Virus record (IMG/VR): IMGVR_UViG_3300021963_000289
Location: 1-38,951 of that record
Length of the DNA: 38,951 nt
DNA from: a virus
Strand: one strand, 5' to 3'
The notes below the pieces were generated by a model, which was not told the origin of the DNA, did not search any database, and saw nothing but the letters and a program-made list of their open reading frames with translations. The translations under genes were made by a program, and so were the position numbers. Shown here piece after piece: positions 1 through 38,951 of this stretch; the first letter of the stretch is position 1, and the number at the start of each line of letters is the position of its first letter.

Positions 1-20
1 GAGAAGCCCCTGGAAATAAT

Positions 21-1097
21 ATGTCAGAAATATTAAAATTTTCGCATGGTTTTGGCTGGAAAGAGGCGGAATCTGCAATGCAAACCATAACTTCACCGAG
101 TAGAGAAGCATCTGCTGGTAAATTTGGTAGTATTGTTAATAATAATAAAGTCTTGTCTGCCATGGCAAATGGAGCTGCTGGTCGTGGAGCAGTAGAAACA
201 AACGCAAGAGACCAAAATGCAGATCATGATCAATTCATGAACACATATCCAAATCACGTTTTCGGAGCTCTTAATGTTATTAAGCAAGTTTTAATTAGAG
301 AACAGGGTCTTAATTTTAGTCAAGAATTTTCACTTAAGTTCGAATATGAACTACGTAGTTTTGAAGGGGCTAACCCTAAAATTATGATGCTAGATCAACT
401 TGCCAATCTTTTAGCTCTAACATATAATAATGCTCCTTTCTGGGGAGGATCTGTTAGATATATTGGAGGTGGTGGTGGAGCTGCAAAACCATTAGGTAAC
501 CTTAATAAGTTAAGATCGGGAGATTATATGGGATTTGCAGGATCTATTGTTGAAGATATGGGTAAAATGTTTGGAGGTGCTCTTAAAGGAGGAGGAACTG
601 CAGTTGATAAAATGCTAGCTGGTGATTTTAGTGGAGCACTTGCTGGATTAAAAGATAATAAAATGCTAAACAACCTGATCGGTGGACCTGCTATGGAAAT
701 GTTTAACTCACCGCAAGGAGCCGAAGCTGCCAATGCGTTATTAACAGGAGATCCTACTGGAAACTGGCACGTAACTATCGGAAATCCATTAGATCCTATT
801 ATGGTTATTGGTAATTTATGTATGACTGACTGCGAGATAACATTTGAAGGTGCAAATTCACTACAAGATTTTCCGGAAAGATTAGTGGCTGTAATTAAAT
901 TAAAACCAGGTAGACCTAGAGATAAAGCAGAAATCGAATCAATGTTTAACGCTGGACGTGGTAGATTCTACTTACAGCCAGATGATGTTGCAGATATTAA
1001 TGCAACAACTGATGTTAATCAATGGGGTAACAAAGATAAAGGAGGAATTAAAAAAGGAGACTTTATTAATGTCTTTAGAAAAATGAGTAATGGTTAA
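21..1097 (+). CDS. Tail-tube/baseplate structural protein (gp48/gp54-like candidate)
   Basis: 358 aa, first gene of a baseplate cluster, directly before gp53-like and hub-like genes. Its position suggests a tube-initiation or tube-cap role at the baseplate centre. The N-terminal half contains a conserved-looking block (residues 95-150, with FEYELRSF and NNAPFWGG). Residues 165-245 are a Gly/Ala/Met-rich, weakly hydrophobic insert. Residues 248-318 form a second block (IGNLCMTDCEITFEG, FPERLVAVIKLKPGRPRDK) of the alternating-strand type seen in tail-tube-related folds. I recognise this as a phage structural pattern but cannot assign a T4 number with certainty. The frame is open upstream to the window edge, so the true start could lie outside. 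The ATG at 21 is chosen because it has an A-rich leader (AAATAAT) and an MSE start like neighbouring MSD/MSE starts. Confidence 0.6.
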   Translation: MSEILKFSHGFGWKEAESAMQTITSPSREASAGKFGSIVNNNKVLSAMANGAAGRGAVETNARDQNADHDQFMNTYPNHVFGALNVIKQVLIREQGLNFSQEFSLKFEYELRSFEGANPKIMMLDQLANLLALTYNNAPFWGGSVRYIGGGGGAAKPLGNLNKLRSGDYMGFAGSIVEDMGKMFGGALKGGGTAVDKMLAGDFSGALAGLKDNKMLNNLIGGPAMEMFNSPQGAEAANALLTGDPTGNWHVTIGNPLDPIMVIGNLCMTDCEITFEGANSLQDFPERLVAVIKLKPGRPRDKAEIESMFNAGRGRFYLQPDDVADINATTDVNQWGNKDKGGIKKGDFINVFRKMSNG

Positions 1098-1124
1098 TCT
1101 ATACTATTAAAAATAAAAACAATA

Positions 1125-1622
1125 ATGAGATTTAATACTTTAGAAAAAAAGCAAAGATCAATAGATAACACAAAATACGTGTTTACTATGCCAACTGTTA
1201 TATTTACAAATAATGTAGATATAATGGGGGAACATATTGTTACTGAAGACCAGGTTGGTAGAATAGATTTAATCTCTTTAAAATATTATAGAGACGCTGA
1301 TTATTGTGACTACATATTAAAATGGAATGGAATATCGAATCCTTTTATTATTGCAGAGGGAGATGTTCTAGAAATTCCAATAAATACTTCAGTTCTTGCA
1401 ACTATTAAACCAGTAAGACTAGTAGGGCCGGCAAATCAAATCTCAATTAGAGACCAATTCGTTGACACTAAGAGACTTCCAGTTAAAGATGCTAAGAGAA
1501 TTGAATATCTACAAAGAAAGGCTGCTCAAAAAGCAAACGGATCAAAACAGATTTTACCTCCTAATATTTTAAAAGAAGGAGATTCTAATATTCAAATCGG
1601 AAACGGATTTATTACTATTTAA
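1125..1622 (+). CDS. 53: Baseplate wedge protein gp53-like, LysM-type domain
   Basis: 165 aa. Residues 40-88 read as a LysM-like module (GRIDLISLKYYRDADY, then LKWNGISNPF and GDVLEIP). This is the pattern of T4 gp53, the wedge protein that ties adjacent baseplate wedges together; T4 gp53 is slightly longer (196 aa). The remainder is basic and polar, with a long charged C-terminal extension (residues 105-150) that may contact neighbouring wedge subunits. A 27-bp A-rich leader precedes the ATG with no Shine-Dalgarno. The stop codon shares its last A with the start of the next gene (TAATG), implying translational coupling with the hub protein. Family assignment rests on the LysM signature plus location among baseplate genes; a generic LysM baseplate protein is the alternative. 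Confidence 0.78.
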   Translation: MRFNTLEKKQRSIDNTKYVFTMPTVIFTNNVDIMGEHIVTEDQVGRIDLISLKYYRDADYCDYILKWNGISNPFIIAEGDVLEIPINTSVLATIKPVRLVGPANQISIRDQFVDTKRLPVKDAKRIEYLQRKAAQKANGSKQILPPNILKEGDSNIQIGNGFITI

Positions 1623-3817
1623 TGGCAGCAATTGAAAATCATATTCTTACTATAACCGAACCTACTATTAAATTAGATCAGGTTAAATTTGCATCGCTTG
1701 GAGAAGGCGAGGGTAATGAAAAGGCAAACACGAGTAAAGGTTACATTTTAATGGTATCGATTAATGGATATACTTTTAGTGATTGGGAAATTCTTTCAAT
1801 GGAGCTAGACTGCACAGGTACCGTTCCAACTATAGATTTATCAATCATCGATACTGAAGGTGTTTTTGGAGTTGATTCATTCCCTAGAGATGGTGATGTT
1901 ATTAACTTTAGAATGGGAACTTTAGAAAAGGACCAATATAAAGATATAAGAATTGATTTTGATATTTCAAATGCAGATGCTCCACCTCAAAGAGGAGAGG
2001 GCCGCGGAAACAAGTATCATTTTAGCGGTAGGATAAAGGTTCCAGGATTATATTCTGAGGATTGCAAATCATACGGTGTTGGTACTTCTTTAGACCATAT
2101 TGAATCTATTGCAAATGATTTAAAACTTGGAGTTGCTACTAACGTTGACACTGCTGATGATTCGATGAATCTGGTTATACCATACAATTCTATGTTTGAT
2201 ACATTAGAAGATTTGGTTAGACACTCCTATATTGACGAGGATAGCTTCCAGACCTATTGTATTGATCCTTATTACTATGTGAATTATGTTAACTTAAATA
2301 AGTTAATGGATTCAGAAGAAAGTATAGAGAAAATGATTGCCGCTTTTGAAAAAGAATTGGCAGATACTCCACAAATTCCAGCGGAAGGAGTAAATAAGGC
2401 GCAAAGAGCCCTTATTTTAACAAATCATAAGAGAGATCAGGGATCAAATTTATTTATAGTAAAACAATCTCTTAAAAATAAAGCGGGAACTGCAGCCAAA
2501 AAGAATGGTTACAAAAGGGTTCTTCAATATTTTGAAAATGATTCTGATGAAGGATTAGTTTCTCATGATATCGAACCTCTAGCGAGCAAAAACATGAAAG
2601 ATATCGAAGAACCTATGAAAGGTCGTCGAGATGAAGATCGATATAAAAACGAAATCAAGTATAAATACGTTGGTAGAAAATGTGGAGATCCTGAAACTTC
2701 AAATACACATTTGAATTATGAGTATTCTGCAATAAGTAATGCTCAAAACATTGCAGAAGTTACAAAAATGTCTTTAGACATTGAATTAGCTACTTTTAAT
2801 CCAGCACTGCATAGATTTCATAAAATACCTGTTCTTATATACACAGGAGAGAGACAAAGATTAGACGCTGAAAATCAAGTAAAAGAAAAGAAGGAAAAGG
2901 ATGGATTTGATAGTAAGCCAACTGATAAAGAAAACGGTGGATTAAATCCAGGTGAAATGGTTGTGGATGAATTCTTGAGTGGTTATTATGTTATTGGAGG
3001 TTTTAAATATCTTTATAAAGCGGGAGCTACTTCAGTTAAACAAGAAGTTAATTTGTTGAGAAGAGAATGGCCAAGTAGAGTTAATAATATTAACCCTGAA
3101 ACAGTTGCTCCAGCAACAACACCACCTCCAGCGCCAGCGCCTCCTGTTGCACCAGCACCAGAACCTCCGGCACCAGCTCCAGCACCAGAACCGCCTAAAG
3201 AACCTGTGTTTACATTAGACATATCAGACTTTAATGGTAACGGAAATAATCTTTTAGGTTCATGGTTCGAATTTGACGATACTATTTTATGGAAGGCTGA
3301 TGATATTACTCTAGTAACTGAAACTCCTAAAATTAAAGCGGTATTTAGTGGACCATCCGATTATGAGGTTGAGGGTACTGTTTCAATGGAAACAAAATCA
3401 AATAAGGCTGAAGTAAAATATTCATTCGAAATAGTTGAGTGGAATACTGAATTTAAAATACCTAAAGATACCTTTAAAGACAAGGAGGGTAGTTATACTG
3501 TAGATATAATTTTAACATATAAAGACCAAACAGTTAAAGAAACAAAGAAATTTGAATGGAAACCGTGGAAGCCTGATCAATCGTATGGATACGATGTAAC
3601 TAATATGAGTAAACTACAGTATGCTAAAGAAACAAAATCAAGTACAGAGCGTGGTAAATTTATTGGAACATATACATTAGCAGGAGAAGCGACTAAGGCA
3701 AATGGAGGTAAGGCACCGATGAGCGGTAAAATTGAAGGTGAAAACTTAAATGATGTTTCAAAACAAACAGAAGCAGCATGGAACGCTGAAATTGAAAAAG
3801 CAAGAACAAGTAAATAA
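1622..3817 (+). CDS. Baseplate hub protein, gp27/late-control-D-like, with Pro/Ala linker and C-terminal Ig-like region
   Basis: 731 aa. The N-terminal part (about 1-490) has the organisation expected of hub proteins of the gp27/GpD/Mu gp44 group. It opens with beta strands (YILMVSINGYTFSDWEIL), followed by MELDCTGTVPTIDLSIID, a segment GTSLDHIESIANDLKLGV, and later GYYVIGGFKYLY. Residues about 495-528 are a Pro/Ala linker (PAPAPEPP-type repeats). The C-terminal 200 residues look like one or two beta-sandwich modules (KAVFSGPSDYEVEGTVSM; SYTVDIILTYKDQTV) and end in a charged tail. The role would be the trimeric adaptor between spike and tube. It is larger than T4 gp27 (391 aa) because of the linker and C-terminal modules, which may carry an accessory or peptidoglycan-contacting function. 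It starts by TAATG overlap with the gp53-like gene. Confidence 0.68.
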   Translation: MAAIENHILTITEPTIKLDQVKFASLGEGEGNEKANTSKGYILMVSINGYTFSDWEILSMELDCTGTVPTIDLSIIDTEGVFGVDSFPRDGDVINFRMGTLEKDQYKDIRIDFDISNADAPPQRGEGRGNKYHFSGRIKVPGLYSEDCKSYGVGTSLDHIESIANDLKLGVATNVDTADDSMNLVIPYNSMFDTLEDLVRHSYIDEDSFQTYCIDPYYYVNYVNLNKLMDSEESIEKMIAAFEKELADTPQIPAEGVNKAQRALILTNHKRDQGSNLFIVKQSLKNKAGTAAKKNGYKRVLQYFENDSDEGLVSHDIEPLASKNMKDIEEPMKGRRDEDRYKNEIKYKYVGRKCGDPETSNTHLNYEYSAISNAQNIAEVTKMSLDIELATFNPALHRFHKIPVLIYTGERQRLDAENQVKEKKEKDGFDSKPTDKENGGLNPGEMVVDEFLSGYYVIGGFKYLYKAGATSVKQEVNLLRREWPSRVNNINPETVAPATTPPPAPAPPVAPAPEPPAPAPAPEPPKEPVFTLDISDFNGNGNNLLGSWFEFDDTILWKADDITLVTETPKIKAVFSGPSDYEVEGTVSMETKSNKAEVKYSFEIVEWNTEFKIPKDTFKDKEGSYTVDIILTYKDQTVKETKKFEWKPWKPDQSYGYDVTNMSKLQYAKETKSSTERGKFIGTYTLAGEATKANGGKAPMSGKIEGENLNDVSKQTEAAWNAEIEKARTSK

Positions 3818-3830
3818 AGATAAATAATAT

Positions 3831-5027
3831 ATGTCAGATTTTAAAACACCAAACGACTTTAGAAAAGGTTCATATAATAAGTACCCATACCAGGATCCTA
3901 CTTACCTTTCGTTTGCACTAATGTTTGACTGGTTCGATCCTGAAAATTCACCACTATTGTCTGAACCTGCTGAAAAATTCTTAGCCGATTTAGCAGAGAA
4001 AGATTCTTTTTATAAAGAAAGGCTTGAAGACCTTCAAGCGTTCAAAGATGCTCTTTATACAATTAACATGGAGTTGCCATGGTACTGGCAATCTCTTAAA
4101 GGATTAGAAAGATTACAGCAATATGATCCATTAAGAAATTATTGGGGTGGAGATGACGCTAAACTTGAAATTGAAACTTTAGAATCATTAAACCTTCCAA
4201 TTGCAGGTTTAATGCACTTATATAGAAGAGCAATATTTGATGAACGCAAATGGGGCTACATTCTACCTGTGAATTTGAGAAAATTCAGAATGTGGATATA
4301 TGTTACTGAAGTTAGAACAATTCAAGTAAATGCTGATACGAAGGTAGGCGGAGTTAATAAAAATACTGCTCTTAAAGATTTTCCTTCAAATATTAAGCCA
4401 ACTGTCGATGTAACTAATAAGAATAAAGATATTATGGGTACTGGCGGTAGACCATACTTTATGATTGGATTGGATTATTGCGAATTTGATATGATGACAG
4501 GCTCTAATATTTTTGCAGATCTTTCTAAAAGCCCGGAAAATGTAGCATCGAATTCAATCACTATAACATATGCAAGTTCTAAAAAAGTAGAGGCAAGAGT
4601 ACTTAATGGTATTGTTGATCCTTTAAAGTATTCAACAAATCAATTATCTCCAGCACCTGATTCTGAGTTTTTTGAACCTAGTTCAAAATCACCAATGGAA
4701 TTTGCCAAAGATAAACTTAATGGTAAAATTGATGAAGTTTCTGCAAAAGCAAAAGATTCTGCTAAAAAATTAGCAGAAGCAAAGAAACAAGAATTGATTC
4801 AAGCCGCTAGAGATAAAACAGTTAATAGAATACCGACATTTGAAAACGTATATTCTAATTTTATTAGAAGAGTAGATCAAGCGACAAATGTTCAACAAGT
4901 TGCTAAAGATTTAGGAAATGTAATACCTTCAAATATTGCTAATGTTGCAGGAGGAGGTACTATTAAACAAGCGCTTGATAAAGGAGCACAAAACGCAGTT
5001 AAAAACCTAGGAAACGCTTACGATTAA
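3831..5027 (+). CDS. Baseplate/tail-tube-proximal structural protein, unassigned
   Basis: 398 aa, between the hub and the gp5-like spike gene. The N-terminal half is Trp/Tyr-rich (LMFDWFDPENSP, MELPWYWQSLKGLERLQQYDP), followed by a compact beta region (KFRMWIYVTEVRTIQV, RPYFMIGLDYCEFDM, SNSITITYASSKKVEARVL). That beta region resembles the tube-like domain of tail-tube initiator proteins. Residues about 285-330 are Lys/Ala-rich and likely helical (KDKLNGKIDEVSAKAKDSAKK). The C-terminus is Gly/Ala/Asn-rich. Placement suggests a gp48/gp54-type tube-nucleating protein or second hub component, but I cannot name it. Leader: GATAAATAATAT directly before the ATG. The stop overlaps the next start (TAATG), so it is probably translated with the spike gene. 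Confidence 0.6.
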   Translation: MSDFKTPNDFRKGSYNKYPYQDPTYLSFALMFDWFDPENSPLLSEPAEKFLADLAEKDSFYKERLEDLQAFKDALYTINMELPWYWQSLKGLERLQQYDPLRNYWGGDDAKLEIETLESLNLPIAGLMHLYRRAIFDERKWGYILPVNLRKFRMWIYVTEVRTIQVNADTKVGGVNKNTALKDFPSNIKPTVDVTNKNKDIMGTGGRPYFMIGLDYCEFDMMTGSNIFADLSKSPENVASNSITITYASSKKVEARVLNGIVDPLKYSTNQLSPAPDSEFFEPSSKSPMEFAKDKLNGKIDEVSAKAKDSAKKLAEAKKQELIQAARDKTVNRIPTFENVYSNFIRRVDQATNVQQVAKDLGNVIPSNIANVAGGGTIKQALDKGAQNAVKNLGNAYD

Positions 5028-5746
5028 TGGCAACAGATAAAGAATTAGACAAGGATAATATTAGGGAAACCCACTGGATTGGTGAGGTTGTAGATAATGC
5101 TGATCCTAAGTTTCTTGGTAGATGCCGTGTTAAAGTTTTTGGTAAGTTTGATAAACTACCAAATGATGCTATTCCATGGGCAACCCCAATGAATAGAGAT
5201 TTTGTAGGAGCTCATCATACTCCAAATGTTGGAACTATTGTCGCCGTTAGATTTGACAATGGTAACATATATCATCCTGAATATTGGTTTCAAATTAATC
5301 AAAGTAAAGCGTTAAAGGCTGATGTATTAGAAAAATCAGGAAAAGCGCAAGATGTTGTATCATTAATATATGATGAAGTAAGAAACATTAGAATCTATCA
5401 CTCGCCTGAGGATGGATTAGTAATTACACGAGGCACCGGAGCAAAAGAGAGACCCTTGATTCAAATTGATGAGAAGGGTTATATTAAAATATCGAGTGCT
5501 GAAAAAATATTCTTAGATTCTGGTAATGTATTCTTAAGTAATACTGGCGAAGGTAGCGAAGATGAAGCAGAACCTACGGTTCGCGGAGTATCTCTTGAAA
5601 AATGGTTAAATAAATTGCTTGATGATTATAAGAACCATTTTCATCCGACAGGAGTTGGTCCTTCAGGACCTCCGGCAGCAGCAACGCCATCAACTGTTAG
5701 TAGTTTAAAATCGTCACATAAAGACTATCAACAAAAGGGTAAATAG
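5027..5746 (+). CDS. 5: Baseplate central spike protein, gp5-like N-terminal OB fold without lysozyme
   Basis: 239 aa. Residues 14-90 match the OB-fold of T4 gp5/GpV-type spike proteins: WIGEVVDNADPKFLGRCRVKVFG, then LPNDAIPWATPMN, then PNVGTIVAVRFDNG and HPEYWFQIN. Residues 115-170 are a second small beta region (IRIYHSPEDGLVITRG, ISSAEKIFLDSGNVFL) that looks like the start of a spike stem. The C-terminus is Gly/Pro/Ala-rich after a conserved NHFHPTG motif. T4 gp5 is 575 aa with an internal lysozyme and a beta-helix; both are absent, so this is a minimal spike and peptidoglycan cleavage must come from another protein. It overlaps the previous gene by one base. A GATATATAA promoter-like motif follows immediately. 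Confidence 0.82.
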   Translation: MATDKELDKDNIRETHWIGEVVDNADPKFLGRCRVKVFGKFDKLPNDAIPWATPMNRDFVGAHHTPNVGTIVAVRFDNGNIYHPEYWFQINQSKALKADVLEKSGKAQDVVSLIYDEVRNIRIYHSPEDGLVITRGTGAKERPLIQIDEKGYIKISSAEKIFLDSGNVFLSNTGEGSEDEAEPTVRGVSLEKWLNKLLDDYKNHFHPTGVGPSGPPAAATPSTVSSLKSSHKDYQQKGK

Positions 5747-5756
5747 GATATATAAT
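5747..5756 (+). promoter_or_regulatory. Candidate phage late promoter element GATATATAAT
   Basis: Exact GATATATAA core between the stop of the spike gene and the ATG at 5774 (27 bases from motif start to ATG). The same 9-mer occurs upstream of other blocks in this window. It differs from the T4 late element TATAAATA but is of the same type. Confidence 0.45.
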
Positions 5757-5773
5757 TTCTAAAACGTTATATT

Positions 5774-7702
5774 ATGCCAGCACAGTGGCCAATTTTCATT
5801 AATAAAGTATCAGCAAAATTATCTGGTCTAAGCGCAGAAAGCATAGACGAATTTGCTGTGTTTTTAGCAGGTGAATATTTTAATAGCGTAAAAACATCTC
5901 AAACGATGTTTGGTAATATGCATCAATCTGGCCAAAAACCAATTCTTGAAGAGGGTTTTAAAAAGGCATTTAAGAAAATATATGATGAGGAAACTGTTGA
6001 ATTTGAAAGTAAATTTTCTAATTCAAAGTATGCTGATATGTTTGAAAAGTCCCAAGGACCAGACACTAATTTTGATACATATTGCGAACTTGAAAAATGG
6101 ACTGAAAAAAATAAAGATAATTTAGAGAAGTTTTTATTTTACCCGTTCTTCCCATCGACATGCCCTACTGAAGAAAAACCACAAGCTACTGGAGAAATAG
6201 ATTCAAATTTATTAGAAGAAGCTTCAAAACCTGGAGAACCTGAAAGATATGTTACTATGACTATCTCAGGATTTACCGAAGGGATTAACTACAAATTATT
6301 ATATTCTATCAATGGTACTGATCAGCCAATTCAGATTGCGACAGACAATGTACTACATGTGCTTGCACCAACCCAATCCGGATCTTACACTTATATTTTT
6401 AAGAGTGTTTATGGCCCTGACGGGACTACATTATTAAAAGAAATAAACAAAACAATAACTCTTGAAATTAAACCCGAAGGTGTTAATGTTATTGAAGAGA
6501 TCAAAGACCCTTTTGCTGATAAAAAAACCAGACCTTCAATTCCTGAAATGACAGAAGATGAGCGAGCTAAAAAAATAGCGCTTCGAGTTGTTTATCAAAA
6601 CGATGGTTCCGCAGAATATGGAGAATGGGTAGATAGACTAGACATTGGACATAATAAAGCCTTTGGTAAAAAAGTAAAAGCTGAAGTTTTTAAAATACTA
6701 GGAGTAAAAGGAAACACATATGAAGATATAAAAGACAGTGTTGCCCGTAAAAAAGCATTATTAAAAGCGGAATCTTTTAGAAAAGATTTAATTGAACGCT
6801 TTAATAAGCAGGGTAATCAAGGAGGAGTATTCGGTATCACTAAAAAAGATATTGAAGATGGTTTTAAATCAGAACTTAAAAAGTATGAAATTAAGTATAA
6901 GAACTCCCTATCTGAAAGTGATTTGATTAAAGACATTTTATCTGAAGATAAAACTCTTAAAAAAGAGGATGCAATCCAAAAATTATATGGACTCCCAAAG
7001 GCCAGTAATATACCTAACCCGATAAATGAGTACATTTTTCAGGAGGAGCATATTGATAATAAACCAAGAATACCGAACTGGTTAAATGCAGCAGATATCT
7101 GCAAATTTGTTTATTTTAAAGAAATTGATAAACGAATGGATGGATATTCAGATAGAAATATGAAAAAAGATAATGGAACAAATAGCTTTTTTGATAAATT
7201 TATTTATGAAAATGCAGAATTGAAAAGAAACACTAAAAAGATTATAGAATATCTTAAAGAAAAAAATAAATGGTACGATCTGTTAAGAAAATGGGGTAAT
7301 TCGATGACTGGTAAAGTAGAAGAGGATTCACAAGGAGGTGATGGATATGAAGTAATGGCACAAGCTATTATTGATTATTGGAAAAGTACTGCAGTTCAAC
7401 CATTCGCACCAGGCCCACCGATAACTCCATGTACTTCAGTTCCTCCGCTTGGGGGTAAATATGCTCCAATATCTTATGGTAACAAAAGCGCTTTAGCTGC
7501 TGATTTAAGAAAGGCATGGAATACTGGAAAGAGATTTAAAATGCAACCATTAATGCCAGTCGCTTCAAAGGCAGTTGCTTCAGCCGTTGCAGTTTCATGC
7601 GCAAAACATTTATTAGGAGTTAAATTCCTATACTTAGGCGGATTAATAGTACCGACAGGTCCTCCAATCCCGATGGTCGGTGTAAGTCCGACAACATTCT
7701 AA
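5774..7702 (+). CDS. Large baseplate-associated protein of unknown function
   Basis: 642 aa, next to the spike gene and preceded by a GATATATAAT motif. Not recognised. Residues 1-130 are mainly helical. About 155-232 look like an Ig-type beta module (YVTMTISGFTEGINYKLLYSI through SGSYTYIFKSVYGPDG). Residues 250-520 are long, highly charged, Lys/Glu-rich and helical, with many aromatic residues. The C-terminal 120 residues change character: GYEVMAQAIIDYWKST, a Pro-rich stretch with ITPCTSVPP, then Ala/Val-rich GlyPro strands (AVASAVAVSCAKHLLG; IVPTGPPIPMVGVSP). That ending suggests a capping or tip-like assembly domain, possibly interacting with the short spike, but this is inference. It could also be the baseplate lytic or tape-related component; I see no catalytic signature that would prove it. 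Confidence 0.5.
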   Translation: MPAQWPIFINKVSAKLSGLSAESIDEFAVFLAGEYFNSVKTSQTMFGNMHQSGQKPILEEGFKKAFKKIYDEETVEFESKFSNSKYADMFEKSQGPDTNFDTYCELEKWTEKNKDNLEKFLFYPFFPSTCPTEEKPQATGEIDSNLLEEASKPGEPERYVTMTISGFTEGINYKLLYSINGTDQPIQIATDNVLHVLAPTQSGSYTYIFKSVYGPDGTTLLKEINKTITLEIKPEGVNVIEEIKDPFADKKTRPSIPEMTEDERAKKIALRVVYQNDGSAEYGEWVDRLDIGHNKAFGKKVKAEVFKILGVKGNTYEDIKDSVARKKALLKAESFRKDLIERFNKQGNQGGVFGITKKDIEDGFKSELKKYEIKYKNSLSESDLIKDILSEDKTLKKEDAIQKLYGLPKASNIPNPINEYIFQEEHIDNKPRIPNWLNAADICKFVYFKEIDKRMDGYSDRNMKKDNGTNSFFDKFIYENAELKRNTKKIIEYLKEKNKWYDLLRKWGNSMTGKVEEDSQGGDGYEVMAQAIIDYWKSTAVQPFAPGPPITPCTSVPPLGGKYAPISYGNKSALAADLRKAWNTGKRFKMQPLMPVASKAVASAVAVSCAKHLLGVKFLYLGGLIVPTGPPIPMVGVSPTTF

Positions 7703-7708
7703 AAATTT

Positions 7709-7718
7709 AATATATAAC
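7709..7718 (+). promoter_or_regulatory. Candidate late promoter element AATATATAAC before the S1 gene
   Basis: AATATATAAC, one base from the GATATATAA(C/T) consensus, 42 bases upstream of the S1-like gene's ATG. It is followed by a long A-rich leader (CCTTAAAAATTAAAACA) with no Shine-Dalgarno. With the downstream terminator it frames the S1-like gene as its own transcription unit. Confidence 0.4.
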
Positions 7719-7750
7719 TTATAAATTATTAACCCTTAAAAATTAAAACA

Positions 7751-8962
7751 ATGTCACAAGACGTTAAAACAAAAAAACAAATTGCAACTGAAGGAAACCC
7801 TAATTTCGATTGGGACGCACACTTAGCAGATTGCCCAACAAATTTCAGAAGACCAAATCTTCACATTAAAGCACCTGCTGGAGTTAAAGTTTATTCAAGA
7901 GCCCCTTATGCTCAAGAATTACTTGATTTAATGGAGAAATTTGAATCAACAGCTCCACAAGTATTTAATGTTATTATTGGAGAAACTCATACAGGTACTG
8001 TATATTCAGTAGACCAAGAATGGGCTTCAATCGACATTGGACACAGAGAAATGGTATATGTTGATATGAACAGAGAATCAAAAGTCTCAAAAGCAAGATT
8101 AATTCCAGGAGAGAAGTTATCAGTTGAAATCGTCGCAGATAGAAGCTCTAACTCTAGAGGATTTATTGTAGGTTCAGTAGAAGCTGGAATCAAGGCAGCA
8201 GCACTAAGAGAAATGTTACAATCAGCAGAAACACAAAACACTGCATATATTGGAACAGTAACTGGAATGATTCCAAACGGAGGTTATTTCGTAAACGTAC
8301 AAGGAATTGACTGTTTCATGCCAGGTTCTCTTGCAGGTATTAACAAACTTGCAGATTTCGAATCAGTATTAAATACTCAAATGTATGTAGTTCCTATGAG
8401 CTACTCTCCAGAAAGAGGTACTGTAATTGTTTCACATAGAAAGTATTTACAAGCCTTAATTCCTGGTAAAGTTGAAGAACTTAAAAATACAATGGGAGAA
8501 ACTAAAACTGGAAATGTTACAGGTTCTGCTAAATACGGAGTATTTGTTGAGTTTGATGGTTGTTTAACTGGAATGATCCATGCAAATGACTTAAATGCTG
8601 AATTTGCTAAGAAACATAAAGCAAGAGAAATTAATCCAGGAGACGAAATTACATTCATTGTAAAAGAAATCATCACTGATGAAAAAATTACATTGACTCA
8701 ATTAGAGTATGTTGAAACAGTAGATCCATGGAAGGAGATTGCAACAAAATACAAATCTTTTCCAGTTGAAGTTAAAGGTACAATAAAATCTGTTAAAGAT
8801 TATGGAGTATTTGTAGACATTGGAGATGGAATAGTAGGATTGTTACACGTATCTGAATTACCAGAAGGCGTTGAAATTACATCAATTGCAAAGAATGATA
8901 ATATAACTGTTCAAGTTACAAGAATTGAAGTTGAGACAAGAAAAGTTTTCTTAAAACTGTAA
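7751..8962 (+). CDS. Ribosomal protein S1 homologue with four S1 RNA-binding domains
   Basis: 403 aa. Four S1 (OB) domains are visible: 73-146, 163-230, 250-318 and 336-403. They line up with domains 1-4 of bacterial bS1. Domain 2 carries the bS1 hallmark GIDCFMPGSLAG (185-196) and the end VSHRKYLQAL. Domain 3 has KYGVFVEFDGCLTGMIH. The link to domain 4 contains DPWKEIATKY, typical of bS1, followed by VKDYGVFVDIGDGIVGLLHVSEL. Domains 5 and 6 of the 557-aa E. coli protein are missing. An N-terminal amphipathic segment (51-66, APYAQELLDLMEKFES) resembles the part of bS1 that docks on the 30S subunit. Likely role: cytoplasmic, mRNA or ribosome binding to favour phage translation. It sits among baseplate genes but has a promoter-like motif upstream and a strong terminator downstream. 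A generic S1-domain RNA-binding protein is the alternative. Confidence 0.9.
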   Translation: MSQDVKTKKQIATEGNPNFDWDAHLADCPTNFRRPNLHIKAPAGVKVYSRAPYAQELLDLMEKFESTAPQVFNVIIGETHTGTVYSVDQEWASIDIGHREMVYVDMNRESKVSKARLIPGEKLSVEIVADRSSNSRGFIVGSVEAGIKAAALREMLQSAETQNTAYIGTVTGMIPNGGYFVNVQGIDCFMPGSLAGINKLADFESVLNTQMYVVPMSYSPERGTVIVSHRKYLQALIPGKVEELKNTMGETKTGNVTGSAKYGVFVEFDGCLTGMIHANDLNAEFAKKHKAREINPGDEITFIVKEIITDEKITLTQLEYVETVDPWKEIATKYKSFPVEVKGTIKSVKDYGVFVDIGDGIVGLLHVSELPEGVEITSIAKNDNITVQVTRIEVETRKVFLKL

Positions 8963-8990
8963 TTGTTAATAACTTTAACATAAATTTAAC

Positions 8991-9019
8991 AGCCCGGATT
9001 TTTTAATCTGGGCTTTTTT
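8991..9019 (+). terminator. Rho-independent terminator after the S1-like gene
   Basis: Arms AGCCCGGATT (8991-9000) and AATCTGGGCT (9005-9014) form a 10-bp stem with one G-U pair and a TTTT loop, followed by T5 (six Ts counting the last stem base). It lies 29 bases after the S1 stop and is the only strong intrinsic terminator seen in the window. Confidence 0.92.
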
Positions 9020-9058
9020 GTTTATATTTACATTATAATTAAACCAGATAAATATATC

Positions 9059-9868
9059 ATGAATAAATTTAAAACATACGGACAATTCTTAAATGAATCT
9101 AATCAAAATAATATTGTTAATGTTATTTTAGAAGCATTGGAACCTACGATTGTTGAAATGGTAGCTGCAACTGAAAAATGGTTTGTTGAAACCTTTAAAC
9201 AGGAATTCACCAAGTATGATAGAGAAAGCGCCAGAATTAATTTAATCTATGATATGGTTAAATCAATTGAATCTTATACAATGCCAACAGATTCATTAAT
9301 AACACTCAATGTTCGCAAAAGTGCTAAGGGAAATATTGAAATATCTTCCCAAATTCAAAGAGAAGGAATTGCTTATATTTTTTCAACAGAAGCAATATAT
9401 GCAGGTGGACATAATATCCAAAGACTACATTATAGATATATTGTTAAAACAGATCTTCCAAAAACAGGAGCAACTGAAATTACTAAAGAATATTCTGAAA
9501 AAATTAAAAAAATGTCTAAGCTTGAAAAACTTAATAAAGAAATTCAAGATTACGAATTAAGACTTAAAAGAGCAGTAGAAGATGCCGAAGCAAATTCTAA
9601 ATTAACTGACATTGAAATAATCCAAAGCATTAAAGATAATTCAAGGGAATCTTGGTATGAATGGCCAAGTTGGGAAGAAATTGTAAAACGAGATGCTGCT
9701 AAAAACTACAATGATAGCGAAGAATATTACAATCAACAAATGCAAGATGGTATTGCTAAACGAATTTCTTCTTGGAAATCGATGAACATTGATTCAAAAA
9801 AAAGATACGCAGTAGACTACCAAAAAACTATCAAAAAACTACAAACTAAACTAGATTCAATGTTGTAG
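9059..9868 (+). CDS. Hypothetical protein, 269 aa
   Basis: Not recognised. The N-terminus MNKFKTYGQFLNES is a short amphipathic start of a kind often found on T4-like phage proteins. Residues 15-75 are helical. About 80-130 form a beta-rich patch (SLITLNVRKSAKGNIEIS; HYRYIVKTDL). Residues 145-182 are a strong coiled-coil candidate (KKMSKLEKLNKEIQDYELRLK). The C-terminus is Trp/Tyr- and Lys-rich. There is no signal peptide or membrane segment. It lies between the S1 terminator and the amidoligase-like gene, in the non-structural island. The ATG is preceded by GATAAATATATC, which sits too close to the start for a promoter and probably serves as an A/T-rich leader. It may be packaged, scaffold-related, or a partner of the amidoligase; none of these can be shown here. 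Confidence 0.55.
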   Translation: MNKFKTYGQFLNESNQNNIVNVILEALEPTIVEMVAATEKWFVETFKQEFTKYDRESARINLIYDMVKSIESYTMPTDSLITLNVRKSAKGNIEISSQIQREGIAYIFSTEAIYAGGHNIQRLHYRYIVKTDLPKTGATEITKEYSEKIKKMSKLEKLNKEIQDYELRLKRAVEDAEANSKLTDIEIIQSIKDNSRESWYEWPSWEEIVKRDAAKNYNDSEEYYNQQMQDGIAKRISSWKSMNIDSKKRYAVDYQKTIKKLQTKLDSML

Positions 9869-9879
9869 TTATTATTTCA

Positions 9880-9889
9880 GATATATAAC
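9880..9889 (+). promoter_or_regulatory. Candidate late promoter element GATATATAAC
   Basis: Exact GATATATAA core, 39 bases upstream of the amidoligase-like gene's ATG and just after the stop of the preceding gene. Confidence 0.45.
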
Positions 9890-9918
9890 TTAACTTAAGT
9901 AATAATATCTAGATAATA

Positions 9919-11214
9919 ATGAACAACTTAAACGATTCAAACGTTTTACAAAACGCGCTAGTTGGCGTTGAATTTGAATTCTATTCAAATTTTAGTGCCG
10001 AAGAAACTGCTAAAAAATTAGCAGAACTTTTAGGCAAAAAGATTCATGTTGAAACAAAAGCACATAGTGATTTTGAAGTAACTCAAGATGAATTTAAAAT
10101 AGAACCTGATATGTCGGGTGGAGCAAAGCTTCTAGAACTTGTTACTGGAGCCCTTCCATATTTTGCAGCAAGATTAATGATTATTAATGTGTGCAAATGG
10201 ATTGAAGAGAATGGATATACAAATGACAGATCTTCAATTCACTTAAATCTTTCATTCGATAAATCTAAAATCGATAATAAGTATAGAATATCGAAGATGA
10301 ATGTTCTTAAATTTATCCTTGATTTTAATGAAGATCAAGTATTCAAATTCTTTCCAAAAAGAGAAAATTCAGCATACGCAAAATCAATCAAGTTTGTACT
10401 TCCAAAAGAAGACACATATTTCTTTGATGGAAACTATATTAATCAACAAAACTTTATTTACCCTGATACCAAATATTACGGAATCAATTTTGACAAAAGA
10501 CATAAAAACTATTTAGAATTTAGATATGTTGGAGGCGCTGATTGGGAAAAGAAAACAACAACAATACTACATCTAGTTGACCAATTTTTATTGCAACTAT
10601 GGAAATCAACTGAAAATACCGAATTCACTTCATTAAATTCAATCGAGCTTAAGAAAATAATATCGTCAAATCAGAGAATTATTGATGCTCGTAAAGATTG
10701 GAAAACTATCGAAAAGAATTGGAAAGGCGTTAAGTTTACGGTTGATTTAAACGATAATTCAAAGGTAGTAGATCTATATTGGCCGAGCGTTAAGGAAAGA
10801 GTAATGCGATTATTTACGCATGGTGATCTTACGAAGGGACATATTAATTATGATTCAGATTCTGGTAGAATTCAAATAGCTAATGGTAGATTAGAATATT
10901 GTGTAGATCTTAGAGGATATGAATTCGTTGACTGTTTTTTAAGAGGAGAATTTACAGAGTGTGATATGTATGGATGTGATGTTAACGGATCAGACATTCA
11001 CTATTGTAATTTTTATTCTTCAACTCAAATTAATAGTTCAAAAATAGATGGTTCTTATGTTCATGGATCTTGTGTTGCTAACGATTGTTATGTATATGGT
11101 AAAGGAACATTTAAAGGATCTATGAAAGGTGGTATTTTTAGAGAGGGTACGTACGATAAAAAACTTGCTAAATTTGATAATGACGTAGAAATCGTTAAAT
11201 CAGAAGCAATATAA
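9919..11214 (+). CDS. Amidoligase-like enzyme (COOH-NH2 ligase fold) fused to a Cys-rich beta-helical C-terminal domain
   Basis: 431 aa. The N-terminal 1-235 shows the ordered motifs of the amidoligase family related to glutamine-synthetase/GCS-type ligases. These are LVGVEFEFY (15-22), an acidic strand EPDMSGGAKLLELVTG (62-77), SSIHLNLSFD (105-114) and NYLEFRYVGG (197-206). Conserved Glu/His/Arg in these positions would bind ATP-Mg and the carboxylate substrate. Residues 324-411 change to a quasi-pentapeptide, right-handed-helix-like region (CVDLRGYEFVDCFLRGEFTE, GCDVNGSDIHYCNF) with seven Cys (328, 339, 348, 353, 363, 385, 390). The substrate is unknown; it could add a peptide or amino group to a phage or host molecule. 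It is preceded by a GATATATAAC motif and lies inside the baseplate cluster, so action on a virion protein is possible (inference). The family call rests on motifs only, with no search. Confidence 0.68.
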   Translation: MNNLNDSNVLQNALVGVEFEFYSNFSAEETAKKLAELLGKKIHVETKAHSDFEVTQDEFKIEPDMSGGAKLLELVTGALPYFAARLMIINVCKWIEENGYTNDRSSIHLNLSFDKSKIDNKYRISKMNVLKFILDFNEDQVFKFFPKRENSAYAKSIKFVLPKEDTYFFDGNYINQQNFIYPDTKYYGINFDKRHKNYLEFRYVGGADWEKKTTTILHLVDQFLLQLWKSTENTEFTSLNSIELKKIISSNQRIIDARKDWKTIEKNWKGVKFTVDLNDNSKVVDLYWPSVKERVMRLFTHGDLTKGHINYDSDSGRIQIANGRLEYCVDLRGYEFVDCFLRGEFTECDMYGCDVNGSDIHYCNFYSSTQINSSKIDGSYVHGSCVANDCYVYGKGTFKGSMKGGIFREGTYDKKLAKFDNDVEIVKSEAI

Positions 11215-11229
11215 AAATAAAATAATAAG

Positions 11230-12060
11230 ATGAGCGAAATAATAGTAGGAGGACAAGGAACATTAGTAGACCCATCATGGGAAAGCGGATGTTTTAATGC
11301 GTTTGTAAATGAATTGGCAGATGAAATCACAGGATCTTGTATGATTCCTATGAATTTACCTAGAAGTGAAGTTATGAACATTGTTAATAGAGCTAAAAAA
11401 TGGTTCTATAAAAATTACGAGTATTCTGTTAGAGAAAACTTTATGATTTTACCAATTGAATTATTTTCATCAGAGCATTTCAAAAAAACAAGAAGTTTTA
11501 CCCTACCTGGAATGAATCCAGCGACTGGAGGAAATGAAGTTTTTTCAGTATATGGGCTTGCGGAAGTTGGAGCAAACTGGGGAGGATCTATGGATATTAA
11601 CTGGACACAAGGTGATTTTGCTATCGAAAGAATGTTAATGGGCGGAATGTACGGTGGTACTAAAACCGGAGCAGCTGCTGAAAATTTACAATACTTTGTA
11701 ATTAATGAAAGTTTCTTTGATATGGCTCGACAAATCATGAGAAATCCATTAAGTTATAATTACAATCAATTAACGCATGAGTTAAGATTTACTGGAGAAT
11801 CACCAAAGAAAAACGTGATTCTTGAAGTTTATGAAACAATTCCTGAATGCGCACTATTCCAAGATGAAGCTTTCTTTAGATATTGTGCAGCAAAAATCAA
11901 AATTTCTTTAGGACAAAAATTAGGAATATTTGGTTTTACGCTTCCTGGAAATATTCAAGTAAATCCGGATTTAATTAAAGGTCTTGGTGAAGATGAATTA
12001 GATAAATTAATAGAAGAAATTAAATCAGACGAAGGTACCGACTGGATGATGCATTCTTAA
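11230..12060 (+). CDS. Virion structural protein, unassigned (neck or baseplate)
   Basis: 276 aa, immediately upstream of gp25. It has helical segments (EVMNIVNRAKKWFYKNYEYS; DEAFFRYCAAKIKISLGQKL) separated by strand-rich parts (ENFMILPIELF; HELRFTGESPKKNVILEVYE). It ends in an acidic tail (GEDELDKLIEEIKSDEGTDW). The helix-strand-helix layout is reminiscent of phage connector/adaptor proteins, but its position next to gp25 and gp6 argues for a tail or baseplate role. I could not match it to a T4 gene. It has an A-rich leader (AAAAATAAAATAATAAG) with no Shine-Dalgarno. Confidence 0.5.
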   Translation: MSEIIVGGQGTLVDPSWESGCFNAFVNELADEITGSCMIPMNLPRSEVMNIVNRAKKWFYKNYEYSVRENFMILPIELFSSEHFKKTRSFTLPGMNPATGGNEVFSVYGLAEVGANWGGSMDINWTQGDFAIERMLMGGMYGGTKTGAAAENLQYFVINESFFDMARQIMRNPLSYNYNQLTHELRFTGESPKKNVILEVYETIPECALFQDEAFFRYCAAKIKISLGQKLGIFGFTLPGNIQVNPDLIKGLGEDELDKLIEEIKSDEGTDWMMHS

Positions 12061-12076
12061 AAGAATATATATTACT

Positions 12077-12430
12077 ATGGAATTATATATAAAAACGGTA
12101 GGCGATCCTAATTTTGATCCAGAACAATTACAAGCAGACGAAGATATTCAAATGCTTTTAACCCAAATTGAAACTCTTATTTTTACAAATAAAGGAGAAG
12201 TTCTGGGTAACCCTGAATTTGGTTTAAATATTGATGATTACGTTTATTCATTTAGATATAATGATACAATGCTGCAGAGTATGATAGCGAACGGAATATT
12301 CAGATATTGTCCACTTTCATATAAATACCCGGTAAATGTAAGTGTTGAATTTACACCAGAAACAGAAAGAAACATGGTCTTTATAGACATAACTATCGAC
12401 GGTAGATATGGAATAGGACTGTATGTATAA
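12077..12430 (+). CDS. 25: Baseplate wedge protein gp25-like
   Basis: 117 aa, close to the 132 aa of T4 gp25. It has the family layout: an N-terminal helix (DEDIQMLLTQIETLIFTNKG), then the signature EVLGNPEFGLNIDDYVYSF (residues 40-58), then a helix IANGIFRYCP and strands (NVSVEFTPETERNMVFIDI). This belongs to the GPW/gp25 lysozyme-like fold of contractile tails, which forms the wedge core with gp6 and gp53 and anchors the first sheath ring. No lysozyme activity is expected. The ATG follows an AT-rich leader, and the gp6-like gene starts 12 bases after the stop, matching the conserved gp25-gp6 pairing. Confidence 0.92.
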   Translation: MELYIKTVGDPNFDPEQLQADEDIQMLLTQIETLIFTNKGEVLGNPEFGLNIDDYVYSFRYNDTMLQSMIANGIFRYCPLSYKYPVNVSVEFTPETERNMVFIDITIDGRYGIGLYV

Positions 12431-12442
12431 AATATAAATACG

Positions 12443-14263
12443 ATGGCAGAACTTAAATTTTTATCAAAAGCTAGAATCAAAGCTAGCGAAATGTTGGATG
12501 ATACCAAAACATATATCAGTAGATTATATGGTAGAAGTGGTGATTTATTTTCAACATCATCTCCATTTGCTCAAATTCTTGAAGTATTAACGGAGCTTAC
12601 GAACTTGGTTTTCTTCTACATTGAAGATGCTACAGTTGAACAAAATATTTTAACAGCTCAAAACCCAGAATCTATATATGGACTTGCAAGATTAGCAGGC
12701 CACGATCCATTTAGAGGAACTTCAGCTGTTGGGGAAATTAGAGTGAGATTAAACACAAGTGCTTTTAACGAAATTGCAGGAGACGCCATCAATATTCCAG
12801 CAAACACGGTTATTAAAGCGAGCAAAAATAATCTTTCTTATATCTTAAAAACGAACAACGATCAATTTAGAATTGAAAAAAGTAACCCAGAATATATTTA
12901 TATTCCAGTTGTACAAGGTAAGGTTGAAACGCAAGGTGTTACTGGAACTGGCGCAAAGTTACAGTCTTTTAATTTAATTATCAAAAAGAATACAGATCAT
13001 CATTCAGTTAGAGTAAGCGTTAATAGCGAACTATGGACAAAATATGATTCATTATATGATATGAAAGCCGATTCTAAAGGATATATGGTGAAAAGTGGTA
13101 TTACCGGAGGATTAGATATTTATTTTGGGAATGGATCTTTTGGTATGATTCCACCAGAAGGATCTAGTATTAGTGTTGAATACATTATCACTGACGGTTC
13201 TAAAGGTAATTTAACAGGTTCTAAAGACCTTAATTTTAAATATGAAACTGAAGGATTTGATTCTTTAGGAAATACTTACAACTTAAATAAATTATTGGAA
13301 TCTTCTTTCACAGTTGCTCCAGTAATGGGATCTGATCCGGAGCCTTTAGAGTTAACTAAGTTAATTGCTCCGATGCAAAGTCACTCTTTTGTATTAGCAA
13401 CTCCAGAAAATTACGAAGCATTTCTTTCAAGATATGGTATGTTTTCATACTTAGACGCTTATAATACAACTGAAGATGGGTTTATCGACGATGATAACGT
13501 GATATATTTATTTATGTTACCGGACACTGCTAGAAAACTAACGAAAAATAATGACTATTTTAATATACATCAGGAGGAATTCTTTTTCTCTGAACAAGAA
13601 AAGAATGGAATATTAAAAGTTCTTGAAGAATCAGGACAACAAATGGTAACAACTGAAGTTAAGATTGTAGAACCAAAAGCTCAATATTTTAGAATGGATG
13701 TTAAAGTTCGTTATTTTGAAGGATTTGACAAAGCAAATCTTTATACCGCAATTCGTTCAAAAATTTCAGACTATTTAATTAATATCACGAGAAGAGACAG
13801 ATTACCGAAATCAGATATTATTGCGCTACTAGAAGGTGTTGAAGGAATTGATTCAGTAAATATTAGATTTGTTTCTGAGAAAGAGGAAACAGCTAGACGT
13901 AATGGATATTACACTAGTGAAACTGTTACAGTTACTCCAAGCACTCCAATACTAGAGGATATTGGAAATGGAAAACAAAAATACGTATTCTTTAAAAGAA
14001 ATGTCGTGACATCAAATGTTAATTTTGAACCAGGCGCTGCATTACCTGAAAATGTAATTAATCTTGATTCATTTGGAGATATTATTCTTGAAAAAGAAGA
14101 AGTTGCATTATTCAGAGGAGGTTGGCAAGATCGAGATGGAGCAACGGTATTAGACGATGCGAAAATGGGAGAAATGGCTGCCCTTTCAATTTACTTTGAT
14201 GAACCTGCGGTACCAAATACTATTTTTAGTAAGATGCAAGCACAAAATAGAAAAGCACTATAA
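12443..14263 (+). CDS. 6: Baseplate wedge protein gp6-like (baseplate J family)
   Basis: 606 aa, similar to the 660 aa of T4 gp6. The N-terminal region SSPFAQILEVLTELTNLVFF and IYGLARLAGHDPFRGTSAVG (about 30-95) is the typical gp6/BppJ start. The middle is strand-rich (INIPANTVIKASKNNLSYI; LDIYFGNGSFGMIPPEGSSI), ending with GSKGNLTGSKDLNF. The C-terminal part has TEVKIVEPKAQYFRMDVKVR and YLINITRRDRLPKSDIIALL, the usual end module of baseplate J proteins. It forms the dimeric ring clamp of the wedge. Directly after gp25 as in other contractile tails; the stop overlaps the next start by one base (TAATG). Confidence 0.9.
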   Translation: MAELKFLSKARIKASEMLDDTKTYISRLYGRSGDLFSTSSPFAQILEVLTELTNLVFFYIEDATVEQNILTAQNPESIYGLARLAGHDPFRGTSAVGEIRVRLNTSAFNEIAGDAINIPANTVIKASKNNLSYILKTNNDQFRIEKSNPEYIYIPVVQGKVETQGVTGTGAKLQSFNLIIKKNTDHHSVRVSVNSELWTKYDSLYDMKADSKGYMVKSGITGGLDIYFGNGSFGMIPPEGSSISVEYIITDGSKGNLTGSKDLNFKYETEGFDSLGNTYNLNKLLESSFTVAPVMGSDPEPLELTKLIAPMQSHSFVLATPENYEAFLSRYGMFSYLDAYNTTEDGFIDDDNVIYLFMLPDTARKLTKNNDYFNIHQEEFFFSEQEKNGILKVLEESGQQMVTTEVKIVEPKAQYFRMDVKVRYFEGFDKANLYTAIRSKISDYLINITRRDRLPKSDIIALLEGVEGIDSVNIRFVSEKEETARRNGYYTSETVTVTPSTPILEDIGNGKQKYVFFKRNVVTSNVNFEPGAALPENVINLDSFGDIILEKEEVALFRGGWQDRDGATVLDDAKMGEMAALSIYFDEPAVPNTIFSKMQAQNRKAL

Positions 14264-14532
14264 TGGATTTATTTAGTAATTTATTTAGAGTAAGAAAGGT
14301 AAAATCGTATGATAGTAGATTATCAGCGATGGATTCAAGACTGCATGAAGGTAACGATTATCGTGATAACATGCTGATTAATTCGATTTCTAAATACATA
14401 CAAAGAAACAATACTATGAATGACTTTATAGTCTTAATACAACATGTTGTTGCAGACTGGGTTGATTCAGTAACATACTTAAAAGCATATAAATCGTACA
14501 CTATTAGAAAGAACGATAAAAAAGTTAAATAA
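14263..14532 (+). CDS. Small conserved-position protein between gp6 and the large wedge protein
   Basis: 89 aa, basic. Starts by TAATG overlap with the gp6-like gene and ends 2 bases before the next ATG, so it is embedded in a translationally coupled chain. Predominantly helical (YRDNMLINSISKYIQRNNTM; FIVLIQHVVADWVDSVTYLK), with a Lys-rich tail. No signal peptide. Not recognised; its location suggests a small wedge component or assembly chaperone, which is inference only. Real gene status is supported by tight packing and codon use like its neighbours. Confidence 0.65.
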   Translation: MDLFSNLFRVRKVKSYDSRLSAMDSRLHEGNDYRDNMLINSISKYIQRNNTMNDFIVLIQHVVADWVDSVTYLKAYKSYTIRKNDKKVK

Positions 14533-14534
14533 AA

Positions 14535-17303
14535 ATGGCATATAAAAATTTAAGATTCTTTGACAGCGAGTCTAATGACCTTAACCTTCTCTATAATTCT
14601 ACAACGAATATATGGGAAGGTATTTGTTATTTGCCAAACGTGTCAGTTGGATTATACGAAACCCTAACTATTTATATTTTAGAAGAGGTTGTAGGGCCCT
14701 TAGGAAATACTAAGTTTGTTACTCCAATATCTGAAAATACTGGAACTAGTTCATTTAAGTTTGAATTTTTTAGTGGATATGATTTTAGTGATGACATATT
14801 TTTATATAGCGCCAAAAATAATAATGGACAATTAGAAATCCAAAAAGATACAGTACAAAGACATACCCTATTGGACTCCGGATCATCAGTAGGTGTTGAT
14901 TCAAACGGTGTAAAGATAATCAATTCTGCCCTTCCGTTGAATCCGATTAAATGTAATGTTGCTTTGATGAGCATGGAAGATAACTTCCACACTAGACTTT
15001 TAGATATAACGGAAATTGATGCTGAAGGGGTTGAAACTCTTATAGCAACAATAAGAATTTACGGAGAAACTGAAGAGGAGGACGAAAGATTATCGGTTTT
15101 ACTATCGAATATTGGTATGACATTAAGTCCTGAAGATTATATGATTCTTAAAGATTCTGACATTAAAGAATTATCTCCAGACTGGTTGTTATTAAACCAG
15201 AAGAGGAAGGAATTATTGTTACAGGCAAGTACGATTAAACCTTTCATTGGAACATATAAAGCAATCTTAAATGCAATCGATTTCTTTGGTTATAGTAACT
15301 TGACATTAAAAGAATATTGGTTAAATATTAATGAACAATCTGAAAACTTTGGTAAATTAAAAGCGGTTGCTGTGCCAAATCAAGATGTTGTTGGATTTTT
15401 AGCAGACAAAAGTAAAAGTCAAGAACTTCCAAGTTCTAACCTTAAAAAGACAAGTCGTTTTAGTCTTGTTTACAGATTAAATGAAGCAGATGGAGGAGTT
15501 GACGAATGGGATATCCCAACCGTTAAAGAGTCGACTGATTATTCGCCAGACGAGGTATTAATAAAATTATATGGACTTAAAAATAAGCTTCAAAAGAATT
15601 TTCTACCTCTTCAAGCAAAAATCGTTGATATTACTGGAGAAGGGGATTACTTTTCTCAATTTAATTTAAACGTTTGGAATAATCAACATTCAATAAAAGT
15701 ACAAAATGCTGGACAAAATGTTGACTTTAGTAGATTTCCAAAAGAAAGACAATTATTTATTGAAGATTTAAGAAAGGTTGATTATAGATTAACTGGAATT
15801 TTACAAGATTTTAATTTTCTTACAAATACAGACAGAGAAGAAATATCTGAATCAATCACCAATTTCTATAATGGATATTACAATGAGGATTTATCTACTT
15901 TTAATACATTAGCAGGAATTCCAATTGGATGTCCAGTTATATTAAACGCAGAATCATTTATTGATTCATGGGATTCAGCTGAATTTACATTCATGGATGC
16001 TGCAGATACCGGAAATCACATGTTAAATTGGAATAACTGGTGGAAACAAGGTATTTATGAAATGGAATGGACATTTTCAGGTCCTAATGGATATTTAAAA
16101 TCATTTAGAGGTGGTGTTGGATATACTGATAATGTGGGTGTATTTCATCCAGAATATCAGCAGTTCCCAATAGTACTTCCATATGCTGGAAAATATTCAG
16201 TTGAACTTGCAATTTATGATTTATATAATGTAAGAAGTTCTCACAGAGAACCTGACTATTTTGAAGTAAAAAATAAAAATGTTGAAGTTTACGGACTATT
16301 CCAGAGAATGCTTCCTAAATTAAATTCAGATCAATACAAGTATTCTTATAATGATGCAGGTAGTGACTGGGATTGGTCAAGAGAGAACGCTGCAACTGTT
16401 GATAGTATTATAGCAACTTATTACTTAACACTAGACAGGGCAAACTATGTACACGACAGTCAAGATGGAGAAGAGTTCTCAACTGTTAGAAGATATGTTG
16501 ATGCTTCTACTGTTACTGGATTTAATGAGACTCCAGGTCCATATCAATGGAAAGAATTAAGAACGCATATTTGGAATGATGGGAATGAAGTTAATTGGGA
16601 TATGATGAGAGTCGGAGCTGACATTAACTCATCGTTTAAAATTGACGTTAGACAGGATATGGGATATTCAAATCAATATTCTACAATGTTTATTAAGCAA
16701 ATAGATCCCGTTACTAATATTGAAATAACAGATACATATCAAATAACATCGACATACCCAACTAGCTCTCTAGATTTGGCAGCATGGACTAATATTGCAA
16801 CCGAACTTTCAGGTTTAAGTGCATCCGTGCATCCATTATTCTCTAAATTTAACTTTAACCCAGTTTTAGTTGATAACGATGGAGATGGAATTGAAGATGA
16901 ATGTACATACATACTTGCCGTTTCTGAAGAGCCTTCAAGAACACATGATTTTTTTAGTGTTGGATTTAATCATCCATCCGGAGGAGAAATACCAGCAGGA
17001 TCTGAGGTTCACTTTACAAGTTACAACCCGGATTATAATGACATTTGCATTATTGATACTCACATGGAAGTTAATATGTTAAATCACGTTACTTTCTCAT
17101 ACGATATCACTAATATGCCTGGAATAGTATCTCAAGAATGGAAGCTAAAAAATAATAGTAAAAATATTGATGATATATATTATAATAATACATGGCTGAC
17201 ATATCTATTTAAGCATAAAGGAGACTATAGTATTGAGTTAGAGTTGACTGACGTTAATGGAAATAAAAACACAATAAATAAAAATATATTAAAAATCATT
17301 TAA
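14535..17303 (+). CDS. Large baseplate wedge protein in gp7 position, with Ig/PKD-like modules
   Basis: 922 aa, after gp6, where T4 has gp7 (1032 aa). The N-terminus NLRFFDSESNDLNLLYNS followed by WEGICYLPNVSVGLYETLTI is a compact strand domain. Residues 180-280 contain an acidic helical part and a strand-helix unit LTLKEYWLNI. Residues about 508-570 resemble a PKD/Ig module (MEWTFSGPNGYLKSF; AGKYSVELAIYDLYN). The last 70 residues form another (VSQEWKLKNNSKN; HKGDYSIELELTDVNGN). Residues 780-788, DNDGDGIED, have the spacing of a Ca-binding loop. Role: structural, probably wedge initiator by analogy of position; sequence homology to T4 gp7 is not evident to me. Confidence 0.62.
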   Translation: MAYKNLRFFDSESNDLNLLYNSTTNIWEGICYLPNVSVGLYETLTIYILEEVVGPLGNTKFVTPISENTGTSSFKFEFFSGYDFSDDIFLYSAKNNNGQLEIQKDTVQRHTLLDSGSSVGVDSNGVKIINSALPLNPIKCNVALMSMEDNFHTRLLDITEIDAEGVETLIATIRIYGETEEEDERLSVLLSNIGMTLSPEDYMILKDSDIKELSPDWLLLNQKRKELLLQASTIKPFIGTYKAILNAIDFFGYSNLTLKEYWLNINEQSENFGKLKAVAVPNQDVVGFLADKSKSQELPSSNLKKTSRFSLVYRLNEADGGVDEWDIPTVKESTDYSPDEVLIKLYGLKNKLQKNFLPLQAKIVDITGEGDYFSQFNLNVWNNQHSIKVQNAGQNVDFSRFPKERQLFIEDLRKVDYRLTGILQDFNFLTNTDREEISESITNFYNGYYNEDLSTFNTLAGIPIGCPVILNAESFIDSWDSAEFTFMDAADTGNHMLNWNNWWKQGIYEMEWTFSGPNGYLKSFRGGVGYTDNVGVFHPEYQQFPIVLPYAGKYSVELAIYDLYNVRSSHREPDYFEVKNKNVEVYGLFQRMLPKLNSDQYKYSYNDAGSDWDWSRENAATVDSIIATYYLTLDRANYVHDSQDGEEFSTVRRYVDASTVTGFNETPGPYQWKELRTHIWNDGNEVNWDMMRVGADINSSFKIDVRQDMGYSNQYSTMFIKQIDPVTNIEITDTYQITSTYPTSSLDLAAWTNIATELSGLSASVHPLFSKFNFNPVLVDNDGDGIEDECTYILAVSEEPSRTHDFFSVGFNHPSGGEIPAGSEVHFTSYNPDYNDICIIDTHMEVNMLNHVTFSYDITNMPGIVSQEWKLKNNSKNIDDIYYNNTWLTYLFKHKGDYSIELELTDVNGNKNTINKNILKII

Positions 17304-17304
17304 A

Positions 17305-17898
17305 ATGGCAAGTATAACAACAATCTTAGGAACTGACAGTGTTTCTTCTTCTAGAATTGTAATTAATAACAATTTTAATGCTCTTAATACTGAATTAGGG
17401 CAAATTGCAGCAAGATTAAATACTACTGCACAGACACTTTCTTTAACTGGACAAGTTAGTGCTGGTACTTTATTAGTAAACAATGGAACTATTGATACTT
17501 TTAAAGTTACAACAACTGAATTAATCGCTAATGTAGAATCTACATTTAACGAAAAAGCTTTCTTTAACAAAGGATTTGTAACTACTATCGAAGATGATGT
17601 TCAAATTATTCCAAGCAGTGGATATAATGCGTCAACATACATTTTAAATGCGAGTTATTTTGGAGCGCCAATTACTCTTCCAGCTGCTGAAAATGGACAA
17701 CAATTAACTTTTATAGTATCTGGAACTCCAACTTTAGTTGGAACTACATTACCATTGGTAGTTGCATTTGATGCGACTAGTATTGAAGGACCTACTGTAA
17801 TTGAAGTTGGTGCAAAAGGATCTATCACACTAGTATATGATGGAAGTATTTCAAAATTCCATGTTGTTTCAGCAATGAACGCGACAGTAACTTACTAA
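17305..17898 (+). CDS. Small trimer-type fibre/baseplate protein
   Basis: 197 aa, starting 2 bases after the previous stop. The N-terminus (ITTILGTDSVSSSRIVINNN, FNALNTELGQIAARLN) is a helical/coiled start common on phage fibre-attachment proteins. It is followed by repetitive strands (LSLTGQVSAGTLLVNNGTID) and a beta-sandwich-like C-terminal domain (YILNASYFGAPITLPAAENG; GSITLVYDGSISKFHVVSA). It has no Cys, is low in charge and rich in Thr/Ala/Val. It probably trimerises and links a fibre or peripheral baseplate part, comparable in position to T4 gp9/gp11, but no homology is claimed. Confidence 0.55.
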   Translation: MASITTILGTDSVSSSRIVINNNFNALNTELGQIAARLNTTAQTLSLTGQVSAGTLLVNNGTIDTFKVTTTELIANVESTFNEKAFFNKGFVTTIEDDVQIIPSSGYNASTYILNASYFGAPITLPAAENGQQLTFIVSGTPTLVGTTLPLVVAFDATSIEGPTVIEVGAKGSITLVYDGSISKFHVVSAMNATVTY

Positions 17899-17918
17899 TA
17901 AAATAAAAACAAGCTTAA

Positions 17919-19862
17919 ATGGCAACACCATTAATAAGAATACCCCAAGAACAAGGTGGAACTATGTATGCATTTTCAAGTGCAGCAAGGGATCTAACAC
18001 GAGCTTATTATAACCCAGATATTAATTTTGAGTATTCTAAGTTTGCATTGTTAGAGCTTCCAGTAGTTTCAGTACCTTCTTCAAGTAGCGATAATTACAT
18101 TCAATTTGATAATTTAATCGCAGCATCAGGTGCCCAATATACACCAAACTCAAATGCAAATGTAGATTTTGCTGAAACAATGCAAAATTATGCCCTGAAT
18201 TTTGAAAACTTTATCTTAAATGATGATGATTTCGATTCTGCTATTTTTGATTCAGATGCTGAAAAGATTTTCTTTAAATGGCTGCATCATTTAGGAGCTT
18301 TTAAAGTTAAGAATGCAACGTCGCAACAAGTAGTATCTGGATATTCTAGAGCTATTGAGGTCGAAGACGCAACGCAGGCTGGTAATAACTATAATAGAGT
18401 AGTAAAGTATCTTGGAAATATCGACGTTTCAAACGATAAAAATTATCAAGGAAATACTTATAATGAAATATTTATAAATGTACCTTCATCTGTTGGTTAT
18501 ACTCCAGATGTATTATTTAAGTCAAGCAACTATAATACTACAGCAACCTCTTATGACGTTAATCTAAACGGAGGAGAAATTAATGGAAGAGCAGGTCAAT
18601 CACATCCTGACATTAATTTAACAATGAACGCAATTGGTGATACTGTTGGAAATAATGGAGGAGAAATTGACTTAGATCCAGCAAATACATACAATTATGG
18701 TATTGAATGGAACCAATCAATATATTCTAAAATTGCAAATGACCCTAAATTAAATAACTTTTTAGAATATTCTAAAAGAGGTGGAGACTTTAGATTTAAT
18801 GCAATCTTAGTTTACTATGACATATATTCAAAATCAAACATAGCAAATAGAAGTACCAATTTATATGGTATCATACTTTTAGATAACTTTAAGGATGATC
18901 CTGCTACATCAGGATGGTACATTCCAGAATTAACAAAATATAAACCAAACGATGTTACTGGATTAAACGGTAATGCCTTTGCACTTAAACTTAATGTTAA
19001 ATTTAATTCATCATTAGATAATATTGGAGTAGAATCTAACATTAATGATTACTCAACATTCTCAATGGACATTTTCTTGGACACAACAACTGCCTTAGAA
19101 AATGCTGCTCGATTAATGGTTGAAGCAAATAACAGATATGCTGCAATCGTAGATAGATTAGCTCAAGTTGAGGACATTTTAATGACTTCAAATCAAGCTA
19201 TTGATTTTGGAGCAAGAATTGCAGACTTAGAATTGGCTCTTGAAAATGCAGCCCTTAATTTTGCAACATCAACATCAATTATTGATATGATTACTTCAGT
19301 TAACGCTAGATTAAATCAAGTTATTAGCGGAAGTATTCCAACCGAAGTTCAATACAACACAGATGTTTTAGTTAATGGAAATGGTATCAAAATTGATAAA
19401 ACGAATCCTACAAATATTAAAATATCGAATGATAATAATGGTTATGCATTGAACGATGTTTTTAACTATGATATAATTGGAGGAACTACAGGCGCTTTAA
19501 TAAATATTGCTTCATTATTTAATTTAAGCTTAACTGCATCAACTGGAATTATTACAAGAATTAAGCCATTTGATAATTTATTAAGAATTAATACAAATTC
19601 CGGGGTGATGACTGGAGATTTGAATATATACCTAGACGATAGTATCAATACATGGAAAAAAGGACAAGTTGTTAAACTATCTTTTAAAAATGCATTACCA
19701 TCGTTAGGAACATACAAAATTAATATTTACACGGATAAAAATAACGGTTGGATTTTAAAAGGATCTTTAGAAACTTCTAATATGCTTAGTCAAAAGCCAT
19801 ACGTTGAATTTATATGTGTTGATGAAATAAACAAGACATTTGAACTTGAAATTATAAGATAA
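17919..19862 (+). CDS. Baseplate/tail structural protein with internal coiled coil
   Basis: 647 aa. Residues 1-380 are a Tyr/Asn-rich beta region (MATPLIRIPQEQGGTMYAFS; YSKFALLELPVVSVPSSSS; FIFKWLHHLG-like segment at about 118). Residues about 390-472 are a long Ala/Leu-rich coiled coil (AARLMVEANNRYAAIVDRLA; RIADLELALENAALNF). A C-terminal strand domain follows, containing LINIASLFNLSLTASTGIIT and ending FICVDEINKTFELEI. The head-stalk-tip pattern suits a trimeric peripheral baseplate or fibre-base protein. Not matched to a T4 protein. Leader AAAATAAAAACAAGCTTAA, no Shine-Dalgarno. The next ATG follows one base after the stop. Confidence 0.55.
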   Translation: MATPLIRIPQEQGGTMYAFSSAARDLTRAYYNPDINFEYSKFALLELPVVSVPSSSSDNYIQFDNLIAASGAQYTPNSNANVDFAETMQNYALNFENFILNDDDFDSAIFDSDAEKIFFKWLHHLGAFKVKNATSQQVVSGYSRAIEVEDATQAGNNYNRVVKYLGNIDVSNDKNYQGNTYNEIFINVPSSVGYTPDVLFKSSNYNTTATSYDVNLNGGEINGRAGQSHPDINLTMNAIGDTVGNNGGEIDLDPANTYNYGIEWNQSIYSKIANDPKLNNFLEYSKRGGDFRFNAILVYYDIYSKSNIANRSTNLYGIILLDNFKDDPATSGWYIPELTKYKPNDVTGLNGNAFALKLNVKFNSSLDNIGVESNINDYSTFSMDIFLDTTTALENAARLMVEANNRYAAIVDRLAQVEDILMTSNQAIDFGARIADLELALENAALNFATSTSIIDMITSVNARLNQVISGSIPTEVQYNTDVLVNGNGIKIDKTNPTNIKISNDNNGYALNDVFNYDIIGGTTGALINIASLFNLSLTASTGIITRIKPFDNLLRINTNSGVMTGDLNIYLDDSINTWKKGQVVKLSFKNALPSLGTYKINIYTDKNNGWILKGSLETSNMLSQKPYVEFICVDEINKTFELEIIR

Positions 19863-19863
19863 T

Positions 19864-22800
19864 ATGAGCGCTAGCAATTCAATATCACAATTACTTGAGC
19901 AATTCTTAGAGTTAAATACTAACTCTTTAGAAACATTCAACAGAATTAATGAAGCAATAACCACTGATAAAGAAACAGTGGTTATTGACCTTTTCAACAG
20001 TAAGACAAACACTATGGAAACTATTCAAATACCGGCATTCGGATATTTGAAGAGAGAAATTGAGCGTTTAAATACTAATATTAATTCAATTAGTGGACTT
20101 GAAGGATCTAATGCAAATGTTAGATTAAAGGACGGATCTTATAGAACTATCCATACTGCTAGATTAAAAGGACCATCACCTTCAATTACAAATCTTGCAG
20201 CACCAACCACATTTAGCACAAAATTAAACGAATTTTTCGAAGATTTTTTAAATCCATTATTAACTGTAAACTTAGACGTTACTGGTCAAATTCCAGTAGA
20301 AACCGAAAAGGTTTATGTTGAAAGATTTATTTTTAATGAAAATGATTTAGCTTCAATAACTGCGTTTGACGAAATATACAAAGGTGGTAGCGAAATAGAT
20401 TATGCTACGTTTAAAAACCAATTATTAGATGGTGCATATTTACATTATATCGATGCTGAGGTTTTAGACATGCCGATGAGAATGATTCAATACACTGGAT
20501 TTTTAGACGTTACCAAAATCGATAATGCTGAAAAAACACAAGTAATTGATGGAGTATCTCAAACAAAAACCGTTAAATTATATACACTTAACAAATTAAC
20601 ATATACTGATTCTACTAAAGCTCTTAAAGATACTGAAACTTTAAAGGTTAGTGATTCATTAATTGTTAATTCAGGAAATTACAGAACAAGATACCAAATT
20701 GTTTCAATCGATAGCTCAACTTCACAAGTTGAATTATTATTGTTAGAAGGTTCTGAGTCTATTAAATTAGGTACAAATCAATTAGGAATCTATAAAGACG
20801 TAGATACTAATTTAGACATTGAAATTAAAGTTGGATTTAACGAAAGACAAGTTATCTTTGTTAAGCCAATTGATCCCGTTTCTAAAATACCAGCTGAAAA
20901 TTATTCTCCAGGTATTGCATTCTATTCGAATGAATTAGAAATCACAGATACTGCTGGAGTTAAAATGACTCTTGCTCAATATTATAAAAACGAGGTTTCT
21001 GACTTTGGACAATTTATTAAATCGCTAAAGGTAGATTACATTCCGCCAGCGGCCGTTGGTATTGTTCCAAGTGCACCTGCAATTGACACAGCTAACTTTA
21101 AAGTAGTTCAAATAAATAAACATCTTACCGATAATACTACAACCGATAAGATTAAACAACTTAAGGCTGATAAAATATCGACAGAGCAAACTCTTAAGAA
21201 ATTAGATGAGTCGATCAAGCAAAAGAAATCTTTAATCAACACTAAGAAATTTAGTTCAACTGCAGAAAAAGATACTCATAAAAATGAGCTTAACTCTTTA
21301 ATCTCTCAAAAGGATTCTGAAGCTAAGTTATTTTCATCTGTAGTTACTGAAATTAAATCTTCAGCTGAATCTGCAGATTTACAAACAGTTGATCCAAAAT
21401 ATAAAGTTAGAGGATTCTGGTCTATTCCAGAACCTAAGAAAATAGGGAATCAAGTTTCCCAAGAAGTTGTTCAGTTTAAAATTAGATATCGATATGTTTC
21501 GACAACTGGTAAAACTGCAACGGTTGACCAAATTAAATTTGTTGATTCAACAAATCAAACTGAAAAAACAGCAGCATTCTCAAACTGGATTGAGGTTTTA
21601 GGACCAGTCAGAAAGAGACAAATGAATGCTGAAGGAAAATATGAATGGATTATTGAAAGTGAAGAAGATGCAAACGCAGTTAACTTCAATTCATTAGACA
21701 TTTCAATTAATCCTGGTGAGGTTGTTGAGTTTATGATTAAATCAATTTCAGAAGCTGGTTTCCCTGCGAATCCAGTAGAATCTGAATGGTCTGAAATTAA
21801 TAGAATTGAATTCCCACAAGGAGAAATTAATACAGATGCTATGGGATCTGTAATTAAAGCAAACGAAATGGATGCTTTAAAAGTACAAATTCAGCAAGAC
21901 TTAGAAGCTGCTGGAGTATTTACTCATGTTGGAGAATCTTTCACGGTTGGAGATACTACATATTCTCATAATGCAAATACTATTGCTTCAGGGTTTTTAA
22001 CAGATCAGCAAGCTCCTATTACTGTTTATGAAAAATTATTGGCTTTACAAAATGAAGTCCTTAGTTTAAGAGCTGTAATTGAAGGTACTACTGGAGAATT
22101 AATGGTAAGAATTATCGATGAAGATGGTAATGTAACTCCAGTAACGAATAATACAACAGTTGAATTATTTGCTGGATATTATGTTAATGAAATTCCAACA
22201 CAAGGTGGTAAAGGATATATTGTTACTAAAAACTTTAAAATTGAATTATCAAATACTAAAGCGACTGATCTAGAATTAATTGCTAGAATTGTTGGTGATA
22301 CTACAAAACCAGTTGCAGTTTCAACTGCGAATACAATATTTGGTTTAGGTACTGGTGCAGGATCGATTGATCCAACTTATGGTGCAGATTCTTATTATAC
22401 TACCGAAGCTAATTATGATCTAGTTCCTGTTGTTTATCAAAACATTGGAGCTGCGTCTGACGATTGGTTTACTCTTGGAAATCAGTCAACTCAACTTAAA
22501 GGACAGTTTTTATATTCTAGATTTAGAAATGCAGCAAATGACGATAATCTTTACGTAATTACGGAAGGTGCTGCCGGAGATATCGATAATTCATTTTTAA
22601 CAGGGTACGATACTTATGAATATGGCCTTAAATTTAATTATTCAACGCAACCTTCGATTTCTGCATCTAAAGTAACGTCTTTCCAAAATGCTGTAATTAC
22701 GCCATACGCTGCGGATAACGGTGTTAATGATTTTATATGGAATGGAAGTTGGTCAGGATCAACTCCTAATAAAGTTTCAGTTGCTACGATTACAAATGCG

Positions 22801-23508
22801 TCATATAGTAAAGGAATGTTTATGCATATTTCACATCCTCTTTTACAAAACGGAGTAATTACGCCTGAAACAATTGTAAGTAACGGACAAGTCGGAATGA
22901 CAAAAACAGCACCTTTAAGATCTACTGATTCTAATGGTAAAAAACAAACGCCGTTTAGACTATTAAAAACAATTAATAAAGCAGGAGTTCCAGGATTTAG
23001 ATCAACGATTAAAACATCTTTCTCACCAGAGGATCAATATTTATTGGGTGGATATTCATGTGGATCATTCCTATATCTTTCACCGTTGAACCTAAATTCA
23101 CTAGTGGTTAATGCCCCTAATAAAAATGGTAAGAAAATAATACCTGGAGGAAGCGCTAATTCAATTTCGGTAGACTTGGTATTCCAATATAGAATGACAG
23201 ATTATTATGGAGTTGGAGACACAGGAACTGGTAGAGTTGGAGGTATTTTAGATAATACACTGACTAATTTAACATACTCAAAAAAGATAGGTATAGATAT
23301 ATTAGGTCTTGGAAAAACTGATTTCCAATTTGATGTTGAAGTTTACGCTAAATATACAACTCAAGGTAAAAACATTAATAATATTACAAGTACAATGCTT
23401 TCAAATTATGCGACAAATTACAATACAGGTAATGGATTCGGTGGAAGAAGAAAGTATTTAACAGATAATACAATTAACTTCTCATATCCAGATATTAATA
23501 TGTACTAA
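19864..23508 (+). CDS. Very large structural protein with coiled coil and fibronectin-like region
   Basis: 1214 aa. The N-terminus (1-80) is helical (ISQLLEQFLELNTNSLETF). Residues 85-420 are beta-rich. About 425-500 are a Lys/Gln-rich coiled coil (IKQLKADKISTEQTLKKLDE). About 515-650 resemble a fibronectin/Ig-type module (EVVQFKIRYRYVSTTGKTAT; INPGEVVEFMIKSISEAGFP). A second helical stretch YEKLLALQNEVLSLRAVIEG (about 722-741) leads to a beta-rich C-terminal 450 residues. This multi-domain layout suits a peripheral baseplate or fibre-network protein (a gp10-like role by position is only a guess). A perfect 12-bp hairpin lies about 90 nt into the gene (19955-19987). Confidence 0.6.
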   Translation: MSASNSISQLLEQFLELNTNSLETFNRINEAITTDKETVVIDLFNSKTNTMETIQIPAFGYLKREIERLNTNINSISGLEGSNANVRLKDGSYRTIHTARLKGPSPSITNLAAPTTFSTKLNEFFEDFLNPLLTVNLDVTGQIPVETEKVYVERFIFNENDLASITAFDEIYKGGSEIDYATFKNQLLDGAYLHYIDAEVLDMPMRMIQYTGFLDVTKIDNAEKTQVIDGVSQTKTVKLYTLNKLTYTDSTKALKDTETLKVSDSLIVNSGNYRTRYQIVSIDSSTSQVELLLLEGSESIKLGTNQLGIYKDVDTNLDIEIKVGFNERQVIFVKPIDPVSKIPAENYSPGIAFYSNELEITDTAGVKMTLAQYYKNEVSDFGQFIKSLKVDYIPPAAVGIVPSAPAIDTANFKVVQINKHLTDNTTTDKIKQLKADKISTEQTLKKLDESIKQKKSLINTKKFSSTAEKDTHKNELNSLISQKDSEAKLFSSVVTEIKSSAESADLQTVDPKYKVRGFWSIPEPKKIGNQVSQEVVQFKIRYRYVSTTGKTATVDQIKFVDSTNQTEKTAAFSNWIEVLGPVRKRQMNAEGKYEWIIESEEDANAVNFNSLDISINPGEVVEFMIKSISEAGFPANPVESEWSEINRIEFPQGEINTDAMGSVIKANEMDALKVQIQQDLEAAGVFTHVGESFTVGDTTYSHNANTIASGFLTDQQAPITVYEKLLALQNEVLSLRAVIEGTTGELMVRIIDEDGNVTPVTNNTTVELFAGYYVNEIPTQGGKGYIVTKNFKIELSNTKATDLELIARIVGDTTKPVAVSTANTIFGLGTGAGSIDPTYGADSYYTTEANYDLVPVVYQNIGAASDDWFTLGNQSTQLKGQFLYSRFRNAANDDNLYVITEGAAGDIDNSFLTGYDTYEYGLKFNYSTQPSISASKVTSFQNAVITPYAADNGVNDFIWNGSWSGSTPNKVSVATITNASYSKGMFMHISHPLLQNGVITPETIVSNGQVGMTKTAPLRSTDSNGKKQTPFRLLKTINKAGVPGFRSTIKTSFSPEDQYLLGGYSCGSFLYLSPLNLNSLVVNAPNKNGKKIIPGGSANSISVDLVFQYRMTDYYGVGDTGTGRVGGILDNTLTNLTYSKKIGIDILGLGKTDFQFDVEVYAKYTTQGKNINNITSTMLSNYATNYNTGNGFGGRRKYLTDNTINFSYPDINMY
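19955..19987 (+). repeat. Perfect 12-bp inverted repeat inside the 1214-aa gene
   Basis: Arms CAATAACCACTG (19955-19966) and CAGTGGTTATTG (19976-19987) are exact reverse complements with a 9-nt loop. It begins 91 nt after the ATG. There is no T-tract, so it is not an ordinary terminator. Confidence 0.85.
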
Positions 23509-23538
23509 CATTCTTTTAGATTGTATTCATAAAACTTG

Positions 23539-23548
23539 GATATATAAT
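23539..23548 (+). promoter_or_regulatory. Candidate late promoter element GATATATAAT
   Basis: Exact GATATATAA core in a 62-bp non-coding gap, 32 bases upstream of the ATG at 23571. One of the four exact copies found in gaps. Confidence 0.5.
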
Positions 23549-23570
23549 CTAAATAAAAAGAGTGTCCTAC

Positions 23571-26500
23571 ATGGCTACAATTAATACTAGTATTGAAAAT
23601 AATTTAATAGACAACAAATCATTTGCTGTTTTAAGAACAAATCCAAAACTAACAAGTAATGTAAAGTTACTTGTTAGTTCTTTAGGTGATTTATTTTTAA
23701 GTTCATTTAGAGCAAATAAAGAACTTTCAAGAATCGAATATCAAAAATATGAAGTGAATCATACAGGAAGATATTCATATGATGTTGCTTCTTTTTACAA
23801 AGGACTCCCTTTGACTCAAAGATACCAAACTCTTAGAACGTATCCAGATACCACAGTATATTCTGACTATGCATTTCAATATGAAGATCAGTATATTGCA
23901 GGTGCAATTCAAAATTCAACTAAATTATATGATGAGCAATATAAAATATTTGCTCCGCTGTGGCTAGAAAAAAAGATACCTACAAAATTTGTAATTTATA
24001 GAGTTGAAAACACTGATTATTCTGCAATTTATCCAGAAAATAATGATGGACAAACCGCAAGGATTTTAGAACTTCTTAAAAATGCAACTATTATAAAAAC
24101 ATTTGATTTAGGAAAATCTTCAAAACTTGGAGAATATCTTAATAATCACGTGAATGACAAATACTTTCCAATAGCGCCTCTTAGTGTTAATTTTAAGGAA
24201 GGATCTCAGTCAACGTACAATGGTATTGATATCGTACAAGGTGGATTTACTTCAAAGGCAGAACAGTTTGACAAATATTATACTCAAGTAGATTATCCTG
24301 AAATTTTTAGTAATGAAATAATCACGAATGGATTTGAAAGAAACGGAATAGTTTCAGCCAATTTAATAAACTTAGAATTTTTATTCGATGATGCAGATGC
24401 AGTTGACTATAAAATATACAGATATTTTGGACTATATGTCGATGAAGTAGAAGAAGGATCTTTTTATTCAGATGGTATTAATCAAGGCGGCGCAATTAGT
24501 ATTAAATCAAACACATACAAAAGTTTTTATGATTTACAGGGAACATCACTAACCGATGATAGTATGATTCCAAGCTCTTCTGAGTTTGATATTCCCGCAC
24601 TTAGATATGTTAAAGACAAAAATGGTGATTTTTATAATTTAATGGGGGCAGGAGACTCTCCATATAAAAAATTATTGATAAATCTTGATAAAACCAAATT
24701 AGATTTATTTGAAGGTTATTCAAAAAATGGTAAAAAAATAACTTCGGTAAAGGGTAACGTAAACCCTCGAGGATTTATTAAAATTACGGTTAAAGATGTT
24801 CCTTCGATAAATGATAGGATATTTATAGCAGATAAAACCGAGCTTGAAATATCTGGATATAATTTAGGAGATTATATAATTATTGCTTCTAATAATATCC
24901 AAGCAGGTAGGGCGAATGGCAATAAATTTTCTAATCAAGGTAGTTTGCAACAAATTGCAATTGCAATTGCTGCCGCTATTAATAATGGAGAAATAGTATC
25001 ATATAAAACGTATGTTTCAGATACCTCGGTTATTATTGAAGATTATGCCGCTGGAAATAGAAGAAGACAAAATGTACTTGGTGTTTATATTCCAAATTTA
25101 GTAGATTTCGTTGAAATTACTTCAGGAGAATATAACAATGTTGGACTTACAAATTCAATAGTACCTTCAACTACAAATACTGTATTTACTGACTGGAATT
25201 TATATACAATGATCGGAGGGTCGAGTGAAGGTCAATGCATTCTTGTACAATCTAGTGAAATTGGAAATGTTTTAGTTGGAGAATGGGTTAAACAAAAAGA
25301 CTCTAATAATTTTATTCAAATTATAGAAATAGAAAAAGATCCATTAGCTACTGATTTATACAGAATTATTTTAAATTCTGTCGCTGATGTTTCGAACGAT
25401 GGCATATTTGAAATTTATGACATCTATTCAATAATACACGGTAGATTTTTAGCATATGATATAAAAGATTTCGATTTCGATTTTTATTCTACTAGAAATT
25501 CAGATTTAGGTGATTTATTACTTGATGAAAAAATAGTTTCTGGAAATCCTACAAGAAATATAGACACTTTTTATTTAGGATTGAGCGGAGTATTAGAATC
25601 TGAAAAAATAGACACAGATTCTGGTCAACAAAACATTAATAATGAATACGATCGATTAAATGAAAACCAATTAAAAGAAACTGCTCTACTTAGCAGAGTT
25701 GTTCCTACTATTTGCAAATTTGAACTTAAAGATTCATCTAATGCAAGAAACTTACCATACATTTTAAATGCTAGTGAAGCTTTCGGTGAAGATAATTTAT
25801 CTCCTAATATTGAGATTGATTCCCCTAGAAAGGTTGAATATATGAACATGGAACATTTCCATATTAATAAAATACCGGCAACGTTAAAAAACAATAGTGG
25901 AGTTAATGGATTTGATTTTAATAACTACGTTGATTTTGCAGATGATGGAGGAATAACAATTAATAAATTGAAGAGCGTTGATTTTAATTATTTTGATAGA
26001 CATTTTAATTGGAATGGTTATTTTGGAAAAAATAAAGCGGTTGTTACGGCGCCCGAAGCGCAGGTATCGAAGTGGTATGACAATAAATATAAAAAACTTT
26101 GGACGAAATTCGATATAGGTAATTCTGAGAAAAACTCTTCAACTGTTTTTAGAGGACTTAGATATGAATATCTAAAGAGAAAAGAAACTACAAGTAAAAC
26201 GCCTACTGAATTTATAGCGGAATCAAACATAAACGATTATAAATTTGGTGTGGTATTTTCATATAATGTTAAAAACGATGCTAATGGAACATTAATTACA
26301 ACTAATTCATTAAATGTAACTTCCGTTAAAAACGACAAGTTTAAATTTATATGTATTTTGATTGAACTTAATGTTGTTAACAATGATGTTAAAGATATTG
26401 ATAGGTATGATTTGTATACTTTAAAGAACATTAACTTTAATAATTTGGTAATAGATACTAAGCTTGATTTTTATATAGATTTTCCTAACTCATCTTTTAG

Positions 26501-28040
26501 TTCAGTAGATCCAAACGAGGAAGCAACATTAATTGCTTCTGATTTCTCTTTGGTTTCTCCTGATTTTAATAAATTTGTAAAACAAAACGAATATGGTGAA
26601 TATTCTTGGATTTATTTTTCAGCTTTAGGAGGTACATATGCTGTTAAGGTTGTTAATATTATTGACGAAAAAACAATTACAGTTTCCGGACACCCGTATG
26701 CTTTTAATCCTTTTACTGGAGAGGTTAACACTAGTTATAGAATTAATCCATCCCAGTTTTCATTAATATCTATTCAATCTGATTTTTATTATTTTAATGG
26801 AGGTGAAAACGGCTTCAAAGATTTATTAAACGAAATTAATGCTTATAATTTTGCTAAAAGATTTAATAAGTTCGGAGAAGTTGAATATGTTACAATTGCC
26901 GAAAATGGAGATATTTCATATAATGAATATGTACTATCAATAGAATCTGGAGTCGAAGTTATCAAGCCTTCATTGATTAAATCTGAAAATGATCCTGAAA
27001 AACCAAAGGCGTATCAATTGTCTACTGGAGATATTGGAAGCGTTATTGTTGATAGAACTGATGGAGGATATATCACGATTTTGAGAAGAATGAATGGAGA
27101 TTACAATCCTCTTTTCAATAACATAGTTACTTTTTCGGATGTTTATTCTGCTGGTAAAGTAGTAGAGGGATTATCTTCAGGTAAAAGCAAAATAATTTAT
27201 AATAAGTTCAACGACACTGGAATCTCTTTTGATTCTTACAAGTTAAACAATATAGAATACGGATACATTAAAAATTATTTTTATCATAAGACAAATGATG
27301 AGGATTCAAAAAACATATTAAAATTATCTCAAACTTCAGATAAATTACCATTATATCCGGCGATTGGAGAAGTTGCAATTGATAAAAAGGACATTAATAT
27401 TTTTAAATCTAAATATGCTACTGATTATTTTACAAAATCATTAGCTGCTGGAAAATCTGAAAATGTATATGGAACATTAAGCCCAATTGAAAAGAAAAGT
27501 TTCTTAGCTTCTACGATAATGAAGGTTAGAGACAATTATGACATTACTAAATTTACTAATGTCAAAGAAAAGTCAATAGAAGCTCTTGATAAAATAAGAA
27601 TCAATAATGCAAGCATTGAAACAATCCATTGGTATGAAGATGATTCTCAAGTTATAGCAGATTTTTATTTACCAGATGCTATCTTAAATGAATTAAACGA
27701 AGATGGTATTAAAAAATATTTTAATAAATACGTAAATTCTGCTAATTCATTTGGTGACAAATCAACGATTGAAGATGATTTAAAATTATATGCAAAATCA
27801 AATATTTCGCCTAGATTCATAACTGATGGAATTTTTATTTATGGAATAGAGGGTAAAGATTTGCAAACTGATTTTATCTCAGTTTTAGAAGTTGCTGATT
27901 TAACTTCAGATAATTTTAAACAATTGACTAATTTTAACATTCAAAGTTATCAAAATGATGGCTTGAGTTTTAGACTAATATATAATAAAAGACTTGGATA
28001 TTCTTATAATTTTAAAATCCATGTGAAAATACAAGCATAA
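23571..28040 (+). CDS. Giant virion structural protein, function unknown
   Basis: 1489 aa from the ATG at 23571. A GTG nine bases upstream in frame is possible, but ATG with MAT is like the neighbouring starts. The N-terminal motif FAVLRTNPKLTSNVKLLVSS (about 17-36) is one I associate with large structural proteins of Bacteroidetes-type phages (recollection, not a search). The rest is Asn/Lys/Tyr-rich with many beta segments, for example NAYNFAKRFNKFGEVEYVTI and GDIGSVIVDRTDGGYITILR, and no recognisable enzyme motif. It sits between the 1214-aa protein and the collagen-like fibres, so it probably forms part of the fibre-bearing baseplate rim. A perfect 13-bp hairpin lies in its first 110 nt. 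Confidence 0.62.
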   Translation: MATINTSIENNLIDNKSFAVLRTNPKLTSNVKLLVSSLGDLFLSSFRANKELSRIEYQKYEVNHTGRYSYDVASFYKGLPLTQRYQTLRTYPDTTVYSDYAFQYEDQYIAGAIQNSTKLYDEQYKIFAPLWLEKKIPTKFVIYRVENTDYSAIYPENNDGQTARILELLKNATIIKTFDLGKSSKLGEYLNNHVNDKYFPIAPLSVNFKEGSQSTYNGIDIVQGGFTSKAEQFDKYYTQVDYPEIFSNEIITNGFERNGIVSANLINLEFLFDDADAVDYKIYRYFGLYVDEVEEGSFYSDGINQGGAISIKSNTYKSFYDLQGTSLTDDSMIPSSSEFDIPALRYVKDKNGDFYNLMGAGDSPYKKLLINLDKTKLDLFEGYSKNGKKITSVKGNVNPRGFIKITVKDVPSINDRIFIADKTELEISGYNLGDYIIIASNNIQAGRANGNKFSNQGSLQQIAIAIAAAINNGEIVSYKTYVSDTSVIIEDYAAGNRRRQNVLGVYIPNLVDFVEITSGEYNNVGLTNSIVPSTTNTVFTDWNLYTMIGGSSEGQCILVQSSEIGNVLVGEWVKQKDSNNFIQIIEIEKDPLATDLYRIILNSVADVSNDGIFEIYDIYSIIHGRFLAYDIKDFDFDFYSTRNSDLGDLLLDEKIVSGNPTRNIDTFYLGLSGVLESEKIDTDSGQQNINNEYDRLNENQLKETALLSRVVPTICKFELKDSSNARNLPYILNASEAFGEDNLSPNIEIDSPRKVEYMNMEHFHINKIPATLKNNSGVNGFDFNNYVDFADDGGITINKLKSVDFNYFDRHFNWNGYFGKNKAVVTAPEAQVSKWYDNKYKKLWTKFDIGNSEKNSSTVFRGLRYEYLKRKETTSKTPTEFIAESNINDYKFGVVFSYNVKNDANGTLITTNSLNVTSVKNDKFKFICILIELNVVNNDVKDIDRYDLYTLKNINFNNLVIDTKLDFYIDFPNSSFSSVDPNEEATLIASDFSLVSPDFNKFVKQNEYGEYSWIYFSALGGTYAVKVVNIIDEKTITVSGHPYAFNPFTGEVNTSYRINPSQFSLISIQSDFYYFNGGENGFKDLLNEINAYNFAKRFNKFGEVEYVTIAENGDISYNEYVLSIESGVEVIKPSLIKSENDPEKPKAYQLSTGDIGSVIVDRTDGGYITILRRMNGDYNPLFNNIVTFSDVYSAGKVVEGLSSGKSKIIYNKFNDTGISFDSYKLNNIEYGYIKNYFYHKTNDEDSKNILKLSQTSDKLPLYPAIGEVAIDKKDINIFKSKYATDYFTKSLAAGKSENVYGTLSPIEKKSFLASTIMKVRDNYDITKFTNVKEKSIEALDKIRINNASIETIHWYEDDSQVIADFYLPDAILNELNEDGIKKYFNKYVNSANSFGDKSTIEDDLKLYAKSNISPRFITDGIFIYGIEGKDLQTDFISVLEVADLTSDNFKQLTNFNIQSYQNDGLSFRLIYNKRLGYSYNFKIHVKIQA
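23647..23679 (+). repeat. Perfect 13-bp inverted repeat inside the 1489-aa gene
   Basis: Arms AACTAACAAGTAA (23647-23659) and TTACTTGTTAGTT (23667-23679) are exact reverse complements with a 7-nt loop TGTAAAG. It begins 76 nt after the ATG at 23571. No T-tract follows. Confidence 0.88.
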
Positions 28041-28042
28041 TA

Positions 28043-30832
28043 ATGGCTATTAACATTAAGGAATTATTTAGAAGCGATCTGGATCCTAACGGTACACTAT
28101 GGTGGTCTGAAGACAAGATAGATAAAGTTAACTATAATTTTGGTCTACTGTCTAACGGTGGAATGCCAGGGCCTCAGGGTTCTATAGGACCTGATGGAGA
28201 TTTTGGTCCAATTGGAATGAGAGGACCTCAAGGTTATCAAGGGTTTCAAGGACCTCAGGGATTACAAGGAGAATACGCGATAAATGATTGGGTTTATTAT
28301 GCAGATACTATAAGTAGCACTGGATATTTATTTGTTAAGAAAAACATTAATTCTACTTTAGAGTATTCTCCAGTAGTAATGAGAATTGGTATTGATAAAA
28401 ACGATTCCAGATATACAGTTCCGAGTTCTTATTACGATTATGTTGTTTTATCAAACGTTAACCCTAATATATTAGATACTAAAAGTCCTAAAATAAATTT
28501 AAGACTGCAAAGTGATGGAAAGTTTTCAGACTATAAATTAACAAAAAAAATAACGATCGATGGTAGCATTGATGAATTACATATTGGTAAATTTGCATCT
28601 GGAGAATCTGGTTTTGAAATAATTTATCCTTCTGAAAATTTAAAATTGCGTTCAATAACACCACAAAATGGAAACACAACTGACACTCACGAAATAAGCG
28701 ATTCTTTAATAAAAATTAACTCGCGACCATCTCAAAACGGAGCTGTAACAGCTTCAGCAGCTCTTAGTAATATTTCAGGAAAACATACTAGATCAAACCA
28801 TACTTTTAATTATAGTAAAGGGGCTCAGATAGATTATGTTTTAGTATCGGATGACTCAACTGGTAAGTCAAATTGGAGAGATAAAAACTCACTATTTGGT
28901 AGTTATCCAATAGGTTCTATTATTTCAATTAGAGAATCTGATTTTAATTCAACTAACTTTCATTTAAATGAAACTCAATATCAGAATGGAAGCCCATTAC
29001 CAGTTCTTAAAAATTTATTTGGTAGAGGAAAGGTGAATACTGATTTTGCGGGATGGTACCTATGTAACGGAGAATCTTGGGAAATTTCACCAGGAGTTAA
29101 TAGCATTTTAACACCTAATTTGAATTCTTTTAATTATAACATTGGATCAAATGGAGGAGAACAAAATGCAATAACGAACGGAGGAAGCAATGATAAAATA
29201 ATCGTTGGAGGTTATGATTTAAACGTTAACGCTGCTTTTAACAGTGCTAATAATAGTTATAACGTTCAATTTACAAATACATGGAATGACAATAACAGCG
29301 GAGATGTTACTATCGATATGGGTACATCATCTCCGACAGATTCGTATGTAAGTAGAATGGTTCATATAGTTTACTTAGAAAATACAAGCCTTACATGGTC
29401 TAAGTCTAATGTCGCACCTCCAACTATAGTAACGACTCCTATTTCTTTAGGATATTCTTTATTAAATTCACCGTCACCTAATGGTATCTGTGATGTACAA
29501 ACTTCTAATACTTATTCATGGAATGGAACTTCAGGAAGCTGGTCAACGTTTAATGAATCAAATGGAGGAGTTTATTTGTATTCTCACAATACTACCAATT
29601 TTGCGCCAACTGGATATTATATAGATGTAGCAACTGGAATATGGAGATATTGGAATGCAACAACACAGACTTTTTCTAGTCCCACAACATGCGTTGTTAT
29701 TCCTTCATTTAATATATTTTTAGTTTCTTCAGATAGAGTTGACCAATATATCAACGGTCCTGTTAGCCAATTTACGATTCCATTACAGTTTAAAATAGAT
29801 AATTCTGATTTTAAATTTGCAACTACTCTTAAATACGGATTTAACAATGGCGTTGCAGCAGCAGGATGGTACCGAGACGTTGTTACTGGTAGAAGAAGAT
29901 ACTGGAATGGATCTTCATTCCAAGGAGTTGGATTCACCAATGATTATGTGTATTCAGTACAAGATACTGCCGGAAATCATACTGGATTTAATATGGTAAC
30001 TAGTGTTTCTACTGCATGTGGAGCATCGAATACAAGATACGAATCTTATGTTGCAACTGATAATGAGCTAGTATTTACTGATATTTCAAATATCATAGGA
30101 TTAATTTTATGGGTACCTCAAAACTGGATCGGTCTTCCGGGACAACCTACACCTGCTCTTGTTAATATTATAAGTCAAAATGCGCCATCACAAACAACAA
30201 CATGGAAGAGAGTGTATCATAATGGCGATTTTGAAAGTGTAACTGCTTCAATTAACCAAACAACAGGAATAGTTAACACTCCTACATTATGTACTGCAGG
30301 AACTTCAGGAACTGGAGGTACAGGAGGAACTGGTGGATCTGGGTGTTTAATAGAAGGAACAAATATATTAATGGCCGATGGAACTACTAATAAAATAGAA
30401 AATCTAAAGGTTGGAGATAGTTTATCTAGTAAATTAATTGAAGGAATGCCAATTAAAGAGGATCAAACTTTATTAGATTGGAGAAATTCCGGAGATATTA
30501 AATTACAAAAAGAATCAGTAGAATTAAAGAGTATAAAATTATTTGAAGTAGATACTGTTCTATCATTTAATAATAAAACAATAGTTTCATCAAAAGACCA
30601 TTTACATGTTATTAAGCAAAATGGAATTTGGAGAATTCTTCGAGGTGATGAAATTAAAATTGGAGATTATTTATTAGACCAAACCGGTAAAGAAATAGAA
30701 ATAGAAATTATAGATATTTTTATAGGAAACTTTAAAGTTTATAAATTAGATGTTGAAGAAAACGATTTATTTATTGCTAATGGAATATTAACACATAATT
30801 TAAAAAATGCGCTAGCGCCAGACGCTGTATAA
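28043..30832 (+). CDS. Collagen-like tail-collar fibre with C-terminal Hint (intein-like) domain
   Basis: 929 aa, starting 2 bases after the previous stop. Domains: an N-terminal attachment segment (1-39, KIDKVNYNFGLLSNGG); 12 uninterrupted Gly-X-Y triplets (40-75); a beta-rich shaft; and a tail-collar domain with AGWYLCNGESW (336-346) and TPNLNSFNYNIG. Then come two copies of a GYYxDxxTGxxRYWN motif (about 524 and 607) and a Gly/Thr/Ser linker (about 752-767). A complete Hint domain follows (768-919). It has Cys768 in CLIEGTNILMADGT, VGD (790-792), block-B SKDH with His853, IGDYLLD (873-879), and ends KVYKLDVEENDLFIANG plus LTHN (His918, Asn919). Only ten residues follow, beginning with Leu920. 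Role: receptor-binding fibre whose tip may be cleaved or ligated autocatalytically. Without a Cys/Ser/Thr at +1, full splicing is unlikely; cleavage fits better (inference). Confidence 0.85.
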   Translation: MAINIKELFRSDLDPNGTLWWSEDKIDKVNYNFGLLSNGGMPGPQGSIGPDGDFGPIGMRGPQGYQGFQGPQGLQGEYAINDWVYYADTISSTGYLFVKKNINSTLEYSPVVMRIGIDKNDSRYTVPSSYYDYVVLSNVNPNILDTKSPKINLRLQSDGKFSDYKLTKKITIDGSIDELHIGKFASGESGFEIIYPSENLKLRSITPQNGNTTDTHEISDSLIKINSRPSQNGAVTASAALSNISGKHTRSNHTFNYSKGAQIDYVLVSDDSTGKSNWRDKNSLFGSYPIGSIISIRESDFNSTNFHLNETQYQNGSPLPVLKNLFGRGKVNTDFAGWYLCNGESWEISPGVNSILTPNLNSFNYNIGSNGGEQNAITNGGSNDKIIVGGYDLNVNAAFNSANNSYNVQFTNTWNDNNSGDVTIDMGTSSPTDSYVSRMVHIVYLENTSLTWSKSNVAPPTIVTTPISLGYSLLNSPSPNGICDVQTSNTYSWNGTSGSWSTFNESNGGVYLYSHNTTNFAPTGYYIDVATGIWRYWNATTQTFSSPTTCVVIPSFNIFLVSSDRVDQYINGPVSQFTIPLQFKIDNSDFKFATTLKYGFNNGVAAAGWYRDVVTGRRRYWNGSSFQGVGFTNDYVYSVQDTAGNHTGFNMVTSVSTACGASNTRYESYVATDNELVFTDISNIIGLILWVPQNWIGLPGQPTPALVNIISQNAPSQTTTWKRVYHNGDFESVTASINQTTGIVNTPTLCTAGTSGTGGTGGTGGSGCLIEGTNILMADGTTNKIENLKVGDSLSSKLIEGMPIKEDQTLLDWRNSGDIKLQKESVELKSIKLFEVDTVLSFNNKTIVSSKDHLHVIKQNGIWRILRGDEIKIGDYLLDQTGKEIEIEIIDIFIGNFKVYKLDVEENDLFIANGILTHNLKNALAPDAV
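30344..30799 (+). other. Hint/BIL-type autoprocessing domain (within fibre gene)
   Basis: Encodes residues 768-919 of the fibre. Nucleophile Cys768 follows a Gly-rich linker, block-B histidine is His853 in SKDH, and the end is His918-Asn919. The domain is 152 aa, typical for a Hint fold without homing endonuclease. The +1 residue is Leu, like A-type bacterial intein-like domains rather than classical inteins. Confidence 0.85.
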
Positions 30833-30850
30833 ATAGCGATAATATAAAGA

Positions 30851-30860
30851 GAATATATAC
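30851..30860 (+). promoter_or_regulatory. Candidate promoter-like element GAATATATAC
   Basis: A variant of the GATATATAA motif, 33 bases upstream of the ATG at 30884. It is flanked by a 7-bp inverted repeat (TATAAAG at 30843-30849 and CTTTATA at 30860-30866). Lower confidence because the gap is entirely AT-rich. Confidence 0.3.
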
Positions 30861-30883
30861 TTTATAAAATAAAGAAACATAAG

Positions 30884-33316
30884 ATGATAATAAATCTGAA
30901 ACAGTTAAACCTTGCCGATAGCGATAATATAAAACTTGACAAAATTAATTATAATTTTGATCAGTTAGTTGCTAATGGAGGAGGGCCTCAAGGACCTACT
31001 GGAAGTAAAGGAGATACTGGAGCTCAAGGTGTTACCGGTGCTCGAGGATTTCAGGGATTTCAAGGACCTATTGGTGTTCAAGGATTGCCGGGAATAAACA
31101 CATCAGCATATTGGAAAAATATACAAGGTATTCCTGGAAGTTTATCAGCAGATACGATAGTACCTATTCACAATCCAACAACTACACCTCCGACGCCATC
31201 CATGGATTATCCTCCTGTTGTTTCTGTAGGATTTGTTAGCACTGATACTCAATATAATACAGCGCAGCCTCTTGGAGGAGGAACTGTTCCATACCAATGG
31301 ATAATTAATAGAAAAGATCACTTTGCTTCTAATTTAAGATTTACAAGTAGTGATGTTTTAAATAACTATGTAGATTTTAGAATAGAAAATGATGCACCAA
31401 ATTCTGTTAATAGATTTATAATGAAATTTGGTACTCCAACTGGTTCATCTTTCATATGGTATGCTCAAAATCATATATTTAAAAGCAACATTACTGGAAA
31501 TTCTTTATTAACTATTTCCGATTCTTCAATAGAATATAATGTAAATACTGAATTTAATCGACCAGTTACTGTAAAAGAGCAGTTGATTATTGGAAATTCC
31601 GGAGCTGCTACTGATAAAATTGCAGTTTCAGCAGATTCTTCTGGTAAAATAACATTTAAGAGTATTAAAGAACTTGGAGGAGTTGTTCCTTACGGCACAA
31701 TAATTTCAATACTTCCTTCTATTTTTTCAGATAATTCAAAATTTATTACCGGAGAATCTATAACTTTAGCGAGTCCAACTGATTTATTGAAGATTAGAGT
31801 GGGTTCTGGGCTTGGCGATTACGAAGGATGGTATGTTTGTAATGGTAAAACATGGAAGGGTACGATCGATCATATCGTGCCAGACTTAAATTCATTTTCA
31901 TATACGATTGGAGATAATACAAATAGTATAGATCCTAACAGTCAGGGTTCTGCTTCAGTAACTAATCCAGAAACTCACATTATGGGAGGTGCTGATTTAT
32001 CAATGACAGCAACTAATGTTGCACCTGGAGTTTATGGTGTTGGATCAACTAGAGCAACAACATCTGTTAGCATTGACACTACATCTGGAGGAAGTACTTA
32101 TAAAATTAAAAGATTACCTCAAATAATTTATTTAGGTGAAGGTGGATGCTATTGGCAAGATAGCGGAAGTGGACAAGCTCCCGCAACTTCTTTAAATTTC
32201 CAAATTACTGATGCAAATACTGGAGCAAATAAATTAAGTCCAAATCCTACGAGTTTAGGATCTGCGACATATACACAAGGAGGTTCATATATACATACAC
32301 AAACGTTAACAGCTCCTGCTGGATATTATTGGTCAGCATCTCCTGTTATTGGAAAACCGTCTTATATAGATGGAGTTACAGTAACGATGGGCGGAGGTAC
32401 ATATCCAACTACAATAACATTAGATATTAGTGTAGATACTCAACCTGCCGCTGGAAACACTGCTAATTTAACAATAGATACTTCTAGTTTAATAGTAGCG
32501 TATCCTAATAGTACTGTTAAATATGCTCATCCTTCATGGTACTCGTCGATTGATGCAGTAACTAATGGAACTGTTCATCAAGTATATGATTTAGGAACTG
32601 ATCCTAATTCTGCCGGTACATTAACGTATACTGGAAGTGTTACTGCTTTAACCGGAACTGTAAGGTATATTAAATATAGACTTAAGGCTGATGATTATTT
32701 CTATAAATTTATATCTCCTTCAACTTCTAACGTTACGATGGGTATTGTTTCTCCTACTAATACAAATATAACAGTACATTCTGTTACCGCTAATAGTGAT
32801 TTCTATGTTGATTTGATTATTAAAGATAATAACTTTGGTTCAACAAATCCGGGAGGATCAACAGACCAAATGTTATACATTAGTGCTAGTGCAACATCAT
32901 ATACAGACGCTGTTAATTCAACAGGAAGTGGAATGCCTTCAAATAGTTTAAATTATTCAACATCAGGATCTAGTAATTTAGCAATAAGTTTATTTGGTCT
33001 TGTAAGACTAAGACCCGGCGCTGGAACAGTTAAATTAAGATTTAGAGCAATTTCTTATAACTATATAAGCGGAGGAACCGCGCAATGTTCAAATAATGGA
33101 GTTACTTCTACTGTAAATTTCCCATATATAACTACAACAGGAAATGTTACAAATATTGCGAATCCATCTTCATGGACTGCTGTAGATAACACAACTCTAA
33201 CATTTAGTGGTAATCCAACAATTAACACAGGAGCTGGTGGTACTTTTGGAAGTGCAGCGTTGGATGTTCAATATTCTAGTGATGGCGAAGTAACATGGAG
33301 ACAATTAGGAGCATAA
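30884..33316 (+). CDS. Collagen-like tail-collar fibre, paralogue without Hint domain
   Basis: 810 aa. Paralogous to the preceding fibre in its N-terminal half: an attachment segment with DKINYNFDQLVANGG (19-33), 12 Gly-X-Y triplets (34-69), a beta-rich shaft, and a tail-collar domain with YEGWYVCNGKTW (313-324) and VPDLNSFSYTIG. The C-terminal 400 residues are unrelated to the first fibre. They are Thr/Ser/Gly-rich, low in charge, with repetitive beta strands (ANLTIDTSSLIVAYPNSTVK; GNVTNIANPSSWTAVDNTTL) and end in SSDGEVTWRQLGA. This pattern suits a trimeric receptor-binding tip that varies between phages. Two fibres with a shared base and different tips suggest alternative or co-mounted adhesins (inference). 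There is no catalytic motif. Confidence 0.82.
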   Translation: MIINLKQLNLADSDNIKLDKINYNFDQLVANGGGPQGPTGSKGDTGAQGVTGARGFQGFQGPIGVQGLPGINTSAYWKNIQGIPGSLSADTIVPIHNPTTTPPTPSMDYPPVVSVGFVSTDTQYNTAQPLGGGTVPYQWIINRKDHFASNLRFTSSDVLNNYVDFRIENDAPNSVNRFIMKFGTPTGSSFIWYAQNHIFKSNITGNSLLTISDSSIEYNVNTEFNRPVTVKEQLIIGNSGAATDKIAVSADSSGKITFKSIKELGGVVPYGTIISILPSIFSDNSKFITGESITLASPTDLLKIRVGSGLGDYEGWYVCNGKTWKGTIDHIVPDLNSFSYTIGDNTNSIDPNSQGSASVTNPETHIMGGADLSMTATNVAPGVYGVGSTRATTSVSIDTTSGGSTYKIKRLPQIIYLGEGGCYWQDSGSGQAPATSLNFQITDANTGANKLSPNPTSLGSATYTQGGSYIHTQTLTAPAGYYWSASPVIGKPSYIDGVTVTMGGGTYPTTITLDISVDTQPAAGNTANLTIDTSSLIVAYPNSTVKYAHPSWYSSIDAVTNGTVHQVYDLGTDPNSAGTLTYTGSVTALTGTVRYIKYRLKADDYFYKFISPSTSNVTMGIVSPTNTNITVHSVTANSDFYVDLIIKDNNFGSTNPGGSTDQMLYISASATSYTDAVNSTGSGMPSNSLNYSTSGSSNLAISLFGLVRLRPGAGTVKLRFRAISYNYISGGTAQCSNNGVTSTVNFPYITTTGNVTNIANPSSWTAVDNTTLTFSGNPTINTGAGGTFGSAALDVQYSSDGEVTWRQLGA

Positions 33317-33323
33317 ATAGATT

Positions 33324-34154
33324 ATGAATAAATACATAGAATATTATCAGACATTAAAGTCTAAAATTTCAAGAACAACCTTAATTTTTATTGGGGTTGT
33401 TATTCTTGTTTTATTACTATTACAACAATGTAACTCAAATGCTTCTCTTAAAAGAGAAATCAAACAAGTTCAGATGGTAGCAGACAGAGAACTTAATAAT
33501 TATAAAGCAGGTCAAGATACTATTAGAATTGAAAGAAATAAAAACGGTGAATTAGTTGCCAAAAAATTAGCGTACGAATTCGATATTAATTCATTGACTG
33601 ATTCTAATAAAAAGGCAATTGCAGATTATCAAAGAGCTCTTAATTTAACAAAAGACATTAAGAATATTAATTCGCTACTAAGAACTGAGATTAGAGTTAA
33701 AGATTCAATAATCAATTCAAAAGGTACTGTAATTACATTAACAGATTCTACATCAACAATTAAATTTGATGATGATAAAAATTGGGATAAATATAACTGG
33801 AGAAGATTCAATGGAACCCTAGATGTTTTAAGAAATAAAAAGACAAATGCTCTTTCAGTTACTTCTAGTCGATTTGATTTTGAACAAGGTATTGAATTAA
33901 AAGCCGCTATCTTAAATGAAAACGGAGTTAATTCTTTAAAGATAACAACACCTTACCCTGGAATTGAATTTACAAATATTGAAAATATTAATTTAGTTAA
34001 TGATAAACTAAATCAAAAAAATGAAAAGAAAGCTGGATTTTCTATTGGAATTGGCGCTGGATATGGAATTAATTTAACACCAAATAGCGTAATAACAGTA
34101 GGACCTCAAATTGGAATCGGATTATATTGGTCTCCAAAGTGGCTTAGATTTTAA
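33324..34154 (+). CDS. Membrane-anchored envelope protein, spanin candidate
   Basis: 276 aa, right after the fibres. One N-terminal transmembrane helix (about 19-34, TLIFIGVVILVLLLLQ) preceded by a Lys-rich cytoplasmic stretch. Then comes a Cys36 without a lipobox and a long helical/coiled region (40-120, LKREIKQVQMVADRELNNYK; KDIKNINSLLRTEIRVKDSI). The C-terminal 40 residues are amphipathic beta (KAGFSIGIGAGYGINL; VGPQIGIGLYWSPKWLRF), ending in aromatic Phe like an outer-membrane strand. The inner-membrane anchor, periplasmic coil and outer-membrane-like end match the topology of a one-protein spanin that joins both membranes at lysis. Known spanins in Bacteroidetes phages are poorly described, so this is topology-based inference. 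No holin or endolysin is next to it; an envelope-modifying role is the alternative. Confidence 0.5.
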   Translation: MNKYIEYYQTLKSKISRTTLIFIGVVILVLLLLQQCNSNASLKREIKQVQMVADRELNNYKAGQDTIRIERNKNGELVAKKLAYEFDINSLTDSNKKAIADYQRALNLTKDIKNINSLLRTEIRVKDSIINSKGTVITLTDSTSTIKFDDDKNWDKYNWRRFNGTLDVLRNKKTNALSVTSSRFDFEQGIELKAAILNENGVNSLKITTPYPGIEFTNIENINLVNDKLNQKNEKKAGFSIGIGAGYGINLTPNSVITVGPQIGIGLYWSPKWLRF

Positions 34155-34168
34155 AAAATTATAAAGAA

Positions 34169-36232
34169 ATGGCAAAATCATCAAGATTCCTAAGAATAGA
34201 CGATGACGTTCTAATGGAATTCATCTATCACGATCAATCAAATGTAGATTTGGTAAAGATCGAAAATGATAATAATGGAAGTCAACTTAAGTATTTGAAT
34301 ACTGTTGACGGTGATGATAGTGCTTCTAGATTTTTAATTCACGAACTTGGAGCTGATGTTGTAGAATTTACAGTTACTACTTCAAATGGATATATTGTTG
34401 TAAATAATTTCGCAAGTAGACAATTATTACTTGCAAACGGAAAGACATACAAATTCGACTTAACAGATTCTAGTATTGATAACACTGCTGGATTTAATAT
34501 TCCAAACGGTAATGGATATTTAGTAGGACAGATCTATGTTTATACTCCAACAACTAATGGTAAATATTCTTATGAATATACAAACCTTGCAGGTACTACA
34601 TTTATTGGAGGTCAAATTGAAGTTTCAAATAGAGCAAACTCATTATTCTCAGTTCCATTAGCACAAACTGGAAACGATATTAAAACAGCAGCCGGAGAAA
34701 TTGGAAGATATTATGCAGTTCCTGCAGGTATCGAAGGTACAATGGCTCTTCTTACAAATGGATTAGATTATTTAGATTCTACTGAATGGTTAGGTACAGA
34801 TACTTCTGGACTTACAGTTGTTCCAACGAATGATGTTCAGGCAGTATGGTATGACACTATAAAATTACACCTAAGAACTGGATATTCTTTCAGTGGGCGT
34901 GGATATGATGGATTCTTATTTCAAACGAAAATTAAAAGAAATTCTGGAGTCTATAATTATTTTAACTCTACAGTTTACTTAAATAGTTCAAATTTTGAGA
35001 TTCAAAATCCAAATCCTTTTATATTAGGAGAAACTTCATATTCAAAGTATATTGAGATCAAAGTTCCATCGCTGGTTCAAATGTTTTCAAGTAATACAAA
35101 CGAAGAATTTAAAGATACTTTCTTTGGTACTCAAGGAACTTTAGGTTCGATTTCAACTTCAATAAACTACGAATTTGATTTTAAATTAATCAGTAGCGTT
35201 TTTACAGATAATGGATACGAATACATAAAATTAGGAGAGGGAAAATCAATAGTACTTCCAAGAGAAGATGAATTTGTCGACCTATCAGTTAATATAGAAC
35301 ATGCGACTGATGGAGATTACTTCAATATCTTTGGAACAAAAGATGGATCTATCGCTGGATTTGAAAACTATATTAATACTAGAATGCAAACTTCAGGAGA
35401 TGATTTAACAGTTTTCTATGAAATTCAAGTAAGCGAGCAATTGGGTCTTAATTATATTAATACATTTACAAATACATTTACACAAACTGCTGAATTTGAT
35501 AAACCAATCGTATTCAGACCAGTAATTATGAACTCTTCAATTTCAAGTAACTTTTTATTAAGTGTTAATATGAGAGTTTATAATGAAACAGATAATACTC
35601 AAATTGTAAAAACAGCTTCTTTAATATATGGACAACCTAAAAAATACGGTAAGAAATTATTAAAGTTAAACTTAAATTCAAACTTCTCACCAACAGTTGT
35701 TTATAATACGCTTCCAAATACAAGTGTTAATAGAGAACTTAACTCGTTTGTTAACTCTATTAGACCAACAGTTGGAGAAACTAAATATGTTCCTGTAGCC
35801 CTTGATACTTACGGTATTATGGCTGGAAGTACTGGAGTTACTATAGATGGCGCAAATGCAAACTCAACAAACGGTTTTGTATATGAGAAAGAAGGAGTTG
35901 GAACTATTAATCTTTCAAAAGTATCAGATAACTTTGTTAAATTTAAAGTTGTTCAGCCAGATGGAGATACTTTAAAGTCTATTAGTTTAGTAAATGCTGA
36001 AGATATGGTTCTAATTATTAAAAGTGGAACTATTGAACAAAGAATCTCACATGACCCTGGATTTCCAGGAGTAGATATGGGAGCTGGAGAAGTTTTCTTT
36101 AAAATACCAAAAGCAGTTGCAGTTAGATTTGATCAGTCAGACACTAATCAATATGCAGATAAATTTTACATCAATATTAAAAATGGAAGTACAGAATCAT
36201 TATTGTACTTTGGAAATGTTAACATCGTATAA
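34169..36232 (+). CDS. Virion structural protein, unassigned
   Basis: 687 aa, beta-rich, low in Cys and His, with no signal peptide. It has blocks such as RFLRIDDDVLMEFIYHD near the N-terminus, GKYSYEYTNLAGTTFIGGQI, SYSKYIEIKVPSLVQMFSS (about 290), and a C-terminal domain with KFKVVQPDGDTLKSISLVN and VFFKIPKAVAVRFDQ. It is adjacent to the tube-like gene and overlaps it by one base (TAATG), so they are probably co-translated. The repeated beta-sandwich appearance fits a tail or baseplate decoration protein, but I cannot name it. Some features (long beta, Thr/Ser-rich) could also suit a head or whisker protein. Confidence 0.55.
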   Translation: MAKSSRFLRIDDDVLMEFIYHDQSNVDLVKIENDNNGSQLKYLNTVDGDDSASRFLIHELGADVVEFTVTTSNGYIVVNNFASRQLLLANGKTYKFDLTDSSIDNTAGFNIPNGNGYLVGQIYVYTPTTNGKYSYEYTNLAGTTFIGGQIEVSNRANSLFSVPLAQTGNDIKTAAGEIGRYYAVPAGIEGTMALLTNGLDYLDSTEWLGTDTSGLTVVPTNDVQAVWYDTIKLHLRTGYSFSGRGYDGFLFQTKIKRNSGVYNYFNSTVYLNSSNFEIQNPNPFILGETSYSKYIEIKVPSLVQMFSSNTNEEFKDTFFGTQGTLGSISTSINYEFDFKLISSVFTDNGYEYIKLGEGKSIVLPREDEFVDLSVNIEHATDGDYFNIFGTKDGSIAGFENYINTRMQTSGDDLTVFYEIQVSEQLGLNYINTFTNTFTQTAEFDKPIVFRPVIMNSSISSNFLLSVNMRVYNETDNTQIVKTASLIYGQPKKYGKKLLKLNLNSNFSPTVVYNTLPNTSVNRELNSFVNSIRPTVGETKYVPVALDTYGIMAGSTGVTIDGANANSTNGFVYEKEGVGTINLSKVSDNFVKFKVVQPDGDTLKSISLVNAEDMVLIIKSGTIEQRISHDPGFPGVDMGAGEVFFKIPKAVAVRFDQSDTNQYADKFYINIKNGSTESLLYFGNVNIV

Positions 36233-36783
36233 TGATTTTAAACAGTAGAAATAATTTATTCAATTTTAAATTCCCAAGGACTTTTATTCCTAAGGAAGTT
36301 GCTGACAAGTATCGAAAGTATTTGAATAGAATGCCAGGTAATTTAATTACTGAACCAATTGATTTTGTTAACTACTCAATTCAAGGTGTAAATATGCCAG
36401 GAGTTTCGTTTGATCCGATACAGGTTTCTCCAAATGATGGTACAATAACATATCATAGAGGAGCGATTCCAATACAGAATACAATTGATCGTCAGTTTAA
36501 AGTTACGATGCAACTACTAGATGGTTACATTAATTATTGGATCCTGCAAGATACTCTTCTTTATTATTATTCAAAACAGGTTAGAGAACCTTGGATTAAC
36601 GATATTAAACTTCAAATCATGGATGCTGAAGGAATTCATATCATCAGTGCTGTTTTTGAAAAGCCAATTATGAATTCGATTTCTGAACTTGATTTGAATA
36701 TGAGTTCTAACGTTGCAGAATTTACAACATTTGATGTTAACTTCTATTATAATAAATTTAATTTAGCATTAGAAATAGATTAA
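36232..36783 (+). CDS. Tail-tube-fold protein, gp19-like candidate
   Basis: 183 aa, close to the 163 aa of T4 tail tube gp19. It begins LFNFKFPRTFIPKEVADKY and contains FVNYSIQGVNMPGVSFDPI (about 45-63), TITYHRGAIPIQNT, RQFKVTMQLLDGYINYWILQ (86-105), and the ending SELDLNMSSNVAEFTTFDVN followed by FYYNKF. That final strand pair parallels the gp19-family end (small-hydrophobic-Leu-Asp, then Glu-x-x-Thr-Phe-x-Val). Role: the major tube or a tube-related initiator. The call rests on length and strand pattern, not detectable identity. It overlaps the preceding structural gene by one base. Confidence 0.6.
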   Translation: MILNSRNNLFNFKFPRTFIPKEVADKYRKYLNRMPGNLITEPIDFVNYSIQGVNMPGVSFDPIQVSPNDGTITYHRGAIPIQNTIDRQFKVTMQLLDGYINYWILQDTLLYYYSKQVREPWINDIKLQIMDAEGIHIISAVFEKPIMNSISELDLNMSSNVAEFTTFDVNFYYNKFNLALEID

Positions 36784-36793
36784 GATATATAAG
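36784..36793 (+). promoter_or_regulatory. Candidate late promoter element GATATATAAG
   Basis: Exact GATATATAA core between the tube-like gene stop and the ATG at 36797. Only 13 bases from motif start to ATG, so if it is a promoter the leader would be very short. Confidence 0.35.
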
Positions 36794-36796
36794 TAT

Positions 36797-37159
36797 ATGA
36801 AAACATTTTTAGATTATATGGCTGAAGAGAACATAACTCCAGTCGAATTACAGATATTAAATGAATCTCTTCAAACTGAATGGACTGAAGAACTAGAAGC
36901 TAAAGTTGATGCAGCTTTAGAAGAGTTCTCAAAGACTTATAAGAATGAGGACGGAACTTACAATGTTCAAAGATTCAACGAAGAGATTACTAATGAAGGA
37001 CTTTTAGGTAGTATCTTTGGAGGTCTTGCTGGTTTTGCTCTTGGTAAAACTATCGGTAAAACTGTTGCAAATATCCTAGGAATTCAAAGTGGTGTAATGT
37101 ACGATATGTTAACTTCAAGATTAGTTGGTGCCGCTCTTGGTGCTTCTCTTGGTAAATAA
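36797..37159 (+). CDS. Small Gly-zipper protein, possible head-internal or membrane-active protein
   Basis: 120 aa. The N-terminal 68 residues are acidic and helical (MKTFLDYMAEENITPVELQI, LNESLQTEWTEELEAKVDAA). This is the kind of short phage N-terminus seen on proteins that are packaged into or removed from the head. Residues 68-120 switch to a Gly/Ala/Leu zipper (GLLGSIFGGLAGFALGKTIG, then MLTSRLVGAALGASLGK) that could insert in a membrane. A glycine-zipper pore, holin-like or injection-associated function is possible. The junction EEITNEG lacks a strict T4 gp21 cleavage consensus. Not recognised. Confidence 0.55.
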   Translation: MKTFLDYMAEENITPVELQILNESLQTEWTEELEAKVDAALEEFSKTYKNEDGTYNVQRFNEEITNEGLLGSIFGGLAGFALGKTIGKTVANILGIQSGVMYDMLTSRLVGAALGASLGK

Positions 37160-37166
37160 TCAGTAC

Positions 37167-37823
37167 ATGAATTTCGTAACAATTGACTTTTCTTTAAATT
37201 CTCCAGGTATTTGTATCTTTTCAGATAACAAGTACAATTTTATTGGGTATTTAAAACCGGGTACTGGAACTAAAGCAGAACAAAAGATTCAAGAGGAATT
37301 AAATCTACTTGAAGATACACAGATCTCTCATCAACCTGACTGGACTAATAACGAAGATTACTCAAAAAGCGAAATGATTAAGATCCAAAGGCATACTCAA
37401 ACCGCAAACGATATCATTAATATGATTATTGAAATTGCAGGCAATGAAACTCCTTTTGTGATTGCCTTTGAAGGTTCTTCTTATGGTTCTTCGGCAGGAA
37501 CTAATAATATTATTGACATGGCTGCTGGAGCCGCAATCTTAAAGATGGAAATGATGTCGAGGCTTGAAGTCTTAGACATGATGACAATTGCTCCTTCGAC
37601 AATTAAGAAACATGCTGGAAAGGGTAACATGAAAAAAGACGAACTTTGGGTTAAATTCCTGGAAAATGTTCTTAATGATTCGTCATTGGAAAACTCGTCA
37701 CTGCTTGCATTCTGTCAATCTCAAATCGGGTTCGTTAAAAAAGTTCCAAAACCAATGGACGATTTAGTCGATGCCTACTTCTTAAATCACTTAGCTAGAA
37801 GTTTATTTTACCCAGAGGCTTAA
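37167..37823 (+). CDS. RuvC-like Holliday junction resolvase
   Basis: 218 aa from the ATG at 37167, eight bases after the previous stop. A longer in-frame start at 37125 overlaps the previous gene and adds a non-conserved hydrophobic stretch, so it was not used. RNase-H-fold resolvase signature: Asp7 in VTIDFSLNSPG, Glu102 in IAFEGSSYGSSAG, and Asp199/Asp202 in PMDDLVDAYFLNHLA, with the three-residue spacing of the RuvC D138/D141 pair. MTIAPSTIKKHAGKGNMKKD (about 139-158) resembles the basic loop typical of the family. Role: resolves branched DNA during replication and packaging, perhaps replacing T4 endonuclease VII. Placed beside the gp32-like gene, which suits a recombination/replication module. 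Confident family, moderate on substrate. Confidence 0.84.
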   Translation: MNFVTIDFSLNSPGICIFSDNKYNFIGYLKPGTGTKAEQKIQEELNLLEDTQISHQPDWTNNEDYSKSEMIKIQRHTQTANDIINMIIEIAGNETPFVIAFEGSSYGSSAGTNNIIDMAAGAAILKMEMMSRLEVLDMMTIAPSTIKKHAGKGNMKKDELWVKFLENVLNDSSLENSSLLAFCQSQIGFVKKVPKPMDDLVDAYFLNHLARSLFYPEA

Positions 37824-38055
37824 AGACTTTAGTTATATTCACTATGTGTGTTTTTGTTTCAAAAGTACTTAAAAATATTTTATAAACAAAAAAGAGAGTC
37901 TTCAGGTGTCACGATTCCCGAATAAAAAAGATATATATTATTATAGAAAGTGAAACAAAATATTCATTCTCTATATAACTATCATAAGTTAATTAAAGGG
38001 CCCTTAAAAACTTAGAACAATTAAAGTATTAACAAAAATTAAAGCAATTAAAGAC
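37824..38055 (+). promoter_or_regulatory. Leader region of the gp32-like gene (232 bp, non-coding)
   Basis: The longest gene-free stretch in the window. It contains GATATATATT (37930-37939) and CTATATAAC (37971-37979), both related to the recurring late-promoter-like motif, and a hairpin candidate with TAAGTT (37985-37990) pairing AACTTA (38009-38014). That hairpin includes an AAGGGCCCTT palindrome (37996-38005). An array of AATTAAAG copies precedes the ATG. No recognisable tRNA or small gene; a 13-codon ORF at 37844 is not supported. Confidence 0.6.
37991..38053 (+). repeat. Four AATTAAAG direct repeats upstream of the gp32-like gene
   Basis: AATTAAAG occurs exactly at 37991-37998, 38019-38026, 38037-38044 and 38046-38053, ending two bases before the ATG. 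Spacings are 28, 18 and 9. T4 gene 32 uses a similar A/U-rich UUAAA-repeat leader as its autoregulatory operator (family knowledge), so this is a candidate translational operator. Confidence 0.75.
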
Positions 38056-38951
38056 ATGGCAGAATTTGACATTTTTAATCTAGGAGTTTCCGATGTTGAA
38101 ACTCACGAAACACAAGCTTCATCTGGAAGCGATCTTTACAAACCTACAGCAGACGATGGTAAAGATGGAACATACAAAGCAATGATTCGCTTCGTTCCGA
38201 ACCCTTCAAACCCAAGAAATTCATTAGTAAAAAAGTACGTACATTGGTTAACAAACGCTAATGGTGACGGTAAAATGGTTGACTCACCGTCTACAGTTGG
38301 TGACAAATGCCCTATAGCAGACGTATTCTTTAAATTACGTAAAAGTGATTCAGCTGTTGACCGTAAAATGAGTGATAAACTTAAAAGACGTGAACAATAT
38401 TTCGCCCTTGTTAAGATTATTAAAGACCCACAAAATCCAGAATTGGAAGGTCAATACAAAATCTTTAAATTTGGTTACAAAATCAAAGAGAAAATCGACG
38501 AAGAATTAAAACCAGCATTTGGTGAGCCAACTCAAGTATTTGACTTATTTGCAGGTAAAAACTTTGAGTTGATTATTACTCGTCAAGGAGATTTTAACAA
38601 CTACGATAAATCTAAATTCTCTTCTAAAACGAGTCCAATCGATATGAATGGTACTCCAGCAGAAAGAAATGCAGAAACAATGGGAACTATTAAAGCTGAA
38701 TTAGAAGCAGCTCCAAGTTTAGAACCATACGAATACAAAGCATGGGATAATGAAACATTAGATTTCGTTAATAGTATCTTAAGAAACTATTTAAACCCAG
38801 GAGATTCTTTAGATAACGTGGTTAACAAACCAGCAGCTAAAAAAGCTCCAGCTAAAACTGAAAAAGTAGCCGAATCGGCTAATGGATCTTCAGATTTTGA
38901 ATTTCCTGAATCAATGACATCAAGTCCAGCTTCTACTAACGTAGATTCGTC
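38056..38951 (+). CDS. 32: gp32-like single-stranded DNA-binding protein (3' end outside window)
   Basis: 298 codons visible, open at the window edge; T4 gp32 is 301 aa. The match to T4 gp32 is ordered: AMIRFVPNPSNP (42-53), YVHWLTNANGDGKMVDSPST (61-80), VGDKCPIADVF (81-91), YFALVKIIKDPQNPELEGQY (115-134), KFGYKIKEKI (138-147), FDLFAGKNFELIIT (162-175) and GDFNNYDKSKF (178-188). Of the four T4 zinc ligands (His64, Cys77, Cys87, Cys90), only His63 and Cys85 are kept; the others are Ser77 and Ala88, so zinc is unlikely. The basic N-terminal KRKST (LAST) motif of T4 is absent. A Lys/Ala/Pro hinge (258-268) precedes the partly seen C-terminal tail. Role: binds replication and recombination ssDNA, beside a resolvase. 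Probably autoregulated through the AATTAAAG leader. Confidence 0.92.
   Translation, partial: MAEFDIFNLGVSDVETHETQASSGSDLYKPTADDGKDGTYKAMIRFVPNPSNPRNSLVKKYVHWLTNANGDGKMVDSPSTVGDKCPIADVFFKLRKSDSAVDRKMSDKLKRREQYFALVKIIKDPQNPELEGQYKIFKFGYKIKEKIDEELKPAFGEPTQVFDLFAGKNFELIITRQGDFNNYDKSKFSSKTSPIDMNGTPAERNAETMGTIKAELEAAPSLEPYEYKAWDNETLDFVNSILRNYLNPGDSLDNVVNKPAAKKAPAKTEKVAESANGSSDFEFPESMTSSPASTNVDS

Follow-up and report, generated by a model that had tools for sequence, protein, structure and literature searches.

A four-domain homologue of ribosomal protein bS1 in the tail module of phages that probably infect Bacteroidota

What might a phage do with a shortened ribosomal protein S1? The question is raised by the stretch of DNA analysed here (the window), an IMG/VR virus record of 38,951 bases that is probably a fragment and in which a tRNA search over the full record found none. 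On its plus strand, positions 7,751–8,962 form a reading frame that runs uninterrupted from ATG to stop and encodes a protein of 403 amino acids with four S1/OB domains; frame 1 of the reverse complement of the same interval is crowded with stops. Phage S1 proteins, and the idea that S1 aids huge phages poor in Shine-Dalgarno (SD) sites, are already published. Al-Shayeb et al. 2020 described possible rpS1 in huge phages, with as many as six S1 domains in a handful of genomes, found that huge-phage genomes seldom have SD sites, and proposed a role in initiation (PMC7162821); the statement in an earlier note on this DNA that S1 is known from large phages agrees with that paper. It was also pointed out that the S1 domain is not restricted to ribosomal proteins (Mizuno et al. 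2019, PMC6375957). Here we ask what kind of S1 protein the window encodes, where it comes from and how it may act.

Domain make-up and conserved residues

The twelve top NCBIfam families for the phage protein are all 30S S1 entries, including one IspH-S1 fusion, and the best match (E 1.5e-39) spans residues 73–401. The closest solved structures are bS1 chains (E. coli 6h4n, E 4.4e-38), and phmmer places residues 77–401 in a single alignment with residues 21–344 of E. coli bS1, which comprise its domains D1 to D4. A generic non-ribosomal S1 protein was considered and rejected, since the best non-ribosomal family reaches E 4.4e-15 against 1.5e-39 for bS1; with bS1 families ranking first, the earlier reading of a bS1-type rather than a generic S1-domain protein stands. 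The NCBIfam equivalog score, 135.8 bits, lies far below the cut-off of 524, but the TIGR00717 cut-off is also missed by the bS1 of 25 of 80 Bacteroidota genomes, and this score therefore governs naming and does not define a bS1. By these comparisons the phage protein is a bS1 homologue, for which a ribosomal role is proposed.

That the frame encodes four S1 domains, as first suggested from the sequence, was seen in an AlphaFold2 model and in a profile comparison, with two of the four (domains 3 and 4) above the Pfam S1 cut-off. The model, computed from 22 phage sequences (mean pLDDT 73.6, pTM 0.41), contains the strands of four OB-like units and a helix at residues 54–65; its predicted domain folds are usable, the relative placement of the domains is not. 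The top Foldseek match is the bS1 of the 30S mRNA delivery complex 9gut (E 9.8e-25, 24% identity), with a TM of only 0.36–0.44.

We compared the phage domains with the bS1 domains of 20 Bacteroidia and four Proteobacteria by profile-profile comparison with hhalign. Domain 1 (residues 77–145; 7,979–8,185, plus strand) matches D1 (P 91.2 against Bacteroidia and 94.6 against Proteobacteria), the next-best match being D6 at 28.7 and 40.0, respectively. Domain 2 (residues 161–231; 8,231–8,443, plus strand) matches D2 (96.7 and 96.4), followed by Bacteroidia D6 at 65.5. As judged by these profiles, the specialised D1 and D2 are present in the phage protein and in that order. The second half consists of two domains with the residues of the RNA-binding type, domain 3 (residues 246–318; 8,486–8,704, plus strand) and domain 4 (residues 338–403 and the stop; 8,762–8,962, plus strand). 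Taken singly, domain 3 scores highest with D5 of Bacteroidia and with D4 of Proteobacteria. As a unit, domains 3 and 4 score 140 on Bacteroidia D4-5, 107 on D3-4 and 97 on D5-6, and 129 on D3-4 and 126 on D4-5 of Proteobacteria. In control comparisons, Bacteroidia D3-4 clearly recovers proteobacterial D3-4 (376 versus 250), and Bacteroidia D4-5 is itself ambiguous (320 on D3-4, 303 on D4-5). Since the second half fits D3-D4 about as well as D4-D5, neither its exact counterparts nor the missing domains can be named. The proposed collinearity with bS1 domains 1–4 was thus borne out for D1 and D2 and not for a strict D3-D4 assignment; likewise, the protein does have two domains fewer than host bS1, but its second-half scores do not single out domains 5 and 6 as the ones lost.

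Both short motifs that had been read from the translation, the D2 hallmark GIDCFMPGSL and the linker DPWKEIATKY (8,723–8,752, plus strand), are present, and W327 of the linker is invariant in 22 of 22 aligned sequences. Further residue counts were made over 45 distinct full-length phage S1 proteins, the window's included and one truncated protein (L063) excluded. The D2-core residues C188 and F189 never vary among these. Cysteine codons 28, 188 and 271 (7,832–7,834, 8,312–8,314 and 8,561–8,563), which lie in the N-terminal segment, domain 2 and domain 3, respectively, are likewise invariant in 45/45.

The contacts that hold E. coli bS1 on uS2 are made by F5 and F9 of the N-terminal helix and by K43, which inserts into the uS2 zinc pocket (PMC10123108). 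The counterpart of K43, R99 in the window, is R in 39 and K in six of the 45 phage S1s, and K in 80/80 Bacteroidia bS1s; at this key basic residue the ribosome-docking half is retained, as had been claimed. In OB2 of E. coli, F120, F130 and K117 surround the mRNA, and OB1 and OB2 alone have undetectable RNA-binding activity (PMC10123108). The two aromatics of this pocket are kept in the phage proteins (F120 as Y179 and F130 as F189, 45/45 each); the counterpart of K117 (window P175) is P in 40, E in four and Q in one, and F79 of E. coli aligns with window R136, a position that is mostly R or K across the phage S1s. Ahead of D1, a YAQ helix (codons 53–65; 7,907–7,945, plus strand) is a candidate counterpart of the uS2-binding helix. 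Its Y53, A54 and Q55 are invariant in 45/45, and E. coli F5 and F9 align with phage L57 and M61 in an uncertain register relative to the E. coli helix. The invariant Y53-A-Q55 suggests a different register of the uS2-binding helix. The S1 triad of an aromatic residue, Phe and His is found in domains 3 and 4 only and is absent from domains 1 and 2, and the claim that two RNA-binding domains are retained is consistent with this distribution. In domain 3 the triad is Y262 (43/45, F in two), F265 (45/45) and H277 (43/45, Y in two), and in domain 4 it is Y351, F354 and H366 (45/45 each).

We consider it fairly probable that the shortened phage bS1 docks on the 30S subunit of Bacteroidia and captures SD-less phage mRNA. 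The triads of domains 3 and 4 would also suit a factor acting away from the ribosome, which binds, protects, unfolds or channels phage mRNA and does not replace host bS1, or, in a variant, one that assists a phage RNase or polymerase in the way that host bS1 serves T4 RegB and Q-beta replicase. Extra-ribosomal roles of bS1 exist (PMC13157829), and Al-Shayeb et al. allowed for action "on or off the ribosome" (PMC7162821); however, such a factor has no obvious need for the strictly conserved K43 counterpart, the pre-D1 motif or YAQ, and we regard both versions as unlikely.

The F-x-W motif and the ancestry of the phage S1

Upstream of D1 the window protein carries an F-D-W-D motif (codons 19–22; 7,805–7,816, plus strand) that is common to the N-termini of Bacteroidia bS1. 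F19 and W21 are invariant in the 45 distinct full-length phage S1s, and F-x-W-x-x-[YFH] precedes D1 in 80 of 81 phage loci, the sole miss being a truncated frame. The motif F-x-W is found in 80/80 bS1s titled Flavobacteria, Bacteroidales or other Bacteroidota, all of them drawn as close kin of one Flavobacterium bS1 query. In an even draw of 79 Bacteroidota N-termini, 17 carry it 32–36 residues ahead of D1 and 62 are without it, three of these 62 having an incomplete or doubtful N-terminus (L232, L268, L270). We take the carriers of this draw to be of class Bacteroidia, and the unlabelled non-carriers are presumably from groups such as Chlorobia and Rhodothermia. The motif is present in Parabacteroides and in a faecal sequence resembling Bacteroides, and it was found in 0/11 S1s of other origin (other phyla, IspH-type, cyanophage). 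The strict motif is found in one of 859 70-residue windows within S1 bodies. The 21 carriers in the tree described below form one clade (100/100), in which unlabelled genomes were assigned by the motif itself. Among the bacteria sampled, F-x-W is, by these counts, confined to Bacteroidia-type bS1. We found no description of the motif in the literature searched, outside which most subscription journals lie. As an observation on bS1 in general, F-[DN]-W just before D1 marks the Bacteroidia type (N-termini of L083-L162, L240, L252, L254-L267, L269), and the remaining Bacteroidota and other phyla in the sample lack it.

Six megaphage or Lak records carry a related S1: LR756500-LR756502, LR756504, LR745206 and Lak-B5, all of which we take to be records, and S1 carriers, of Al-Shayeb et al. 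2020. Whereas all full-length S1s of the window family have F-x-W, only one of these six does, namely Lak-B5 (FDWSPY, with a similar following segment), and the five megaphages, of 462–735 kb, are without it. The Lak-B5 record gives Prevotella as host. The Lak-B5 S1 (L208, 11,941–13,047) has a window-like N-terminus, an apparent stop after domain 3 and a charged tail, and a scan of viral contigs for Lak S1 gave one locus only.

We built a tree from domains 1–4 of 74 S1 proteins; it is unrooted, has long branches and excludes a three-domain fragment (L219). The window family (17 rows), the five megaphage S1s and Lak-B5 form a 23-row clade (100/100) that stands apart from every bacterial S1 in the tree, the cyanophage S1 being placed elsewhere. 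A second tree, also without seven long-branched rows (L209, L216, L208 of Lak-B5 and L271-L274), holds 22 phage rows including the megaphages, which again form one clade (100/100). By these trees, long branches notwithstanding, the window S1 shares ancestry with the megaphage and Lak S1s and belongs with the known huge-phage kind; its relatives, too, rarely have SD sites. Constraining the phage and Bacteroidia rows to group together lowers the log-likelihood by 12.8 (AU p 0.115), or by 2.0 with the long rows removed (AU p 0.265), and is rejected in neither case.

Capture from a Bacteroidetes host, the origin that the earlier note wanted examined by phylogeny against Bacteroidetes bS1, did not find support: the phage S1s are a separate clade outside the sampled bacterial bS1s, although the AU tests do not reject a grouping with Bacteroidia. 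No recent capture from any of the hosts sampled was seen, the phage rows being separate from bacterial bS1s in both trees, and that origin is set aside; an origin from an early Bacteroidia bS1 is possible. A search of genome contigs with two phage-specific patterns, VQG[IV]DCFM and CLTGMIHxN, found no relative, two patterns making this a weak search. Separately, some Bacteroidota have a second S1-like protein of ~495–521 amino acids (L271-L274), which forms its own clade apart from rpsA.

The phage S1 is like Bacteroidia bS1 (rpsA, for example of Flavobacterium) in its F-x-W motif, D1-D2 unit, K43 counterpart and RNA-binding OB domains. It differs from that protein in having four domains rather than six, in the D2 core (FMPGSLAGxNKL in the phage proteins, FLPGSQIDVKPI in Bacteroidia bS1) and in an extra conserved segment between the motif and D1, and it is ~29% identical to Parabacteroides bS1. 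The bS1 of the jumbo cyanophage PhiMa05/MaAM05 (L209) is phage-encoded, as here, but lies outside the phage clade and is without F-x-W; it reportedly groups with Vampirovibrionia host proteins (PMC13157829).

Gene neighbourhood, selection and the co-encoded bS21

A scan of viral contigs returned 106 relatives, of which 80 were kept, on contigs of up to 236 kb. In 13/13 relatives compared, the tail and baseplate genes around S1 are arranged alike, with one or two genes flanking it that vary. In the window these genes include a baseplate OB/hub protein (5,027–5,746, plus strand; Pfam Phage_base_V E 2.2e-6, PHROG baseplate, synteny), an amidoligase-like downstream neighbour (9,919–11,214, plus strand; Pfam PF12224 E 4.9e-7) and a baseplate wedge protein (12,443–14,263, plus strand; PHROG 219 E 1e-38, synteny). 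A contaminating host gene was rejected as an explanation, the same gene being found amid tail genes in all 13 relatives. Of the six megaphage and Lak records, only the 462 kb megaphage LR756500 has a close S1 neighbourhood in common with the window, with eight genes in order; the megaphage loci L204, L206 and L207 have other window tail-region genes within ~10 kb of S1, and the surroundings of S1 out to 12 kb yielded no other window gene in L205 (a 735 kb megaphage) or Lak-B5.

The constancy of this place was assessed by anchoring on the downstream neighbour at 9,919–11,214 and taking the best 80 of at least 548 relatives, ranked by how closely they resemble the window. Among these 80, S1 is found in 70/70 module loci that have over 2.5 kb of upstream sequence and in 5/10 of those with a shorter upstream stretch. 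The dN/dS of S1 is 0.067–0.202 over nine pairs with the window, meaning that substitutions are mostly silent, and the gene is, by this measure, under purifying selection. The fixed place, the presence in 70/70 loci and the silent substitutions together argue that S1 is a standing member of this phage lineage rather than a stray capture, and its position with structural genes suggests late use.

Three further features of the region were observed. The amidoligase-like protein, which matches PF12224 in its N-terminal part, is 42–89% identical in ten relatives and is among the better-conserved genes of the module. Within the tail module, a large protein (1,622–3,817) matches a TnsA-like nuclease close to its C-terminus, at a score below threshold (E 0.004). 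The N-terminal parts of two long proteins (28,043–30,832 and 30,884–33,316) match tail-fibre and collagen-like PHROGs.

A protein encoded among baseplate genes could itself be part of the virion or of its assembly, packaged or injected and acting within minutes of infection or while particles are built. Its unchanging position in the 13 relatives and in LR756500, its presence in 70/70 module loci (again for the best 80 of at least 548 relatives) and the retention of other tail-region genes near S1 in L204, L206 and L207 would fit such a role. The S1 genes of L205 and Lak-B5, however, stand apart from other window genes, and the conserved residues are explained by bS1 function and not by a structural role; we judge a virion protein highly improbable.

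If the phage S1 does dock on the 30S subunit, a second ribosomal protein encoded by many of its relatives is of interest. We searched for bS21 in 50 of 87 records (the 87 being the window, 80 viral loci and the six megaphage and Lak records; the 50 being 44 IMG/VR records including the window and all six megaphage and Lak records). It was found above the family cut-off in 29/50, including 4/6 of the megaphage and Lak records, and was not found in 21/50, including the window, Lak-B5 and LR756500. Five records of 145–236 kb whose S1s are ~74% identical to the window's (G003, G004, G005, G097, G098) also gave no bS21, and absence there is therefore not merely a matter of fragment size. In G090, whose S1 is 94% identical to the window's, bS21 lies ~16 kb upstream of S1, a position that would fall beyond the left end of the window.

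At position 54, bS21 of Bacteroidia has a Tyr, described as unique to that class, whose stacking on A1534 redirects the tail of the 16S rRNA (PMC9976891). This residue is present in 20/20 phage bS21s read (20 of the 29 matches, several of them identical) and in 11/12 bS21s from genomes with F-x-W bS1, and the phage bS21, where encoded, thus looks suited to the SD-blind state. The F-x-W signature, the bS21 and the kinship with Lak point to a host that is probably a member of the Bacteroidia. We found no pairing of S1 and bS21 in one phage lineage in the literature searched, which takes in few subscription journals. Chen et al. 2022 reported that the bS21 of Bacteroidetes phages is expressed with structural genes and predicted Bacteroidetes hosts (PMC9723584). 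That bS21 is, like the phage S1, a ribosomal protein of the initiation platform, but a different one, and the terms "ribosomal protein S1", "rpS1" and "bS1" appear nowhere in the main text of the paper (PMC9723584).

Phage leaders and a possible role in initiation

The leader of the S1 gene (7,703–7,750, plus strand) is A-rich, and its final 25 bases, up to the ATG, contain no SD-like tetramer. Such tetramers occur in 2/24 leaders of the window (8.3%, against 3.6% in shuffled sequence), too few to judge, and, with genes called by a simple ORF rule, in 6/244 leaders of 16 relatives (2.5%, against 4.0% shuffled). A proteobacterial control is weak, with 4/21 leaders (19.0%, against 11.6% shuffled), and leaves the test with modest power. 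The idea of a genome without SD sites is matched by the relatives, which have no excess. The expected A-rich leaders were recovered: in the same 244 leaders of relatives, which are not independent because many of the 16 loci are homologous, A makes up 72% at -13 and 64% at -3 and -7, and 41–52% at -22 to -17. In 201 control leaders from Bacteroidia, mostly rpsA neighbourhoods and thus unrepresentative of those genomes, A stands at 41% at -13 and 53% at -14.

In F. johnsoniae, A at -12/-13, -6 and -3 promotes initiation, and domain 4 of bS1 is thought to lie close to -12 to -15 (PMC6847099). On one SD-less mRNA, initiation rose ~2-fold when F. johnsoniae bS1 was added, but rpsU mRNA responded little (PMC9976891). 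It should be noted that an A-rich bias has also been discussed as the trace of leaderless promoters (PMC5397173). Looked at as a sign of the host, the Bacteroidetes -7 element occurs in the window 53 times against 43 expected, and 7/100 shuffles are equally high, so that it is at most weakly enriched; the two-part pattern is enriched (seven against 2.05 expected), with six of the seven sites inside genes. Moreover, 18/24 window genes overlap the upstream gene or begin within 30 bases of its end, and for such closely spaced genes translational coupling might suffice.

These leaders also bear on the possibility that the protein is a decoy, which would fill the bS1 site on the 30S subunit in a partly inactive form and so shut down host translation instead of promoting that of the phage. 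Docking residues retained in a protein with two domains fewer than host bS1 are what a decoy could look like. However, phage leaders, which are also without an SD excess, would suffer from it; the two RNA-binding domains, with their near-strict triads, have been retained under purifying selection, and the position amid structural genes suggests late use. We consider a decoy quite improbable.

In the docking reading that we prefer, the phage bS1 would bind the uS2 site of the host 30S subunit through its F-x-W tail, the helix before D1 and D1 itself. D2 and the two RNA-binding OB domains would then be positioned beside the mRNA exit channel, where A-rich, SD-less phage leaders could be captured in place of, or before, host bS1. 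In many relatives an accompanying phage bS21 of the anti-SD-sequestering type may hold the anti-SD closed, and two exchangeable proteins of the initiation platform would possibly be phage-made, probably late in infection, a timing that we infer from gene position. This reading draws on bS1 families and chains as the best matches, the identification of D1 and D2, R or K at the K43 counterpart in 45/45, the two OB2 pocket aromatics, the triads of domains 3 and 4, the F-x-W motif, Tyr54 of bS21, the SD-poor and A-rich leaders, the F. johnsoniae results on leader A and on added bS1 (PMC6847099, PMC9976891), and S1 in 70/70 loci. Counted against it are the changed counterparts of F5/F9, K117 and F79, the 21/50 records without bS21, the window's 2/24 SD-like leaders and the weak control, the five of six megaphage and Lak S1s without F-x-W, the little effect of F. 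johnsoniae bS1 on rpsU mRNA (PMC9976891), the close spacing of window genes, the missed NCBIfam equivalog cut-off, and the weak -7 element. More tentatively, we speculate that these phages rebuild the Bacteroidia initiation platform with their own bS1 and bS21, giving an SD-blind ribosome for late genes. Tyr54 of the phage bS21 would lock the anti-SD, the phage bS1 would serve as the mRNA-capture arm, and F-x-W would be a docking peptide for which host and phage S1 compete; this we hold to be possible but somewhat doubtful.

In Bacteroidota, where start sites are chosen independently of SD, bS1 is the suspected reader of A-rich leaders (PMC6847099). The four-domain phage S1 is a natural reduced version of that protein, and may help to tell what suffices in terms of domains, anchor and leader bases. 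Our analysis highlights the F-x-W motif of Bacteroidia bS1, and points to an S1 kept by selection, often together with a bS21 that would lock the anti-SD, in phages that probably infect Bacteroidota.

Follow-up and report, generated by a model that had tools for sequence, protein, structure and literature searches.

The window analysed here, a 38,951-nucleotide stretch from a virus (IMG/VR record IMGVR_UViG_3300021963_000289), encodes an Amidoligase_2 protein that carries a C-terminal pentapeptide solenoid and is produced alongside the neck protein of a large phage, probably one related to T4. This fusion of an amidoligase to a solenoid is a widespread phage variant of a known enzyme superfamily. 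We tentatively propose, with somewhat less than even confidence, that this amidoligase is linked to virion assembly, where it would modify a protein of the neck or tail, and that it also has a non-catalytic role. The gene and its parts are listed below; gene labels (g01 to g25) are our own.

9919..11214, plus strand: amidoligase-pentapeptide fusion gene (g09, P0001), 431 aa.
9955..10623, plus strand: GS-fold amidoligase domain, residues 13-235 (PF12224, fold matches to GS and to phage amidoligases, conserved catalytic-type residues).
10624..10818, plus strand: linker, residues 236-300, mostly helical by DSSP of the model and poorly conserved (mean pairwise identity 0.32, no invariant column).
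10819..11211, plus strand: pentapeptide-repeat right-handed beta-helix, residues 301-431, with seven cysteines (profile and fold matches).

An amidoligase had originally been predicted from four motifs, all of which are present in the order given: GVEFEFY (residues 16-22), EPDMSGG..ELVTG (62-77), SSIHLNLSF (105-113) and NYLEFRYVGG (197-206). They exceed chance, because PF12224 (Amidoligase_2), the sole Pfam family matched by the window protein, scores above its curated cut-off (30.3 bits versus 22, E 4.9e-07, residues 13-66), with a match that spans about the first quarter of the profile. The same profile is found at E <= 0.01 in 16 of 42 diverse family members, and in one relative (G012) it is matched in two stretches, profile positions 3-56 and 136-228; the divergent members L417, L415 and L394 gave no match at this threshold. 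PHROGs and NCBIfam searches of the window protein returned nothing convincing.

The predicted fold points in the same direction. The AlphaFold2 model of the window protein, built with 42 family rows, has a mean pLDDT of 90.4, and a PDB search with the whole model placed glutamine synthetases (GS) in the top rows (E 1e-4, with a low global TM of 0.28). In a second PDB look, all 50 rows displayed were chains of the GS superfamily (Z 10.1-11.2, about 170-210 residues aligned), the best having Z 11.2 and an rmsd of 3.6 over 189 residues; identity to such chains is about 10-15% over some 190 residues. The likeness to the GS / gamma-glutamylcysteine synthetase superfamily is thus one of predicted fold, and the GxExE, E, HxN, R and ExR motifs are presumably equivalents of the motifs of that superfamily. 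In BFVD, the first match was A0A6J5PQ40, an uncharacterised 439 aa protein of an uncultured Caudovirales phage with the same full-length architecture (TM 0.87, 23% identity), and the rows after it are mostly proteins called amidoligase (phage).

Residue conservation was followed over 43 representatives at <75% identity, query included, drawn from 127 distinct full-length rows plus the query. Invariant among them are G16, E18, E20, D64, S66, G68, E73, T76, H108, N110, K131, E138, R148, Y153, K185, G188, N190, E200 and R202. Seven of these (E18, E20, E73, H108, R148, E200 and R202) we take to be GS-type metal/ATP residues, and all seven are present in the window protein. Profile, predicted fold and residue conservation together support the amidoligase assignment.

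Because the second PDB look covers residues 1-329 only, the C-terminus was folded and searched alone. Its 131 residues reach a pLDDT of 95.7, and a new strand begins at roughly every fifth residue (domain positions 49, 54, 59, 64, 70 and 75), the periodicity of a quadrilateral beta-helix. The best Foldseek rows were mostly pentapeptide-repeat proteins, none of them under E 0.001; in a structure search, pentapeptide proteins scored Z of about 8-9, with autotransporters and pectate lyases within about 1 Z. Since these score so close, the fold match alone is indecisive and the profile match decides: the family profile finds the pentapeptide protein AlbG (2xt4) in the PDB at E 1.5e-05. With the Pfam pentapeptide families, the window protein itself gave no match; Pentapeptide_4 is matched at E <= 0.01 in 23 of 42 members (best 8.7e-07), and one member reached 22.5 bits where the cut-off is 38. 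AlbG, MfpA and Qnr, which share the solenoid, occur as separate proteins and are known to act on gyrase, whereas here the solenoid is the tail of an enzyme.

A beta-helix with exactly seven cysteines, as first described, is therefore borne out by profile, fold and residue count (positions 328, 339, 348, 353, 363, 385 and 390). Its description as Cys-rich is right as to number, but nothing special attaches to it: Cys is the usual residue at 339, 348 and 390 only, where 35-39 of the 43 representatives have it, and across all 43 the seven positions alternate mainly with Ser/Thr. We therefore rejected a metal or disulfide site; from this interchange, the helix cysteines look like ordinary core packing.

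Relatives were collected from IMG/VR in three scans, which gave 213, at least 543 and at least 491 confirmed stretches, the best 80 of each being kept. The full-length fusion family comprises 161 distinct sequences in this analysis, or 162 alignment rows with the window counted twice. Family counts leave out L087 and sequences of <400 aa, the set of 161 also leaves out L246 and matches of <150 bits, A3 and A4 leave out L082-L086, and structure prediction used the window and related-locus sequences only. A tblastn search of 50,697 phage records found relatives in six uncultured records of 462-735 kb and matched Atu_ph07 weakly, in two records. A search of 22 family-bearing large records found one full-length copy apiece, while Atu_ph07, the 23rd large record, has none by the family profile used for this count; two large records contain short extra matches that cover the helix part or a stop-containing stretch. 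As to cellular relatives, a contig scan gave two short MAG contigs, and in 46 genomes of their phylum PF12224 had one match at E <= 1e-8.

Mean pairwise identity is 0.51 in the enzyme part, 0.32 in the linker and 0.36 in the helix, and the helix region is filled in all 30 representatives at <60% identity. Substitution ratios indicate that the fusion gene is under purifying selection: dN/dS of the window gene is 0.031, 0.041, 0.048 and 0.049 against L002, L005, L022 and L034, dS being near saturation for the last two.

The gene lies among tail and baseplate genes, which occur throughout the window. Neighbouring genes and features are listed here.

5027: OB/gpV-like gene.
7751..8962, plus strand: g07, S1-domain protein, the upstream neighbour in the collinear group (PF00575, E 2.3e-23, two matched stretches).
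8990..9019, plus strand: terminator-like hairpin and T run between g07 and g08, read directly from the sequence.
9059..9868, plus strand: g08, with a T4-like capsid-targeting leader (61 matches, leader conserved in most).
11230..12060, plus strand: g10, neck / head-tail adaptor gene (phrog_211, head-tail adaptor Ad2, E 2.6e-08).
12077..12430, plus strand: g11, gp25-like baseplate wedge gene (PF04965 at E 0.0076, below cut-off; phrog_261 and phrog_43 weak).
12443..14263, plus strand: g12, gp6/J-like baseplate wedge gene (phrog_219, E 1e-38).

The original prediction placed the gene inside a baseplate cluster. The gp25-like, gp6-like and OB/gpV-like genes agree with this, but the directly downstream gene encodes a neck / head-tail adaptor protein, so that the cluster is better described as one of neck and baseplate genes. 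The neck gene g10 begins 15 bases past the amidoligase gene, and Tenacibaculum and Chryseobacterium phages have homologues of it that are annotated 'neck protein'. Among 42 representative loci, the neck gene is directly downstream in 13, another 23 hold it or another of seven neck/baseplate markers, and 6 hold none.

Since these loci had been picked by the amidoligase, we reversed the test and picked loci by the neck gene. In all 80 loci picked by the neck protein (>=67% identity), the amidoligase lies 9-19 bases upstream on the same strand. Of 80 loci picked by a divergent neck profile, 43 hold an amidoligase, which immediately precedes the neck gene on the same strand in 31 and has another place in the locus in 12; of the 37 others, three (L373, L381 and L388) belong to records that carry one elsewhere. 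Among 20 large records picked by the neck gene, 12 have an enzyme-domain match, one has a helix match only and 7 have none; the records without a match include ones of 385 and 281 kb, possibly incomplete. Nor was an amidoligase found in PTm1, MaF61, Lak-B5, MA9V-2, PAU and pT24, where neck or g01 homologues are present, so that neck assembly in general can do without it. The amidoligase and the neck gene thus make an old, tightly linked pair that some of these phages nevertheless lack.

Several other observations were made in the window and its relatives. The protein g07 places an S1 RNA-binding domain amid the tail/baseplate cluster. The gene g08 was found in the closer relatives only, and not in the loci at <75% identity. 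Its N-terminal leader, of the M..FKTYGQFLNE type, recurs in the window at 36797-37159, and in L084 (13829-15820) and its relatives; a DHH-like neighbour found in another group has it in many of its copies. Such leaders resemble, we presume, the capsid-targeting sequences of T4 internal proteins, and the proteins that bear them are perhaps packaged in the head. At 28043-30832 the window encodes a collagen-like tail protein of 929 aa with an intein/Hint-like C-terminal region, which starts GCLIEGTNILMADG and ends ANGILTHN, about ten residues before the end of the protein; its Pfam matches to Hom_end_hint and PT-HINT are weak and below cut-off, and a self-processing tail fibre is a possible product. 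A conserved gene of about 130 aa occurs in 16 of the 42 representative loci (for example L196 9499-9888 and L184 13213-13605), near the amidoligase and g01 in one large group; the one copy searched had no Pfam or PHROG match. The neighbour search left out genes g18-g20. Timing the gene by the T4 late promoter TATAAATA was uninformative, its 9 sites being at chance level (9.7 expected). When named phages are compared by their neck and g01 proteins, the nearest ones have mostly Bacteroidota as hosts (Tenacibaculum, Chryseobacterium, Prevotella, Flavobacterium), and the window phage may therefore infect a member of this phylum too.

How could an amidoligase serve a phage from such a position? ATP is unavailable outside the cell, so that an ATP-dependent step would act in the infected cell. 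We envisage that the amidoligase works there during neck and tail assembly: the solenoid would dock the enzyme on an assembly intermediate, and the GS-like site would activate a carboxylate with ATP, which would then be amide-bonded to an amine group of a protein in the neck or tail; alternatively, an amino acid such as glutamate would be attached. We favour a role in assembly because the coupling to the neck gene is tight, the gene is single copy and the solenoid is of a docking type. The amide-linked addition to a virion or host protein that was originally suggested appears compatible with this strong coupling.

Some findings speak against the assembly reading. Not all neighbours are structural genes, since an S1-domain protein is among them and one group also has a DHH-like protein. 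Eight of the 20 neck-picked large records have no enzyme-domain match, and the neck protein's tail is not specific to enzyme-bearing phages. That conserved C-terminal tail was considered as a substrate, and the idea is unsupported: it is also found in neck proteins of amidoligase-free loci, pT24 and (in part) PTm1.

One clade bears directly on the balance between catalysis and structure. At the seven catalytic-type positions, 146 of the 162 rows have EEEHRER and 13 have EEEQRER, and the acidic ligands are mostly gone in three: L417 and L402 (TESNRTR) and L415 (EEKCRRR). The positions lost in all three alike include G16, D64, S66, G68, E73, N190 and E200, and those kept in all three include E20, K131, E138, R148, R202, Y203 and N310. 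L415 and L417 group together in the tree as a single clade (support 100/100, mutual identity 43%), and in each case the neck gene follows directly downstream. Between L417 and L402 there are 52 synonymous and 9 non-synonymous differences (dN/dS of about 0.04), and each site-loss type is found on contigs from different samples. No second gene copy was found in any of five records, most of which are short fragments. The clade keeps the gene in place, so catalysis cannot be the whole role. We read this clade, which comprises two lineages in a divergent alignment and is judged by presumed GS equivalences, as keeping the protein for something besides metal-dependent ligation; a non-catalytic job in neck assembly, alongside the enzyme role, is probable.

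In the 13 rows with Gln at position 108 (the L394-L413 group, L254 and L418) the acidic set is intact. Nine of them are in the tree, where all except L418 form one clade; Gln at this position could mark a changed substrate.

Three other explanations are considered. In the first, the old amidoligase fold would have become a neck or tail building block, or an assembly chaperone, and the site would be kept for ATP binding or stability. The three site-loss sequences, which lost most ligands and are still in place under purifying selection, fit this, as does a neck or baseplate gene in 36 of the 42 representative loci. Yet a purely structural function does not predict GS-type residues fixed over 70% divergence, the enzyme domain is better conserved than the solenoid, and the catalytic-type set is full in all but 16 rows, 13 of which have Gln for His. 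We consider it unlikely, if a serious contender.

The second explanation is an enzyme whose gamma-glutamyl or peptide product alters the host envelope. Phage amidoligases have been treated as host-surface, superinfection or metabolite enzymes, with reference to a 2009 survey, and such a role is stated for those of phiEco32 and Marvin (PMC10580990, PMC11318856). The amidoligase-GATase cassettes of phages such as phiEco32, Marvin and OM43 phages belong to the same enzyme family, PF12224 (PMC10580990), but they have a glutamine amidotransferase, whereas here a solenoid fusion is tied to morphogenesis genes of neck and tail. GATase_6 (PF13522) was found in none of the 22 family-bearing records, some possibly fragments, while all 14 control genomes were positive. 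A point in favour is a GGACT-type cyclotransferase in 4 of the 22, in none placed beside the amidoligase gene. Such a host-surface or small-molecule enzyme seems improbable.

The third, takeover of a host protein, for example in translation, with g07 as partner and a late-cluster place by chance, appears more improbable still: g07 immediately precedes the amidoligase gene in 10 of those 13 loci where the neck gene immediately follows it, and peptide-modifying ligases acting on host proteins have been proposed for jumbo phages (PMC7824862, an overview in whose available text the word amidoligase occurs in the reference list only), but g07 is rarely nearby outside the collinear group, while the link to the neck gene extends to divergent clades.

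Returning to the assembly-linked amidoligase, a named counterpart is the distant relative gp196 of Atu_ph07. It has an amidoligase domain (PF12224, 30.7 bits), is matched by the family HMM at E 4.3e-20 over residues 160-392 and ranks second in BFVD; it differs in that it aligns over the enzyme part only, the pentapeptide part not being seen. It lies near head genes, the portal gene being two genes away, and the annotation shows no neck gene next to it; many virion proteins of Atu_ph07 are encoded in CDS 170-215, a range that spans gp196 (PMC6102473). Titles and abstract openings in the literature revealed no paper describing an amidoligase-pentapeptide fusion or its neck/baseplate location. 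Old T4 work reportedly contains a folate-polyglutamate idea for baseplates; a literature search for it returned no paper.

To our knowledge, the assembly of tailed phages has no established step in which virion parts are ligated through amide bonds at the expense of ATP. Because the gene is common, single copy and tied to the neck gene, the idea of virion ligation is directly testable, and the site-loss clade is a natural mutant that separates the catalytic from the scaffolding role. In its broadest form, the proposal would be that in many large phages an ATP-driven GS-fold ligase, made together with the neck protein, covalently modifies or cross-links the neck or tail and is also a part of the assembly, one lineage retaining the non-catalytic role only. 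We regard this full version as rather doubtful; if it is true, the site-loss lineage would be an enzyme caught in the course of turning into a structural protein.

What the first reader, a model, noticed from the sequence alone, without database searches (positions are those of the whole stretch)
30344..30799. Complete Hint (intein-like) autoprocessing domain at the C-terminus of a collagen-like tail fibre
Seen: Cys768 after a Gly-rich linker, block-B His853, terminal His918-Asn919, 152 aa, then only ten more residues beginning with Leu. Known: Hint domains self-process; A-type bacterial intein-like domains end in His-Asn with a non-nucleophile at +1 and mostly cleave. Inference: the fibre tip could be cleaved off, or the thioester could be attacked by an amine or water to couple the fibre to a host surface molecule. 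A phage adhesin with such a covalent-chemistry module could be a new fibre-maturation or attachment mechanism.
Basis: partly seen in the sequence, partly recalled or inferred. Interest (0 to 1): 0.82.

Follow-up and report, generated by a model that had tools for sequence, protein, structure and literature searches.

The report
Self-cleaving module tagging phage fibres
The end of this phage tail fibre carries a small protein machine of the intein/hedgehog kind, with its active-site residues intact; it looks like a mobile add-on that probably cuts itself off the fibre, and similar add-ons recur on fibres of many unrelated phages.

Summary
Confirmed: window ORF 28043-30832 is a 929-aa collagen-like fibre ending in a complete Hint domain (Cys768, block-B Ser-x-x-His853, His918-Asn919), then ten residues starting with Leu. 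A model (pLDDT 89, pTM 0.85) matches Tetrahymena BIL2 and Clostridium BIL best, so it is an A-type-like bacterial intein-like (BIL) domain. New here: (1) the Gly linker and Hint are appended after the fibre's native C-terminus, because Hint-less homologues stop where the linker starts. (2) The module is sporadic and mobile: 4 of 66 complete fibre-1 homologues carry it, needing at least three changes, with one origin rejected; between window and nearest relative it has the lowest synonymous divergence of any such stretch. (3) The architecture recurs on virion-type proteins of many phages: 32 of 32 diverged clusters with Cys1 also keep block-B His and His-Asn. Three free-standing copies with no upstream protein lost Cys1 and block-B His, which ties catalysis to cutting the upstream junction. 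Most likely it severs itself at Gly767/Cys768, shedding the Hint and leaving a native fibre plus Gly tail. Host coupling is unsupported; conjugation to amines and ligation of the tail remain open. Activity is not shown. Hint annotations in phage proteins exist; no functional account was found.

The parts
28043..30832 (+). Collagen-like tail fibre gene (fibre 1), 929 aa, with a C-terminal Hint
   Evidence: ORF; PHROG tail fibre hits, best 1.1e-9; Pfam Collagen 4e-5, below gathering cut-off; homologues next to the same 1492-aa gene in many viral contigs
28160..28273 (+). Collagen-like Gly-x-y stretch, residues 40-77
   Evidence: Pfam PF01391 match 40-77
30293..30343 (+). Gly-rich linker, residues 751-767, starting just after the native fibre C-terminus
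   Evidence: Hint-less homologues L068, L087, L055, L080, L074 end at this point
30344..30799 (+). Hint domain, A-type BIL-like, residues 768-919
   Evidence: AlphaFold2 and Foldseek; profile hits; alignment A4
30344..30346 (+). Cys768, block-A nucleophile (Hint residue 1); predicted scissile bond Gly767-Cys768
   Evidence: Sequence; invariant in A4 and present in all 32 clusters that have an N-terminal protein part and an aligned block A
30599..30601 (+). His853, block-B (S/T-x-x-H) histidine
   Evidence: Sequence; invariant in A4
30794..30799 (+). His918-Asn919, terminal block-G pair
   Evidence: Sequence; invariant in A4
30800..30829 (+). Ten-residue tail LKNALAPDAV, +1 = Leu
   Evidence: unrelated to the tail of the nearest relative L002 (KVAPIEGISPE)
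30884..33316 (+). Paralogous collagen-like fibre 2, without Hint here; its homologue in L079/L086 carries one

Best explanation
The module is a mobile, A-type BIL-like Hint appended to the C-terminus of a phage fibre. Steps: (1) the fibre is made with the Hint as a C-terminal extension on a flexible Gly linker. (2) The Hint folds on its own; Cys768, helped by His853, converts the Gly767-Cys768 peptide bond to a thioester. (3) The thioester is hydrolysed, or attacked by a small thiol, in the cytoplasm of the producing cell. The Hint leaves, and the fibre keeps its native end plus a short Gly tail. (4) Asn919 may also cyclise and drop the ten-residue tail. Because it removes itself, the module costs the fibre little and can spread between fibre genes, as a terminal counterpart of an intein; a transient cap or solubility role before cleavage is possible. 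Shown here: fold, residues, conservation, appended position, sporadic and mobile distribution. Inferred: cleavage, its order, its timing and any benefit.
For: BIL fold. Cys1, block-B His and His-Asn are among only eight invariant columns at about 25-45% identity, and all 32 clusters with Cys1 keep all of them; these residues were not in the search patterns. Free-standing copies without an upstream protein (NCTB BN7874_135, L029, L036) lost Cys1 and block-B His, so these residues are kept where there is a junction to cut. Thirty of 32 clusters have 1-26 residues after Asn, so the upstream junction is the consequential one. The -1 residue is Gly in 29 of 56 Hint sequences. Hint-less fibres end where the linker begins. 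On the fibre-1 tree Hint presence needs at least three changes and one clade is rejected, yet the Hints of two separate fibre lineages group together. The Hint has the lowest pS of any 152-codon stretch against L052 (0.27; 0 of 4000 other windows as low). A-type BILs lacking a nucleophilic +1 residue mainly cleave (PMC7664689, PMC7765530).
Against: No activity, virion or structural data. The invariant His-Asn suggests that the C-terminal step matters too, though it also persists in the copies that lost Cys1. Low pS could partly reflect local codon constraint. No homing endonuclease lies inside the domain, so how it moves is unknown. Many losses rather than transfers could also give a patchy distribution.
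Confidence: 0.6

Rival explanations
1. Conjugation: the Gly767 thioester is attacked by an amine (Lys or N-terminus) of another fibre chain or virion protein, giving an ATP-free covalent cross-link, as Tetrahymena BIL2 does with ubiquitin-like domains.
For: The closest sequence and fold is BIL2, reported to make isopeptide bonds (PMC8616854). The Gly-rich end resembles a conjugation tail. Seven of 18 searched phage records carry two or more Hints of this kind, on different proteins.
Against: No acceptor is identified and no adduct-recognition region follows the Hint. Most homologous fibres do without the module.
Confidence: 0.17
2. Splicing: Asn919 cyclises first, and the freed amine of the short tail attacks the thioester, so the tail is ligated to the fibre and the Hint is excised, intein-like without a +1 nucleophile.
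For: His-Asn is invariant. Trans-splicing by a BIL without a nucleophilic side chain is in the literature (Aranko 2013, cited in PMC7664689). In L088-L090 the 22 residues after His-Asn resemble the native C-terminus of Hint-less homologues. The tail is conserved in Erwinia/Dickeya phages (TDIVAKAEKK).
Against: In fibre 1 the tails of window and L002 are unrelated, and tails shrink to one residue (L128).
Confidence: 0.12
3. Structural or adhesive tip: the Hint is kept whole on the virion as a fibre-tip domain and its chemistry is vestigial.
For: C-terminal placement at a fibre end; some copies lack Cys1.
Against: Strict conservation of the catalytic set in the clusters with an upstream protein and an aligned block A; clear loss in the detached copies.
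Confidence: 0.08
4. Degenerate canonical intein whose C-extein was lost by truncation.
For: Same superfamily; L088-L090 shows an intein-like insertion.
Against: A recurrent layout across many lineages, intact catalytic residues, a Gly linker, and fibre homologues that end before the linker; there is no downstream fibre sequence to have been lost.
Confidence: 0.03

Closest known systems
A-type bacterial intein-like (BIL) domains (C. thermocellum BIL, PDB 2lwy)
   Same: Hint fold, Cys1, block-B His, terminal His-Asn, non-nucleophile at +1, sits in a variable surface-type protein
   Different: Sits at the extreme C-terminus of a phage fibre with 1-26 residues after it in most relatives, often on a Gly linker, recurrently and patchily; known BILs are described from bacterial proteins
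Tetrahymena BUBL1 BIL2 (6y75, 6tmm)
   Same: Best match by sequence profile and by fold; Hint fused behind a protein to be released or conjugated
   Different: Between ubiquitin-like domains in a eukaryote, Zn-regulated, makes isopeptide bonds; no ubiquitin-like domain here
Hedgehog C-terminal (Hog) domain (1at0)
   Same: Fold; C-terminal autoprocessing domain acting on the upstream part only
   Different: Hog ends in a sterol/adduct-recognition region and lacks terminal His-Asn (own knowledge); the phage Hint has His-Asn and no such region
Peptidase S74 autocleaving chaperone domain of phage fibres
   Same: C-terminal domain of phage fibres that detaches itself (PMC7824862)
   Different: Unrelated fold and Ser-Lys chemistry; no S74 match here
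Phage proteins already annotated as Hint/intein-domain (NCTB 'large intein domain protein', phrog_38766 'virion structural protein', BFVD 'Hint domain containing protein')
   Same: Same domain and layout in part of them
   Different: Annotation only; no description of mobility, appended position or mechanism was found in the held library

Membership tests
A-type BIL domain | Hint (horseshoe) fold | tested here: met
   AlphaFold2 pLDDT 89 / pTM 0.85; Foldseek 6y75 E 1e-10, 2lwy E 2e-8
A-type BIL domain | Nucleophile (Cys) at domain residue 1 | tested here: met
   Cys768; invariant
A-type BIL domain | Block-B T/S-x-x-H | tested here: met
   S850-K-D-H853
A-type BIL domain | C-terminal His-Asn | tested here: met
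   His918-Asn919
A-type BIL domain | No nucleophilic residue at +1 | tested here: met
   Leu in window, Lys in L002; some relatives (Erwinia phages) have Thr
A-type BIL domain | Autocleavage activity | not testable with these tools
   Needs expression and mass spectrometry
Intein | Cys/Ser/Thr at +1 and splicing of a C-extein | tested here: not met
   +1 Leu; only ten residues follow, unrelated to those of L002; splicing itself not testable
Intein | Inserted inside a conserved protein that continues after it | tested here: not met
   Hint-less fibre homologues end before the linker; met only in the relatives L088-L090 on another gene
Hedgehog Hog domain | Sterol/adduct-recognition region after the Hint | tested here: not met
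   Ten residues follow
Peptidase S74 fibre chaperone | S74 domain | tested here: not met
   No Pfam match in the fibre

The most novel reading that the evidence does not exclude
Phage fibres carry a transferable, ATP-free covalent-conjugation tag: the Hint presents the fibre's Gly-rich end as a thioester that is joined to amines of other virion proteins (or a target), a use of BIL chemistry not known to me in viruses.
Probability: 0.12. Interest if true: 0.9.

Novelty: new variant of a known kind. Interest (0 to 1): 0.63.

Why it matters
Hint domains are known from inteins, hedgehog and bacterial surface or toxin proteins. Here the same chemistry appears as a mobile C-terminal appendage of phage fibres, gained repeatedly on different virion-type genes in distant phages. 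If it cleaves, it is a second, unrelated route to self-shedding fibre extensions besides S74; if it conjugates, it is a covalent assembly tool. It bears on an open question, what BIL domains do for their carriers, and there are cultured phages (Erwinia, Dickeya, Yersinia jumbo phages) in which it can be tested directly. The domains are also small candidate self-cleaving tags.

Tried and rejected
Coupling to a host surface as in hedgehog: no adduct region. Canonical intein: no extein continuation and +1 Leu. Single ancestral gain on fibre 1 without loss: at least three changes needed and one clade rejected. Paper searches found no account of Hint-bearing fibres; the phiCbK and CBB papers concern terminase and other inteins or report none. 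The jumbo-phage survey PMC7824862 discusses S74 but no Hint fibre. No virion proteomics that names these proteins was found.

Full report
OBSERVATION. Pfam gives sub-threshold hits to three Hint-type families and NCBIfam intein_Cterm passes its cutoff. A profile of 25 phage relatives hits Tetrahymena BIL2 at 5e-16 and the C. thermocellum BIL at 1e-10. The AlphaFold2 model is confident (pLDDT 89, pTM 0.85); Foldseek ranks BIL2 and the C. thermocellum BIL first, then inteins, with hedgehog further down.

WHERE IT SITS. The window is a fragment of a large phage genome. Its 1214-aa structural-type protein has relatives in Tenacibaculum PTm1/PTm5, Flavobacterium, Chryseobacterium, Sphingomonas PAU and Prevotella Lak phages, so a Bacteroidota-infecting jumbo phage is likely (inference). 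Fibre 1 lies between a 1492-aa structural-type protein and a second collagen-like fibre without Hint.

AN APPENDED MODULE. A scan with the neighbouring 1492-aa protein brought 80 relatives. Of 66 complete fibre-1 homologues only four (L052, L112, L121, L128) carry a Hint; of 70 complete fibre-2 homologues two (L079/L086) do. Near-copies are among these, so the numbers are not independent. Homologues without Hint that align to the C-terminal part mostly stop at or just after the residue where the Gly linker begins in the window (for example ...QTYGTITLPFQCP-stop against ...QTTGIVNTPTLCTAGTSGTGG...). So linker, Hint and tail were added behind a finished fibre.

MOBILE. On a tree of fibre 1 the Hint needs at least three changes, and a single Hint clade is rejected (p-AU 1e-83, quick tree). 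On the Hint tree the window and L002 group with L015 and L121 (92/97), although their fibres are far apart; the two Hints of record G013, on two different collagen-type genes, are sisters. L002, L014 and L052 are the same contig, and L015 and L112 are another. Between window and L002, synonymous divergence is about 1.25-1.41 in the fibre body (0.96 in the short linker) but 0.33 in the Hint. No other 152-codon stretch in six genes is as low (0 of 4000 windows), and the drop begins at the Gly-Cys border. This fits exchange of the module alone, though codon constraint is not fully excluded. In L088-L090 a Hint sits in the homologue of another window gene (19864-23508), between SSGGGG and 22 residues that resemble the native C-terminus of Hint-less homologues, with Lys at +1: an intein-like insertion.

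A RECURRENT LAYOUT. Scans gave 38 viral loci plus NCTB and Erwinia, Dickeya and Yersinia jumbo phages. Clustering at 70% leaves 42 groups. In the 32 with an upstream protein and an aligned Cys1, all keep block-B His and His-Asn, and 30 have only 1-26 residues after Asn. Gly is the -1 residue in 29 of 56 Hint sequences and the linker is often poly-Gly. In alignment A4 only eight columns are invariant, and Cys1, block-B His and both His-Asn are four of them; the scan patterns did not contain them, though the invariant Glu and Asp of the DVExND motif were in a pattern. Seven of 18 searched records carry two or three such Hints on different proteins.

A NATURAL CONTROL. NCTB and records G006 and G009 each hold a free-standing Hint of about 155 aa next to a collagen-Hint gene. 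These three have no upstream protein, and all lost Cys1 and the block-B His while keeping His-Asn. Catalytic residues for the N-terminal step are therefore kept where there is a junction to cut. That His-Asn survives in them means its conservation may be partly structural.

MECHANISM. The likely outcome is self-removal at Gly767/Cys768, with optional loss of the short tail. BILs without a nucleophilic +1 residue mainly cleave (PMC7664689, PMC7765530). Conjugation is possible since BIL2 makes isopeptide bonds (PMC8616854), and ligation of the tail is possible since BIL-mediated ligation without side-chain nucleophiles is in the literature cited by PMC7664689. Host coupling is least likely, as no adduct region follows and the fibre matures in the producing cell (inference). 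Whether the module helps the phage or merely rides on it is open; its patchiness says it is dispensable in this fibre family.

NOVELTY AND LIMITS. Hint or intein-domain annotations on phage proteins exist, but the held library has no account of their layout, mobility or function; subscription papers were not searchable. Nothing here shows activity.

Noticed in passing
L147:5001-5393 and L148:5001-5411: Two bacterial MAG alpha-2-macroglobulin proteins carry a complete Hint between the bait-region domain and the A2M domain, flanked by Gly-Gly before Cys and KGG after His-Asn. A self-processing module beside a protease-trap bait region looks unusual.
   Followed up: partly
L088/L089/L090 ORF from about 4816: Hint inserted before the last ~22 residues of the protein homologous to window 19864-23508; the residues after His-Asn resemble the native C-terminus of Hint-less homologues, with Lys at +1.
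   Followed up: partly
L004:14744-15205; L036 and L029 ORFs after the collagen-Hint gene: Free-standing Hint-like proteins of about 155 aa lacking Cys1 and block-B His but keeping His-Asn, next to a collagen-Hint gene.
   Followed up: partly
L007:7657-8514: An HNH endonuclease gene lies inside the fibre/Hint cluster of Erwinia phage Yoloswag, a possible means of spreading modules.
   Followed up: no
G012:C1:71797-72261 (L050): The Hint frame has two in-frame TAG codons, which may mean a TAG-recoding phage.
   Followed up: no
L031, L025, L042, L045 and relatives: A group in which the Hint is followed by about 100 residues rather than a short tail; similar BFVD proteins are named Fibronectin type III.
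   Followed up: no
window 29480-30290: The fibre region before the linker holds a repeated motif (GYYIDVATGIWRYWN / GWYRDVVTGRRRYWN), possibly repeated adhesin units.
   Followed up: no
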